From Heterotrichella gracilis (lineage: Eukaryota; Sar; Xanthophyceae; Tribonematales; Xanthonemataceae), in assembly GCA_032358255.1 (NCBI GenBank), contig JAULBX010007773.1, positions 62,001-126,000 on the forward strand: a DNA stretch of 64,000 nt. Direction: 5' to 3'. The notes under the pieces were generated by a model, which made no database searches, had not been told where the DNA came from, and saw only the letters and a program-made list of their open reading frames with translations. Position numbers and translations under genes: made by a program. Positions 1 through 64,000 of the stretch are shown piece after piece. Each line of letters starts with the position of its first letter. Within the stretch, counting starts at the first letter, position 1.

Positions 1-1
1 A

Positions 2-133
2 TATGAATCGCTTGACCAATTGGATGTGGGCGAGGGGGGCCAAGTGCAGCGCAGGAGCAACTGTGATTTGGCAGCCCTGGAGGCGGCGTCTGTGCCTGTG
101 GCGGAGATTGTGCTGCCTGTGATGTCCCAATAA
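2..133 (+). CDS. C-terminal end of an unrecognised protein (partial)
   Basis: An open frame enters from the left edge and ends at TAA 131-133, giving the last 43 residues of a protein (it ends PVAEIVLPVMSQ). The composition is ordinary for coding sequence and there is no match I recognise. It is the only reading frame here that is open from base 1 without low-complexity bias. It could also be a read-through into an intron, so the call is tentative. Confidence 0.35.
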   Translation, partial: YESLDQLDVGEGGQVQRRSNCDLAALEAASVPVAEIVLPVMSQ

Positions 134-1680
134 TTGTCAACCTGTAGCCAAGGGTAATAGTGCACATGATAGGTCTTTCTTGTTGCAGACATACTACCCT
201 TGCCTGTAGTCTGATTTCCTGGCTGACTTGGCACGCGGGTAAAATGCGTCAACGCAGACAATGGCGCATGGCTGTATACCGTTTTTGTTGGTGTCGTTCG
301 AAGTTTCGAGTGAATGCTGCTGATGTGGGCTGTCGGCTAGCTGATGTGTTGTGTTTATGAAGCAGAAGATTGCTGTTTTTTGCTGCCAGGCTGGGTGGAT
401 GAGTGCCTTGAGCCTTCAAGCTAGGCTTCTCGTTTAGTCTACTGGCAGGCTCCATCTTCAAGTTGCATTTTCGTGTTTTCTTACAATACCTTACGAGTGT
501 TACCCCACATTGCCTACCAACACCCTCTCACCATTAGGGAATTTCTGAGCTGTTCTCCTTTCTCTTAGTAGTCTTGCAAATGCTTTACCAGAGGATGTTT
601 TCTTGACCCTCAAAGGTTGACACTGTCCTGACGCCACGATTGGTGCCGCCCTTAGTATATTGACGGCGGGGCTAAGCCTTAGCGAGAATCTCGGATAAGT
701 TTCTCCTATGCAATCTTTGCCACAGACTGAGTGTGCAATATGGAATATGTTTCGAAAGAATTCTCCCATGTATTGCAGTGCCGCACGGATTGAATATGTT
801 CATGCATCGGCGGCAACTCTATTAGCTTTACCAGTTGCTGATCAAGGGTACATGCAATCCTTGGGCGGCTGCCGGCAGTGCAATATCCTGCGGGTTGCGC
901 TCAATTTGAAACTATTATAGCTATTCCTCAGTAAAACGCTCCAGTAACTGGATTGACTCAATTAAAATCCCTGATCCTCAAGATGCAGCAATCAGAGGAT
1001 CAGCAATACGAATACTCGTAATAGTACAACCCACATATAATGCAGCATGCTGGTATTACTCATCAAAAGGCTTGCCGCGTCTTAGACTATCACAAGTCCA
1101 ACGACGTCGAAGTTGTGTAAACAAAATGTCCTAATTCTCACTGGCTACTAGCCTGTGACAGGACCTGGTGTCTTGCCAGGTTGCTATAATACACACGTGT
1201 ACACCTGAACCTTCTTATGAATCGTGAAAGCAGTCTGAGAGCCAACACTGGGGCACTGCGATGAACAATGCATCAAATGAAGATGCAGCAGTGCTTGTCT
1301 TGGAAGGCTACTGGACAAAGTTTGGCACTTGTGTGGCATTTGGCACAGCACCCTCAACAGGCTGACCCAGGAAGTGGCAAAAGGCTTCCCTGCGGCAAAA
1401 CACCTCCCCAGGAACAGCTGGAGGGCTACAAAATTGGCCATTAATGGCTGGAAGCAGTGCTGTGACCTGCACCTGGTTGTTCTGCAGAAGGATGCATCCA
1501 AATCATATCATACCACAACGGTCCTGACGCACTACATGGCCATTGAGATTGAACAAGACTTGGTCAGACTTTCAGGTGCTGTCTACGCTTGAAAAACATG
1601 CGCCCAAGCAACCCATGTCGCCTGGTCCCCCACCTCCTTGCCCTAGAAGCACCCAGCAGCAAGATCACAGCTGCGCACCA
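134..1680. other. Intergenic, no gene supported
   Basis: About 1.5 kb between the partial left-edge frame and the 3' end of the GH127 gene on the opposite strand. It should contain the two convergent 3' UTRs. Short ORFs of 60-105 codons occur on both strands but none shows a recognisable domain or splice pattern. Confidence 0.5.
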
Positions 1681-4600
1681 TCACCAGGCTGACCAGTTCC
1701 TTGGATTGAGCACCTTGGCAACATACTTGCAGGCTGACAGCAGCCAATGCTGTCGCGTTGCTGAGGACGGGCTTTGGAAGTCGAAATAGACCGTGTATTG
1801 CTCGTCCACGATGTTCCCGAGGGGAATCAGGAGGTACTGGCGGTTGCTGGCATTGAACAGCCTGGCTCCCGCTGGATAGCTGGCCACTGGCGCAACCACC
1901 TTGAACGCGGACGCAACTGGTACTTTGGTTGCGTCCTCAATTGGCTGTGCGGTGACTGCCAGCATCACCTCAGCGTTGTCCCCAAGGCTGCCTGGCACAG
2001 ATATATAGTACCCAGGAAGGCTGACGAGCTCAAACGCTACAACAGAGTCGTGCCCCTGCCTATATGTGACAAGCCTGGGCTTGAAAAGGAAGTCCAGGAT
2101 CCTGTTTTCCGCGTCCGCGATCTCATCCAAAGACGAAAGGAACAAGGCGCCCTGTGCAGACCACAGGGTAATGTCAGCTTACCAGGTGATAGCTGATATA
2201 CCAAATTACAAATTGATGATGGCATGCCCTCTCACCAATGTGCAGACACTTAGATGGAGAAAGCATGATTGGAACGAAATCTGACCTGTGCGTTGCAAGC
2301 AATGTACTGCCCAGGGTAGGTCATGCTTTCCAGCATGATCTCCTCTGAGCCGGGCACTGGTACCACCCTGAATGTTGAGTCAATGGCATCTGCAGTGTCT
2401 TTCACCTGTGCAAAGGTTCAGGATTCAGTCACAATCTGGCAGCCAGACATTTGGAACCATGTACCATGGTCCAGGGCATGCATGGGGTTTCATGCAAATG
2501 TTGTGTTGCAAATGTTGTGTTGCAAATATTGTGTCGCAGATAGTGTGTTGCAAATATTGTGTTGTAATCATTCAAAGAACTATTATATATACGTGTACAT
2601 AATCCATTGACCACCTTCTTCCACTGCCAACTCACCTTTGAGACGTATATTCTGCCATTCTTGTGACGCACAAAGGAGTCATCAGCCAGGGACTGAATGG
2701 AGATCAGGCCATGTGGCAATGGCTCAGAGATGTACTGCTTGATGTTGGTTGGATCAGCAATTGCCAGGCGTGTGTCTGCTGTCAAACCTATGCGAACACA
2801 CACCCTCAGAGATCATCCATACATGCGTCAATACATCAGGTATGTATGACCTTTGCGTCAATTGGGAATTTGACAAATTTACACCTTCGATTTTTGATGC
2901 AGGGTTGCACGCAACTCAGAAACGTGCGCACTCCATGTCACCCACCTGCCATTACCAAAGGCCCCATCATTATGGAACGGAGGGTGCCAAACTGTGGCCT
3001 GTAATCGTTGACCTTCTCGGTTGTTATTTTCATCGGCAGTCTGGCTCTCAACACATCACCTGAAAACGAAATGGCATATCTTCTTAGCTACATCTTCCCA
3101 GCAGTATGAAACATTGAATTTATAAGCCAAGTGCAATGCCATACCTGTCTTCCACTTGCGGCGGATGGTACAAAAAGACCCTGGCTGTGGGCCTGCACTA
3201 TCAGCTGCACATACAGATATCTCCTCATCATTGATGGCCCAGTGCATCTGTGCAACATCTGTCCACCCAGGTATTCTGAACTGCAGCGCGAACTCTGCAT
3301 TCCCTGAGCCAACAAGGATGTCGGCTCCAGCAGTGTTGTTTGGCCCATACAGTGACGCGTTCATTGCCAGAGTCAGGTTGAGCTCCTTCCATTGGAGCGT
3401 AGAGGATACCAGCTGGTTGATGTAGAGCTCTGGCACATCAGTGTTTGCAGTGTCAGCCTTCTGATTACTGGCAGGCATCCTGCAGACATCAGCGCCCATT
3501 TGGACCTTCAAAATTGCCCACCGCAGCCAATTGTGCACCGTCATAATCGATTTCCTTAATTTTCACAGTCCACTTTGGGAACACTAATTGGCTATTACGC
3601 TGGAGTGCATGTAACCAACTAACTTTGGCAACAACGCCAATAGCAGAACCACAGCCCTGCAAGTGCAGCAACAAACAATGTCTCACCGTTTGAAGAAAAT
3701 GGAGTCTGCCAGCTTGGAGAAGGACTCCACACCGGTACCATAGCAGCACCAGAAGCTCATGAATGGGAAACCCCAGCCATGTGACCACTGGTGGAACTGG
3801 GAGCCCTTGCTCAAGCCAGCACCTGCACGCGCAAGTCAACCTAATCAAGGCTGGTTCATTTGAGGCTCAGTCTTTATGTTGCTGTGTTCTCAACAGCAAG
3901 CCGTGAACCAGCCACTGCAATTAGCTGAGCTACAAGCAATCAGCTAACCACAGTATGCAGAACATGTCTGGCTATAGCAGGGTATTCAAAACGATGGAGT
4001 TTCCTAAGCGGAAGTAAGCCTTACCCAACGGCAGCATATAGATCATCACACCAGGACCAGGCTCGTTGCCATTTGATGCAGGAGGAGCGCTGTCCAGGAA
4101 CTCTGCACCATACCCAGCATCCAGGCGGTTCTCTGCGAGCTGCATCTGCTCAGAGTACAGCGTGCTTGAGTCACCAACAAGCGGCTCCGACTGCATACTC
4201 ACAAACCCATCCTCATCACCAGCAGCAACCTCCAAGATAGCCCTCGACACGCGTCCCATTGTGCCCTCCACAGCCTCATGCCCATGGTCATGCCCAGCTC
4301 CCAAGCCAGTGTCACCAAGGTACTGCACAGAGGGAGCTGCATGGCTGTGCCCCTCATGACCTGACCCTAAGTGCTCCTCCTGCTGGTCCTCCACAGACTG
4401 AGTGCTGCGCCCAACACTGCTGATATCCAGCTCAGCTGCTGTGCTGGAATGCAGGGAGCTATCCAACGCATGCACCGCTGTGCTGCCGAGGTGGTCGTGG
4501 CTGTGGCTGTGCGGCTTGCGCTGGATGCCCATCACTCCGTTCAGCATGGCCTTCTCATAGAAGTCGGCCACCTTGGGGCTGCCAGACCACTGGAATAGGT

Positions 4601-6581
4601 GCCGAGCAATCTTGAGCACGTTGTACTGCGTGCAGGACTCTTGCGTCTCCTGGCCATGGTTGTTCTGTTGAGCAAAAGAACATCAGCCTCAGCAGTAAGC
4701 ACTGCAGCACCGCAGCACGGCATGCATCAACATGCATTGACAATCAGTGTAAATAATCCAGTTCAAAGATGGGTTATACCGTAATGCGGTCCTGATAGAA
4801 TTCAGTGAATGCAAAACCACACAGAATGAACTCCCACATGAAATCCTACACGTACATCATACACATCCTCCCCCAGGCTGTTTGGCGGTCCCCAGTGCTC
4901 AAAATCGTTGGATCCTCCAGTAGAGAAGGAGTGCTGATTCACCAAGATGTTGAAGAAATTGATCACAGCTGTTGCGGCATCCTGGTCACCAGTTGCCTCA
5001 TATCGAGCTGCAAAGCCAACGACCTGCATTTGCATGACAGGGAACCCACTGATCTCTGGCCAAATACAGATTCGCAACAGCAGATGATCCGTAGTATATA
5101 TGCTCTTCAGTGGATTGCTGCATACACAAACTGTGCATTCGTTTGTATGCTTCACCATGCATCTCCATGTTTCGCCTTGCATCACCTTCAGTGGGCCCCT
5201 GTTCAGGGTTTAGATTTTAGGTCAGGGTTTAGAGCTAACCCCGCCTTTGAGCAATCCCTTTTCCTTTCTTTCCTACCTGAGCAAGGTGGGTGTTTGCATG
5301 GAGGCCGGGCAGAGCGTCTACGCCAGCCACCATTGGATCCCAGAAGATGGGCTTATCAAACAGATGAGCCAAATCAAGGTACTTAGCCTTCTTGGTGAGT
5401 GTGTAGAGTTGATACAAAACCTGCATATATGGCACCCAGTCAACTGCCATGCCCACCAAAGTTGGAGCAGCACCAGGATCAACCGGGAAGCATTTTTTCC
5501 CTTTCTTGTTCCATTACAATATGATACATTGCACGTGGAATCCAGTGCTAGCTGGTCTGTACCTCGTTCATGCCTCCAAACTCAGTGTTCAACACCAAGT
5601 GCCAGTGTTCCAAGCCCCTGGCTTGCACCAGGTTGTTGATCCGAGTCACAAAGTAGTCTGCCATATGCGTTGCAACTTCAAAAGCAAGCTGGTTGTCAGT
5701 CAGAGTGTACAGATCCACCATGCCTTGCAGTATCTTATGGAGCTGCACAAATTACAGGGACGAGGATTAGTGCTGGTGTTCTTTGGCATAGGCATTAGGG
5801 AGTGCGTGAAGTAACCATGTGTCAAAGCAACCCGTTGGTTGCTGCAGTGAATCCAAGGACAAAGTGGCTGTGCAGGTGGCCGTGCAGGCTCGTACTGTGT
5901 AATAGGGTGCCCAGACAGGTGTGAGGGCCTCCACACGATCCAGGAAACTGGTTGGAAAGGCAGAGAGGTAGCCATCTGGGCCAAGCGCATCTTGCACTTT
6001 CTTCAGCTCCTCGACCAGGTACACTGACCTCTTCAACAACTCCTGGTCGCCTGGGCAGTTGGGTTTTGTAAGCTCCAACTTCCAAGCATTGGAGATGCAA
6101 TGTGTAAAAGCTGCAGGACTAGGGGTGCGTTTGCTTGTATGAAGTGGTGGGCGCCATATACGCCGTGATGCTGTTTCACCTGTGTACTGTATCGTGAGCG
6201 CAATCGCCGTGAGATAGTGTCCCGTGAAGTGCCCACGTAGTTCACCGTTTGGGTCTTCCCATCCCCACCTAAACACAAACAAAGACTTGTGACCCTCTGT
6301 CAAATAAAATAGCCACTCAAAAGACCACAGCCCACAATGCATTCTTTCCACCTGTATGGGGTTCCTGGGGTGGGTAAGCGTGCGTTTGCTCTGAAGTTCC
6401 AAATCAGCGAGTCTGCGTTCAAGCTGAGAAGGTACTGAGTGTTCAGGGCAAAGGCCTCGTGCTGAGCGGTGGTCTCTTGCAGTTTCACGTCGGATAATGG
6501 GAATGGCTCTATTGGTGTTTGGGCAGTCACGACACCCAGCGCCAGACAGGCAAGCAACGCCCTGAACGACTTGTGGACCAT
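1681..6581 (-). CDS. GH127 family (DUF1680) beta-L-arabinofuranosidase-like glycosidase, secreted
   Basis: Fourteen exons: 6581-6352, 6268-6180, 6050-5896, 5742-5563, 5420-5277, 5023-4856 (or 4865), 4791-4780, 4664-4025, 3822-3687, 3467-3145, 3059-2946, 2778-2636, 2405-2286, 2151-1681. All phases agree; about 974 residues. The N-terminus (MVHKSFRALLACLALGVV) reads as a signal peptide. Plant DUF1680 landmarks follow in order: TPGTPY, WEDPNGELRGHFTGHYL, GYLSAFP, VWAPYYT, NTEFGGMNE, PGLHANTH, QESCTQYN (about 335-337), PGVMIYMLPLG, FWCCYGTGVESFSKL (Cys 565-566), LRIPxW-like and TVYFDF near the end. In bacterial HypBA1 of this family the zinc ligands and nucleophile are an E-x-C pair and a CC pair; both are present. 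A His-rich insert of about 150 residues (376-528) separates them, and one exon is only 12 nt. Substrate is inferred from the family. Start could also be 9 codons upstream at 6608. Confidence 0.9.
2500..2565. repeat. Short degenerate tandem repeat in a GH127 intron
   Basis: A unit close to TTGTGTTGCAAATA recurs about five times with small changes, inside the intron between exons 2778-2636 and 2405-2286. No coding or splice role is evident. Confidence 0.6.
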
Positions 6582-7178
6582 TGCGGCAATCCGACTAAGA
6601 TCACACACTCAACGAAACAGCAAGACTGTGCGGCGCAAAGTCACATGGGCGATGTCCCGGGTTGCACAATGCGTATGCATGCATTGGCATGCAAGGGTTT
6701 CGGAAATGACGCGCATCACGAGTTTCGGAGCTACAGACACTGGCCCAGGTTTGCAAAGCTGGCGCAATATTGACTCGCAAACGCCTCCTTCACGAAAACG
6801 TTTGGTTTAACGTCGTTGTGGCTCAACCGAGTGGAAACCGCCCGTTAGGCACTCGAGTCTGACGCCATGTCAACATGTGGCTGCTTACAAGCGTACCCTT
6901 TGTCGTGCTTGCCTGTGTGCTGTATGGTCGATGGTATCGCCGTGAGGTAGAAGTGCCCATCTAAGTGCCCAGCTTTCAGACTTGGGGTCAATTGCATTGG
7001 TTGCTCAAAGTCTCGCCAAGGTGCATGCATGCATGCATATAGAAGTTTTACTATATATCGCCTCCTTGCAAGCACGCAGCTGCTACAGGCGTAAACGTCT
7101 GGAAAAATGTGCAACCTAGTCTATGTTGACTAAGTATTCGCCTGTTGTTGGTCAACCACGCTGATTGCGCGGGCTGTC
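6582..7178. promoter_or_regulatory. Divergent intergenic region, GH127 and sucrase/ferredoxin-like gene
   Basis: 597 bp separate the two start codons, so both promoters and 5' UTRs must lie here. A GCATGCATGCAT run sits at about 7021-7036. I see no clear TATA box. The shared region is inferred from gene orientation only. Confidence 0.4.
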
Positions 7179-10100
7179 ATGCAGCGGCTGCTAGCCCGCC
7201 ACTTGCCCATCTCGCTCCAAGGAACAGTCCTCCACCGGTTTTTCTCAGCGTCCTTACCGAGGGCAGCATTACCCAAGACAGTTCCCGCAGTGCCTGGGAG
7301 CGTGGCCCCTTACGACACTCACTTCTTCATCCAGTGCAGCCCTGCCAAAAAGCCTGTGGCAGACAACAAGGGCTGCTGGTGGCCATCCGTCGTGGAAACG
7401 TGAGGGAAACGTCATGCTGACATAGCGCCGCTAAGCTGATGTGACCTCTGGTTTCTCCACCAGCATGTGCATGATAACAGGCATGGTGTTGTACTGCAGG
7501 GAGCCGGCAGTTCTGCAAGCACTGTCCGCGGTTGCACAAGCAAAGCAAACCTATCCAGACGGTGAGAAGTTATTTTTTTATCACATTGCAGCACCACCAA
7601 TTTTCTTCTGTGCTGCACGTTCAGCCTAAACAGGGTGCATTGATACTTCTGTTTGTGCCTGTGGCCAAGGAGGGATTGGTGGCTCACCCCTTTGCTCGTG
7701 TCCCACCAGTTGCTGTGAAGCTAACAGCATGCGAGGAGTTGGGAAGGAGCACTGTAGAAGAAGCAGGGCGGAAAGAAGCTGACATCATCGTATACCCAGA
7801 AGGTGCGGTATCCCTTAATGCTTAAAATCTAAATGCTTCGTATATCATGCTTAATGCGTAATGGGTAGTGTTTCGTATTCCCATTGCTGGTTATTGAGGC
7901 AGGTGGTGGATGTAACTGTGTGCACACAAGCATCCTGTTTGCATGCATGCCATTGCTTACAGGCTGTGCCTGGCTGCAGGCATCGCGTACCAGGACATTC
8001 CGGTCCCCCTGGTTGGCGATGTGGTGCGCCACCACCTGGCGGCTGCTTATGGGAGTGAGGATGTGCCCCTGCCACCGCAAGCCGAGCAGCAAAGGGTGAG
8101 CAGCACCTGCCTTCAGGCATTGTCGCATGTGCTTAAGACAGCAACCAGCACAAAAGCATTGCTTGGGCAACATAGTGGCTTGACAACTCACTGCCTGGAC
8201 ACGACGAACTGTACCCTCCCCATCCCCTGCACTGCTGCATTCCCACCCATGTGCAAACATGCCGTGGGGCTAGTCAGCCGCATGCTTCTGTGAGATGAGG
8301 GTCCCTCCATGCGCACGCAGGGCGACATCGAGGGTGTGCAGATATTTGTGTGCACCCATGGGTCACGCGACAGCAGGTGCGGGGTGATTGGGACTCGCCT
8401 GCTGCGGCGGCTGGACACGCTGCGTACGCAGTGGGGGTGGGAGGATCGGGTCAACCTGTTCCGCACATCGCATGTGGGGGGGCACAAGGTATGTGCATGC
8501 AATCCAGGACCTGACATTGATTTGCTTGTGCTCGTTTCTCGCCTGAATGGCTTATGAGTGGGTAGTCCCCGTGTCCATGAAACACTTAGCGTAGCAAATG
8601 GCAATCAGAGACAGAGGGTAGCGTGAGCCGGGTCTTCTACTTGAATTCCAACTTTTGCGCACCACAACACACATGGAGGTCAAATTGTGCTTTGGGCCAT
8701 CTTGATCATGTTTTAACCCACATGCCCACGTGAACTGTACTGCTGCAATGCGTGCAGCTGCCACTGTCACTCAATCATGGTGCTGAATGTCCCTGTGTGT
8801 GCGTGACAGTACGCGGGCAATGTGCTGGTGTACGGCAGCATCAGCCCATGTGACGGGGACTGGTTTGGCGGGGTGACCGCCGATAATGGAGAGGATTTCC
8901 TAAAGGCAGTAGTTGAGGCAGAGGTGAGGAGGGGTCGTGCTTCATCCATTGGAATGATCTGCGTGTGCAATCCAACAACATTATAGGTGCTTACGACAGG
9001 TTGTACGGCATCAATCGTCTATCAATAGCTCCGTTCTTTATCTTTGGCCTTGGTAATTAAATCATATAGCGTGCCGTTGAATTGTAACACCTGAAAAAAT
9101 CGCAATATAAATGTATTTATGTGAAGAAGGTGGCAAGGTTTTTTCTTGATTTGTTTCACTCTGTCCACCCACTCCCGCCCATGTGCCCCCCTGCAGCTGG
9201 GCAGCGATGGCGGCGCCGAGGATCCCCAGCTGCGCCGATGGTGGCGGGGGCGCATGGGCATGACCAAGGAGGAGCAGGTGGCGCTGTGCAACCGCTACAG
9301 CCGCTCAGGCAGCCCCAAGGAGGAGGGTCCAGGGGAGGGGGAGGAGGAGGAGGAGGAGGGGGGGGAGGTGGATTTTGACGCGCTGAGGACCGAGTGGGTG
9401 GAGGCCAAGCTGGAGGAGGGGGGCCCCGAGGGGTGGGCGAAACCAGGGGTGGGCGGCGGCGGTGGTGGTGGCGCTGGTGGTGGTAGAGGTGGTGGTGCTG
9501 GTGGGGCCAAAAAGGCGGGTGGTGTCAGTGGTGGGGAGCGGCCAGCTGCCAAGAATGGGTTCCGGATGCCAGAGGCTATCTTCCGCAAGGGTTCGGGGTC
9601 CAGGGGCAGGCAAGGGGGCAGCGGCAGGAATGGGTTGCGGGGAGGGCAGCCAGTGCAGTCCTTAGACCCTTCAGGGTTCAAGTTGCCGGACAGCATTTTC
9701 TCGGAGCGGAGCCGGCTGAGGTCAGGACAGCAGGGGGTGAAACCCAAAGGTGTCACGGGTTTCCAGCTGCCTGACAGCTTCTTCCCACAGCGGAGCGGGG
9801 GTCAGCTGGGACAGCAGGAAAGGTCACAGCAGCAGGGGGCGCACCCTCAAGGCCACGGGGGGTTCACTTTGCCTGACAGTATTTTTCCCCAGGGGAGCAG
9901 CGGGAGGTCAACACAGCGAGGGGTGTTGACGCAGCAGGAGGCGATACCACAAGGGAGCAGTGGGTTCAAATTGCCAGACAGCATTTTCTCCCACCGGAAG
10001 TCAGTGCAGTCAGCCCCAGGGGTGTTAACCACAGCACCACTGCAGCAGCAGGTGGAACCTCACGGCCACAGCGGCTACACACCTCCCCATGTCATCTCCC

Positions 10101-10423
10101 ACGAGGGGAGGAGACTTGGTAGGGTGTTGGGAACCCAAGGGGAGCCAGAGCAGCAGGGGGAGAAGCCTCGTGGGCATGGCGGCTTCAAATTCCCTGACAA
10201 CAATTTCTCCAAGGGGAGCAGCCGGAGGCCAATACAGCAGGGTGTGTTAACGCAGCAGGGGGGGACATCACAGGGCCACAGAGGGGTTACGCTACCCCAT
10301 GAGATGTCTCAGGAGGGGAGAAGAAAGGGGCTGAACGGGGAGGTGCCAGTGCAGCGGGACGGGGAGGCTGGAGGGCAGGCAGCGTTCAAGCTGCCTGAAA
10401 AAATATTCAAGCCAGTCAAGTGA
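7179..10423 (+). CDS. Sucrase/ferredoxin-like (AIM32-type) thioredoxin-fold protein with C-terminal repeats
   Basis: Seven exons: 7179-7399, 7500-7561, 7710-7802, 7980-8095, 8321-8488, 8810-8923, 9197-10423; phases agree, 666 residues. The first 33 residues are basic, hydroxylated and without acids, as in a mitochondrial leader. The central 260 residues match the Suc_Fer-like family (PF06999): PYDTHFFIQC, an ADIIVYPE segment, then the ferredoxin-like part with VCTHGSRDSRCG, HVGGHKYAGNVLVYG, DWFGGV and RWWRGRMGMTKEEQ. The two Cys and the HxGGHKYAGN histidines are the expected Fe-S/thiol residues of the family. The last exon then adds about 380 residues: a Glu/Gly-rich linker and nine repeats around GFKLPDSIF (see separate entry). 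Relatives normally end soon after the MGMTKEEQ motif, so the tail is unusual. Biochemical role in algae is not known to me. Confidence 0.85.
9560..10420 (+). repeat. Nine-copy protein repeat (GFKLPDSIF type) encoded in the last exon
   Basis: The core recurs at 9560 (FRMPEAIF), 9677 (FKLPDSIF), 9761 (FQLPDSFF), 9863 (FTLPDSIF), 9965 (FKLPDSIF), 10076 (YTPPHVIS), 10184 (FKFPDNNF), 10286 (VTLPHEMS) and 10385 (FKLPEKIF). Spacing is 84-117 nt, most often 102 nt (34 residues). Between cores the sequence is Gln/Gly/Ser-rich, often with GVLTQQ. Two of the nine are degenerate. The reading frame stays open throughout, so the repeat is kept at protein level. Confidence 0.85.
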
Positions 10424-11366
10424 CAAGCATCTGAGTGGTAATTTAGAAGAAATAGTGAAACAGAACGCCCCCACACAGGGTACTGTAGTAGTACAAACCA
10501 CAATTGGATGCTGACATAACTGCCAAGGCCGGCGGCTGGTTTACTTTGGCCAACAGGCATTGAGTAGGAAAATCTGAATGCCAACAATTACCGCAATTGC
10601 AACTTGCAATGGTTTTATACCGGGGCTGTGCCGCGCACAATAACGAGAATGTTGATTAGCTAGCTTCGGCACTGCTGAGCACTCACAATGCTCTGCAGCC
10701 AACTGCAAAAACGTCGCCATGCATTGGCATTGACATCTGACTGGCATTGGCATGCATGTGCCACTGGTATTCGCTGCCAGTCCACTAAAAGAAAACAGGC
10801 AGAAACCCTCCCATGCTTACACCCTGTTCAAAAGTCTTCAAAGCATTCCTCGGAGTCGTGGCATGCAAGTCCTTGCCATGCAAGTCCTTGCTGAAATTTG
10901 CCTCAAGTGGGAGTGGCTGTGGCCAAATCACGAGGCCAGGTGCAGAGCACCTTCCCCTGGTCAGCTCGGCCTTGGCAAACGTTTACGATACCACCCAACT
11001 TCCTTACAAAAGCCCGAGGAAGAAACGTCTTCCACTTACGTTTGTGTGGCTAGGAAGGCTTTCTAGACGTGGTAAAAGGAGTTTACAAGCTGTGAAGCTC
11101 CCTTGTGATCGTGACAGCAAGTGCACGCATCCAGTTCAAACTGATCTGGGCAACTAAACGTTGACGAGGTAGACTGCAGCGAAAGCCAACTTACGGCCTT
11201 GGTATTCCACACCTATATTCAGCCATACATTCCTAACGCCGTGCGTGGGACTTTCTGTGCTGTTCTGTGCTGAGGCACAGCGCTCACTGAGGGCGATTGG
11301 CACCACACACTGGTGCCACCATTGGCGCTAGTAACTAAGGCGCTGAATATCTTGGTTGTAGCCAAG
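10424..11366. other. Intergenic, no gene supported
   Basis: 3' flank of the sucrase/ferredoxin-like gene and 5' flank of the ABCG gene, both on the plus strand. The ABCG frame stays open up to an in-frame ATG at 11313, so part of this stretch may be coding. No other gene is visible. Confidence 0.5.
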
Positions 11367-14300
11367 ATGCAGCACGAGCGTAAACAGAGCAATGCGGATA
11401 CCGAAGTCCAAGACGAGGGCCACGATGCAGCGTGGGCGCTACGCAGCGCAACCCACATTAGTTTCAGGGGCCAGGAGCATCCCCGGGCGTCGCAATTGGC
11501 TATGGGGGCCAGCACAGATAGCGAGGACAATGTAGACTTGCTGGAGCAAGTCAGCAGTGACCGGCAGCTGTTTCTAGAGTACAAGGGGATCAATGCATTT
11601 GTCCCTACGACTTTTGGGAACACCAACTTCTTGCCTCAGCTCAACTTCTGGAAGAAAAAGGTGGATGACAAGAAGGAGAGCAGACAGGTAGGCCAGCTGC
11701 TTTGCCTCGCAGAGAACAAGTGCAACGAAGCATCATACGTGCCTTCTCGCATGTGTGTGCAAGAGTTTCCTTCGAAACTCTACCGCTGCATGTACTGGGC
11801 GCACGAGAAGCACGACGATGCATAACGCGCCAAAGTCCATGGCCGACTGGAAATGAACTGGGTGCATGCCAGCCCTTGTTTGTGTTGCAACCCACCATTT
11901 CAAGTATATATTTGTGCTTCATGCGCAGATCCTCTTCAACGTGAGTGGGTGCTGCAAGCCAGGCGAGGTGCTGGCACTCATGGGACCCTCTGGCAGCGGG
12001 AAGACCTCCCTGCTGTCAGTGCTTGGCAACAGGGCGCAAAAGTAGGTGTTGTAAGCTGTGTCCAACAGTGCAGCCAAGCTGTGGCCTGCTTGTGTACATT
12101 CCTGCATGCTTTCTGCTTGCTACATTATGTGCCACCCACACTAGTACCAAAAGACACCTAGATCTGGAGACGCAAGTTGGGGGTGAGTTCCATTTGTGCA
12201 CGTGTATAAGTTTGTACTGGCTGTGTGTGCAGGCACATGAAGGTCGAGGGCAACGTGCAGTACAACGGTCAGCAGCTCAACAAGAAGCTGAAGCGGTCCA
12301 TCGGCTTTGTGCTACAGGTAATGTACTGTGTGGGTAAACACACCGCCATTCAGAGCAGCATCATAAGGACAAGTGTCCCTTGCAATTGCAGCCAGCCTGC
12401 ATGCCCAGCCATGCATGTGATCTATCAATGCCCTGCCATGCCCTGCCATGCGCAGGTTGCTGGTCCCACAGGTATGCATGTGGGGTTCATGCACATGGGC
12501 ACTTGCCGTATTTTACCATGAATCCATACCATGCTACGCATGCTAATCACCACAATTATTATCACAATGGAATCTGCCTGTGCAGGACGACCTGCTGTAT
12601 GAGAGCCTGACAGTGTATGAGACCCTGTACTACACCGCCATGCTGCGCCTGCCCCGCACCATGACCCAGGAGCAGAAGATTGAGCGCGTGAAGACGGTCA
12701 TCACTGCTCTGGGGCTGGACACATGCAAGGACACAATCATTGGTAGGGCTCAATGTCTGCATCTTGCAGCGTAATGCCATGTAGGACTGGTGTTGCTGCT
12801 TATCATGTTGTCTGTGGGTCTTTGTGTTGTGTGTTCTTGTGATGGATTGATTCATATGAGTGCATATCCGAATTCAAAACAGTGCAATTACCTGTGACAT
12901 CTTCATTTGCATTGCCTCTCCAGGTGGCTTCTTCCGCAAGGGCATCTCAGGTGGTGAGCGCAAGCGCACGTCTGTGGGGCATGAGCTGCTCATCAACCCT
13001 TCAATCCTCTTCCTGGACGAGCCCACTAGGTGAGGGTACCCATGGTGTGCAGAAGTCTGTCGCTACCAGGCCCATAGTAAGCACAGTGGATTTGTGCATA
13101 TCATACTCTTAAAATGGTTAGAAAGAGCAGGTCAGGCTAATGAGGCTCACAGTGAGATTTACTCTTTGGCCAATAACAAAATGAATTGGTAGGGCCCAGT
13201 AACAAACATTGCATAGCACTGTGCCACCACCACATACTTCATGCATGCATATGCCGAAGCCTTGTGCGCTCGCTGCTAATTGGCATCCACACCAGAATTT
13301 GTTTGTAGACGACGAATGTACTGGAGAGTATGGCAAAAATGTGAACATTATGCCCGTTTAACGTTGTTCCCCTCTGCAGTGGTCTGGACTCCACCACCGC
13401 CATGCACCTCCTCCACGTGCTGCGCAAGCTGGCTAAGGGTGGGCGCGCCATCGTGACCACCATCCACCAGCCCTCCTCCCGCCTCTACTCTGCACTGGAC
13501 AAGCTGTTGCTGCTCAGCCAGGGACACGCTATGTACTATGGGGATGCGCAGCAGGCGGTGGACTGGTTTGATGGGAATGGGTACACGCTGCCCTACAAAG
13601 TGAACGTGGCGGATTTCATCTTGGATCTGTCGAGCGGGGATGTGCTGACAGAAGAGAGGTGCGCAGCGTGGATTTGGGTACCATTTTAGTGTTTAGGGGT
13701 TAGGGTAATGGGTGAGCGCTGGGTTGGGGTCTGGGGTTGCAGGTTGACTTCTAGGATGTCTGCTATGGCCTTTGTACAGTGGAATGGCCCGTGCAGCACC
13801 CTTTGTGTGTGCCTCCTTGCATTGATCTATGGAAAATCATTCTACATATTGTTCCCATCTGGTGATATAAGCATGGACTAAGTACAGGGATGGGGAAAGC
13901 AGCCGCCAGTTCTTGATTGAGCGGTACGAGCAGTACAGCGTCAAGCATCAGCTGGATGGCTACAACCCTGACAAGGCAGTGGATGCAGCAAAGGCTGGGG
14001 GGCAGGGCATTGCGGCGAATGGCCATCTGCCAGTCAGTACTGGTGAGTAATGCACGTCAGATAGTTTTCCTTGTTACTCTCCTGTTGCACCTACTAGATG
14101 GCTGGTGAGGGGGGTGGTTTCTGTCCTATGACAGGAGGTGTACTGTCAAGGAGTAACATAATGAGTTGTTGAGATTGTTGCCACTGGCTTGGCAGGGTTA
14201 GCCCTGCAAATTCCATGAGCAACACGGTTTGTGGGTGCATAGATGGGAACGACTCAGTTTGTCATCGTGCATTGCCAATGTCCGTTACAATACAAAATCA

Positions 14301-16981
14301 ACATGTAAGAGTTTACCGTTGCACTTGGGAGAATGCCCGTGTACCAAACATGGAAGGTTTAAAATGGTAGATGCCCAGTGCCAAGTTGAAATCGTGCATC
14401 CAATGCAGGATCCGATTCAGTCGACAGTTACGACGGCCTTCAGCAGACCAATGGCGACCTGGAGACAGGCAAGATTGCCAGCCCTGAAGCGCTCAAGACC
14501 CATGGCGTGCCCACAGGAGGGGACCGGTGGGGTGCCACCTACTGGGTCCAGCTGCAGGTGCGTGGTTGCTGCCAGAGCAGTGCTGCACACATCCGAGGAT
14601 GTGCACAGCGTAGCAGGATGTAATCTGAACCATATCCACTGGATGGAAGTGTGGAGTCAATTTTCAAGTAGGGGTTAAAAGGCAGGGATTTGGTGGACTG
14701 GTTTGCTGTCTATCAGGACTAAGCCAAACGTCAAAGTTCTAGGCAAAGCCCAAAGACCTCTAAATCACCTTTGGCAAGTTTTTGATATAAAGTAAATATG
14801 CACGGGCGCACAGAATCTGTCTCACATCCAATTTGCTACTGCAGCATCTTCCGCTAGCCGATTGCCCCAGGCGCACTAACTTAGAATTTTCGCCCTGTTT
14901 GCAGATACTGTTCATCCGCTTCATCCGCACCAGGAGGTTCCAGTCGCTCAGCACGCAGGACTTCATCCAGTTCATCTCCATTGGTGTGCTGGCTGGCCTT
15001 TTCTGGTGGCAGAAGGGTGACACCGACACAGTGGCGGGAGCCAGGGACACCATCGGTGAGTATCACCATCAACGGTGGTGTACGTGCATTTTGCTGACCA
15101 GTAAGCATTTGCGCAGCCGTAAAACTGTGATGATTGTACATGTCCCAGCATTGGTGTGCATTGCTTGCACAGGGTGCTACATGTCTCCTAAGCAGTTTGG
15201 CTGTATTTTATGCAGGGCTCCTGTTCTTCGAGATGATCTTCCTGTCCTTCAGGCCCCTCTTCTCTGCCCTGTTTACCTTCCCGCAAGAGTATAAGATGCT
15301 GCTCAAGGTGTGTGCTGACAAGTTAGGGTTTGGGGTTGTTGGCGATTGTAAGTTGCTGTTCTGAGAGGTTTAGGGTTTGGGGTTAGTGTAAATTTGAGTT
15401 GCTGTTCTGGGAGGTTTAGGGTTGGGGTTAGTGGCAAATATGAGTTGCTGTTCTGGATGCTGTTCTGGGAGGTTTAGGGTTTGGGGTTGGTGGCGAACAT
15501 GAGTTGCTGTTTTGGGAGGTTTAGGGTTTATGTTTAAGGGCGAGTATGAGATGCTGTTCAAGGCAAGTGCTGACAGCACTGTGATTGGTGGTTGTTTTGT
15601 CTGCGTGTGTCTGTCACAGTAGTACTCAAGTGCCTGGCGCATTATGGTTTCTTGTAGGATTGGCACGTGCACATGTCACGAGAAGCGTGTTCAATGAAGC
15701 ATCAGCCGTTACTAGAGCAGGAAAATCATTATGATATTGTTGGCGCATGATTTTGTGCCCACCATTGCATGCCTGATCCTGTGTAGGAACGCTCCAGTGG
15801 GATGTACCGGCTATCAGCCTTCTACTTTGCACGACTGGCCTCTGACCTTCCCATGGACTGCGCCATCCCCACCCTATTCGTCATCCTCGTCTACTTCATG
15901 GGGCACCTCAGGATGACCGCCGCTGCCTTCTTCTCTAACTACTTCACAGTCATGCTGGTACGGAAGTGCTTGGGGCGCCCAATTGACCAACCTTGTTTTG
16001 GTTGGTCGACCTGAATTTTGTATCTAGAGCCATAGTAAAGACTCGCAAGAATCCATCTGTTGTAATTGCAGTGAAGAACTTTTTACCAACAATCTTTCAT
16101 GAAACAATCAGCAAAAACTAATGCAAAACCTGGATTTGCTTCTGTTTCATCCATCTGTCCGCTAAAAAGGATGTGAAGGTAATATACGTCCAGATGCGTG
16201 TGCTGTACTTAGTTATTCGATCTGTTTTCTTGCAGATCGCATTCGTGGCGCAGAGCTATGGCCTGCTGCTGGGAACCGTGGTGATGAACCCCAAGACCGC
16301 GCAGATGATGGCTTCAGTCCTGGTGCTTGCCTTCATGCTGGTTGGTGGCTACTTCATCCGAGACATCCCTGCCTGGATCTCCTGGGTCAAGTACCTGAGC
16401 TTTGTGTACTACGGATTTGGGCTACTGATGTTCTACGAGTATAACGGCAGGGACCTGTACAGCTGCACCACCACGGGCGATGTGGGAGGGGCCACTGGGC
16501 AGTGCATCCAGGTATGGCAGGTTTGCTAAGTTGCAAGGAATGTGGGAATGGGAGGTTGCCATCATTTGTTGTAACATCTGCAATGAAATGCGTAGAGACA
16601 ATGTAGATGCAACAACTGGAAATATAGTTGTTCCACCTATGCATTCCATTAATAGCATGCTCATCTGCATGCTATGCGTCATGAACAATGGCCCAGTGCA
16701 GTGCATTAATGATTACCGCAATCGTAGTGGTGCATGTGCTAAACTGCGCTTAATGAACTGCTCTGAGCATCATTTTCTGGATTCTGCAGATTGACGTCAG
16801 CGACCCCCAGTCCCAGCCTGCCACATGCCAGCTGATTGACCCGCAGCAGGGGCTGGGGGTGAACCAGAACCCCAACGACGCTGGCCTGGCAGTGCGCGAT
16901 GCCATGATCTTGCTGGCCATGCTGATAGTGCTGCGCGTGCTGGTGTATGTGGCGCTGAGGAAGAAGACGGCGCGCGTCTGA
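11367..16981 (+). CDS. ABCG (WBC) half-size ABC transporter
   Basis: Thirteen exons: 11367-11687, 11929-12041, 12233-12317, 12586-12742, 12924-13029, 13380-13658, 13888-14042, 14409-14557, 14905-15055, 15216-15307, 15787-15957, 16236-16511, 16790-16981; all phases agree, 748 residues. The nucleotide-binding domain comes first, as in ABCG: Walker A GPSGSGKT (126-133), Q-loop region GFVLQDDLL, signature ISGGERKR (233-240), Walker B ILFLDEP (253-259), H-loop TIHQPSS. The membrane domain follows with hydrophobic segments [60 protein letters not shown] and a last one near [17 protein letters not shown], with a Cys-containing extracellular loop between (LYSCTTT, ATCQL). One NBD and one TMD mean it must pair to work. 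Substrate cannot be read from sequence. Start at 11313 is an alternative (18 more residues). Confidence 0.93.
15288..15585 (+). repeat. Tandem copies of the ABCG exon 10 end joined by telomere-like DNA
   Basis: The exon 10 end (AGTATAAGATGCTGCTCAAG, then the donor and GCTGACA) is followed by four degenerate 45-60 bp units. Each has a GAGTTGCTGTTCTGG-like core and an AGGTTTAGGGTTTGGGGTT tract. A final copy at about 15542-15580 is much closer to the true exon end and ends in TTCAAGGCAAGTGCTGACA, a second potential GC-type donor. All of it lies in intron 10. Confidence 0.8.
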
Positions 16982-18063
16982 TTGGACCATACTACACGCA
17001 ACAACTCATCAAGCACAATATCTTTCAGTTAGGAAAACCGGCCTTTGCATGGGCGAGGAAATGAATATGCATAGCAAGAATCCCTGAGCGAGTTGCCACA
17101 CAGCTGGCCTTTTTCTCCCTTTTACCAGTACTTTTGTTGACTACTTGTCAACAACCTGAGGTTATTTGCTGCGCATTGTGCTCCACGCTGTTGCCAATGG
17201 GGCTTAGTCAGCTGACACATCCATACGCATCGGGTATCTTAACTGGTCTACTCACCTGCAGCTGTCTCAACTGGACTAGACTGCATTGAATGGAATTTCC
17301 AGACATACAAATGAACAGGCAATAAACGCAGTCAGTGTAGAGTGTAACCGGCGTATACCTTCAAGCCTGTATGCTCTATGGAGCTTTCAATGCCTGGCAC
17401 CTGGCCCGGACTGATGCAACTGTGTCAACATGCTGCCATCATGATTTTTCTACCCGATTTTCGCAATATGTTCTGTTATAATCAATGGCGCAGCCAAATC
17501 GGCTAGTTGGAGGTCAGCAGCCTGCTAAGTTAGAAACTGACGAGGATATGTTAGGAGGTGGGTAGCTGATTTTATCAGGCTAATTTAGCAGGCTGCACTG
17601 ACTGACAGACTGACACACTGAGTGCCAAGTTGCTGTAACAGAGATGGATAATCTGATTCATTACAAAGGCTGATGCCTTCATTCCCTGTACTGACTATCT
17701 CGATTTGTCAACGATCCACAATCAAGGATCTCTGACTGAAAAGCTAATAATACCTCTACCAGACTGGGCAAGGTATATGTAGCAAAGTGCTTTGAATGTT
17801 GCAGGCATCCCTCATGCTGCATGGCTAAATAACTCATATAAAATGCATTTGTAGCGCGCAAAAAAGTCCCGTGATGTAGAGCTGTGCGTCATCACTGGGG
17901 TGACCTGGTACCGCAACGAGAAGTTATATTAAATTATAACTCGTCCAGCCAATATGATGGTGTTCAACACTGACAAAAATGGAGGAAAAAACCAGCATAA
18001 AACAAATCATCGGACATTGAAGCTGAGCATTGCTTTCCAGCTGTAGTGTGGAACATCAAAGGA
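16982..18063. other. Intergenic between convergent ABCG and ALG2 genes
   Basis: Holds both 3' UTRs. An inverted repeat (arms CAGCCTGCTAAGTTAG and CTAATTTAGCAGGCTG, about 17516-17533 and 17579-17597) could form a stem. No ORF here shows coding features. Confidence 0.5.
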
Positions 18064-20687
18064 TCAGGTGTTCACAAGGGACTTCAGGACGGCCTCCAGC
18101 TTGCTGCCAAACACAGACCGTGCAAACTTGGCCTCCACATGCTGGCGCGCTGCCATTCCCATCTGGGCTGATCGGTGCACATCCTGTTGAAAGGTCAATC
18201 AAGTAAGCCCAATACCAGGCAGTGCAAATGGGTCAAGTTGAACTCAATACAACAGATTAATGTCAATGCATTTGTAAGGGTGAAGATTTAGCAAGAGGGT
18301 AGGCTCACCAGGAGTTGCTGCATGGCCAGAGCAAAATCCTCAGCCCTCGGCTCGCACAGGAAACCTGTCTTGCCTTGCACAACGCTCTCCTTCGGGCCAC
18401 CATTGTTGCACGCCACCACTGGGCGAGCAGCTGCCATGGCTTCCAATGGAACGATCCCAAAGTGCTCGTTCTCGGGAGTGTACAGCACTGCCACGCATGC
18501 TGCCAGCAGCAACGCCCGCTGCTCGTCAGTGAAGGATGGAACAAACCAGACCTGCAACCAGCCAATCAAGTCATGCAGTGTCCAGTACAAAACTGGAAGA
18601 CAGGGTGAAGAAAGGAATGGATGGGACAAGTTAAACCAGGGGAAAATGAGCCAACGCTGTCTTTCAGTTCCGGCATGAAAACACTGGAATGCACCTTCCA
18701 AATAAAGAGGATGGGATATGGAAAGGGCATGGTAACGGCAAAATGAAAGGGGTACATGCCTTGTCTTCTAGACTCAGCGATTGTGCCAGATTCTTCAGCT
18801 CCTGCAGGTGCTCCCTGTTCTCTGCTAGCCTCTCATCATATCCACCTGCAACTACCAGCCTGCAGCCATCTGCACCAGGCGCCCCGCTGGTACAAAGCAT
18901 TTGCAAGGCTTCAACCGCCACATGAATGCCCTGCAGGCGACGAAGTTACCAAATAACCAAGGGGTTTAGTGAAGAGTCATCCCCCGTTTGTGGGGTTTTT
19001 GCGAGTACAACATCTAGGAATTTCCAAAAACAAATTTTCTTTGCATTAAATTTTGCCTATTATTTATGAATAAGTGCAGCGTTGACAGCATGCTCATGCT
19101 CTTGTAAGATACCCCAGGTCCACACCTTTTTCCTCTCAAAGCGGTTGATGGACAAGAAGGTTGTCCCACCAGCGATGAAGGTGGCAAGGCCCTTAGGCAG
19201 CTTTTGGCGCCACTGCTCCAGCGCTTCGTTCAGGCTGTCACTGCTTGGTGAGCTCACGGCAGGATGCAGAACCACAGGGCGCAGGCCACTGCTGTGGAGG
19301 GTCTTGAACGTCTCTGCAAACATGCCTGGATCACGCGCCAAGCCAAACTCTCAGCACAGGACTGCGCATGTCTCCATGTGTTGCAGGAGCTGCTGTACGT
19401 GGCTGGCATGTTCCCTGCGTGCACCCAGGTGGGGTGCATCCACCAACAGCGACAACACCCCATGCACTCTTATACCACGTGCTGCTGCAAAGCGCCAGCC
19501 CTATGTAGTATAGATGACTGCCTCTCATGTGGATGTATGTAATAAGAATTCAAGGGGAAAGAAAATCCCCCAGAATTAAGTAAATATGCAGTTGGCTGTA
19601 CCTTTTGTATACTCGCTATTCACCAGCAGCTTGTCAGCGCGCCCAGTGGTGTACTGCTCTAGCCAGTCGATGGGGGCGCGGTACAGCTGGCGCAGCCTCG
19701 AGTTGTGCTGTGCCAGCAGCAGGTCAGGAAAGTGGCAGTAGAACACCACCTGCAGGTGCCGATTAGGGTTTAGGGTTCTGGGTTCAGGGATTCGTCTAGG
19801 GTAATGCAGGTTCATGGCAGGGATTACCTTTGCTCTGGTGAAGGCCTTCAGGATTGGCACCACCACCGACACTTGGTCCACAAAAATGGCATCATATTGC
19901 TCCCCCGACCTGCCAAATTCCGCATGGTTAAATTCCATTCAATTTGCAATGGGTCAAACATTGGGTGGCACCAATTGTGCTGGGAAAACGCTCACCAGAT
20001 GGAATGCATCACTATCTGGAGGGACACCAGCAGGCACCGGATGTACGCGCAAAAGGCATGAAGCTTCCCAAAGACGCTTCGGGGGAACCAGTTTCCCGCC
20101 ACAGTGACTGGGAACAGCCCGGCTTTGGTTTCTTGGAAGCACCGGTTGGGATCATAAAATGCTGTGTAAACATCCACCTGCACGCTTATGGAGGTTGGAG
20201 ATGACAAAAGCTGTAGCTGTTGCTGGTTGGGCCCAGTGACACAGAGGCTATATGCCCACACTGCCCAAGTATTAGGTTGTTGCAACAGGGCAGCCGTACC
20301 TTGTGTCCCAAGCATACAAGTTCTGCAGCAGCATCTACCACAAGGCGTTCAGCCCCTGCAGCAGCAACACGAAACACCCTTGGCGACCGCCGCGAACACC
20401 GTGGTGCACGTAATCCATATGCATGCATACCGGGTTTACTAAGACATTTTAAGCACGATCATAATTTGCATAACGCAGCGCAGAAAAGACCTGGCTGGCA
20501 AAAACTGTACAAAGGTGGTTGCTAGTCTGGTTGCGCTTCTAGACAGCACTGACTACTTATATGCATGCATAGCACATGCGCTAGGGAAGACTCGACAGGC
20601 CTTGTGTTATCCAGCACAGAAGTGGTCCTCACCTCCCAAGCCCAAGTCAGGGTGACAAAAGGCAACCCTCATAACGCCTTGCTGCAT
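18064..20687 (-). CDS. ALG2: ALG2, alpha-1,3/1,6-mannosyltransferase of N-glycan assembly
   Basis: Nine exons: 20687-20633, 20355-20300, 20177-19996, 19909-19828, 19749-19602, 19325-19126, 18930-18760, 18551-18309, 18183-18064; phases agree, 418 residues, close to human ALG2 (416). The enzyme adds the second and third mannose to the lipid-linked oligosaccharide on the cytosolic face of the ER. GT4 landmarks: HPDLGLGGAERLVVDAA at the N-terminus (split by the first intron), DVYTAFYDPNRCF, DAIFVDQVS, VVFYCHFPDLLLA, NSEYTK, SINRFERKK, LVVAGGYDERL, and the EX7E motif at Glu327/Glu335 within NEHFGIVPLEAM. The start lies in a 55-nt exon and was chosen because it supplies HPDLGLG in phase. The intron after exon 7 (DKG junction) starts GC (AAG then GCATGT); no GT donor keeps the frame. 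Confidence 0.93.
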
Positions 20688-21273
20688 ATCACAGTCCCCC
20701 GAGAGACAGAGAAGGAACACCAAGACGTTGACAGTGATCAGTGACGACACCACAGATACAACTCCATTCTACAAGAATCTGGAACCCATAGAACCAATAA
20801 ATATGGTGCACCGCTCAATCAAAGCCTTGAAAGCTTTAGCATTACAACATGATGGCTCATCCTTCCCGCCAAAATAAAATTCCCTCCCCACCTGCGCTGA
20901 TTTTCTCTGTAGACCGTCTCGTGGGAAAACAGTTGGCATGCAAATGCCTGCGGGCAAAGCGTGCACTCATCCAGATGCTGCCCTTTACTAAACACAAGTT
21001 GGCCGGACGTAGAACGACTATTTGCAACCGACTTGCACTGCTAACCTAGGTGTGTTGGTGTAGCCATGCTGGCGTAGCCATGCTGTGAATACCTAGCCTG
21101 TTCTGGAGTGCTAGGACGTCCCAAAGTGCCAGGTTGGCGTATTGACTGGTTTTCCAACTCCCAAGGGCGAACTGGTGTTCTACTAGTGCTGAAGCATCAG
21201 TCGCTTCAGAGCGTGTCACCCAAGTCCATCTGAAACGGTTGGACAACTGTGATGGTTTAATCCACTCTTAACT
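20688..21273. promoter_or_regulatory. Divergent intergenic region, ALG2 and SRS2-type helicase
   Basis: 586 bp separate the start codons of the two genes, so both promoters are expected here. No core promoter element is obvious. Confidence 0.4.
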
Positions 21274-24200
21274 ATGGCTCCCAAGAAACAGGCTCCTTTA
21301 CTGTCGGGCCAGAAAACTCTCAGCTTTTGGATAAAACCAAGCCAAGGCGCTAGCACTTCAACACCTGATCAGCAGAATGGCAGCGATCCACGGCAGGTTT
21401 TGTCGCCTGAGAAACCTGGGAACCTGTTCAAGCAGCCACCAGCCACCAGCAGCAGCACTCCCAACGGGAGTCCCAGCCCTCTGGCCCACGCAGGACGGCA
21501 ACCTTCACAGCAAGCTGGGCAAATGCCATCAGGAGGCAGCGCCAGGAGGCAGCTCCAACAAGTGGCTGAGCCAACAGTGTTCAGCATTCTGAGTGCCAGG
21601 TAAGGGCTGTTGAGTTGGGCAGCTTGGTCTGCTTGTGCTGATGCATGCAGGCTCCAAGATATTTTACCCACGCAGGCATGAGGAGAGCCGTAGGGCGCAA
21701 GCAGCGCAGCAGCAGGAGGTTCCGCCTGTGGCGCTTGTGCCTGTCCCACTGAACCCGCGGCAGCAGAGGGCGGCGTCCAGTGACGCAGACAAGCCTCTCC
21801 TCATCGTGGCAGGTACAGTACCCATGTCTGTGACACACCTCTGTCTACCACGCACTGGATGAGGACAGTGTGGCATCCCATCTGCCATGCCTACATGCCT
21901 GCTGGATCTGCGGATGCGCTGTAGTGTACAAAGCTCTGTATAACGTGTCAAGCGGTTGCTGCAGGGGCCGGCACTGGGAAGACAACCACACTGGTGGGGC
22001 GCACACAGCACCTTGTAGTGGACAAGGTGGGTGCAACACCAGTAGGAAGGTCCTGCTATATCATGGCTTAGGGTTTAGGGTTCCATCTTCATGAAAACGG
22101 TAACCCGATGGGGTTGAGAAGTTCTTCACCTGGCGGGAAACGTGGATGGCACCTCTCCCTTGCAGGGCGTCGACCCTTACCACATCCTGGTGGCGACGTT
22201 CACCAAGAAGGCCTCCCAGGAGCTGAAAGAGCGGGCGGTGAAGCACATCCCGCACGTGGAGCGGCTGACGGTGTGCACCTTCCACTCCTTCTGCTACTCA
22301 CTGCTGCGGAGGTACTACCGCGCAGCTGGGTTTGAGGGCAGGCCCACTGTGTGGGCCGAGGACAAGGACCTGATGGCCACAGTTGCTGAGGCCATGAGGT
22401 AAGCTGCATGTGTAATGCAGTGACTCTTGCTGTGAGCACCACACAGTGCGTTGCTGTGGTATGCTGGCGCACCAAAATACAGTTGCATTATGGGAGGGAA
22501 ATGGCGTGCAATGTGTTGCTGAGGCCATGGTCTGGTGCATGGCGTATCGCAGCATTTGTGGCAGTGTTGACCTGGAGGTCTGTATTGCCAGGTGGACGGA
22601 TCTGGAAAAGGCAAGGGTGCGGATTGCGAAATGGCTGGGTGTTTCCCCAAGGCTGGATTGGCCTGGCATCCTGAAGGCGATTGACAACAAACATCCAGCG
22701 GAGCACAGAAAGTATGATCATAGACAGGCAGTCCATAATTGCAAGAATTTGTGTGTCTGGTTTGCATCAGCTCTGGGTTCTGCAGGTGGTGTTTTGCCCT
22801 GCCTGTTCATGTGCAGGCGGCAGCATAGTAACTATAACGCCCCCTGTTGCTACATGGCTGTTTGCTGCTTCAAGGATCTATATTTGCCTGAATACCTGGG
22901 GATTCCTGCAGGTACAAGGACGGTGTATGAAAAGCACGCCAAGAAGGGCAAGGCAAAGAAAGTCAAGGTGAAGCAGGGCAAGGAGGCGGTTCCTGAGCCA
23001 GACACGGAGCGCGTGAAGCAGGAGCGGGATGCCGAGGAGCGTGCAGTGCTGCTGGACATGGCCATTGCCGCATACAAGGCAATGGAGGCGCTGTACGACC
23101 CCAAGCTAGGCGACCTGACAGCCTCTTCCACGACAAAGATCCATAAACCAGGTGTGTGCATGATTCTGCGGCCTATACAGGCACCATGCTATATGCATGA
23201 TTGCGGCACCATGCTACATGCATACATGACATCCATGCATGACTTTGCGACCAGTGACATGGCACCTGTGACAGGATGTGACCGCCGGTGCATTCACTCG
23301 AATCTGTTTGCTTTCCCTGCACAGGGGATGTCCCCAACCGCAAGACAGTGAAGGAGATGCAGAGGTGGATCGATGCCGTCAAGCGACAGGGCCTGGAACC
23401 CAAAGAGTTTGTGTGGGACAGGCGCATGACACTGGAGAGGTACCAACAGCTGCTGCACAGGGCCAATGCTGTGGATTTCAACGACCTGATGGTACTGGTG
23501 ACCACCATGCTGCGGAGCCACAACTGATACGGCACGCCCTGGAGCAGCGGTACACGTACCTGCTGGTGGATGAGTACCAAGACAGCAACAGGCTGCAGGT
23601 GAGCAGTAATGCAACTGCCAGGACATCATCCAGCCCCAGCTCCTGTAGGGTTCTGCATAATGATAGCCGCATTATAACCCGCTTTTCACTATGCGGGGGT
23701 ACAAGGCCGGTATGCGGGGGTACATCTCATGTGCCCCCGCATAGTGGCCATGTAACCCCGCATAGTGGGAATGCACCCGTCACCCTCATTCACCCTACCC
23801 GATGCAGGCTGTTGTCCCGTGATTTTTATTTCGTTGGTTTTGTTGAGGGCCATCATCCAGCCTGAGCTGCCCTCTTGATGACAGTAAGTTTGTTGAGGTG
23901 CAGCCAACCATTGTGCATGTTGGTGCAGATCGACCTCGTCAACCTGCTGCAGCTGAATGTGCGCCACGTGACTGCGGTGGGGGATGACGACCAGGCCATC
24001 TACGGGTTCCGGGGCAGTGTTCCACTGGTGTTTGACATCTTCAGGTGAGCTTGCAGTTTGAATGCTTGCCCCAGGCTGTAACGACCTGCAATGCACCACT
24101 GTCTCGTGGGGTCGTGCGAATCTGTAGAGCAGGGTGCCCACTGTGGGTTTCTCAGCTGGCAAATCTGTGTGATGCAGGGGTGTGTATGACCACGAGAACT

Positions 24201-27200
24201 TGGTGCGCTGGAGGAGAACTACAGGTCCAGGCCAAACATCCTCAAAGTGGGGCGGTCGGTGATTGAGCAGAACCACAAGGCATTTCCAAAAACCCTGCGG
24301 CCCACGAAGATTGACAACCATCGGCCTGTCCTGCTTTGGGAGCTGGGTAAGTCCTTTTGTGCAACATGCAAGATACTTGAAACTCAGTGCCAGTACTGCG
24401 GTGGATTAAATTGCTTTGAAAAGCACTTGCACGACTCACTATTAATCTGGCTGCAGTGTGAAATGTATGTAATTGAAACGAAGTAAGTAAGGAAATGGCA
24501 ATGCATGCTGTGAAAGTATAAACCCTGCAATCTGCAGGGACTGCAAATGACGAAGCGCGTGCTGTGGTGGAGGAGATCAAGCGCCTGCACGAGGAGGAGA
24601 AAGTGGCGTACGAAGACGTGTGCTGCCTGCTGCGCAACTTCAAGTTTGGGGCGTGCGGCATCATGCATGAGCCGCTGCAGAGGGAGCTGACCCGCCTGGG
24701 CATCCCCTTCACCATCATCAAGGGGATGAACCTGCTCAAGCGGGCTTCTGTCCAGGACATCTGCTGCTTCATGCGCCTGATCATCAACCCGGACGATGAT
24801 GCCGCATTCAGGAGGGTTATAAACGTCCCTCCACGCAGGCTGGGTAGGTCCTGGTTTTGCGCAGTTACCGCAATGTCAAGAAATGCAGCCGATGTCTCTT
24901 GTGTCGTCTTCATGGCTGGCGGGCTCTGTTGCAAATGTGTATACCCTTGAAAAAGCTTGGTGACCTGCTGCCCATTCTTTACCACATGGGCTGTACGCAG
25001 GTAAAACGTTTGTCAAGCAGGTTGAGGATCACAAGGCTGCCATGGAGATGCATGGCGCTGTGGCACCTGGTGACAAGCTGAGCCTGCTGGAAGCCTGCCG
25101 CCAGCTGGAGCTTGAGGGCAAGCTGAGCAATTTGCACAGTACTCCTGCTAGGTGAATCACGTGAAAGTGAATTACGTAGTGAGCTGGGTCCATGCTCTCA
25201 GCATGACAGTCAGATCAAGGCAGCCAGCGCTTTGTTGTAACCAGCTCTGCACTGGCACAGCCAAATCGTGTAGAGAAAATGTGTGTTGGGTAAGATAAGT
25301 ATATCCGCTTCCTATGCTGTTGCTGACCAGGTCATTGATAAAATACAACTATTGGTGCAGGGCCTTCATGAAGCTGATCCTGGACATCCGAGACGGTGTG
25401 CTAGCCATGACAGTACCAGATGCGCTGTACCATATCATCAAGGTTACCAAGTACCTGGAGTATGACGAGGTACCATTGCATGCAGCTAAATGGACAGAGT
25501 GGAAGGAAGTTCATTTACTGCAGCACATGTTATGCTGATGCTGCTCAGTTGTGGTTGGCATTCTGGGTTTCATACAAGCTTCTGCCTGGTATATCACCAG
25601 TGTATGTCTGTATCAAGCGTGACAGAGGTGTAGATGATTCTGCCACCTGGCAGCGGCTTGTGAACAACAGGAGTGCATGACATTACCATTGGTGGACGCA
25701 TCTCGCCTGGTGCATGCATGAACTGTTAATGCATCCTTTGTACTGCTGCTAACGTCGGGCTTTTCTTCCCAGGCAAAACGCGCAAAGAAGCGCGAGGCTG
25801 AGGCCAAGAAGCTTGAGACGCCTGCAGCCCTCATCCCCAGCAAGAGGGGGCATGACTCGGAGGCCGAGGAGGAGGAGGGGGTGACAGAGACAGACTCGGA
25901 CACCGATGATGATGAGGAAGATGAGATGGATGAGCAGGCGCCACATGTATGATTCTGAAATGCTGTTGTGGCTTTGTTTGCAGCATTTTGTTCATCTGCA
26001 TGGCCTGTTGGGAAACTATTACACACACAGTTGCTCCCAGAATGTGGTATTAGCTGCTGTACATGCAAGTGACTTCTGCGGTCAGTCGACGATTATCACT
26101 GCAAGGACTCTCCAGGCACGCAACACCTGTATAGACCTGGAATAAGCGCAGTGTTGTGATGGACTTGCCTGGCATTAGGTCTGTAAGGCTGGCCAATAAT
26201 CTGGCTGGAACGTGACTATGGGTTTCCACTGCAGGGCCAAGGCCAGGTCGCCGCACCTGACCGATACCCTGACGTGAAAGGGCCACTGAAGACGCTGCTG
26301 GATGTTGCCAAGGTGTTCCAGGAGGAGTGGAAGAACGACTTGGCAGCTGAGGAGGACCCTGAGGAGGGTGCCTTATCGTTGTACAGGTATGGCAGGACAT
26401 GCACCAACACACTCACAGCAACTTTTAGAAAATGCCATAAAGGAATGTTTATTGTTGGAGATTACAAGATTCCACTCAGTTTCTGCATTGATCGCTGGTT
26501 TGAATATCCCCTGTATCCCCTGCTTGTGTTGCTCTTGCTTGGCCTTTTGACGGGTGACATTTTCTCTCTGGGGCTTTTTAGCATACACCTCATCCATTCA
26601 CCTGCATCGTGATCATTGGCAGCTAGGTTGGAGGACAGTGGTTCAAGTTGAAGCTTGCAAAGTGTGGCGCATTTTTGAGCAAAATGTGATATACAGTATG
26701 GTCTTGCAGGCAGTGCGAGGAGATTGTCATGCAGCAATGCACGATACCCCAACTGCTGGCCTCAGTCCCAATCGTGATTATTGAGCAGATGTTTGCCTCG
26801 CACAAGCTGGGCTATCTGCCAGTGCGAGACTTCCTCACGTCTCTGGAAGTGGATGCTGTTGAGGAGGAGGTATCTCACAAGTCCAAGGTAAGAGTGCGTT
26901 AGCTCATAGAAACAAACGGCATGGCAATGACGACCAGGTCATGGCTATGTGCATCATGAGTTATGATGCATGACCAATTCATGGTGATGGAATCATTGAT
27001 TCATGATGAGCGTATTGCGTCAACAATTTACTGCGCCAGGCACTGCGATTGAGCTATTAATGGTGGCTATCATATTGCACTGCCACAAAGGTGTGCAGAT
27101 ATGTACATTTGGATTGATCATGAAGCGCTGGCCACTTACTCGTTTTGCCCACCTGCAGGGCATTGGGGTAAATATCAGCACGGTCCATGGCGCCAAGGGC

Positions 27201-28273
27201 TTGGAGTGGGACACCGTGTTTGTCATGCGCTGGAACGACAGCTTCTTCCCATCACCCAGCCATGGGAAGGAGGATCTGCACCTGCAAAACCCTCCAGACC
27301 CACTGGAGGTGAGATTCCTGCATACCACAGCACAAAATGTTGTGCAGTGCAAGATGCATGGGTTGCTTTTCCTGCAAACAGGGACATTTGCAACTGGAAT
27401 TCGTTCCTGTGGGGGGCTTGCATTTGACATTCGTCCATGTCCCAGGGATTCAAGGAACATTACAAGTCTGGGAGTTGCAGGACTGTGAGCTCAATACCAA
27501 ACACGATACAACGTTGTGTTGTACACCTCATTTCGCAGCTCCCTCTCTACTAGAGCATTGCCCCCATGCAACACACTGTGAGGATGCACTGGATGGAGTT
27601 TGGTCTGTGCCATGCAAGTGGATGACGACACCGAACGAGCAGAGGAGGAGCGCAGACCTGCCCATGTGGCAGTCACACGGTATGTAAAGTTGGCTCCTTC
27701 AAGTGTCAAAAATTGAAAAAATAATATAAATATCAATCGTTGCTGCATTCTGAGATTTATCAGGAGATAGGAAGCCAGTTTTCACGTTTTGGAAGCTGTC
27801 TGCCAGGCACCATTATTATGGTCGATGAGACAGCGCTTGTCGGAATCACAGATGCATTCATTGCCATGTGCATACACAATTGAAAAAGAGCTGTTGACCT
27901 GCCCCGTGTATTCCACAGGGCCAAGGAGCGGCTGTACATCACGTACATCAGGATAATGAACTGCGCAGCTACTAGGAAGCAACCCAAGCCCTGGGCCAGG
28001 TGGGTACCATTGGCAGTGCATGGCCGTGTTTTTTCACACTGCCGCCATCCAGAATTGTCCACAGCACATTGCGGTTGCTAGTACCATAGGTGATTGCCTG
28101 TGGATGATGTTGCATTAATTGCAGAACTGTTATGGTCTTGCAGGTCTTCGTTCCAGTTGCCAATGGATGACCCTGGGGTTGTGGAATTGAAGGTGTTCGA
28201 TGTCAGCTTAGAGGAGGCAAGGGCAGAACAGCTGGCGATTGAGCAACAGGGCATTGCCAACCGGGGTCACTAG
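21274..28273 (+). CDS. SRS2: UvrD/Rep (SRS2-type) superfamily 1 DNA helicase, with two apparent one-base losses
   Basis: Nineteen exons: 21274-21599, 21676-21812, 21965-22026, 22166-22398, 22592-22711, 22919(or 22912)-23151, 23325-23598, 23929-24044, 24178-24346, 24538-24843, 25001-25151, 25361-25469, 25773-25946, 26235-26386, 26710-26887, 27159-27308, about 27620-27679, 27919-27999, 28144-28273; about 1050 residues. SF1A motifs in order: GAGTGKTTTL (155-164), ATFTKKASQELKERA, YLLVDEYQDSN, VGDDDQAIYGFRG, LEENYRSRPNIL, STVHGAKGLEWDTVF, EEERRPAHVAVTRAKERLY. It likely unwinds or clears recombination intermediates in the nucleus. Exon 7 (near 23515) and exon 9 (near 24212) each need one extra base to keep the conserved frame and the downstream phase. 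Junctions into exons 6 and 17 are uncertain. N-terminal QKTLSFWI resembles a weak PCNA-binding motif. Confidence 0.85.
23687..23767. repeat. Compact inverted repeat in a helicase intron
   Basis: A CACTATGCGGGGGTACA-like unit occurs twice in one direction and twice as its reverse complement within 81 bp. Outer arms CACTATGCGGGGGTACAAGG and CCATGTAACCCCGCATAGTG pair almost fully. It lies in intron 7 of the SRS2-type gene. Confidence 0.75.
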
Positions 28274-29423
28274 CCGTCGTTTTGTGGTGTTTGCGCAAAA
28301 TTATATATTTTTTTTGACACTGTTTTTACTATCACTTGGATCGTATGAGGCAGGATGGCATTTTATGTGAGTGAAGCAAAGTGCACATCGGGGGGAATTT
28401 TGGCAGGATTAGGCGGTGTTGCAGGGAGAGAAAAACAGTGTACTACTTTCGTTTTACATGCTCTTGTGTTGCCGTTTCATGCGGGTCCTTGTATTGGTAC
28501 TGGGGCTGCTGCAAAGTTGTCCTGCAAAACTCTATTTTTATCATTATATTCTGCAGGTCCAATACAGTAGGGCCTTCGGTGGATGATGCCCGCACTGTGC
28601 ACGCCTTAGTGCACATCTTTGCATTTGGTTTTCAACTGGCAGCCTGAACTTGTGACATTGATTTCTTTGACAAACTCAATTTTGGTGTTTTGACTGATCA
28701 TTATTGTCTGCCTAGTTGCAAGGCCTTGGGCACAATGTCATTGAGATGCTGCCTGCAGCAGGCCGGCGTGTGGCCCAAATCAAACTTTGCCGGGCATCTT
28801 CTGCAATGATTGTCTCAACCCTGTCATTTTCAACTTGATGGCTTTACACACTGGCAGCACCCGTTATCGATATCGACTGCTCAACAAAATTTACCCTGTG
28901 TGATGGTATACATTCCAGTCTTGAAAATCAGTCCGACTCAACAAATTTTAGCAAAAACTGAGTTCAACTGTTTCAACTGTGCAAACACTGTGTGTGTATC
29001 GAACAATATCATGTATTGGCTTGTTGAGGCAACCTGCCAGGTGCATCATGGTTCATTATCCTCAATATCTCCCATTGCATGCAAATGAATACATCTGCTT
29101 TCATACTGAGAATTATAACTAGCAACTCAAAACAGGCTAAGAACAGGTTCAAGAGCATTTATTATCAAATATCCCAGGCAATGCTGATGCGCTGTACATA
29201 CAGTGTAGTGTACAGGGACTGGGCCTGGCATAGATACAAGCGTAAGCAAAATGCCGTGTTAGTGTTCATACCATATATATTGTTCTAGCAAACAGAATAC
29301 CACATCCTCCTTCTTGCACTGTCACAACATCCTGAACCATTTGCCCATCACCCATCCTCAGCTTCATTGCCAAAGATCTCCTGCGCCAGCGCCAATTGCA
29401 CCACCTTCCAGTATCGCGCTCTT
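28274..29423. other. Intergenic between convergent helicase and light-harvesting genes
   Basis: About 1.15 kb, fairly AT-rich, holding both 3' UTRs. I see no further gene, repeat or structured element in it. Confidence 0.5.
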
Positions 29424-32400
29424 CTAGGCAAATGTTTTGCCGTTGGCCCTGCTGGTCGAGGTGTTGCGCGCCACCTCCACCAGGTGCAGCACAGCAGCAA
29501 AGGCAAGGAACACACCCACCACAGTAGTGCCCTTGTCGCCAATGGTGAAGACTGCAGGCAGCCACATCCCTAGTCAGTGTCTTGGATAGGATTTCAAAGA
29601 CCCAAGTAACCCATGTCCAAACAAATTGGCTGGTAGGACACTGCATGTCAAGGCCCCACACTGCAGTCAGTACTGCTAGGCTGCTGTGCTGCAGTAATCT
29701 GTTTGATCAGCAATTGCCGATCAAACATTTTACTGCAGCCTAACAGCCTGACAGCACTGGCTGCAGTGTGGGGCCTATACACTGGCATGCCGTGTGCCAC
29801 CAATCATTTTTATGTTCGATTATTAATGAACATACAACATCACTGTAATTTGGCTTACTGCAGCAGCGTCAGCTGCTGGCCATTATTGCAGTTGTTGAAA
29901 CCAGCAATTGCGCAAAATCAACAATTGACCAACGCAAATCAAGCTAGTTAAGCCAACCAGCACAACACTGATACTCATGACATTGAACCACTACCACTAC
30001 CACTAGACCACACAGACCAGCCCTGGCCCTGCCACCCATCCCACGTACTGTTGTTGCCCCAAGGGTCGTTGAGGTGGTCGATGGCGTTCTCAATGGGGCC
30101 CTTGCCCGTGGCCCAGGCCTGCACGGCAAAGCCCAGCGCAGACAGCATGGCCAGGCGCGCGTTGCGCACCTCGGCCTGGCGCTTGTAGTCGTCGGTGAGG
30201 CCCAGGGGGTCGAAGGGCGCAAGGCCAAAGTGGCCAGCCTGGGGAACAAGATAGAGGGAGTTTTATTATTTAGATAAACAATATATAAAAAATGTGAACT
30301 CTTCTTCCCTAATTAGCAAAGGGGAAGGCAAAATGGATTACCCTGTTGCACAATATGTCCTCTGCCATGTGTGTTTATATAAAATTACAATAAAATCAAT
30401 GGCAACCTGCCCTTGAATCCAGGCCGAACATGCTTTTGGACTCTAAGCAGCAACTGCACATATTTTCACGACAGCATGTCCAGGAACACGCTGCTTATGT
30501 GTACCACCTTCACCTACCTCCCCCTTCTCGATCCAGTTCTCCAGCCTCTTCTTCTCAAGCAGGGCCCAGATCACGTGGCCGCCAATCACCAGCGCGGCGT
30601 AAGGCAGAGGCCAGTCAGCCTGCATAAGAAAGTTGGCATGCTGGTTATGCAAAGCAGATGGGTGCATCCATTGGAGGCAATGAGGGTCTGCAAAAACTAC
30701 AGTGAGTGTACACTTTAGCAGTCAGGTATACCCTAGCCATGAACGCGCCGCGTCAAGTTGCGCTAGCATCTACACAGCACTTTCCACTCGCAGATATCTC
30801 ATATCAAGGTTTCTGAAACAGCTGCCATGCTAATAGAAGACCAGCTGCTTGGCACAGTGACAGCTTTGGCAAGTGATAACCTATTGTATAGCCCACGCTA
30901 TTGCACGCTAAGGCACGCTTTGCTGTACCCTGCACAAAGTCCACTAGATTCTCTAAGCCCTCACCCTAGCCTTACCCTGTACTGCGCGGTCCACCAGGGG
31001 CCCTTGCCCAGCGCCTCTGCGGCCAGAATGCCCACCACCGCCAGCATGGCCAGGCGCCCGTTGTACAGCTCGCCCTCAAGCTGCAAAATGGGTGTAGGGC
31101 ATGTTTAGGGTTTCATGAAGGGTTTAGGGTTTAGGGTGCAAAGGGGATTTATGTAGGGTTCAGGGTGCAAAGGGGGTGATCGGGGGGCTTGGAATGGGCA
31201 ACTACGTGGGCACATGGCAAGGTGATGGGTGGGGAAACATTAAAGCGATGCAAGCATTTACTTTATGCGTACATGCGATGCCCACATGTACCTTAGGGAT
31301 GTGGAAGCCTGGCGCCAACGGTGGAGCACGCACTCAGTACGCATGCACAGGCATGCATGGACGTGCAGTGGGGGGCTATGGCAAGGGGGTTTGAGACAAG
31401 TGTGCATACCGGCATATGCATATGCATACAAGTGTGCATACCATGGAACAGTTCCGTGGTCACTGCTATCAATACTTGCTGTATCCTAGCCTATCACTGC
31501 AACACAGCACATTGCATTAGTTAGTGCAGAGGATATGCGCACGTCATGCTCTAGAAGTCCTAAATCCCAAAGACCTAGATTTTTGTGGGGGTTAGGATTG
31601 CAACTGGGATCCCTAAGCCCTAAGCAATAAACCCAATTGGGATCCTAGTTGCAGTTAGTTGCAATGTAAACCCTTACCAGCCATCCGAGGCGGCTCCTGT
31701 TGGATGCGTTGCTGTTGTCATCTGAGTCAGGGGGGCTACCCCAGCTGGCACCCAGGCGGAGGGGGTCGAACCCACGGTCACCAGCTGTGGGGGCATGGGA
31801 AGGGGGTTGCGTTAGATACAAGAGGAATGCCATGGGCATGAAGATCAGAGCCTCTTTGTAATGCAGTCTGGAGGTGTTGATGGTGCTGGAAGGGCCAAGG
31901 GAACAGCAGCAGGTGCGCTGGATGCTTATCATGGTGGTCATGTAGGATAAGCATGTGTGCGGGGGCGGGTTCAGGGGTATAAGGTGACATGGTCCACAGG
32001 GGGTGTTAACGTTGTGCGTAGCATGAAAGGCAGGGATTTTGGCTGGACAATTGTGTCACCATGGCCACATCATCTGGATGACTTTTGAGCATTTTGTCAT
32101 TACGGTTGGTAGTAGGAAGGAATGCTGCATGCACCACAGATATGCTGCATATTAGGGAGCATTGAGGATTGGTAACTCACGCAGGGATCCGTCGAGGTAC
32201 TCTGGGGGGCTGTAGGGGCTGAAGGGCAACCTGCGCGCCACACATGGTGTGGTCAACAACACAGGATTAGGGTGGGTGTAGGGTTTAGGATCAATCGATG
32301 TGCACCCAGACAGAGGGCCACTATCGGCAAGGCATGCGACCTTTCAAACAATGCAAGACAGCTTCAGATACAGGGACTGCATTTTTAAAGCAAGGTGCGT

Positions 32401-32688
32401 CCACACCGAGCGCAGGGTGCACTGGCGAGCAAGCATTGCAGCGATTGGCATGCGCATGCGGTTAGGGTGTAAATTTCATAAACCCTCCGACACTCACCAG
32501 AAGCGGGAGCCAATCTCCCACAGGCGGTCGGGCTGATCCAGCTGCCAGTTGGGGTCACTCTTGGCCGCAGAAGCCTTAAAATAGCGTTCGGAGATGGTGC
32601 GGCGGGCGGTGGTCACACTTGCGCTGCGGCCGTTCCGGCGGATGCTCTTTCCAACGAATGCCGTCCCCTTGAAGGTTGCAGTCGCCAT
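29424..32688 (-). CDS. Light-harvesting chlorophyll-binding protein with predicted fourth helix
   Basis: Seven exons: 32688-32498, 32230-32181, 31784-31678, 31080-30976, 30619-30518, 30238-30049, 29551-29424; phases agree, 290 residues. The first 45 residues ([18 protein letters not shown], Ser/Thr/Arg-rich) look like a chloroplast transit peptide. LHC landmarks: [18 protein letters not shown]; helix 1 [20 protein letters not shown] with the E-x-x-N-x-R signature; helix 2 [26 protein letters not shown]; helix 3 [20 protein letters not shown] with the second E-x-x-N-x-R; then [20 protein letters not shown] final hydrophobic stretch [13 protein letters not shown] after GNNIFTIGDKG could be a fourth membrane span. 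That would fit an LHCB7-like subtype, but I cannot fix the subfamily. It acts in thylakoid membranes as an antenna protein. Confidence 0.9.
29652..29775. repeat. Imperfect 124-bp foldback (hairpin) in the LHC gene's last intron
   Basis: Two arms of about 59 bp, beginning GGCCCCACACTGCAG and ending CTGCAGTGTGGGGCC, are reverse complements at roughly 85 percent (hand alignment), with a tiny CAATTG loop. It lies wholly in the intron between exons 30238-30049 and 29551-29424. It could be a small foldback/MITE relic or a small-RNA precursor. No clear target-site duplication is visible. Confidence 0.75.
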
Positions 32689-35600
32689 GGTTGCAAACCT
32701 GCACAAAACAAAGGAAACTAAGATGATGGAGGTAATATATCGGGATTGGCTGCCTGGGTTGCTCATGGTGGTGAGGTGCAGAGTTGTTTGCGCTGTGCCA
32801 TGTGCCACTGAAAAAGGCGGGAAAGGGTGTTGGTGTGTCATGGCTGGTACATAGCGGGATGGAGGCTGCACAAGTCAGGGGGTCATACAACGTTTCGGAA
32901 ACAAAGAGTTTTAGGGGTTGCACATCACTTTCGGGTGCTTCACCTGGACCAGTTGTTGTTCAGACAAGCAGGGGTGTCATGCCATGGTTCCGGAACGGAC
33001 ATGCGGCACACACTTTGTGGTCCAAGAACACGCCTTTTGCACCCATACATACTTCTATCATAATCACTATGATAATAGACACGAGAAGATGAATTTTGCA
33101 TACATTCCAAGGCCTGCTGAGCACTGGTTGACTACTTGCAGGCATGGCCATGCCACCATGCGCGGTAGCACCGGTACCACCCACGCGGAACACAGCTTAC
33201 CTTGTGGAGGATGCGGCTTCAACCGAGATCCAGAGACAAGAGAAGCTTCTCACGACACAGCGCGTGCAAAGGAGACTGGGGCGAGCTTCCAACGGGTTGA
33301 CGCATGCGAGTTTGGCGATGGCATGCCAGAACCTTGCAGGCTGCTTATGTACACTGCAGTTTCGAGATATCTCACACTAGTCCCTAGTGGATGTTGGAAA
33401 TTCATGCGAGATAAGGGGGAAATAGCATCCAAATCAGCAGGCTGTCTTTTGTGCACCAGCCTTGAAATACCATGACTTTCCATTCCCATCGGTGGCATGG
33501 GCATGCAAATCGTTGGAGCACGGTTGGAGGATTGCTTCGGAGTGGATCTGCATACTGGGATAGGGATTCGAAAAGCACCATCATGTACCGCAACCCGAAT
33601 CAGATACGCCTCCACGCCATTTTACTGGGTCCCTACTACAGTCCCCAGAATCCCAGGATTTGGTTTCTATCTCAACAGGATCCACTCCGGCAAGCACCCG
33701 GTTTCCCACGCGGGTTGGCGTATTGGAGCGTGGGACTTTCCCATCGCCATGTGGCATGCACGGGTGAAGTGTGTGTCCCTGGATTTGTCAGCATGAATAA
33801 TTTCTGCTCCAAGGTGTGTATTCATCAGACACCTTCATTGAAAGGTGACAACTCCAGTTTAAGGCCAATGGCTAGCCGAGGAGAATCACTTCTGCCAGAC
33901 TGCCAGAGGCTCTGGCCACACTGTGGTGACCAGACTTCACTTAATAGCTGTGTTTTGTCCAGGAGCACCTCACAGCAGGCCCCTCAGGCTGAGAAAAGCC
34001 TTGCGGGGTTGCATGCTCACTGGACAGCCATGGACTTTTGATGCTGCAATAAAGAGGCTGACTATGCTTGGCAGATTGGTGAAGCACACAATGTTTTTCC
34101 ATTGTCCAGGATGCATATCATTACACTAAGACCAGTTTGCAATATGGAAGTTGTTCACACCTAGGACGTCAACGTTTACAGCCATGCATGCCTGATTCAG
34201 ATCTTGCAGTGCTGAGACGTGCAAATCCCCTGGCACAATGCTTGCAAGGGGACACGCTTCCATGTGCCTCTCTGACGCAAGGCGCCACCATACTGCAAGT
34301 CAGCACCTGAGGTATGGCCATCACCCTGCACAACGTCTCAGCATGCATCATGCGTCACATATGCGCCATGCAGGAGCAATGCCAACCATGAAACTAACGC
34401 TGCTGCCACATCAGCTAATTGAGCTGCAAGGTCTGAATGTGGCGGCCAAAACTTGTGAAAGCTGGCAGCCTCTTGTTCCTCACGACATGCAGCAGGGTGT
34501 CAAGGACCACTAAAGCTAATTATTTGCATGCTTTCCAGCGGTACCTGCCAGACCAGCAGCCTAGTTCTAATCGACATACCTTTTGCCAACCAGCTCTGTC
34601 CTGGCACTGCTTATGCCATTGTGCCCCGCCAAATTCGATGCAACTATGTGGCGTGAAGCAAGTTCAGCCCACGTGGGTGTGGGCCCTATAACAGCGCATT
34701 GCCCCGCTGGTTCTCCACAACAGAATGCAACTGGGCATCTTCTGGCATGCATCCAAAAGTGCCCAGAGAGAAAGAAAAAAGCGAAACGCCCACAGGAAGC
34801 AAACATGCCCAAACCTTGCTCCACTGATCCCAGCAAAACTGTGTTCTGTTGCAACACATTGGATACAGGTGCAACGGTGAAGAAAGATGGCCAACATCCG
34901 CCACCGTGCCAATATGAGGTTCCGCAACTGGCAGTCAATAAGAAGTATTGACCTACCAAGAGGGACCAGCTGGGAATGAGAAATAACCCAAGTTTCAGCC
35001 CATCTATCAGAGGAGGGAATAGACAATACCCCCGACTCGAACAGTGGCACCTTAGTTCACAACGACCCCGCCTGGTTGCCACATGAGCTTGCATGATACC
35101 GTACCGCATATGCAGCGTGGCCAAAACGGTAGGAGAATTACGCATTCTAGGCAACAGTCAGTCTATACGCTCTAGCCCATACACCACTTTCTGCTTAGGG
35201 TGAAGTGTGCACATGAGCACCGCAAACTGGCCCCAAAATCTGCCTGTCGCTGATTCTGTGGCTTGCGACGTGTTGTACCGCTTATCCACAAGGTACACCG
35301 CATCACAATGATCACCCTTACAAACCCTATCCTGTTGTTTTGAACCCGGAGCAACACGCTTGGAGCTTTGCAAACACCGGTGTCTTGCCTGTGTGCAGTG
35401 GCCAGTGTGTGCTGTGAGAAGGTCAGCTAACTGCTTGGTGCTGTTTGAAAGGGTTGTGCTCGGCATTGGTGAGTTCGACACGCAGCCACATACCTCAAGC
35501 ACTTGCTCCACGTTTACGCTCACCAACCCAGGTCCAAAGACAGAGTGGGCTCCCAGTTGACAGTTTGCTGTTTGCACCCAAATTCTATGTGCATGGTTTC

Positions 35601-36237
35601 CTAGCATTGGCTATAAAGCCCATGGATAACGCTCGAAGGCGACGTATCTAGTGTTCACTGCTTGTGTTGTAGCCTCTAGTTGGCCTGTCTGACATGTCAA
35701 GGCGCACATGCATGCACATGCGGGGCATATTCAAGATAAAACCGGGACAGGGACAATCTCGCCAGCAAGGACTGAAACCCTGGTGCAAATACATGAATGC
35801 ACTCTGTGCTCCACTCTTGAAGGGGGGCAAGTACAAGGCGTGGGCTTCTTGCATCACTCAGGATGCATGCATTGAGGGCAGTAGTATACCTAACAAGTAC
35901 TTGCAAACATACGCACAACACTTGCCTAACGAGGACCATTGTATGCTACAATAGGCGCATACAACTGGGGTAGTTTTTTTGCACAGGCGCGGCTAATACC
36001 CTCCGCTTACTAGTGGCTGCGGGGTTGCCAGACTCTGTGGAACTGCCCAATATGCATGCATTGTCACGTTTGGTTGCAGCCGTTACCGTACTAGAGCGCT
36101 CAGGCTGCACTTCTACTAGCACTATCTCCACACCACTCACCAGTACTTGCACAACTGGGTTGGAGGTTGTACGTGGTTGTCCAGCGTGGGCTGGTGTGCA
36201 GTACTGTGGTTGATTGAACACCCCTACTACCACCAAT
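32689..36237. other. Gene-poor 3.5 kb between LHC and NDK genes
   Basis: Should hold both promoters of a divergent pair, but is far longer than the other divergent gaps here. It contains unrecognised ORFs, for example 33144-33380 (+, 78 codons), 33497-33796 (+, 99 codons), 33250-33615 (-) and 34567-35154 (-, 195 codons). None has a known domain, and both strands are open in places. I do not call a gene. Confidence 0.45.
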
Positions 36238-38551
36238 ATGCTACGGGCAGCAGCGCGCGCAGTGGGGCGCTACGCCAGGGCCACTACCCTTCGTGGTTCA
36301 GGTTGGCAACTGTCACTTTGAGTACCATGTATCCTTTGCACATTGCACTGCACTACATGTCCGCAATGGCTGTGATGGCTAACCCTCAGAAATATGTTGT
36401 TGCAGCGGCGTTTGTCACTGCTGGCCAAGCTAACTATGGCACCTTGGCGCGCTTGGTGACGCCTCACAGCGCAGGAGTGGCGTTTGTGGCCACGGCTGCA
36501 GTCATAGGTTGGTACATGCGTGCCAATGCTGGGTGATGCAGCATCGCACTGGCTTAGGCATTGGGGTGTGGCTCTCTTCGCCAAGGCTACCTCCATCGTT
36601 CCCTGAGCCCTGCACATGCTTGCAGGCATGTCTCCTGTGGTTCTGGCTGCTGCACCAAAAGAGAAGAGCTTCATCATGGTGCGTTGCAGGACACTTTGGG
36701 CAACTGCTGTTGCAAGGGCGGTGTTGTATGTTATGCTCTGCGCCTACAATGTGGTTTGGTCAATGCCCGCCAGTGCCCTAACCGTGGCGTGTGTGTGCAG
36801 ATCAAGCCTGACGGAGTGCAGCGTGGACTGGTACGGCTTAGGGTTCAGGGCTAAAACCCTAAACCGAAAGCGGTAATCAAGTCACTTTCTGTTTTGCGAT
36901 GCTAGTCTCTTCTTGGAGCCTGTGCATTAGGTTTTGATGATCCGCAACAGGATCTGGGATCCAATCCTGGTAAAATGCCACACTCACTGGAGGCATCTCC
37001 TCAAAAGGGTCCCTCGGTATCGGTGCAGAGCTCGCAACTCCCCTGTGTAATGCAGGTGTCAGAAATCATCCGGAGATTTGAGTCCAAGGGCTACAAGCTC
37101 GTGGGCCTGAAGGTGCGCTCATCATCACACATGCAATCACACTTGATAGGCCTGAGATCGCTGTAATGTAGCAAATCTGCAGCAGTGGACTTTGCAGCTG
37201 CAAAGCAGCACATGGTGAGATCAAGGAGGGACGTGCACACATTCCCGCTGCCTGCAACCCACAGCAGATATTGACACAACCCTAGGGTGTCCCTGCATTG
37301 GAGTGCACACAGTCCCAATGCCAGAAACCCCATCATTGGCGATCCAATGCACTGCAGGGCTCAGATCCCGTGGTGCATGTGCTGCATGTGGCACACGAGC
37401 AAGCGAATACCCAAAGCATGTCAATGTCAACCGACAAGCAGTGTGCGGCATGGGTGTCTGGATCACGGAGTTGCCCAGTTGCCGTCACATGGCCACCAAT
37501 ACATTGCAACAGCATCGCTGTAAATCCGGCGCCATTGTTGTGCAGGTGCTGCACCCAAGCAAGGACCTGGCTGCGCAGCACTATGCAGAGCATGACGGCA
37601 AGCCCTTCTTCCCCAAGCTGGTCGACTTCCTGTCCTCCGGCCCCGTGGTGGCCATGGTGTGGGAGGGCAAGGAGGTGGTCAAGTATGGGCGCACCATGAT
37701 TGGCGCAACCAACCCCCTGGCATCGCCACCGGGCACCATCAGGCAAGTACTGGGCTTCATCAGGCAATACGGTACATATCATAGTCACCAAATATGCTTC
37801 CAGCACGTTTGCCTTGCATACTGTTTGCCCTTTGAAGTACTGGGCTTCATCAGGCAATACGGTTACACATCACAGTCACCAAATATGCTTCCAGCACGTT
37901 TGCCTTGCATACTGTTTGCGCATTGAAATCCAGACTTCCACTGGTAGGGCCTGATGCTATCAGATGAGGGCACACCCAGGCCAGGCTGGCATAGCTGTTT
38001 AGGGTTTAGAATTTCGGAGCGCTTACCCCTAAACCCTAAAGTTGTGTGAAGCAGACGCTGCACGCATATGTGGGTCGGTAGTGTCTCGATGTGCGCACAT
38101 GGCAGATCTGGAAAATCCGCAAATACATTGCATGGAACGCTTTTGGGCATGGTGCTGCATGGCGTGACACCTCCATGCATGATGCAGGGGCGATTTCGGC
38201 ATCGATGTTGGCAGGAACATAATCCATGGGTCTGACTCTGTTGAGGTACGCCCTGTCGATGCAGTTTTTTGAGCCAAATGCATTGCGTCTGCCACTGTGC
38301 CTGCCTTGCTCATGCGTGGCAGCAAACGGTGCACAAGGGCCGGGAAAGGGGTGGCTAAAGCGTCATGAACGCTCCATGTATATGGCTTGCAGTCTTGTGA
38401 GCCTGGATTTGGCTCCCTGTATGTGATTGTCAAACGATCTTACAATAATCTTGTAATCTTGCAGTCCTCTCAGCGGGAGGTTGCGCTGTGGTTTGCACCG
38501 GATGAGCTGGTGGATTGGGAGCCTGTGTCCAGCACATGGGCATATGAGTGA
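36238..38551 (+). CDS. NDK: Organellar nucleoside diphosphate kinase (NDPK3-like)
   Basis: Eight exons: 36238-36301 (or 36295), 36406-36507, 36626-36678, 36801-36830, 37056-37112, 37546-37742, 38188-38245, 38465-38551; phases agree, 215 residues. It moves the gamma-phosphate of ATP to NDPs. Start MLRAAARAVGRYARATTLR is an amphipathic, Arg/Ala-rich leader, followed by a hydrophobic segment GVAFVATAAVIG, as in plant NDPK3 of the intermembrane space or thylakoid lumen. Catalytic core: IKPDGVQRGL encoded by its own 30-nt exon, VSEIIRRFESKGYKLVGLK, SSGPVVAMVWEG, MIGATNP, and NIIHGSD with the phospho-acceptor His at about 181. The intron after exon 6 begins GC (ATCAG then GCAAGT); the nearby GT breaks the frame. 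Location is inferred from the leader. Confidence 0.93.
37745..37926 (+). repeat. Tandem 89-bp duplication at the start of NDK intron 6
   Basis: The segment beginning GTACTGGGCTTCATCAGGCA and ending near TGTTTGCCCTTTGAA occurs twice in a row with about 95 percent identity by eye. The end of exon 6 (ACCATCAGGCAAGTA) partly matches the CATCAGGCAATAC inside each copy, so the copies carry GC-donor lookalikes. Confidence 0.85.
37999..38040. repeat. Head-to-head telomere-like tract in NDK intron 6
   Basis: GTTTAGGGTTTAGAA is followed 15 bp later by CCCCTAAACCCTAAAG, an inverted pair of plant-type telomere repeats. A similar pair (TTAGGGTTCAGGG facing AAAACCCTAAACC) sits at about 36838-36866 in intron 4. 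Confidence 0.7.
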
Positions 38552-39838
38552 GATCTCAGGCTGCGTCGAACCCTTGGCGGCAGTGGTTTGTCGCTCCAGA
38601 TGATGCATGGCGGAAGGGGGGACCGACAGGAAGGAGGGGAGGTTGCAGCGCATAGTCATGGGAGCCGCAGGTGCACGCTAACCGCCTGTCTGGCATTTTG
38701 GTGATGCCCACTGCTGGATTGGACTCTGAAGGATAGGAATAATTGTAGAGGGGAAGTTGTCTATGTGGCTGGATAGCGAATCAGACACCCAGTCTGGATA
38801 GGCTAGCTTGTATGTAGATGTATTTTTGTGAAGAGTAGAAGTTTACAGCAATCTGCTGGATGCAATGAGCGTTACGCACTGCGACTACAGGTTGCCGCTG
38901 AACAACGTAGTGACTGTGGATTAGTCAGGAACCATCTATTGATAGAAGTGACAGCAAGTGCAAGATATATATATTCATTTGTGTTACTGCTTACGTGCTG
39001 CCGTAAATCATTGTTGCCCTGCTGCCCTTCACCTTGCGCCTGTGGCGGCTTGTGTTGTCCATTTTCATGAGCATCAGTGTACTAGACCAAGTGCAAGCAC
39101 CTTGATGAATGACTCCTGTGCTTGGTGTTGTGGTCATGGAGGTGGAAAATGTGGTGCCCATGGGCAGGCAGTTGCCCAGAGGCAACCTGCACTGCATAAA
39201 TCACTTGTCAAACTGACCTGGCTGCCACAGTGGAGTGCGAAGCTAACCTTAATATGCCCCAGGGGCCTTTGCCTGCCAATATTCTCATTCTTAAATGTGG
39301 TTGTTTTTTTGTTTAAAAAAGATTACTAAAAGCTGCAATGCGTCGTAGTGTTAACATTAACACCAATACTGAACACCGTTTGTTGGCAGTGTCTGACATA
39401 AATCGCGACATAGTGTGATATACACACTGTTTGCGAAGAGCTGGTAAAGCCCTGTTGCGTGCTGAACACAAGGCGCATGTAGATTCCTCCTGTACTTCAC
39501 AGCGAGCTTCTCTACTGGAGTGATAAAAAGGCGAGTTGTGCTGAAGTGTTACTATGCTAAGTGCAACACCGCAAGAGATCTGTTCTGCATACACTTTTTC
39601 CGTTGCAACGATTTTTGCATATGTATGCATGCATCGTGACGTAGCCCGCGGCCTTCGACTTCTGAGCTTAGTAAAGCGTATGAGCCTTGGAAGTACTCAA
39701 CCTCGTCACCATTCAAGTGGGTGTACAGTAACCAGTTGCTGGTTTCGTCCAACCCAGTGGCATGTGAATTGTGCCTTGTGTCCACTGGCAGGCAACCCCA
39801 ACCAGTGGAGGCTACCCCTTGCACCTCCACAAGTCTAG
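38552..39838. other. Intergenic, no gene supported
   Basis: 3' flank of NDK and upstream of a small ORF. Short ORFs on both strands overlap each other and show no domain. Nothing structured stands out. Confidence 0.45.
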
Positions 39839-40090
39839 ATGTCTTCCACCACGTTTCAAAACCCCAACGCTTCACCAGAGGATCAGTTACCCAGGCAGCC
39901 ACGCAAGCCCAGTCTGCACAGACTGGCCCCGCTGGTGTATGCGCCACTGCTGCCACTGGTGCGCATCGGCCTCAAGGGGAGGGTCTCGCCAAGAACCAGG
40001 GACACCATCTTCATTGGTATGGTCCTCACAGCCTTGGCCCATGCGGGATACATCATGTCTAGTGACTCAACCATGGCACAGCGCGTATGA
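39839..40090 (+). CDS. Small hydrophobic ORF of unknown function
   Basis: An 83-codon frame. The first 35 residues are polar and Pro-rich. Then come a basic stretch (LKGRVSPRTRD) and a probable membrane segment (TIFIGMVLTALAHAGYIM), ending SSDSTMAQRV. I do not recognise the family. Its 3' half is the first unit of a tandem array that runs on downstream. An intron-containing model that uses a later copy as its real end is possible, since the frame in the last copy (near 40675-40811) is also open. Treat as tentative. Confidence 0.4.
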   Translation: MSSTTFQNPNASPEDQLPRQPRKPSLHRLAPLVYAPLLPLVRIGLKGRVSPRTRDTIFIGMVLTALAHAGYIMSSDSTMAQRV

Positions 40091-40760
40091 GGACGCTACC
40101 ATGGCACGCGTGGCCGTGGGTGGGGCATGTGGCGCGGCCACTTCCAGGTCCAAGCCGATACTGGACTGGGCCTGTGGCAAAATGATGGTGGTAGGCCAGC
40201 GCAGCAAATATCTATTGCAGCAGTCGCAGTCTAGTCTTTGGAATGGACTCCACAGTCGATGCGGGATACATCATGTCTAGCGACTCAACCATGGTCCAGC
40301 GCGAATGAGGACCCTACCACGGCACAGCAGTGAGCGCCGCCACTGTTGGGGCATGTGGCACAAGCATTTCCAGGTCCATGCCCGATGCTGGATGGGCCTC
40401 TGCCAAAGTGACGTAATGGGCCAGCGCTGCAAAGATCTATGCCAGTAGTCACAAACTGGTCATTGGGACGGTCCACACAGCCTTGGCCCAAGCGGGCTAA
40501 ATCATGTCAGGAGACCAACCCATGGCACAGCGCGTACGGGGGCACTATCATGGCAGTCGTGGCCATGGTGGGGCATGTGGTGCGGACATTTCCAGGTTCA
40601 AGTCGATCTGGGCTGGGCTTATGCCAAAATGTCGTGGTGGGCCAATACAGCGATGATCTCTGGCAGCAGCCGTAGTCTGTCCATTGGGATGGTCTCCATA
40701 GCCTTGGCCCATGCAGGCTATGGCATGTCAGGTGACCCAGCCAGTGGCACAGTGGTTATT
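40005..40760 (+). repeat. About 3.5 tandem units of 215-230 bp
   Basis: A marker sequence (ATCATGTCTAGTGACTCAAC and variants) occurs at about 40051, 40269, 40501 and 40721, each preceded by a GCCTTGGCCCATGCGGG-like stretch (reduced in the second unit) and followed by a GGCACAGCGCGTA-like one. Copies differ by many substitutions, so the array is not recent. The first unit overlaps the end of the 39839 ORF including its stop codon. Confidence 0.8.
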
Positions 40761-41701
40761 GTATCTTGTTTTTGCACCGCATGGTGCCGAGGGTTCATGC
40801 TTGCTTCATAGATGCAGCTGTTGCGTACTATTCACTAATTATTCATCAATTGGTATTGTACTCAATGCATTATAATTGCAAATGGCCCACATTTAGTTTT
40901 CATTTCAACTGAGCAACCTGTGCAGTCACGGCTGCACAAAGGTGGCAGATCATGCAACATGTAGACAGCTTGCAAGTCAAGGATACATCCTGCAGTGGTT
41001 ATCAACCCATTCATTTTCAATTTTTCTGTTCCAGTTCATTCGTGTGGGAACTTTGTCACAAGTTTGCTAGTACCGTATATGTATACCAATGGTTATCGGT
41101 GCTGCGTGGGTCATGACATTGTGTTGCATATCCAAGACGGCCTGACAGGCAGTGTGTAATCCATAATTTCATGTCACCGTAAAATTGGCGGCGCACGGCA
41201 GACCGCCACCCAGTGCAACGTCACAATGGAAGACTGCATCCTGGCCCAGGGGTCAACTCAAGGCTGCTGCGCCTAATGTTTTGCATGGAGTGGCTGTCAC
41301 GGTGTGCACACATGGTATCTGTTTTGTTTATGCTACAGCTTGGGGGAGAGGAGTGTGGAATATAGGACTTTAAAATGCGTCTGTTGCTGGCTCTCCCTGA
41401 CCCTTCTGAAGGGTCTTCAAGGGCCTTGCTGCGGGCATTAAAGGATCGATTCTGGGTAGTTTCGGTATTGGTTCCGGAACCTCAAAATAACTGCGTCGGT
41501 GACAGGTCAAAAGCAACGCAACCACTCTGTACCGAAGGCTTCAACTAAAAGCAGGCCTGTCTATCCGAGACAATACGGGACTATAAGGCTTAAGCAGACG
41601 AGTTTGTTCAGCAATAGAGCAGGGCCGCAGAGTCGCACACACAGGCACCTGCCGCTGACACCGTGTGAACCACTGCTTAGCAGCTCGGAGCAGGTACCAT
41701 A
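40761..41701. other. Intergenic, upstream of the 41702 gene
   Basis: No gene visible. A perfect small palindrome, GACCCTTCTGAAGGGTC, sits at about 41399-41415. Confidence 0.45.
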
Positions 41702-43099
41702 ATGGCAGACTACGGGCAGAAGCTTTCTTATGATGCCAGTGACATGAAGGCTGAGCTGGAGGAGCTGAAAGAACGGAAGGAGAAGAGTGGGGATGACGTT
41801 GCTCAGGGAGAGGGAGAGCCAGAGGAAGCTCATGGTGACTCAGTTGAACACCCCCACCTGAAGAAGCCCAATGTCAACCAGCCTCGCACCATCCGATCAC
41901 GCATTGGGGAGACCACTGATCCCCTGCCCCCTGGGAAAGAAGTGGCCCACCCAGAGTGAGTTGCTGCATTCCATGTAGGTATCAAGTGCTTCCTTGCAAT
42001 GCGTCTTGGAGCGGTGTGACAAACTTGAGCAGCACTGCCCCATTGTTGTCAGCCATCATGGAGTGCATTTGGGTATGCGTTGAGTATGAGGCAGTCACAG
42101 TTACCACCATAGCTGCATGCTGGGGTAACGAGAGGGTGTGGGCCTTTGGCGGGTGCCATGTGCAGTGGGAGGGGGGGCCGCATACGCTGAGCGCCTGCAG
42201 TATTTGGGGAGGGGTTCAATAGTGGCTGCCACGGTTGGGCCATTGTGTGCTGGTGCATGGTGCTGTGCATGCGACGTGCGTTTTAATGGCATGCCCTGTA
42301 TTTTGTGCTTTCCTGTTCACCATGTCATGCTCATCACCGTTTTAGGTGACCATGAGCAATGGCATGGGCTGCATGCTGTCAGTGCATTCCACAACGGCAT
42401 GGCGTATTGCAACTGGACACTCTGCCTCTGTGACAGCACTTGGTAGATTTCTCAACGCCATTGACGGATTTGCTTGGAATGTGGCATGATTGATGGCCCT
42501 CGCGGCCTATTGTGGGGTGTACGCACATGCTGTGCAGCTGTGTGCCACGCAATTGGGACAGCCTGTGCATGCCATTTCAGGTGTGCGCATGTTGCATTGC
42601 CCTGGACCCTAACATCGTGCAGCCAGACTGGTGTCATGCATCAGATAACCCCTGCTGCTTGGTGCAGGCACCACTTGGGTTTTGTGCCTGACAGGCCTCA
42701 TGGTGAGGCAGACAAAGAGGCTGCAGCTGCAGGCCATGATCACAGCGGAGGTGGCAGGGAGCATGACACCCACCAGTTCAACAAGCCCTCCGCCTACGCG
42801 CACAACGATTTTGGGTACAAGGAGATCCAGTCCGTTGCCAACAAGCAGATGGATTCGCGCCACCGCGTACGTGTGGGTTTGCAAGGGGTGCTGTTTGTCA
42901 TGCATGTTTGCAGTGTTTATGACGTGGCAGAGAGCGTGCACGCATGCCCAGCCAGCGATTCACATAACGAGGGGTAATGCTACTATCAAAATGGATACTG
43001 GTTAGCACCAGTGTGTCATATTTACCAGGGGCAATAAATGCTTTCTTGCCTGCACAGACCAATGAGGTCTTCCTATGCAGCGTGGAATCCAATCTTTGA
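41702..43099 (+). CDS. Uncharacterised acidic/His-containing small protein
   Basis: Model with three exons: 41702-41955, 42668-42866, 43058-43099; phases agree, 164 residues. The start MADYGQKLSYDASDMKAELE is followed by a charged, coil-like segment, then IRSRIGETTDPLPPGKEVAH, HHLGFVPDRPHGEADKE, AGHDHSGGGREHDTHQF and NDFGYKEIQSVANKQMDSRH. No signal peptide or membrane span. I do not recognise the family; composition suggests a soluble, partly disordered protein. The short last exon was chosen for its good acceptor (TTCTTGCCTGCACAG). An alternative is that exon 2 splices in phase to 44637 and joins the membrane protein gene downstream. Confidence 0.6.
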
Positions 43100-44671
43100 T
43101 GTGACCAGTTGCCAAATGCTTATGGTTTGGGTGCTGGTGCACAGGGTGCAGGCAGTGGACAGGGCACATAGGATCTTCACATCCTGGGACTGCCATCCTT
43201 GTCGAGGCTGCTCAATGATCCTTGTAGCAGCGAATCGTCGGGGCGCGGGGTTGGTGGTTCTAAATTGCTGTATGTGCAATGGCAGCTGGCATGGTAGGTG
43301 CGCAACGTGTGGAGGTGGAGGATTCAGAGGCCTTTCAATTGATAGGCCACATGCTTTAACAGTGCCTTTTTGGATGGGGCCTCTAGCTCATCACACGTTG
43401 GCCGTTCCCTTCCTTGCTATTGTCTAAAAATGCCTGCATATTGTACCATGTGACGTGGCCACCCTGCGGCAGAATGCAGTAGACATGAAAGTCAATTGTG
43501 GTGGTGGTTCCTTGGATGTGAAAAAGAAATGGCAGTCTGTCAGCAAGGCAGTATGGTTTGCCATGGTTGTATGATCGTGTAATATATCCCCTCTCCCCGT
43601 GTACCATAAAGTACACGGCGTGCTCTGAATCAACCACTGTACCATCGCGGCAATTATATTGTTTCCGCTTGTGTTAAGGTGAAATTCAGGCCATCTCCTG
43701 GCATGGTATGAGATTTACTGACACCCCTGGATCGCACCCTGTTGAATACAGGGTCATTGTTCAACCCTCAGTAAGGGTCACTTAGGGTATTACCAGGGGT
43801 GAAATTCAAGCCTTTAAATTAAGGGTGATAAAGGGAGGGAAACCCTAATCAAGTGAGCGCTCGACGCGTGTTTCTTTTTGGGTTAGCCTGGGCCTGGAAG
43901 AAAACTTCATGCACGAGTTGGCATGCCTGTTATTACGCGCAACCCATCCCTTTGCCCCTTGATTGGCGTTCATCAGGTCAGCTCGCGTGGGGTACAGGTG
44001 TTTGGCCACTGTAGAACCCCTCGGTCCGCGGTGAATTTCAAGTGGGTGATTCGAAGTGCGCCTGATCTATCCCCTGTGATGCTGGTCCTGTCTTTGCACC
44101 GTGATCAATTCGCTTCTAGGGCCCATTGCAGTACACTCGGTTGCTACTTGTTGACTTGCATACTTCACCTGTCTGCGCAACCTGCATCGCCCCTGTTGAG
44201 CTTGTCCGCCAATCCGCTGGGCCAAGAGAAGGTGTTTCGACCCTGCCACGGTGTCTAGACAAGCGCACCTAGGGTATAGTTTGCCCTTTCAACAGCATAC
44301 TTTCCGGGTGGACACCAACCTGACGTGTCCGTTTACTAGCTGCGAGCGTTTGTACAATGGGTACTGCTGTAAGACCCCCCTGTAATGTGGGCCCTAGGTA
44401 GTAGAAAGCTTAGGAACAGTTCGTTTCTAACGATCAAGAAGAGCCACTGCACTGTCCATGGCCGAAACTTGACTGGTATGGTGACCTGCTGCAGGTTGCT
44501 GGCGTGGTCTAAACTCTCACCGAGTTTCAGGGAGACAGGTGCGTCATTATGGGTGATCAAGCCACTCACTGCAAGCGTACAGTTGCAGCACTTTCTGCAC
44601 CGTTAGGTTAACTTGCTTGCATTCTGCAGGTTTGCCTTCGCTGGCTTTTAGGGCCAGACAGGGAAGCAACA
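43100..44671. other. Intergenic or intronic stretch, no gene supported
   Basis: About 1.6 kb. A direct repeat (GGTGAAATTCAGGCC at about 43678 and GGTGAAATTCAAGCC at about 43798) brackets an inverted pair (ACACCCCTGGA and TACCAGGGGTGA). This may be a small degenerate element. A possible 5' UTR intron for the next gene ends at the CAG before 44637. Confidence 0.4.
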
Positions 44672-45554
44672 ATGGGATTGATGACTGATACTGAGGGGAA
44701 ACCCTTGAAGTGGGTGCAGCAAGTCAAGACGTTGGTGGCAAACCCCAAGAACCTGATAATACTGTTCACCCTGCTGGCCTTTGTGGGCTATGCAGCGTTC
44801 CAGACCACCGTCCTCCTGGGCGGTGTCAAAACCCTTCCTGTGGACTATGAGGTGGGTGGTGGGTGGGGTCATGACTTTGCCCTGAAAGGTTGGGACAGAG
44901 TTGCCTTTGGTTGGTTGGGTGGGCAGTGCCGAGCCATTGGTTTCATGTGTGGGCAGATGTGTCATTGTTGGGAAGGTTAGGGCCAGACTTGGTCTTGGTT
45001 TGGGGTGTGCCCTCACTAGCCAATGGGTGGGTGGGTGGGCTGACACTTTCCTCTGGGTTGGGTAGGTAGCCAGGCTGGCACTGGCTGGAGTGGGTGGCCA
45101 TGGTTTGTATTTTGACTTGGGTGGGTTGGGCTTTGACCTGCCTGTGCAAGGCTCGTGTTTGAATTTGTGGTTCTTGTCTGAATGTTGGTGCCCTTTGCAG
45201 TGGAAGCAGTACATCGCGCTCAACCCCGACCTGCAAGAAGCGGGGATAGTCAGCAAAGCGCTTGCAGAGCACCACTACCTGGAGTTTGGCAGGACCGAGG
45301 CGCGCCCCTACAAGCCCCAGATGCTGGAAGCCCAGAAGGCGGTGCTGGATGCTGCAAACGCCCTGCCCGCTGAGTACGCTGACTATGACAAATCCAAGGT
45401 GCCTGCTGACTTTGACTGGATCACCTACCTCACACTCAACCCAGACCTTGAGGCTGCTGGAGTGGCCAGCAAGGCGATTGCCGAGGCCCACTATGTCAAG
45501 TTTGGCATGGCTGAGAACCGGCTGTACAAAGCTGGGCGGAAGTTGAAGTTGTGA
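44672..45554 (+). CDS. Membrane-anchored protein with two NPDL...HYxxFG repeats
   Basis: Two exons: 44672-44851 and 45201-45554; 177 residues. The N-terminal 35 residues are polar (MGLMTDTEGKPLKWVQQVKT), then one membrane segment (LIILFTLLAFVGYAAFQTTVLLG). The rest holds two copies of one motif: WKQYIALNPDLQEAG then AEHHYLEFGRTEARPYK, and DWITYLTLNPDLEAAG then AEAHYVKFGMAENRLYK. This Y-x3-NPDL...HYxxFGxxExR pattern is familiar from bacterial surface proteins and glycosyltransferases; its function is not established. The ATG context (AACAATGG) is good. The frame is open upstream to a CAG at 44636, so an extra exon is possible. Confidence 0.75.
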
Positions 45555-47239
45555 GCTGGTTTTCCACCCGCTGCACTGGGAGCGAGAAGGAGGTGCTGGG
45601 CCAAGCTGCAGGGAATACACTTTGCGTGTTGGACACCCGGTAGGGCAGCCCATTGCAGCATCTGCAAGCAATGGTTGGAGCTTTTACCGAGGGTCAAAAT
45701 CTTACAGCACCCAACCCAAACCAGTATCTCCCCTTGTGGCCTGCGTCGCTCTGTGTCCACACTAGTTGTGGTTGTTGGGAACTAGCTAGTCCAATTTTGA
45801 ACAGCTAGCCAGGTCTAGTTCAGTCTGGCTGTTCCGATGAACAAGCCGCGAAGGGCTGTGCTGTTGTGTTGCGTATTGCGCAGTGAAAGTGCAATCAAGA
45901 CCACGCTTTCCAAACCTGCGGTTGACTGGATGCCCACTGTTGCGTCCAACCTCGCAAGTTTCAGGGGTCATTGCAGCACCTGACTTGCCAGGTGCCTTAC
46001 CCTCCGTTTCACGCCCACAGATTCATTGACAATGTTTGCTGATGCCTTGGCATCAAGCTGCCCATTACTGTGTTAGCTTAATAAACAGTTTACCAAAAAA
46101 AGCTCAGATGTCTACCTTGCAATCTAATACAGTAGCAAGGTGCAACTGCAGTTGCTTATGTACACCCTTCCCATGGTCACTTCCTTTATCATCATATTGA
46201 GGATCATCCATCATGGCAGCAACCTTGGGCTTTAAAATTTACACTGGTTTGATGTAACCCCACCAACCCTCTGAGACAATGTAACTGAAATTATTGCAGC
46301 AGGCATGCGAATAATTTATCGGTGGGCGTGGACGTGCATGCAGAAATAGCTGCTGCAGTGCCCAGCAGCCCACTAGTGTGTTCTTGTGATGCGTAGCATG
46401 TGCATTGCACATCACGGCAACCAGGATAGTATTACGAAGACAGTCACTGCATCAACCAGGCTGATCACCATGCGTCTCCTCACTTGGAAAGCTGTTACTA
46501 ACCCGCTGACAAGCACACTTCTCGCTGCACCAGATCAACACTTGTCTCACCAAGCTGCATGAAAGCATAAAATTCATAAAACTCACAGACCCTGATGTTA
46601 GTGATCCAGGTTCAGGACCTCCCCATTGGCTGACATACACACACATCCTCTAGCTAGCAGCAAACCAACCCCAACAGGAACGACACCAACACCATTCCTC
46701 TACGTGGAACGCGACGTGTCCATTGTGCTCAATTTTACAGTACTCACGAGCCCATTAACAGATGGGCTCAAATCCACACCCCAGCGATTGTTTAAATTGC
46801 ACCAAATGCTCCGTACAGTATGCTACTTCAACCTAGGAATACCAGCCCTGCTGCACTGTGAACAAGGCCCCACCCACACCCACTTCAGTTCTACAACCCA
46901 GCCCACAGCAACGCCAATACACACAATCCCAACTGCCCCATACTGCAACTGTCGCCCTAAAGCCAACCAGGCTCAAAGCCACATTCAACTCTGCCGCACC
47001 CACACAGCCATGCATAGCTGGTGCATCCCAGCCCCCTCACACCCTCCCCGCCCCATCCCAACCCACGCCAGCTACAACTTTGCCACTGCTCTCCCCCCCA
47101 TGCGCTGCACCCATGCTGCCAGTACAGGCCATTGCACCCCCGCCTCGTCCCAACCACTCCCTTACCCCTTGCCCCCTTTCGCACCAGCTACGATCCACCA
47201 CCACCACTCTTACCCCCCAAACCAGTCCACCCCTTAGCA
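45555..47239. other. Intergenic, with a C-rich strand-skewed tract
   Basis: Lies between two convergent genes. From about 46640 to 47235 the plus strand is strongly C/A-rich and G-poor. It carries two overlapping long frames (46626-47237 and 46858-47247) that look compositional: Thr/Pro/His/Ser-rich, no domain. On the M16 sense strand this is G-rich 3' flanking DNA. No other gene seen. Confidence 0.5.
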
Positions 47240-50200
47240 TCAGCTGAATTCGCTACCGGATGCCCCCCCGGCCTGTTCATGCAGCGACGTCATTGCCTGC
47301 GCCAGGTTGATGGTCTGCGCAGCTGCGGCGATGGCGGTGAGCATGGATAGGCTCCGGGGGTCCAGCGCCGGATCCTGGGTTGAGGTCCCGTTGCCTGGGA
47401 AGATTGTCGGGGGAGACGGAGCCTCGGGAAGCCCCTGCAGCAGGGCCATGGGTGTCACAACCAAGGAAAAATTGTAGGTTAGAACTACTAACAAAGTAGC
47501 AGGTCTGGCAACCAGGGCAATGGAAGGGGAGGATACATACCCTACTGCCTGGCCAGAACATTGCATATGGGTTTAAAGCCGGAGCACAGAGAAATGCATC
47601 AAATAAATAAGTACAGCAAGGACGAATTGCTCTGAAGTTGTGAATTATATAATCCGGTAGATGATACTGAAGTCTTTGACAATAATGTTATATGTACACC
47701 CCACCACCACCGTGCGCACCTGTGGGATGTTGGGCACGTCCCGCCCGCTGGTCCCTATGCACGTGAAGATGTGTTCATCACCCAGCTGGAACTGGCGGTA
47801 GGCGTCGTACACATCCTCCACCGTTGCTGACTCGTACATCGCCTTCAGGTCCCGCAGGCAGTCCACTGTCTTGTAGGGCACCGATCCAGACATGAGGTGG
47901 GTGAGCAGGCCCAGCCAGTAGTGGTTGTCCTGCACGCATGAGGAGGGTGGGTTTAGGGTCGAGGAAGGTTTTGAAGTGCATTCGACGTCCCGCAGGCAGT
48001 CCACTGTCTTGTAGGGCACCGACCCAGACATGAGGTGCGTGAGCAGGCCCAGCCAGTAGCGGTTGTCCTGCACACGTGAGGGGTTAGGGTTCCAGCACAT
48101 CAAACACACTCCTTACCAAACACACCAATGCATGCAGACCAAGGCAACTGCACAATGCCCATGTACATCCAGCTGATTACATGTCGGTGTATCTAAGTCC
48201 TTTCCCATCCCATTTTGCTGCGTACATGCAAACTCAAACCCTACAACCCACCTCGAGGTCCGACTCCAAACCTACACCCTAACCCTTCAAACTAAACCTT
48301 GAAACCACCTTGAGGTCCGACTCGTGCCGCGTGAGCAGCGTGCGCTTGGCCCTCAGCAGCTCCCGGGTGGTGATGGGCTGCACACCCACCTCACGCAGCA
48401 CGCGCAGGCTGGCAGTCATGGCATCATGGATTTTCTGCAGGGGAGGGGTTTAGGGCTTAGGGTTTAGAATTTAGGGTTCGCAGGCTGGCTGACATGGCCC
48501 AGTACCACGTGGATTCCTGCGGGGGGGCCAAAACTTAGCACTGGCTCCAAAACCCTAGCCCTACACCAACCACATGTGCCTGCGGCATACAGTTGACATT
48601 AACCACAAAACCTGGTCCCTAGCCCTGCTTCCAAAACCCCAACCCCTAACCACCCACACCTGCCTGCGGCATGGAGGTAATCTGACCACAAACCCTAGCC
48701 CATGGCCCTAAAACCCTAGCCCCAAATCGCCCACACGTGCCTGCGGCGTGGAGGTGACGTTGACCACGAACCAGCCCGCCTTCAGGCGGTCAAAGAGCGA
48801 GAGGTCAAAGGAGACGTCGTAGGTGAGGCCCAGGGCGTCCCGCACGGTGGTGAACAGGCGCCCATTAATGACCTCTGTGAGGAGGCCCATGGTGACGCTG
48901 GGGTAGAGCGGGTGCGACCGGAACTGCTGCCGCGCTGCACAGACAGGCAAAGAACATAATAGGATTGTTGAATGGGAAGGGAGATTCTTGATAAGTGTGC
49001 TGTTATCCCGTGTTTTATTGTTTGGTACAGGGTGCGGACAGGCGCCTGTTGATGACCTCTGTGAGGAGGCCCATGATGACGGTGGGGTAGAGCGGGTGCG
49101 ACCGGAACTGCTGCCGCGATGCAGGGACAGGCAAGGAAACATATTAACTACCTTAGGCAAGGGTCAAAGGGGACTATAACTATTCTGTCATAATTCCATC
49201 ACATGGCCTGGGGTGATGCTGGCGCGCTGCGTAAAAGGGAACAACATGGAGTTCACAAGAGCCATCCCCACCCAGTACAGCCATTTTGCAAATGACATAG
49301 GGTTTGCGAATGCAAACATGCATGTGCCCACCCCATGAGCAAACCCCATACCTGCACGCAGCTCCACTGGAGTTACTGAGGGCGATGGCACGATGACTAC
49401 AAGTGGCGTGACATAGTCTATGGCAAACCTCAAACCCTGAACCCTAAAACCCAAACCCCAAGTAGGGTAACCCACATACCTGCGCCCAGCTCCACTGGAG
49501 TCATAAAGGGCGAGGGCACTGTGGGTGGCGTGACATAGTCAATGGCAAACCCTAAACCCCAACCCCCAAAACTCCAAACAGGGTAACCCACATACCTGCG
49601 CCCAGCTCCACTGGCGTCATGGAGGGTGAAGGCACCGTGGGTGGCGTGACAGGGTCAGAGGGCGAGGCCTGGAGGGTGGGGTCGAACGCCGCCCACCGGG
49701 TGGGTGAGGGGCCAGCGATGTAGGCGCAGGCGCGCTCATCCGAGTCCTGCGAGGGAATAATTGCAAAGGGTTAGGCTGCAAGGGATATTTCTGAAGAAGG
49801 TAGGTGCTGCCCATATGGTTCATATGCGGGCACTCAGCCCACATTATAAATTAAAGAATATTATGACAAGCCTACCTCCACAGAATGGATACCACACGCA
49901 GCTAGGGCCTAGCAAGTCCACTCTTCCCCCATCAGCAGCAGCCTCTCCCCACCACCCACCTTTAGATGCCACACTTGGCGGCGCAGCTCAGGCGGCGGCT
50001 GCGCAATCGCCACCGGCCGGTCGGCCAGCGGCGGCGCCTCGGGTCGCGGCGCCACGCACCCCATGTACCTCAACACCAGCCCCTCCACCTCTGCAACATC
50101 AATGTCTCCCACCACCGACAGCTCGATGTTGCCAGCGTGCAGCTGGTCCATCACGGCCTGACGCATACCCTCTAGGGTCAGGGCCTCAATCTCCTCGGGG

Positions 50201-53200
50201 CTGGGGTCCCGGAAGCGCCTGGAGCAAAGGAAAAGTAGTCTAGAAACATAAATGAAGTGTAAGAGACGTAAATACACGTATTCCACTATGTCATTAGTCC
50301 ACCACAGGTTGGCTCGTGCTCTCTTGGTTATAAAGTGTCAATCTCCTTGAGCTGGAGTCATCAAAGCCTGGCGGGGAGATATTCGTGATAAAAAACTGAG
50401 AGATAATAGCGGACGAGGATGGGTACCCACCTCAGAATCCTTATTCAAAACATGGGTCAATTCTCACAGCATCCCTGCCTCACCTGTCCTTGCCCAGCAG
50501 CGCGGACATGAGCCTGTCTGCCGTGCTCCTCTCCAGCGACTTTGGCAGCGAGCGGTAGTGCGACAGGTACATCTGCTTGGCGCGCTCCATGGCGGTGGGC
50601 TCCCACCTTGGCTCCGACAGGAACAGGTACAGGAGCTCCAGCACAGATTGGAGGCCGCCATCGCCTGGGGGTAGGGGGGCAGTGTAGTGTTGGCATGTGA
50701 TCAGTGTGGCGCAATTAATAACACCACCAAGTGAAGCAAAGTACGTGAGACTCAAGCATCAGATCTGATCTCGATACCCAGCAAGCTGGACATCAAGCGA
50801 TACCATGCACCACAACAGACAGCGAGTGGGAGACTTTACTGCCTGTCCAGCGCACAACTGCAAAGCGGATGTCCATAACCATAAGAACCACAGCCACAGA
50901 TTTGAAGTGATGATATTTTGCTATTTACTAACAAATAAGTACGTTTTCTAACCTGTTAATAAAACATAGTTCTTAACAACAAAAACAGTGCAATGTTCAC
51001 TCCCTGCTGCGCGCACCGACAGCAAAGTGGAAGTCCATGACTATGAACTCCTCGTCGGCCTCCAGCACGCAGTTGATGAGCTTGCTGATGCAGAACAGCT
51101 CAATCTGCTCGCGGCTCCAGTGGCCCACGGTGCCGCTCTCAGACAGGGTGCGCGTGCCGATGCTGACCACGCCGTTGCCGCTAGGGCCCACGCCCTCACC
51201 TGCAAGGAAAATAAGTCAGATTAATAAATATTTATCTCGTGTGGACAAGGTGAGAAATCGAGTATAATGGTGTGCCTTCTGCCAGTTTTTTTAGGGCAGC
51301 GCAAGGAATTTTCTGGCCCACGGTGTCGGTCTCAGACAGGGTGCGCTTGCCGATGCTGACCACACCGTTGCCGCTGGGGCCCACGCCCTCGCCTGAAAGA
51401 TGGGCGCAACTGAGACGTCAATTACTTGCTCTCATTCGTGGGCGACATGACAATTTAGGTACCCAGTGCTGAGGTCCATTGTTGCGGAAGACACATTTGG
51501 ATGAGTAGTGTTTAGTAATGTGCTTGTGGTGGTGAATAAATTATCAGTAGATAATGTGAATGTTGCAGGGCATGGCACGGGAGCAAATAATTCCTAGAGA
51601 AGCGTGCTCAGCCATCCCTCGCTCACCTTCACAGGCGCGCCCCCCCGCGCCCACTAGCCGCAGCATGGCGGCGCTTGGCTCGTTGGCTGTGTGGCGCATG
51701 TTCACGCGCACCCCGTTGGAAAGCACGCGCTGCACGATGCCGGTTTCCGGGTGCGCCGGCGGGTGCGCATCACCCTGCAAAGTGATTAAGTAGTGATTAG
51801 CAAGTGATATTTAAGTAATTGGCAAGTGAGGGATACCGATCTTGGGGTGCGCTGGCGGGTGCGCATCACCCTGCAGAGTGACCAAGCACCGAGTACCGAG
51901 GGAGGGGTAAATGAGTGGCAGTGATGTAGAGAGAAATGCCGGTCTCAAAGAACACTGACAGCGAACGACTGTTACCCTGCACCACATCAAGTGACAAGTG
52001 GCTCAATTCCCCACCGCCAGTGTTTTCCACATATACCCCCACAGCATTGTATGCCGTTTGCAAGTGCACCCCCCTCCCTTCCCCCATCCAATCCCACCCT
52101 GTCGTCACTCACGTCTGGTCCCACAGCCACAAAGTGCGGTTGCCGCTCCTCCAGCAACCTGGCCAGCTGCTCCTCGCCCAGCAGCCTCTCAGGCACATCC
52201 ACATCCGCAGCAGCCTCAACCTGCAGTAATATACGATGATTAATAACATTTTAAGGTTACGACATTATGATGGAAAGATTTACAAGATTTTATTTCACAG
52301 TCACATAATGACTGTTTTTTGAAGGTTTCATTGAACAACTCCCAAAAATACTATTGAAAGGAAAAACAGGTGTAAGTCAACACTTCATCATCATGATCCC
52401 CAGGAAGGGTACAAAGCGGCCAAATGAGCAAAGCCAAGGACGAGCAAACAGGCCCGCATGGGCACACGATCCAACAACACCAATGTACATGCCCCCACCT
52501 CAATCGAGTCCTCTGCCAGGGCAGCTGCAATCTCCTCTGGCTCCAGCTCGAATCGAATGGCGCCCTCGGGGATGTCCCCGTCGCTCTCCTCGTCCACTGA
52601 GGGCAGCGTGGGCGCAATGGCGGGGTCCATGTGCTCAGTGGTCGCCAGGCTGGCGCCGCGCTGCATTGGGAGGCCGCCACCTGGTGGCGGACAGCGGAGA
52701 GGTCATTTTGGTATCACTATTGTACATATGAAACACTATACTATTGGTGGCCTGGCTGCTGCAAAGGCGGCCACCTGGCAGAGGGCACCGGGGTCGATAG
52801 CGCTAATGGAGGTATAGGCGGTTTGACACCTAGTTGCTGAAACGCACATCAAACCATCCCGAAGTACACATGCACAGCTGAAGTCGCCTCCAACCACACC
52901 CGTACCCACACACCTGCGCTGCTCTGCCCGCTTTCATCCACAAACTCTGGTATGCAGGCCACGATGGAGGTGGTGCGGGTGGGCCCCACCGAGCCATACT
53001 TCTCGGGGTTGAGCGCCACATCCTCTGCCAGCTGGGCCTCCTTGCCGTAGTGCGACACGTAGGAGAGGAGCGAGGCACAGATGGTGTTGACGTCGGCCAG
53101 GGTGATGGTTTCCGCCATCTCCACAAGCACATTGTGGCCCTATGGTGGGGAGGGGTGGGGTTGGTGTGGTGGTGTGGAAAGGGGGGAGGGGAGGGGTGAT

Positions 53201-56200
53201 TCATGGGGAGGAGGGGATGCAGTTAGGAGAGCAGCAAGGCGCATAAGACAAGGTCTACATCCGCCAGGGGTGATGGTTTCCGCCATCTCCACGAGCACGT
53301 TGTGGCCCTGTGGTGGTGGTGAGGGGGGTGGTGCATGGTGAGGGGGAAACGCAAGTGGGGGCAGGTGGGGAGGCGGACATGGCTCATGTTTGCACCATAG
53401 AGCTAAAAAATCAACCCTGGCCATTCCACTAGGGTTTAGGGTATTTGCTGGAATGCATGTAACTAGCTAACCAACTGACTTAAGGTTAGCTAGTTTTTGC
53501 CCCCAAACGCACCTCGCGCGTGTCTGCCAGGGTGTGGTTGAGCGCCATTGACTCCATCACAAAGTCCAGCTGGTCAACGCTAGGCACGCTCTCGCCCTGC
53601 TCCGCCAGCTGGCCGCTGTCACGCAGCAGCGCCGCGCGGTAGCGCTCCAGCTCGCCACGTGTCACGCCGTACTGCTGCAGCCGCCGCACCTCCTGGACCG
53701 CCACCTGGCAAGGGGGGGAAGGGGGGGGCGGTTAGGGATTATAAAGAGCTTGTACCTGGTGCAACACTAATGCTAGAATGCTGGGCACCATCAACCAACA
53801 TCACCTAGAACAACATCTATGTCGCCACCACCACCACCACCTACTTCACACAGCCCTTCGTTACCTACCAAACCCCACCACCCACCATTATGGGACCGTG
53901 CCAGTCCTTTGGCTTCAAAGTGATTGTGGAACGGCAGCCCCTGCTTGCCCTGTTCAAGTGATTCAGCTAGATTGCAACCAAAAATCACCACCACCATCAC
54001 CACCACATGCACCACACCCCAACCACCACCCACCATGATGGCGCCGCGCCAGTCCTTGGGCTCTGAGGTGATGGTGAGGGTGGACACAGAGCACCCCTCC
54101 CGCGCGCTGTCCGAGTGATCCAGCTCTAATGCACTGACCACCACCACCACCCGAACCTCTACCACCACCACCATAAGCACCACTACCACCACCCCCACCC
54201 CACCCCACCCCCACCCACCATGATGGCGCCGCGCCAGTCCGTTGGCTCTGAGGTGATGGTCAGGGTGATGGTGAGGGTGGTGATGGTGACACCGAGCACC
54301 CCTCGCGCGCACCTACCGAATGGTCCAGCTCTAATGCTATGACCACCACTACCACCATCGCCACCACATCACATGTACTCCACCCCACCACAGCACCACC
54401 ACCCACCATGATTGCGCCGCGCCAGTCCTTGGGTTCCGAGGTGATGGTGAGGGTGGACACCGAGCACCCCTCCCGCGCGCTGTCTGAGTGGTCCAGCTCA
54501 ATGGCGATGAAGGGGGGGTCGGCCTGCACGTACCTCGAGTTCACGCGGAACTGCAGCACCGACAGCATGATGCGCACCATGAAGGCGTGCCTGCGCAAGG
54601 AGGGGGTGAATAATGAAGGAAAGGATGGATGACTGGGCGTACACGGGGATGGGGAATGGGTGCATGAGGGGGGGGAAAGGATGAGATACAATGCATGCAA
54701 AAGAGGGGAGCATGAACAACCAAAGTGCTTATGAAGGGAAACATGCCAACATGCCAAGCCACAAGGGGAGGAGAGTGGCGGTGACTGAAGGAATGGCAAT
54801 CACTATTGCAGCAGCTCTTGAACCCTTGACATGGAGGCATTTCTGGCAGACATGTCAACCCCGCCACCCCCGGAACCCTGCGCTCCGCCCCCAAGATGCG
54901 TCTCCCCAACTTCCCAACCCCCTTTGGCCTAACCGCTCCCTCACCTCGGGTCCTGCTTAGTGGTCACCAAGCACGCCAGCAACTTGCAAAATATAGCCAA
55001 CACAGAGTATCGCAGCACATTCACTTTCAGCCACCAACCACACCGTAACCCTGCGCTCCCCCAAAACACACACCCTAAATTCATGGGTAGATAAATCTTA
55101 TCCCCGTCCTCACCTGAGGTCCTGCTTGGTGGTCACTGGGCGCGCCGGCAGCTTGCAGAATATGGACAGCATGAAGTGCTGCAGCAGGCGGTGGCGGAAC
55201 ACCTTGACAGGCGCGGGGGCCTCCTCGGGCCAGGGGGACACGCCGAAATTGTGCACCACGGGGGGGCGCACCTGGAAGAGGGAGAAATGGGAGGGGGGGG
55301 GTCACGGATTGGGCGTGGGTGCATGATAAATAGACCTGGTGGCAGTTGTGGGGGTCTGCTCTGCGTTAAAAGTGTGCCTAACAAGGTGCGCCACCTTGGG
55401 GAAATCCCTGCCACCTTGACAGGCGCAGGGGCCTCCTCGGCCAGGGGGAAACACCAAAATTGTGCACAACGGGGGGCGCACCTGGAAGGGGGAGAAATGG
55501 GGGAGGGGGGGATCACAGGTGGGGTGTGGGTGCATGATATTTAGAGCTGGTGGCCAATGCGGGGTTGTGAGGCAGGGGGGACATGCAGGAATTGTGCATC
55601 ACGATGGAGCGCACCTGGGATCCCCTTCCAAGGGGTGAGGAAGCGATCAAGGGTGGACGTGGGGGCATGGCAGGTGGAATTACCGGTGGAGCATGTTCAT
55701 TTGAATCACACAACAGTTGCGACAACAAGAGCTGGGTGAGCTATCAGTAACTCCCACCAAAACCCAACCTGGGCAGCTACGTTGCACGCAGGAAAGAATC
55801 CCGCCCACGATACAAGCACACTTGCGTGCTGACCTGCGAAGGCGTCTGCACCAAGGTGTCTGCTGACCCCAGTAACAGCCTACGTAGATCAGCACCCAAG
55901 CGTGCTTGCAGTAAGGGTGGGGCTCAATGCTGGGCGCAGCAAAGCTGCTCAGGTGGGGATTTGTGGGAGTAACTCACACACCCAGCTCTAGTGTTGGGTT
56001 GTGGTCCCAACATCCCATGCATTGACCAACTCCCACCCCCGACCCCCATCCACGCGCTGCTTGAGCGCTCACCCATCCACCCCATCGGTACCGAGCGCCC
56101 CATCGGTACCGAGCGCCCCGCCGCCAATGCCATCATGAATGTTTCCTTTACCTGGCCACAGCCATTCCCAATGCACCACCCATTGCCTGACACCGCTCCA

Positions 56201-59200
56201 ACATCCTAACACAGCCCCCCATGCACTGACCACCCTCAACCCCCACCCCACGCACCAGGTGGCGCTGCTTGTGCCCCATGACATCTGCCCAATCGGTATC
56301 ATGCCACCCGTCGCCATTGGCTGCATCATGAGCGGATTCCTTACCTGACCACATCCGCTCCCAAACCCACCATCCATTGCCTGACACCGCACCCGATGCA
56401 CTGACCACCCACCCCCCTACCCCCTTGCCACCACACCATCGCACCCCACCCACCAGGTGGCGCTGCTTAAGCACGTTCACATCCGCCTGATTGGAACCCT
56501 ACCCCCTGCCGAACTTCATGTCAATTCTCATACCTCACCACCTCCGTTCCCAATGCACCATCCATTGCCTAACACCGCACCTAATGCATGGACCCCTCCT
56601 GTGACACCCCACCTTCCCCTCCTATGACACCCCACCCCCCACCCCCCCATCCCACCCACCAGATGGCGCTGCTTAGGCACGCTCACATCCGCCCCATCGT
56701 GGGCGTGCGCCCCATCGCCGTTGGCCTCCTGAGGCGGCGGGGGGTCGTGGTATGCACGAGGGACCCTCCCGAAGATGTTCTCGATCAGGGTCCTGCAGCC
56801 CTCCACACCCCCATCCAGGTCGCCCACCACGTACAGGGTGGCGTTGGCTGGGAAGTACCACTTGCCCCAAAACTCCTTGAGCGCCTCCGCCTTCCACTGC
56901 TTCACCTGGAGGGGGCATGCATGTAGTTTGTCAGCGCATTTTTAAAAACTAGGTCATGCCAGTTGAAAGGTTTTCCTCATTTTGCAATGATTAGCTGTGC
57001 GCCGCGCATCTGTAACCATACAGCATTTATCCCTTTCGCTGTCACAGGACAAAACTGTCTATGCCCGTCATGGCAGTCATGTAGTATCCTCTCCTGGGCG
57101 TGCTTGTGGCCGCAGTGTCATTGAGGTGACTTAAGTGCCGTGAGCCGCACCTGCTCCGTCTTGCCGATTGGGAACCTGCTGCCCAGCGCGTTCTCCTCGT
57201 GCAGGTACTGCAGCAGCTGGCAGTCCACCCGGTACTCAATGGTGTTCATCATCTGGGCCTCGGCAAGCACAGCCCTGCGCTCCTTCTCCACGCGGCTGGC
57301 CAGGAACTCCGGCTCAAAGGCAATCTCAACAAGCGCGTCCAGCACCTGGCGGGGGTGTGGGGTCAGCACACAGGGTGGTGGGGTTGGGGATGGGTGGGTT
57401 GCGGGGGATCTGATTGTGACTGGGACCTATATGCAAGTACTGCAGCTCATGCATGGATGCCGCCCGACCTCTCCCCGTCCCACCAATGTGCGCCAAACCC
57501 TATACCCTTGATGGCACATCTGCGACAGCATCATCTCCCCTGGGTTTCCGTTTGCCCCAGGCACATGCACACAACCCAACCCTGCACCCTACAAACGCAC
57601 CTGCGGCAGCAGCGGCACCCCTCCTGCCATGCCATTGTGCATTGAGATCAACCCCTAAACCCTAACCTGAAACCCTCCTCGGCGCACCTGCGGCAGCAGC
57701 GGCTCCCCAGAGGTTCCGTTCGCCCCAGGCGCGTGCGAAAAACCCTAAACCCTAACCTGAAACTCTAATCGGCACGCACCTTCGGCAGCAGCGGCTCCCC
57801 AGAGGTTCCGTTCGCCCGGGGCGCGTGTGAAAAACCCTAAACCCTAACCTGAAACCCTAATCCGCACGCACCTGTGGCAGCATAGGCTCCCCCGTGTTTG
57901 CGTTTGCCCTTGGCGCGTGCACGTGGAACACCGTGTGGTGGAAGTCGGTGTAGGCGTTGGAGCGCGAGCCCGTGCCCAGCAGGATCTCACGCTTCTTGCT
58001 GCCCAGAAACGTGACGTGCTCAACCAGGTGAGCCACGCCTTGCTCGTCGGGGCCCTCGTCCACAGACCCTGCACGGATTAGGGTTTAGGGTTAAGGGCTT
58101 AGAGCCCTTAGGATGCTGGTAAAGAGTTTCTAGGCCACAGAACCTGCAGCGCGGCCGTGGTTTGGACCTGCAGGTGCCAATCTTTGCCTGCGCCGCTGCC
58201 GCTGGTGGAGGTAGTGGCCGACATGAATTTTCCCTTGGGGCCATGCCCCACAACTGCCCTCCGCAGCTATGCACTCCTGCCCATCAACTTGTGCATAACT
58301 TGCGGCAGAGGGTGGACTTGCCACAACCCAGTCCTCAGCCGCAACATGCTTGCTGGTAGCGGCAGGTCAGGCACCGTCAGTGATCCCACATCATGGCTGT
58401 GCTACCCACACACCGCCCGCCAGCTGGGTTTGAAGGAACAACACAATCCCAACCAGGTTGCAGGACAGCAATGTGGATGGCCAATGTGGACGCGCACCCT
58501 CATGCACCTCCAGGTGTATGATATGCGCCCTAAACCCTAAACCCTACACAGGCGCGCGCGCACCTGCGTGGACCTCCAGGTGCGCCTCGAAGCGGTTTGG
58601 GGGCACCTTGTTGGGCATGATCACGTAGTTCAGCCCGTTCTCCAGCTGACCCACGTGCAGGTCCTTGTGTGCGGGGATGGGCTCAAGCAGCAGCTGCTCA
58701 ACATCCACCGCGCTCTCAGCATCAACCTGGGCAACGCGGAGGGAATGCAGCGGTGATAGCGGGCCACTGGAGTGCATGATGGCTGGTAAGTGACCCCATG
58801 CATAGCACCAGCACCACCAAATGTTGGATGGCACCGCCCAGGGCTGCATAGCACTGACTATGGGCGCATGGTACCCATGCAAACAAGCGCAACCATGCCC
58901 GCCAAGCGCAGCCATGCAACCATGTGAGACCACCGATAAGGGCTTTATAGCACCCTCCACGACTGCACAGGACCCAGCAGGGCGCCCCAGCAACCACCAA
59001 CGTCAACCATGCAACCATGAGCAACCACCACCAGGGCTGCGTAACACCCTGATTGCACAGCACCGTCACCACAGGTGATGGCTGCTGCCGCATGCTGTCT
59101 TGGTGAGCCCATGGCGTGAGAGGGGTAGAAAGTGGGTGCCAGGCAACTGCATGCGTTGCTGTACCAGTGTTGGTGACGTACCAGTGCTGCAGCAACGATG

Positions 59201-59734
59201 GTCTTGCTGCCCTGCTTGCGCGCCACAATGCATACACATGGCTGACCCAGTACGCCTGAGTCCCCTCCAAGAAATAGCTTCCTGAAAGCTGGCCCGGCCT
59301 TTTTGTATCTGATACAGCACACAGAAAGCTGGTTTTGAAAGCGAGTTGATACAAGTCCAAGACTGCCTTGGACAAAAAGCAAACAGGTGGGTGGGCCAAC
59401 CCACGACTTAGGCTGTGCATACGACTACTCCACTTTGGTAACCAGGCAAACACGATTGCAACGAGTGCTTGCAAAACTAGTTATGCATACATATGCATAT
59501 ATATGCGGGTCCTAGTTTTCACCTGCGGTCCTGCACAGTCGCGCGTGTGCCTAATCGCCTGAACTGGTTGGTGTAGGCCGCCTGGAGTGGCTGTGTCGAA
59601 GCCCTACAGGGTACTGAGCTAAGCACCCTCGAGGATCGAAGCGTTGCCCTCCCCAGGGCGGTACGCCTCCCTCTCCCCGCAAGCACCCCTTGTGCAGAGA
59701 GGGTGGCTGAGTGAGCCCCGACCATGGTGACCAT
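47240..59734 (-). CDS. M16 family zinc metalloprotease (PQQL-like), organelle-targeted
   Basis: Twenty exons: 59734-59523, 58766-58564, 58068-57872, 57345-57151, 56905-56660, 55271-55114, 54590-54407, 53704-53513, 53139-52914, 52680-52499, 52220-52113, 51774-51627, 51199-51017, 50664-50484, 50218-49960, 49746-49596, 48934-48741, 48434-48309, 47929-47720, 47434-47240. All phases agree; 1249 residues. The Ser/Arg/Ala-rich, acid-poor first exon fits a plastid or mitochondrial leader. The inverted zinc motif is HLVEH (His152, Glu155, His156), with the third ligand Glu233 exactly 77 residues on (RRAVLAE). The C-terminal half has plant-homologue landmarks GTRTLSES, WSREQIELFCISKLIN, YLSHYRSLPKSLERSTADRL, NIELSVVGDID, FTTVRDALGLTYDVSFD. 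It degrades small peptides by family knowledge. Exon 17 ends in a GC donor. The acceptor of exon 2 is less sure. Exon 19 may start 138 nt earlier (see findings). Confidence 0.9.
47850..48067 (-). repeat. In-frame duplication of the start of M16 exon 19
   Basis: The first 80 bp of exon 19 with its acceptor (GACAACCACTACTGGCTGG) recur 138 nt upstream as GACAACCGCTACTGGCTGG with very few changes. Both carry a CAG acceptor, and the frame between them is open, so either can start the exon. The upstream choice adds 46 residues, including a second copy of LTHLMSGSVPYKTVDCLRD. Confidence 0.85.
48490..49125 (-). repeat. Copies of both ends of M16 exon 17 in its flanking introns
   Basis: The exon 17 end with its GC donor (plus strand CACACGTGCCTGCGGCGTGG) has degenerate copies at about 48575-48610 and 48655-48700. 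The exon's start (about 105 bp, plus strand GGCGCCTGTTGATGACCTCT...CTGCTGCCGCG) is copied at 49021-49125 with its acceptor. TTTAGGG-like and CCCTAA-like tracts lie between copies. Confidence 0.8.
49345..49600 (-). repeat. Two extra copies of the M16 exon 16 end with donor
   Basis: The plus-strand block CATACCTGCGCCCAGCTCCA...GGTGGCGTGACA occurs at about 49591 (real exon), 49477 and 49349. The two spurious copies are followed by CCCTAAACCCC-like DNA, with a period of about 115-130 bp. Confidence 0.85.
51306..51400 (-). repeat. Copy of the M16 exon 13 start
   Basis: About 85 bp of exon 13 from the acceptor inward (plus strand GACAGGGTGCGC...GGGCCCACGCCCTC) recur in the upstream intron at high identity. 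A similar shorter copy of the exon 12 start is at 51838-51882. Confidence 0.8.
53255..53312 (-). repeat. Copy of the M16 exon 9 start
   Basis: The plus-strand block GGTGATGGTTTCCGCCATCT...AGCACGTTGTGGCCCT recurs about 160 bp upstream of the real exon start on the sense strand, again with an acceptor-like edge. Confidence 0.75.
53875..54410 (-). repeat. Three degenerate copies of the M16 exon 7 end in intron 7
   Basis: The real exon 7 end (plus strand CCACCATGATTGCGCCGCGC onward) has copies beginning at about 54218, 54036 and 53882. They keep the CACCATGATGG...CCAGTC...GAGGTGATGGT pattern and decay with distance. ACC/CCA microsatellite DNA fills the gaps. Confidence 0.85.
54941..55625 (-). 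repeat. Copies of both ends of M16 exon 6
   Basis: A copy of the exon end with donor lies at about 54941-55015 (plus strand CTCACCTCGGGTCCTGCTTA). Copies of the exon start with acceptor lie at about 55400-55490 and 55560-55625 (plus strand GGGGCGCACCTGGAAGGGGG and relatives). Confidence 0.8.
56030..56660 (-). repeat. Three copies of the M16 exon 5 end, period about 190 bp
   Basis: The plus-strand block ACCAGATGGCGCTGCTTAGG...ATCCGCCCCAT of exon 5 recurs at about 56455, 56257 and (weaker) 56048. Each copy is joined to a second shared block (TACCTGACCACATCCGCTCC...CCATTGCCTGACACCGC) at 56533, 56343 and 56151. Confidence 0.85.
57525..57871 (-). repeat. Three copies of the M16 exon 3 end separated by CCCTAAACCCTAA
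   Basis: The exon 3 end with donor (plus strand CGCACCTGTGGCAGC) recurs at about 57778, 57686 and 57597 as GCACCTGCGGCAGCAGCGGC-like blocks about 45 bp long. Between them lie telomere-like AAACCCTAAACCCTAACCTG tracts. The array period is about 90 bp. Confidence 0.9.
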
Positions 59735-60389
59735 GGTCCTTGCTGGGGCAGCCGATGCCTCCTGAAGCTGTTGAAACCCCCCTTGATATGTGCTTAAACA
59801 GTGCTGCTAGGTTGGCGCAAGTTCATGCTTGTCTTGTATCAGCTGGTTGTTGCATGCACTGGCGCCCTTTGCAACAAAACTTCGAGAAGTACCGCTGCTG
59901 GGAAGACTGCCCAGTTCGTTGGCACGCGTGCGCTTTGCTAACAAACCCACCGTTCCAACCAGTAAATAGTAAAGGCGCTTTTAGACAGCGTTGTAGGAGG
60001 TGTAGCAGGTGACAGACACTGCCTTCACCTCTTAAAACATCGCTCACAAAGTTCCTGGCCCGGCCTCCGCCCAACATCCCCGTTTGCAACGCTATTATAC
60101 CCGACAGCAAAATAGTTCAGATATTTTGTGGACGAGCAGGCTTGGCAATGGAGTTCAACCACTCACCACCGCGCTAGGCAGTCCCCATTTAGTGGTCTGT
60201 GTTTGCATAGGCTGCAGATACCGGTAGTCGTTAGGGTCTGCTGTTGGCTTCGTGGGTGGCCTGACGCAGTGGGTGGTGCACAACCTGCATGCATGCATGT
60301 GTGCGCAGCCTTGACTTGACCTGAACCGCACCGAAGGCTGCACCCAACTTGCTCCATAGACTCGCAATTTTGAGGCAAAATGTGATCGA
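59735..60389. promoter_or_regulatory. Divergent intergenic region, M16 protease and NYN gene
   Basis: 655 bp between start codons, or 706 bp if the NYN gene starts at 60441. Both promoters are expected here. Only a GCATGCATGCATG run at about 60287 stands out. Confidence 0.4.
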
Positions 60390-63300
60390 TTGGAAGTATT
60401 GGGTAGGCATGGTGGCGCTGCCGCGAGTGGGATCTATTGGATGACATATGAAGCCTTCTTGCGGGCCACACAGCCAGGGCAGCGTTTAAGCCTCAAGTCA
60501 AGGGCCACAACTGTGGGCTGGGCCCGGTCTGCAGTACTTGATACAGCTGGTTTGCGTCGGCCGCGTGGTCTGACACGTCTCCTAGTTGTGTGTGGGCCGA
60601 AGAAGAAGAAAAAGGGGGCTGGGGCTGGGAGCGGGAAAGGCACTCCTGAACCACCACAGGTACTTGCCCACAACTCCATTTCTGCTTGCACGTCTTTTGG
60701 GTGCATAGCTGCAAGGCATCGAAGACCACCCCGCTCCACCTTGCTGCAGGATACCCCTGCTCCAGCCCGTATCCTCCCTGGTAGTATGGGTGTCAAGCTC
60801 CAGAAGCAGATTGTCCAGGCAAGTTTGGGGCTGCGCTCTCCTAGTGGGTGTCAATTCCTTCCAGTTCCAACCATATCGATTCTGGTATTACCAGAAGACT
60901 TGCATCCATCCCGTCGTGCAATAATGTGCTTCAGGAGGTGCGGTCTAAACCCTAAACCCTAAAACAGTCATGTGCTCCAGGTTATGCGGTCGCCCTCGCC
61001 TACCATTGCTACTCCCACCTCCTATCGCAAGAGGGGGCTGCCAACAGAGGAGTTCAAAGAAGCCAAGAAGCAGACCATTCAGCAGATGGAAGCACAGCGG
61101 CTGGTCAAGGGGAGCGCAGCACTGGCCAACCTGTATGGGACAAACGTGGGTGGTTAGGGTTTAGGGTCTAGATTCTAGGGTTCGGGCAGCTCTTGTCACA
61201 GTTCTATGTTGGAGCCGACATATGCGCCGGGGGAAATAGTGCGTGAAACGGAATGCAGCATTGGGTAACTTGCTTGGGACGGAATTGAGCGACAGCCATA
61301 TTTCACTGTCTATTGAACAAATGGGTTGGGTTGAAACCTTGAAGTCTCAACTTGTATAGTTTGTATGCAATGGAACCGCTTCAACATGCTGACGAGTCGT
61401 TGTCTCCGCGCAAGGCAAGGACAACCCCCCCGTGCTGCTGGTGGACGTCATCAACCTAAACCCTAAACCCCAAACCCTTAAACCCATCTCCTTGTTTCCG
61501 CTGCAGGGCAAGGACAACCCTCCCGTGCTGCTGGTGGACGGCTACAACTTCATCAACCAGTGGCAGCCCACGCTGGGCTTGCTTGCAGATGCGAATGGGG
61601 GGATGAGCGGTGCTCGGGACAAGCTCATCAGGGAGCTCGAGGAGTATAGCCAGTTCAGGAAGTTGAAGGTGGTGGTTGCTTTTGACGCCATGGGGAGCAC
61701 AGGCACACCTACAACCAGGTGAGCGCCCATGATGCATGCTGCATGAACACGCATGGTTCTGTAGCAGGCATGGGTGGCAGAGCTAGTGGTGAGCGCCCAT
61801 GGTGTATGCATGGGAGGGCTTGCGGTGTCCTTGTGCAATGGAACTTCGATGTCTGCCTGGGCTGCACTGCCCAGGCCTCTTTTGTCTGGTATTGTATCGG
61901 TGAGCCCGTGTGGTTGGTAAATAAGTGGGTTTGTAATGCATGACTGCACTCTGCACCGAGATTGGCAATGCCAACATGCGAAAGTGGAGAATGAGTGGTT
62001 TGCACAGCCAGGCCTCTGTTGTACCCTTTCTCCATGTCGAAGTTAACCAAGGGAACCGCTCAGGTTATAGACTAAAATGGAAGTGTATACATTTATTTAT
62101 ATATATACTGACACGCATCATTTGTTCTGTTATTCTGTTCTGTTGTGTACGTTTCTTTTGTTGTATATACGTAGAGTCAATAAATCTTCAATCTGTATTC
62201 ATTCTCTGTTTTCCTGTTACAGAGAAACCACTCCCGGTGGCATCGACGTGGTGTATTGTGTGAACGAGGAGGCAGACATGTTCCTCACATCAGAAACCAA
62301 GGTGCTGCTGGACAAGGGGTGTGAAAAGGTGCGGCAGGGCCCGGTCTATAGTCATACGAGTAGAATAACGATAGTAATAAGTATAATCATAAATGGTATT
62401 TGTAGCACCCGCCGCGGCATTTATGAACAAAGGCTCTGGCTCCATGTCCATGCGTGCTCCTCTTGGGCTGCATCCACCAGCACTGGCCACTCGCAATGCA
62501 GTGTAAAGTGCGTCGCACGACCCGTTGTTTAGTGCCAGCGCTGCATGATGTTTGCCAACATGGTACTCATTGATGCATGCACGCCGACTGGGTCCCAGGG
62601 GTTCCCCGCGCTATCACCCGCCCAGGCAAAGGCTCGCTCAAGCTCCTGTTTGGGGTTTAGGGTCTTGCCTTCTGTCTTTTGTGAGGCCAAGTCGTGACTG
62701 CCTGCAAGTGTTTGTGCCCTGGAGCCATCACGTTCTGTAGGATTTAGGGCCAGGATTCTGCCTTTTGTGTGGCCAAGCTGTGCCTGCCCTTCAGCTTCAG
62801 GGTTTAGGGTTTTGTGTCTGCATGTTGTGATGCAAACTGTGGTTGTCAGGCAGGTGTATAAGGCCTTGAACAATCAGAACTTCAAGGGTTTAGGGTAAAG
62901 GGTTTTGGTTCCTGCTCCTTGTGCAGCCAAGCTGTGGTTACCTGCAGCTTCAAGGTTTAGGTTTTCCAGGGTTTATTGTGTAGGGTTTTGGCTCCTGCGA
63001 TTGTGAGGCCATGCTGTGGCTGCCTGCAGTTTAAATTTAGAGTTTCTAGGATTAAAGCTGCAGTTGCCTTTTGTGAGGCCATGCTGTGTTTGGCTGCAGG
63101 TGTATGTGGCCTCCAATGACCAGAATGTGCAGATCTCAGCAATGGCCAACAACGCTTCCCGGCTACCAATCTCCGATTTGATACGAGACATGGACAAGGT
63201 AGGGCCTGACCAGTGCAACCACGCTCTGGGTACCTGTGGGGTGAAGGGGTTAGGGTTTGGTTGAAAGCCTGCATATGCTGTGAACACAGTCGTCACTGCT

Positions 63301-63674
63301 GTGCTGGCTATGCCTGGCGATGCGATGTTTTGTGCTATGCCTTGCAATCCACGCGTTTTTGGTGCCCAGTTAGCTGAAACACACCCTCTGTGCTCTGACT
63401 GAAAGGTCAGCATGTGGGCTATTCCTTTCTTTCCTATCTACTGCACAAAACGAAGGGTGCCTAAATCGTGCACCCTTTCAGGGTACCCTAACTCCTACAT
63501 ACTGAAATAAGGATGCGTGTGCAGGCGCGAACGCAGAAGCAAGGCATTTTGGCGCAGCAGCATCGCCGCCCACAAGGGGTTCGGACATCGTTACCTGGTG
63601 GGGTTTGGGAAAAGATGAACGAGATGCGGCTCCAAGCCAGCAAAGTGCCGCAGCGGCGGCTGCCAATCAAGTAG
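60390..63674 (+). CDS. YacP-like NYN-domain (PIN-like) RNA-processing protein, organelle-targeted
   Basis: Seven exons: 60390(or 60441)-60659, 60750-60818, 60981-61145, 61507-61718, 62223-62328, 63100-63198, 63525-63674; phases agree, 356 or 339 residues. The N-terminus (SLKSRATTVGWARSAVLDTA, then KKKKKGAGAGSGKG) is basic, hydroxylated and leader-like. The NYN/YacP domain (PF05991) starts PPVLLVDGYNFINQW and continues ARDKLIRELEEYSQFRKLK, VVVAFDAMGS, GGIDVVYCVNEEADMFL and VYVASNDQNVQ, with the conserved acidic residues of the PIN-like fold present. Bacterial YacP (Rae1) is a ribosome-associated RNase; RNA cleavage here is inferred from the family. The C-terminus is basic (RRPQGVRTS...RRLPIK). 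Intron 2 begins GC (CAG then GCAAGT). Several introns carry copies of exon edges. Confidence 0.88.
60924..60993 (+). repeat. Duplicated acceptor and start of NYN exon 3 with telomere-like spacer
   Basis: ATGTGCTTCAGGAGGTGCGG and, 46 bp on, ATGTGCTCCAGGTTATGCGG (the true acceptor and exon start) flank a TCTAAACCCTAAACCCTAAA spacer. Confidence 0.8.
61408..61540 (+). repeat. Duplicated start of NYN exon 4 with telomere-like spacer
   Basis: About 33 bp of exon 4 from GGCAAGGACAACCC to GTGGACG occur at about 61413 and again at 61507. The copies are separated by CCTAAACCCTAAACCCCAAA DNA. The upstream copy lacks a CAG acceptor but has a CAAG edge. Confidence 0.85.
61719..61810 (+). repeat. Duplicated 5' end of NYN intron 4
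   Basis: GTGAGCGCCCATGATGCATG at 61719, the true donor, recurs as GTGAGCGCCCATGGTGTATG at about 61790. Confidence 0.75.
62640..63115 (+). repeat. Array of acceptor/exon-start copies before NYN exon 6
   Basis: The true intron end (TTGTGAGGCCATGCTGTG...GGCTGCAG) has about five degenerate copies upstream (for example near 62680, 62768, 62920 and 63003), each tied to a GGGTTTAGGG-like tract. Near 62852 CAGGCAGGTGTATAAGGCC resembles the true exon start GCAGGTGTATGTGGCC. Confidence 0.8.
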
Positions 63675-64000
63675 AAACGTTTCATTATGCTGTCCCTGTT
63701 TGGCGACATCTACTGTGGCGTGATCCTTCCTACTGTTTTGGCACACTGTGTTGCTGGCTCTCCAAGTCTAAAGCAAAGAACAGCAAATGTTGCCTCTTGG
63801 GGGTGTTGCCACATAAGAGGGTTGTGGCCAGGTGTTCATCATGGAGGATGCCCTGTTTACCACAAGCATTTGGTGTGCAAACCATAGAAGCCTACTCCCC
63901 CCGCTTTTTGTTCAGAAGATTTTCACTTGATTTTTGAGAAGGAACGCCCAATTCTAGCAAATCAATTTTGCAAAGTTAACTCCACATGCAGGCTGAACTG
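63675..64000. other. 3' flank of the NYN gene, nothing else seen
   Basis: Open frames here (for example 63605-63937) overlap the NYN last exon in another frame and have no domain. Confidence 0.5.

What the first reader, a model, noticed from the sequence alone, without database searches (positions are those of the whole stretch)
47240..63200. Introns built from tandem copies of their own splice junctions, with telomere-like spacers
In the M16 and NYN genes, at least ten exon edges (exon end plus donor, or acceptor plus exon start) have 1-5 degraded copies in the adjoining intron. TTTAGGG/CCCTAAA DNA often sits between copies. The same pattern appears in ABCG intron 10. Seen directly: the copies, their splice-like edges and the tracts. 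Inference: a recurring repair or replication process (end joining with telomerase-type additions, or template switching) duplicates junctions, lengthens introns and creates spare splice sites. Intron gain by tandem duplication is a known idea; repeated junction amplification tied to telomere-like DNA in several genes is not one I know as described.
Basis: partly seen in the sequence, partly recalled or inferred. Interest (0 to 1): 0.85.

Follow-up and report, generated by a model that had tools for sequence, protein, structure and literature searches.

The report
Exon edges recurrently duplicated beside telomere repeats
In this alga-like genome short stretches that straddle the ends of exons have been copied repeatedly into the neighbouring introns, often with telomere-type DNA at the seam, which looks like a recurring repair scar that makes introns longer.

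Summary
In the M16 gene 12 exon edges have local copies and 20 of 21 local direct repeats span an exon edge; the NYN and ABCG copies check out too. It is not private to the window: among 98 modelled introns (32 gene models) 25 of 196 edges carry copies, with no independent intron-only event. Over 317 kb, 51 of 64 repeat clusters span an exon edge (33 expected by random placement) and 6 are noncoding only (23 expected); a decay simulation does not explain this. Telomere motifs lie near 13 of 25 duplicated edges, against 25 of 171 others, and in 7 of 17 spacers between copies (1.2-1.7 expected). Near exons the G-strand points away from the exon (62 of 80). Repeats are direct, 91 to 1, against template switching. 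Copies drift about neutrally; 2 of 25 could be in-frame alternative sites. Best reading: staggered breaks at G-rich exon edges, filled in and end-joined with telomere-type filler; the enzymes are inferred.

The parts
47240..58732 (-). M16 (PqqL-like) zinc protease gene, 19 exons modelled; host of 12 duplicated exon edges
   Evidence: exon model and frame; Pfam PF00675/PF05193 (195-aa piece); PDB PqqL relatives
47849..48081 (-). start of exon R (edge 47929) and its copy 47987-48081, 94.7% identical; CCCTAAA (sense) in the spacer
48529..48777 (-). end of exon P (edge 48741) with degraded copies (two HSPs) and telomere-like DNA
48854..49146 (-). start of exon P (edge 48934) and copy 49038-49146, 89.9%
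49342..49657 (-). end of exon O (edge 49596) in an array of about 116-bp units containing telomere-like DNA
51121..51399 (-). start of exon L (edge 51199) and copy 51314-51399, 91.9%
51736..51881 (-). start of exon K (edge 51777) and copy 51832-51881
53060..53349 (-). start of exon H (edge 53139) and copy 53224-53349
53864..54510 (-). end of exon F (edge 54407) with several further copies
54939..55171 (-). end of exon E (edge 55114) and copy 54939-55002
55200..55618 (-). start of exon E (edge 55271) with two copies
56026..56725 (-). end of exon D (edge 56660) with several degraded copies
57513..57920 (-). end of exon B (edge 57872) in an array of about 92-bp units with exon end, donor and TTTAGGG
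60924..60991 (+). NYN gene: copy (60924-60945), CCCTAAA tract, then the exon start (about 60981)
   Evidence: 1 of 500 shuffles
61397..61548 (+). NYN gene: copy of exon start, tract 61455-61485, then the acceptor and exon start 61507
62825..63125 (+). NYN gene: degraded copies of the 3' splice region and start of the exon beginning at 63100, with telomere-like DNA
15287..15575 (+). ABCG gene: exon end at about 15309, array of 46-59-bp units with TTTAGGG, and a recognisable copy at 15542-15575

Best explanation
These are scars of a recurring, roughly neutral mutation process. A staggered double-strand break opens near an exon edge; the two overlapping single-stranded ends are both filled in and then end-joined, so that some 45-190 bp (median 80) are duplicated in direct orientation, often with filler DNA at the seam, including telomere-type repeats. 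Because the strand running out of an exon into the intron is G-rich (after the donor on the sense strand, before the acceptor on the antisense strand), its 3' end is the kind of end that telomere enzymes (telomerase; CST with DNA polymerase alpha) act on. That would put the duplications and the telomere repeats at exon edges with the G-strand pointing away from the exon. A unit that contains a whole working splice site is harmless, because one copy stays joined to the exon and the other is spliced out; units wholly inside exons are removed by selection. Shown here: the copies, direct orientation, edge preference, telomere association, spacers, polarity, near-neutral drift. Inferred: staggered breaks, fill-in, the telomerase or CST step, and the selection.
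For: Direct repeats: 91 to 1 inverted. Edge bias: 51 of 64 clusters against 33 +- 3.7, still 35 of 44 against 21.8 +- 3.1 without the window; noncoding-only 6 of 57 where a decay simulation expects 33-37. Seams: 15 of 17 spacers of 19-107 nt (24 events tested) show no extension into the flanks at 5 of 100 shuffles; 7 of the 17 hold a telomeric 7-mer against 1.2 expected from introns without events (0 of 2000 as high) or 1.7 from all introns (1 of 2000), permuted motif 1 of 17. 21 of 89 telomere-repeat sites are flanked by copies of each other against 21 of 600 control positions; merged into arrays and without the window 11 of 58, P = 3e-5. Duplicated edges have a telomere motif within 100 nt in 13 of 25, others 25 of 171; 5 of 5000 within-gene shuffles reach this. 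Polarity within 100 bp of an exon 62 of 80, beyond 25 of 47; without the window 40 of 56 and 15 of 31. G content of the outgoing strand 0.41 at duplicated against 0.31 at other edges. Whole genome: AGGTGNG followed within 5-35 nt by TTTAGGG 2576 pairs, CCCTAAA 1733, permuted motif TATTGGG 186 (a donor beside a tandem tract counts more than once). Precedents: telomere repeats inserted at breaks with target-site duplications (PMC2246262), CST-Pol alpha fill-in making small tandem duplications (PMC8355091).
Against: The few seams with a clean tract show no clear in-register nucleotides, the signature used for telomerase in PMC2246262 (read by eye; too few to count). 12 of 25 duplicated edges have no telomere motif within 100 nt. 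Eight loci fetched for a telomere repeat gave 0 of 11 sites flanked by copies. Genome-wide polarity at donor- and acceptor-like motifs is only about 1.5 to 1. Some tracts lie inside tandem units rather than at their seams, which slippage could make. Telomere motifs could mark edges for another reason (splicing) and merely be fragile.
Confidence: 0.42

Rival explanations
1. Survivorship only: small tandem duplications fall everywhere; selection removes those inside exons, and copies of a constrained exon stay recognisable longer than intron-intron copies, so mainly exon-edge copies are seen.
For: Copies drift about neutrally: mismatches at codon positions 30/401, 35/401, 73/396 (19 of 24 events). 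In 9 events with at least 20 nt of intron in the copy, identity averages 88% in exon and 83% in intron (my mean; 5 array rows with a collapsed alignment dropped), so exon parts do last longer.
Against: A simulation with uniform placement, removal of exon-internal units and such decay expects 33-37 noncoding-only of 57, seen 6 (its classes are defined a little more strictly than those of the observed count). It does not explain the telomere link or the polarity.
Confidence: 0.2
2. Replication slippage: polymerase stalls at G-rich or quadruplex-prone tracts next to exon edges and recopies the 50-150 bp just made, giving edge units that end at the barrier.
For: Direct orientation; higher outgoing G content at duplicated edges; in 11 of 25 edges the copy reaches no more than 15 nt into the intron; arrays with the telomere tract inside each unit.
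Against: Slippage should leave no filler, yet 15 of 17 short spacers have no detected counterpart in the flanks, one of them between copies 98% identical (L011).
Confidence: 0.2
3. Selected splicing elements: TTTAGGG after donors acts as a G-run enhancer and CCCTAAA before acceptors as branch point plus pyrimidine tract, and duplications are kept because they spread these elements.
For: Motif absent from 95.6 kb of predicted exons of 60 nt or more, 1.08 per kb within 50 bp of exons, polarity only near exons; same direction genome-wide, about 1.5 to 1.
Against: Explains polarity but not the duplication of tens of bp of exon nor flanking copies around the tracts; copies look neutral.
Confidence: 0.12
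4. Mobile introner-like element or assembly artefact.
For: Repeats with splice-like edges in many genes; draft assembly of 903 contigs.
Against: Across the loci held, 2 of 45 similarity hits are noncoding, so no dispersed intron family shows; repeat identities are 71-94% (5th-95th percentile), unlike duplicated assembly.
Confidence: 0.03

Closest known systems
Interstitial telomeric sequences inserted by telomerase at double-strand breaks (PMC2246262; passages and one section read)
   Same: Exact telomere repeats inside chromosomes, sometimes with duplication of the flanks (6 of 130 rodent, 4 of 25 primate loci in its Table 1)
   Different: Here the tracts are concentrated beside exon edges with polarity, and 21 of 89 tested sites are flanked by direct copies, 29-205 bp aligned; in-register nucleotides not shown
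Small tandem duplications by CST-guided Pol alpha-primase fill-in (PMC8355091; abstract, introduction, discussion read)
   Same: Small tandem duplications attributed to breaks with complementary 3' overhangs; the complex also does fill-in at telomeres
   Different: Shown in human and mouse cells at induced breaks; the parts I read describe no link to exon edges or to telomere repeats at the seam
[quoted passage not shown] PMC4974935, abstract and introduction read)
   Same: The potato case is a duplication across an intron-exon boundary
   Different: There a new intron arises; here existing introns are lengthened, and none of 41 HSPs links a donor to its acceptor
Introners (PMC9860276; abstract start and two passages seen)
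   Same: Recurrent intron DNA, reported mainly from fast-evolving lineages such as green algae
   Different: Introners are dispersed families; here copies are local and specific to each edge

Membership tests
Interstitial telomeric sequences from break repair | tandem telomere units at internal sites | tested here: met
   TTTAGGGTTTAGGG 5629 times genome-wide, reversed control 5 (true chromosome ends not separated)
Interstitial telomeric sequences from break repair | nucleotides in register with the repeat at the ancestral break | tested here: inconclusive
   few clean seams, judged by eye; none clearly in register
Interstitial telomeric sequences from break repair | empty orthologous site in a relative | not testable with these tools
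   G000 has no relatives held
Fill-in (CST-Pol alpha type) tandem duplications | short direct duplications without inverted copies | tested here: met
   91 direct to 1 inverted; median unit 80 bp
Fill-in (CST-Pol alpha type) tandem duplications | dependence on CST, Pol alpha, end joining | not testable with these tools
   needs mutants
Intron gain by tandem duplication | new intron whose two ends carry copies of the same AGGT segment (repeat links donor to acceptor) | tested here: not met
   0 of 41 HSPs in class 'both exons'
Introner element | similar intron sequences dispersed over unrelated genes | tested here: not met
   2 of 45 cross-locus hits noncoding, within the sequence held

The most novel reading that the evidence does not exclude
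A standing mutational process in this lineage uses the telomere machinery at G-rich exon edges: breaks there are healed with telomere-type filler and fill-in duplication, so exon-intron junctions are continually copied into introns and intron length grows by a directed, polar route.
Probability: 0.33. Interest if true: 0.85.

Novelty: new variant of a known kind. Interest (0 to 1): 0.74.

Why it matters
How introns grow is hard to study because source sequences are rarely recognisable. Here the source (the exon edge) and the seam (often telomere-type DNA) can be read directly in many genes, and the copies carry a built-in clock because one copy stays under coding constraint. By extrapolation from 13 of 160 edges outside M16, one genome could hold hundreds to thousands of datable events tying intron growth to break repair and perhaps to the telomere machinery. 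I did not find that link in print in ten full-text searches.

Tried and rejected
Template switching (inverted copies nearly absent). Introner or dispersed element. Assembly artefact (identities mostly below 95%). Functional alternative exons or splice sites (2 of 25 usable; mismatches at all codon positions). Recent intron gain by duplication (no donor-to-acceptor repeats). A near-absolute polarity rule: strong in the sample (62 of 80 within 100 bp), but only about 1.5 to 1 in the whole-genome pattern counts. Telomerase register at seams: too few clean seams. The species was not identified. Dropped before counts: 24 of 104 inferred introns failed score, length or gap filters, and neighbouring matches more than 25 profile positions apart were not joined; low-entropy repeats were filtered; 11 of 100 telomere-repeat sites too near a locus end; 5 rows with collapsed array alignments. 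L042-L050 were not in the homology introns; they entered from then on, through the gene finder or as plain DNA.
Full report
What was checked. The window is contig 79, bases 62001-126000, of an unnamed 68.5-Mb assembly in 903 contigs. I modelled the M16 gene exon by exon (3507 nt in frame, 19 exons, 18 introns). A 195-aa piece matches M16 families and PqqL-type proteases, and the joined NYN exons match the YacP-like NYN family. In and around M16 there are 21 local direct HSPs and 1 inverted one. Twenty of the 21 have an exon edge inside a copy; circular shifts of the exon map give 11.6 +- 2.2 and reach 20 in 4 of 5000. Twelve distinct exon edges are involved. The NYN and ABCG copies that I aligned are real.

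Is it general? Whole-genome searches with six Pfam families gave exon-level positions in other genes. Contigs with long intronless matches, probably bacterial (C1, C111, C68, C442, C222), were not fetched. From exon matches I inferred 104 introns; 80 passed filters, and with the 18 of M16 made 98 introns in 32 gene models. Within 200 nt of these introns there are 41 direct HSPs (a few seen from two neighbouring introns): 24 over a donor edge, 12 over an acceptor edge, 4 in exon only, 1 in intron only (that one lies in the exon F array), none inverted. Counted as edges, 25 of 196 carry a copy: 12 of 36 in M16 and 13 of 160 elsewhere. So the phenomenon is widespread, but M16 is a hot spot.

To use all 317 kb I wrote a small gene finder (splice-site matrices, 3-periodic coding model, Viterbi). 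It recovers 91 donors and 96 acceptors exactly of the 98 modelled introns, but these were its training set, there was no held-out test, and it also predicts many very short exons, which I ignored by a length cut. Of 64 clusters of direct repeats (91 HSPs, against 1 inverted), 51 have a best HSP over an exon edge, 7 in exon, 6 noncoding; random placement of the same repeats gives 32.9 +- 3.7, 8.3 and 22.8 +- 3.6, and none of 500 permutations reached 51. Leaving out the window (35 of 44 against 21.8 +- 3.1) or raising the minimum exon length to 60 or 90 nt leaves the result in place. The gene finder sometimes calls the copies themselves exons, which should be kept in mind; the homology-based introns do not have that problem.

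Could decay or selection alone do it? The copied exon part behaves as nearly neutral DNA: mismatches at codon positions 1, 2, 3 are 30 of 401, 35 of 401 and 73 of 396, as expected if the intronic copy drifts freely and the real exon changes mainly at third positions. Intron parts of the same copies are still about 83% identical (mean of 9 events), so intron-only duplications of the same age should be visible. A simulation that places duplications uniformly, removes those inside exons and lets them decay expects 33-37 noncoding-only clusters of 57; 6 were seen. Its classes are a little stricter than those. The edge preference therefore looks like a real bias, not just survivorship, within the limits of the gene models.

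The telomere link. TTTAGGG or CCCTAAA does not occur in 95.6 kb of predicted exons of 60 nt or more, but at 1.08 per kb within 50 bp of an exon edge and 0.2-0.7 farther off. Edges with copies have a telomeric 7-mer within 100 nt in 13 of 25 cases, other edges in 25 of 171 (P = 8e-5; without M16 7 of 13 against 20 of 147, P = 0.0016; three permuted motifs show nothing); shuffling labels within genes reaches this in 5 of 5000. Spacers of 110 nt or less between copies hold such a 7-mer in 7 of 17 cases (4 of 9 outside M16), against 1.2 or 1.7 expected. Conversely 21 of 89 telomere-repeat sites are flanked by copies of each other, against 21 of 600 random noncoding positions (P = 1e-9). These sites are not independent: merged into arrays they are 16 of 74, and without the window 11 of 58 (P = 3e-5). 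In 7 of the 21 the tract abuts both copies within 12 nt (L030 and NYN 61455-61485 among them). Against this, 0 of 11 sites in the eight loci fetched for a telomere repeat were flanked by copies.

Polarity. Within 100 bp of an exon the G-strand points away from it in 62 of 80 cases, farther off in 25 of 47; without the window 40 of 56 and 15 of 31. Genome-wide pattern counts agree in direction but more weakly: donor motif then TTTAGGG 2576, then CCCTAAA 1733, then a permuted motif 186; CCCTAAA then acceptor motif 2161, TTTAGGG then acceptor motif 1395. Backward controls were, in the same order, 151, 70, 84, 17 and 29. These are motif pairs, not sites: a donor beside a tandem tract counts more than once, and the permuted motif is not tandem.

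Mechanism. Direct orientation at 91 to 1 argues against switching to the opposite strand. Fifteen of the 17 spacers of 19-107 nt show no detected counterpart in the flanks (the test has limited power, and one spacer, at exon P, holds a further copy), including one between copies 98% identical (L011). That argues for end joining with filler rather than slippage; arrays with the tract inside each unit look like later slippage or repeated rounds. Telomerase filling of breaks with occasional flank duplication is described in mammals (PMC2246262; passages, one section), and CST-guided fill-in at 3' overhangs makes small tandem duplications (PMC8355091; abstract, introduction, discussion). Putting the two together explains seams, size, direction, edge bias and polarity through one property, the G-rich strand leaving each exon. 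That joining step is inference. The telomerase register could not be tested properly with so few clean seams.

What it is not. Copies rarely offer usable splice sites: 19 of 25 keep the dinucleotide, 6 of 25 insert a multiple of three, 2 of 25 would leave the frame open. No repeat links a donor to its acceptor, so these are not recent intron gains. Cross-locus similarity is almost all coding (43 of 45 hits), so no introner family shows in the sequence held.

Novelty and limits. Duplication across an intron-exon boundary (potato RdRp, PMC4974935, abstract and introduction) and telomere repeats at break scars are each known; recurrent duplication of exon edges tied to polar telomere repeats was not found in ten full-text searches of open papers, which miss most subscription journals.

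Noticed in passing
window 40011-40752: 221-bp unit repeated 3.3 times, the largest noncoding-only tandem array in the window.
   Followed up: no
L024 8922-9665: A tandem unit of about 383 bp (82% identical) that seems to hold about 90 bp of exon end plus about 290 bp of intron-like DNA; longer than nearly all other units.
   Followed up: partly
G000 contigs C1, C111, C68, C442, C222: Long intronless matches to several families suggest bacterial contigs in the assembly.
   Followed up: no
window 48740 and 60819: Probable GC-AG introns: exon P of M16 ends CAG|GCACGT, and an NYN exon appears to end CAG|GCAAGT (read).
   Followed up: no
98 modelled introns: Introns are G-rich at the 5' end and C-rich at the 3' end (G 0.32, C 0.34), so introns with TTTAGGG at one end and CCCTAAA at the other (e.g. 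M16 intron A-B) could pair in RNA and bring splice sites together.
   Followed up: no
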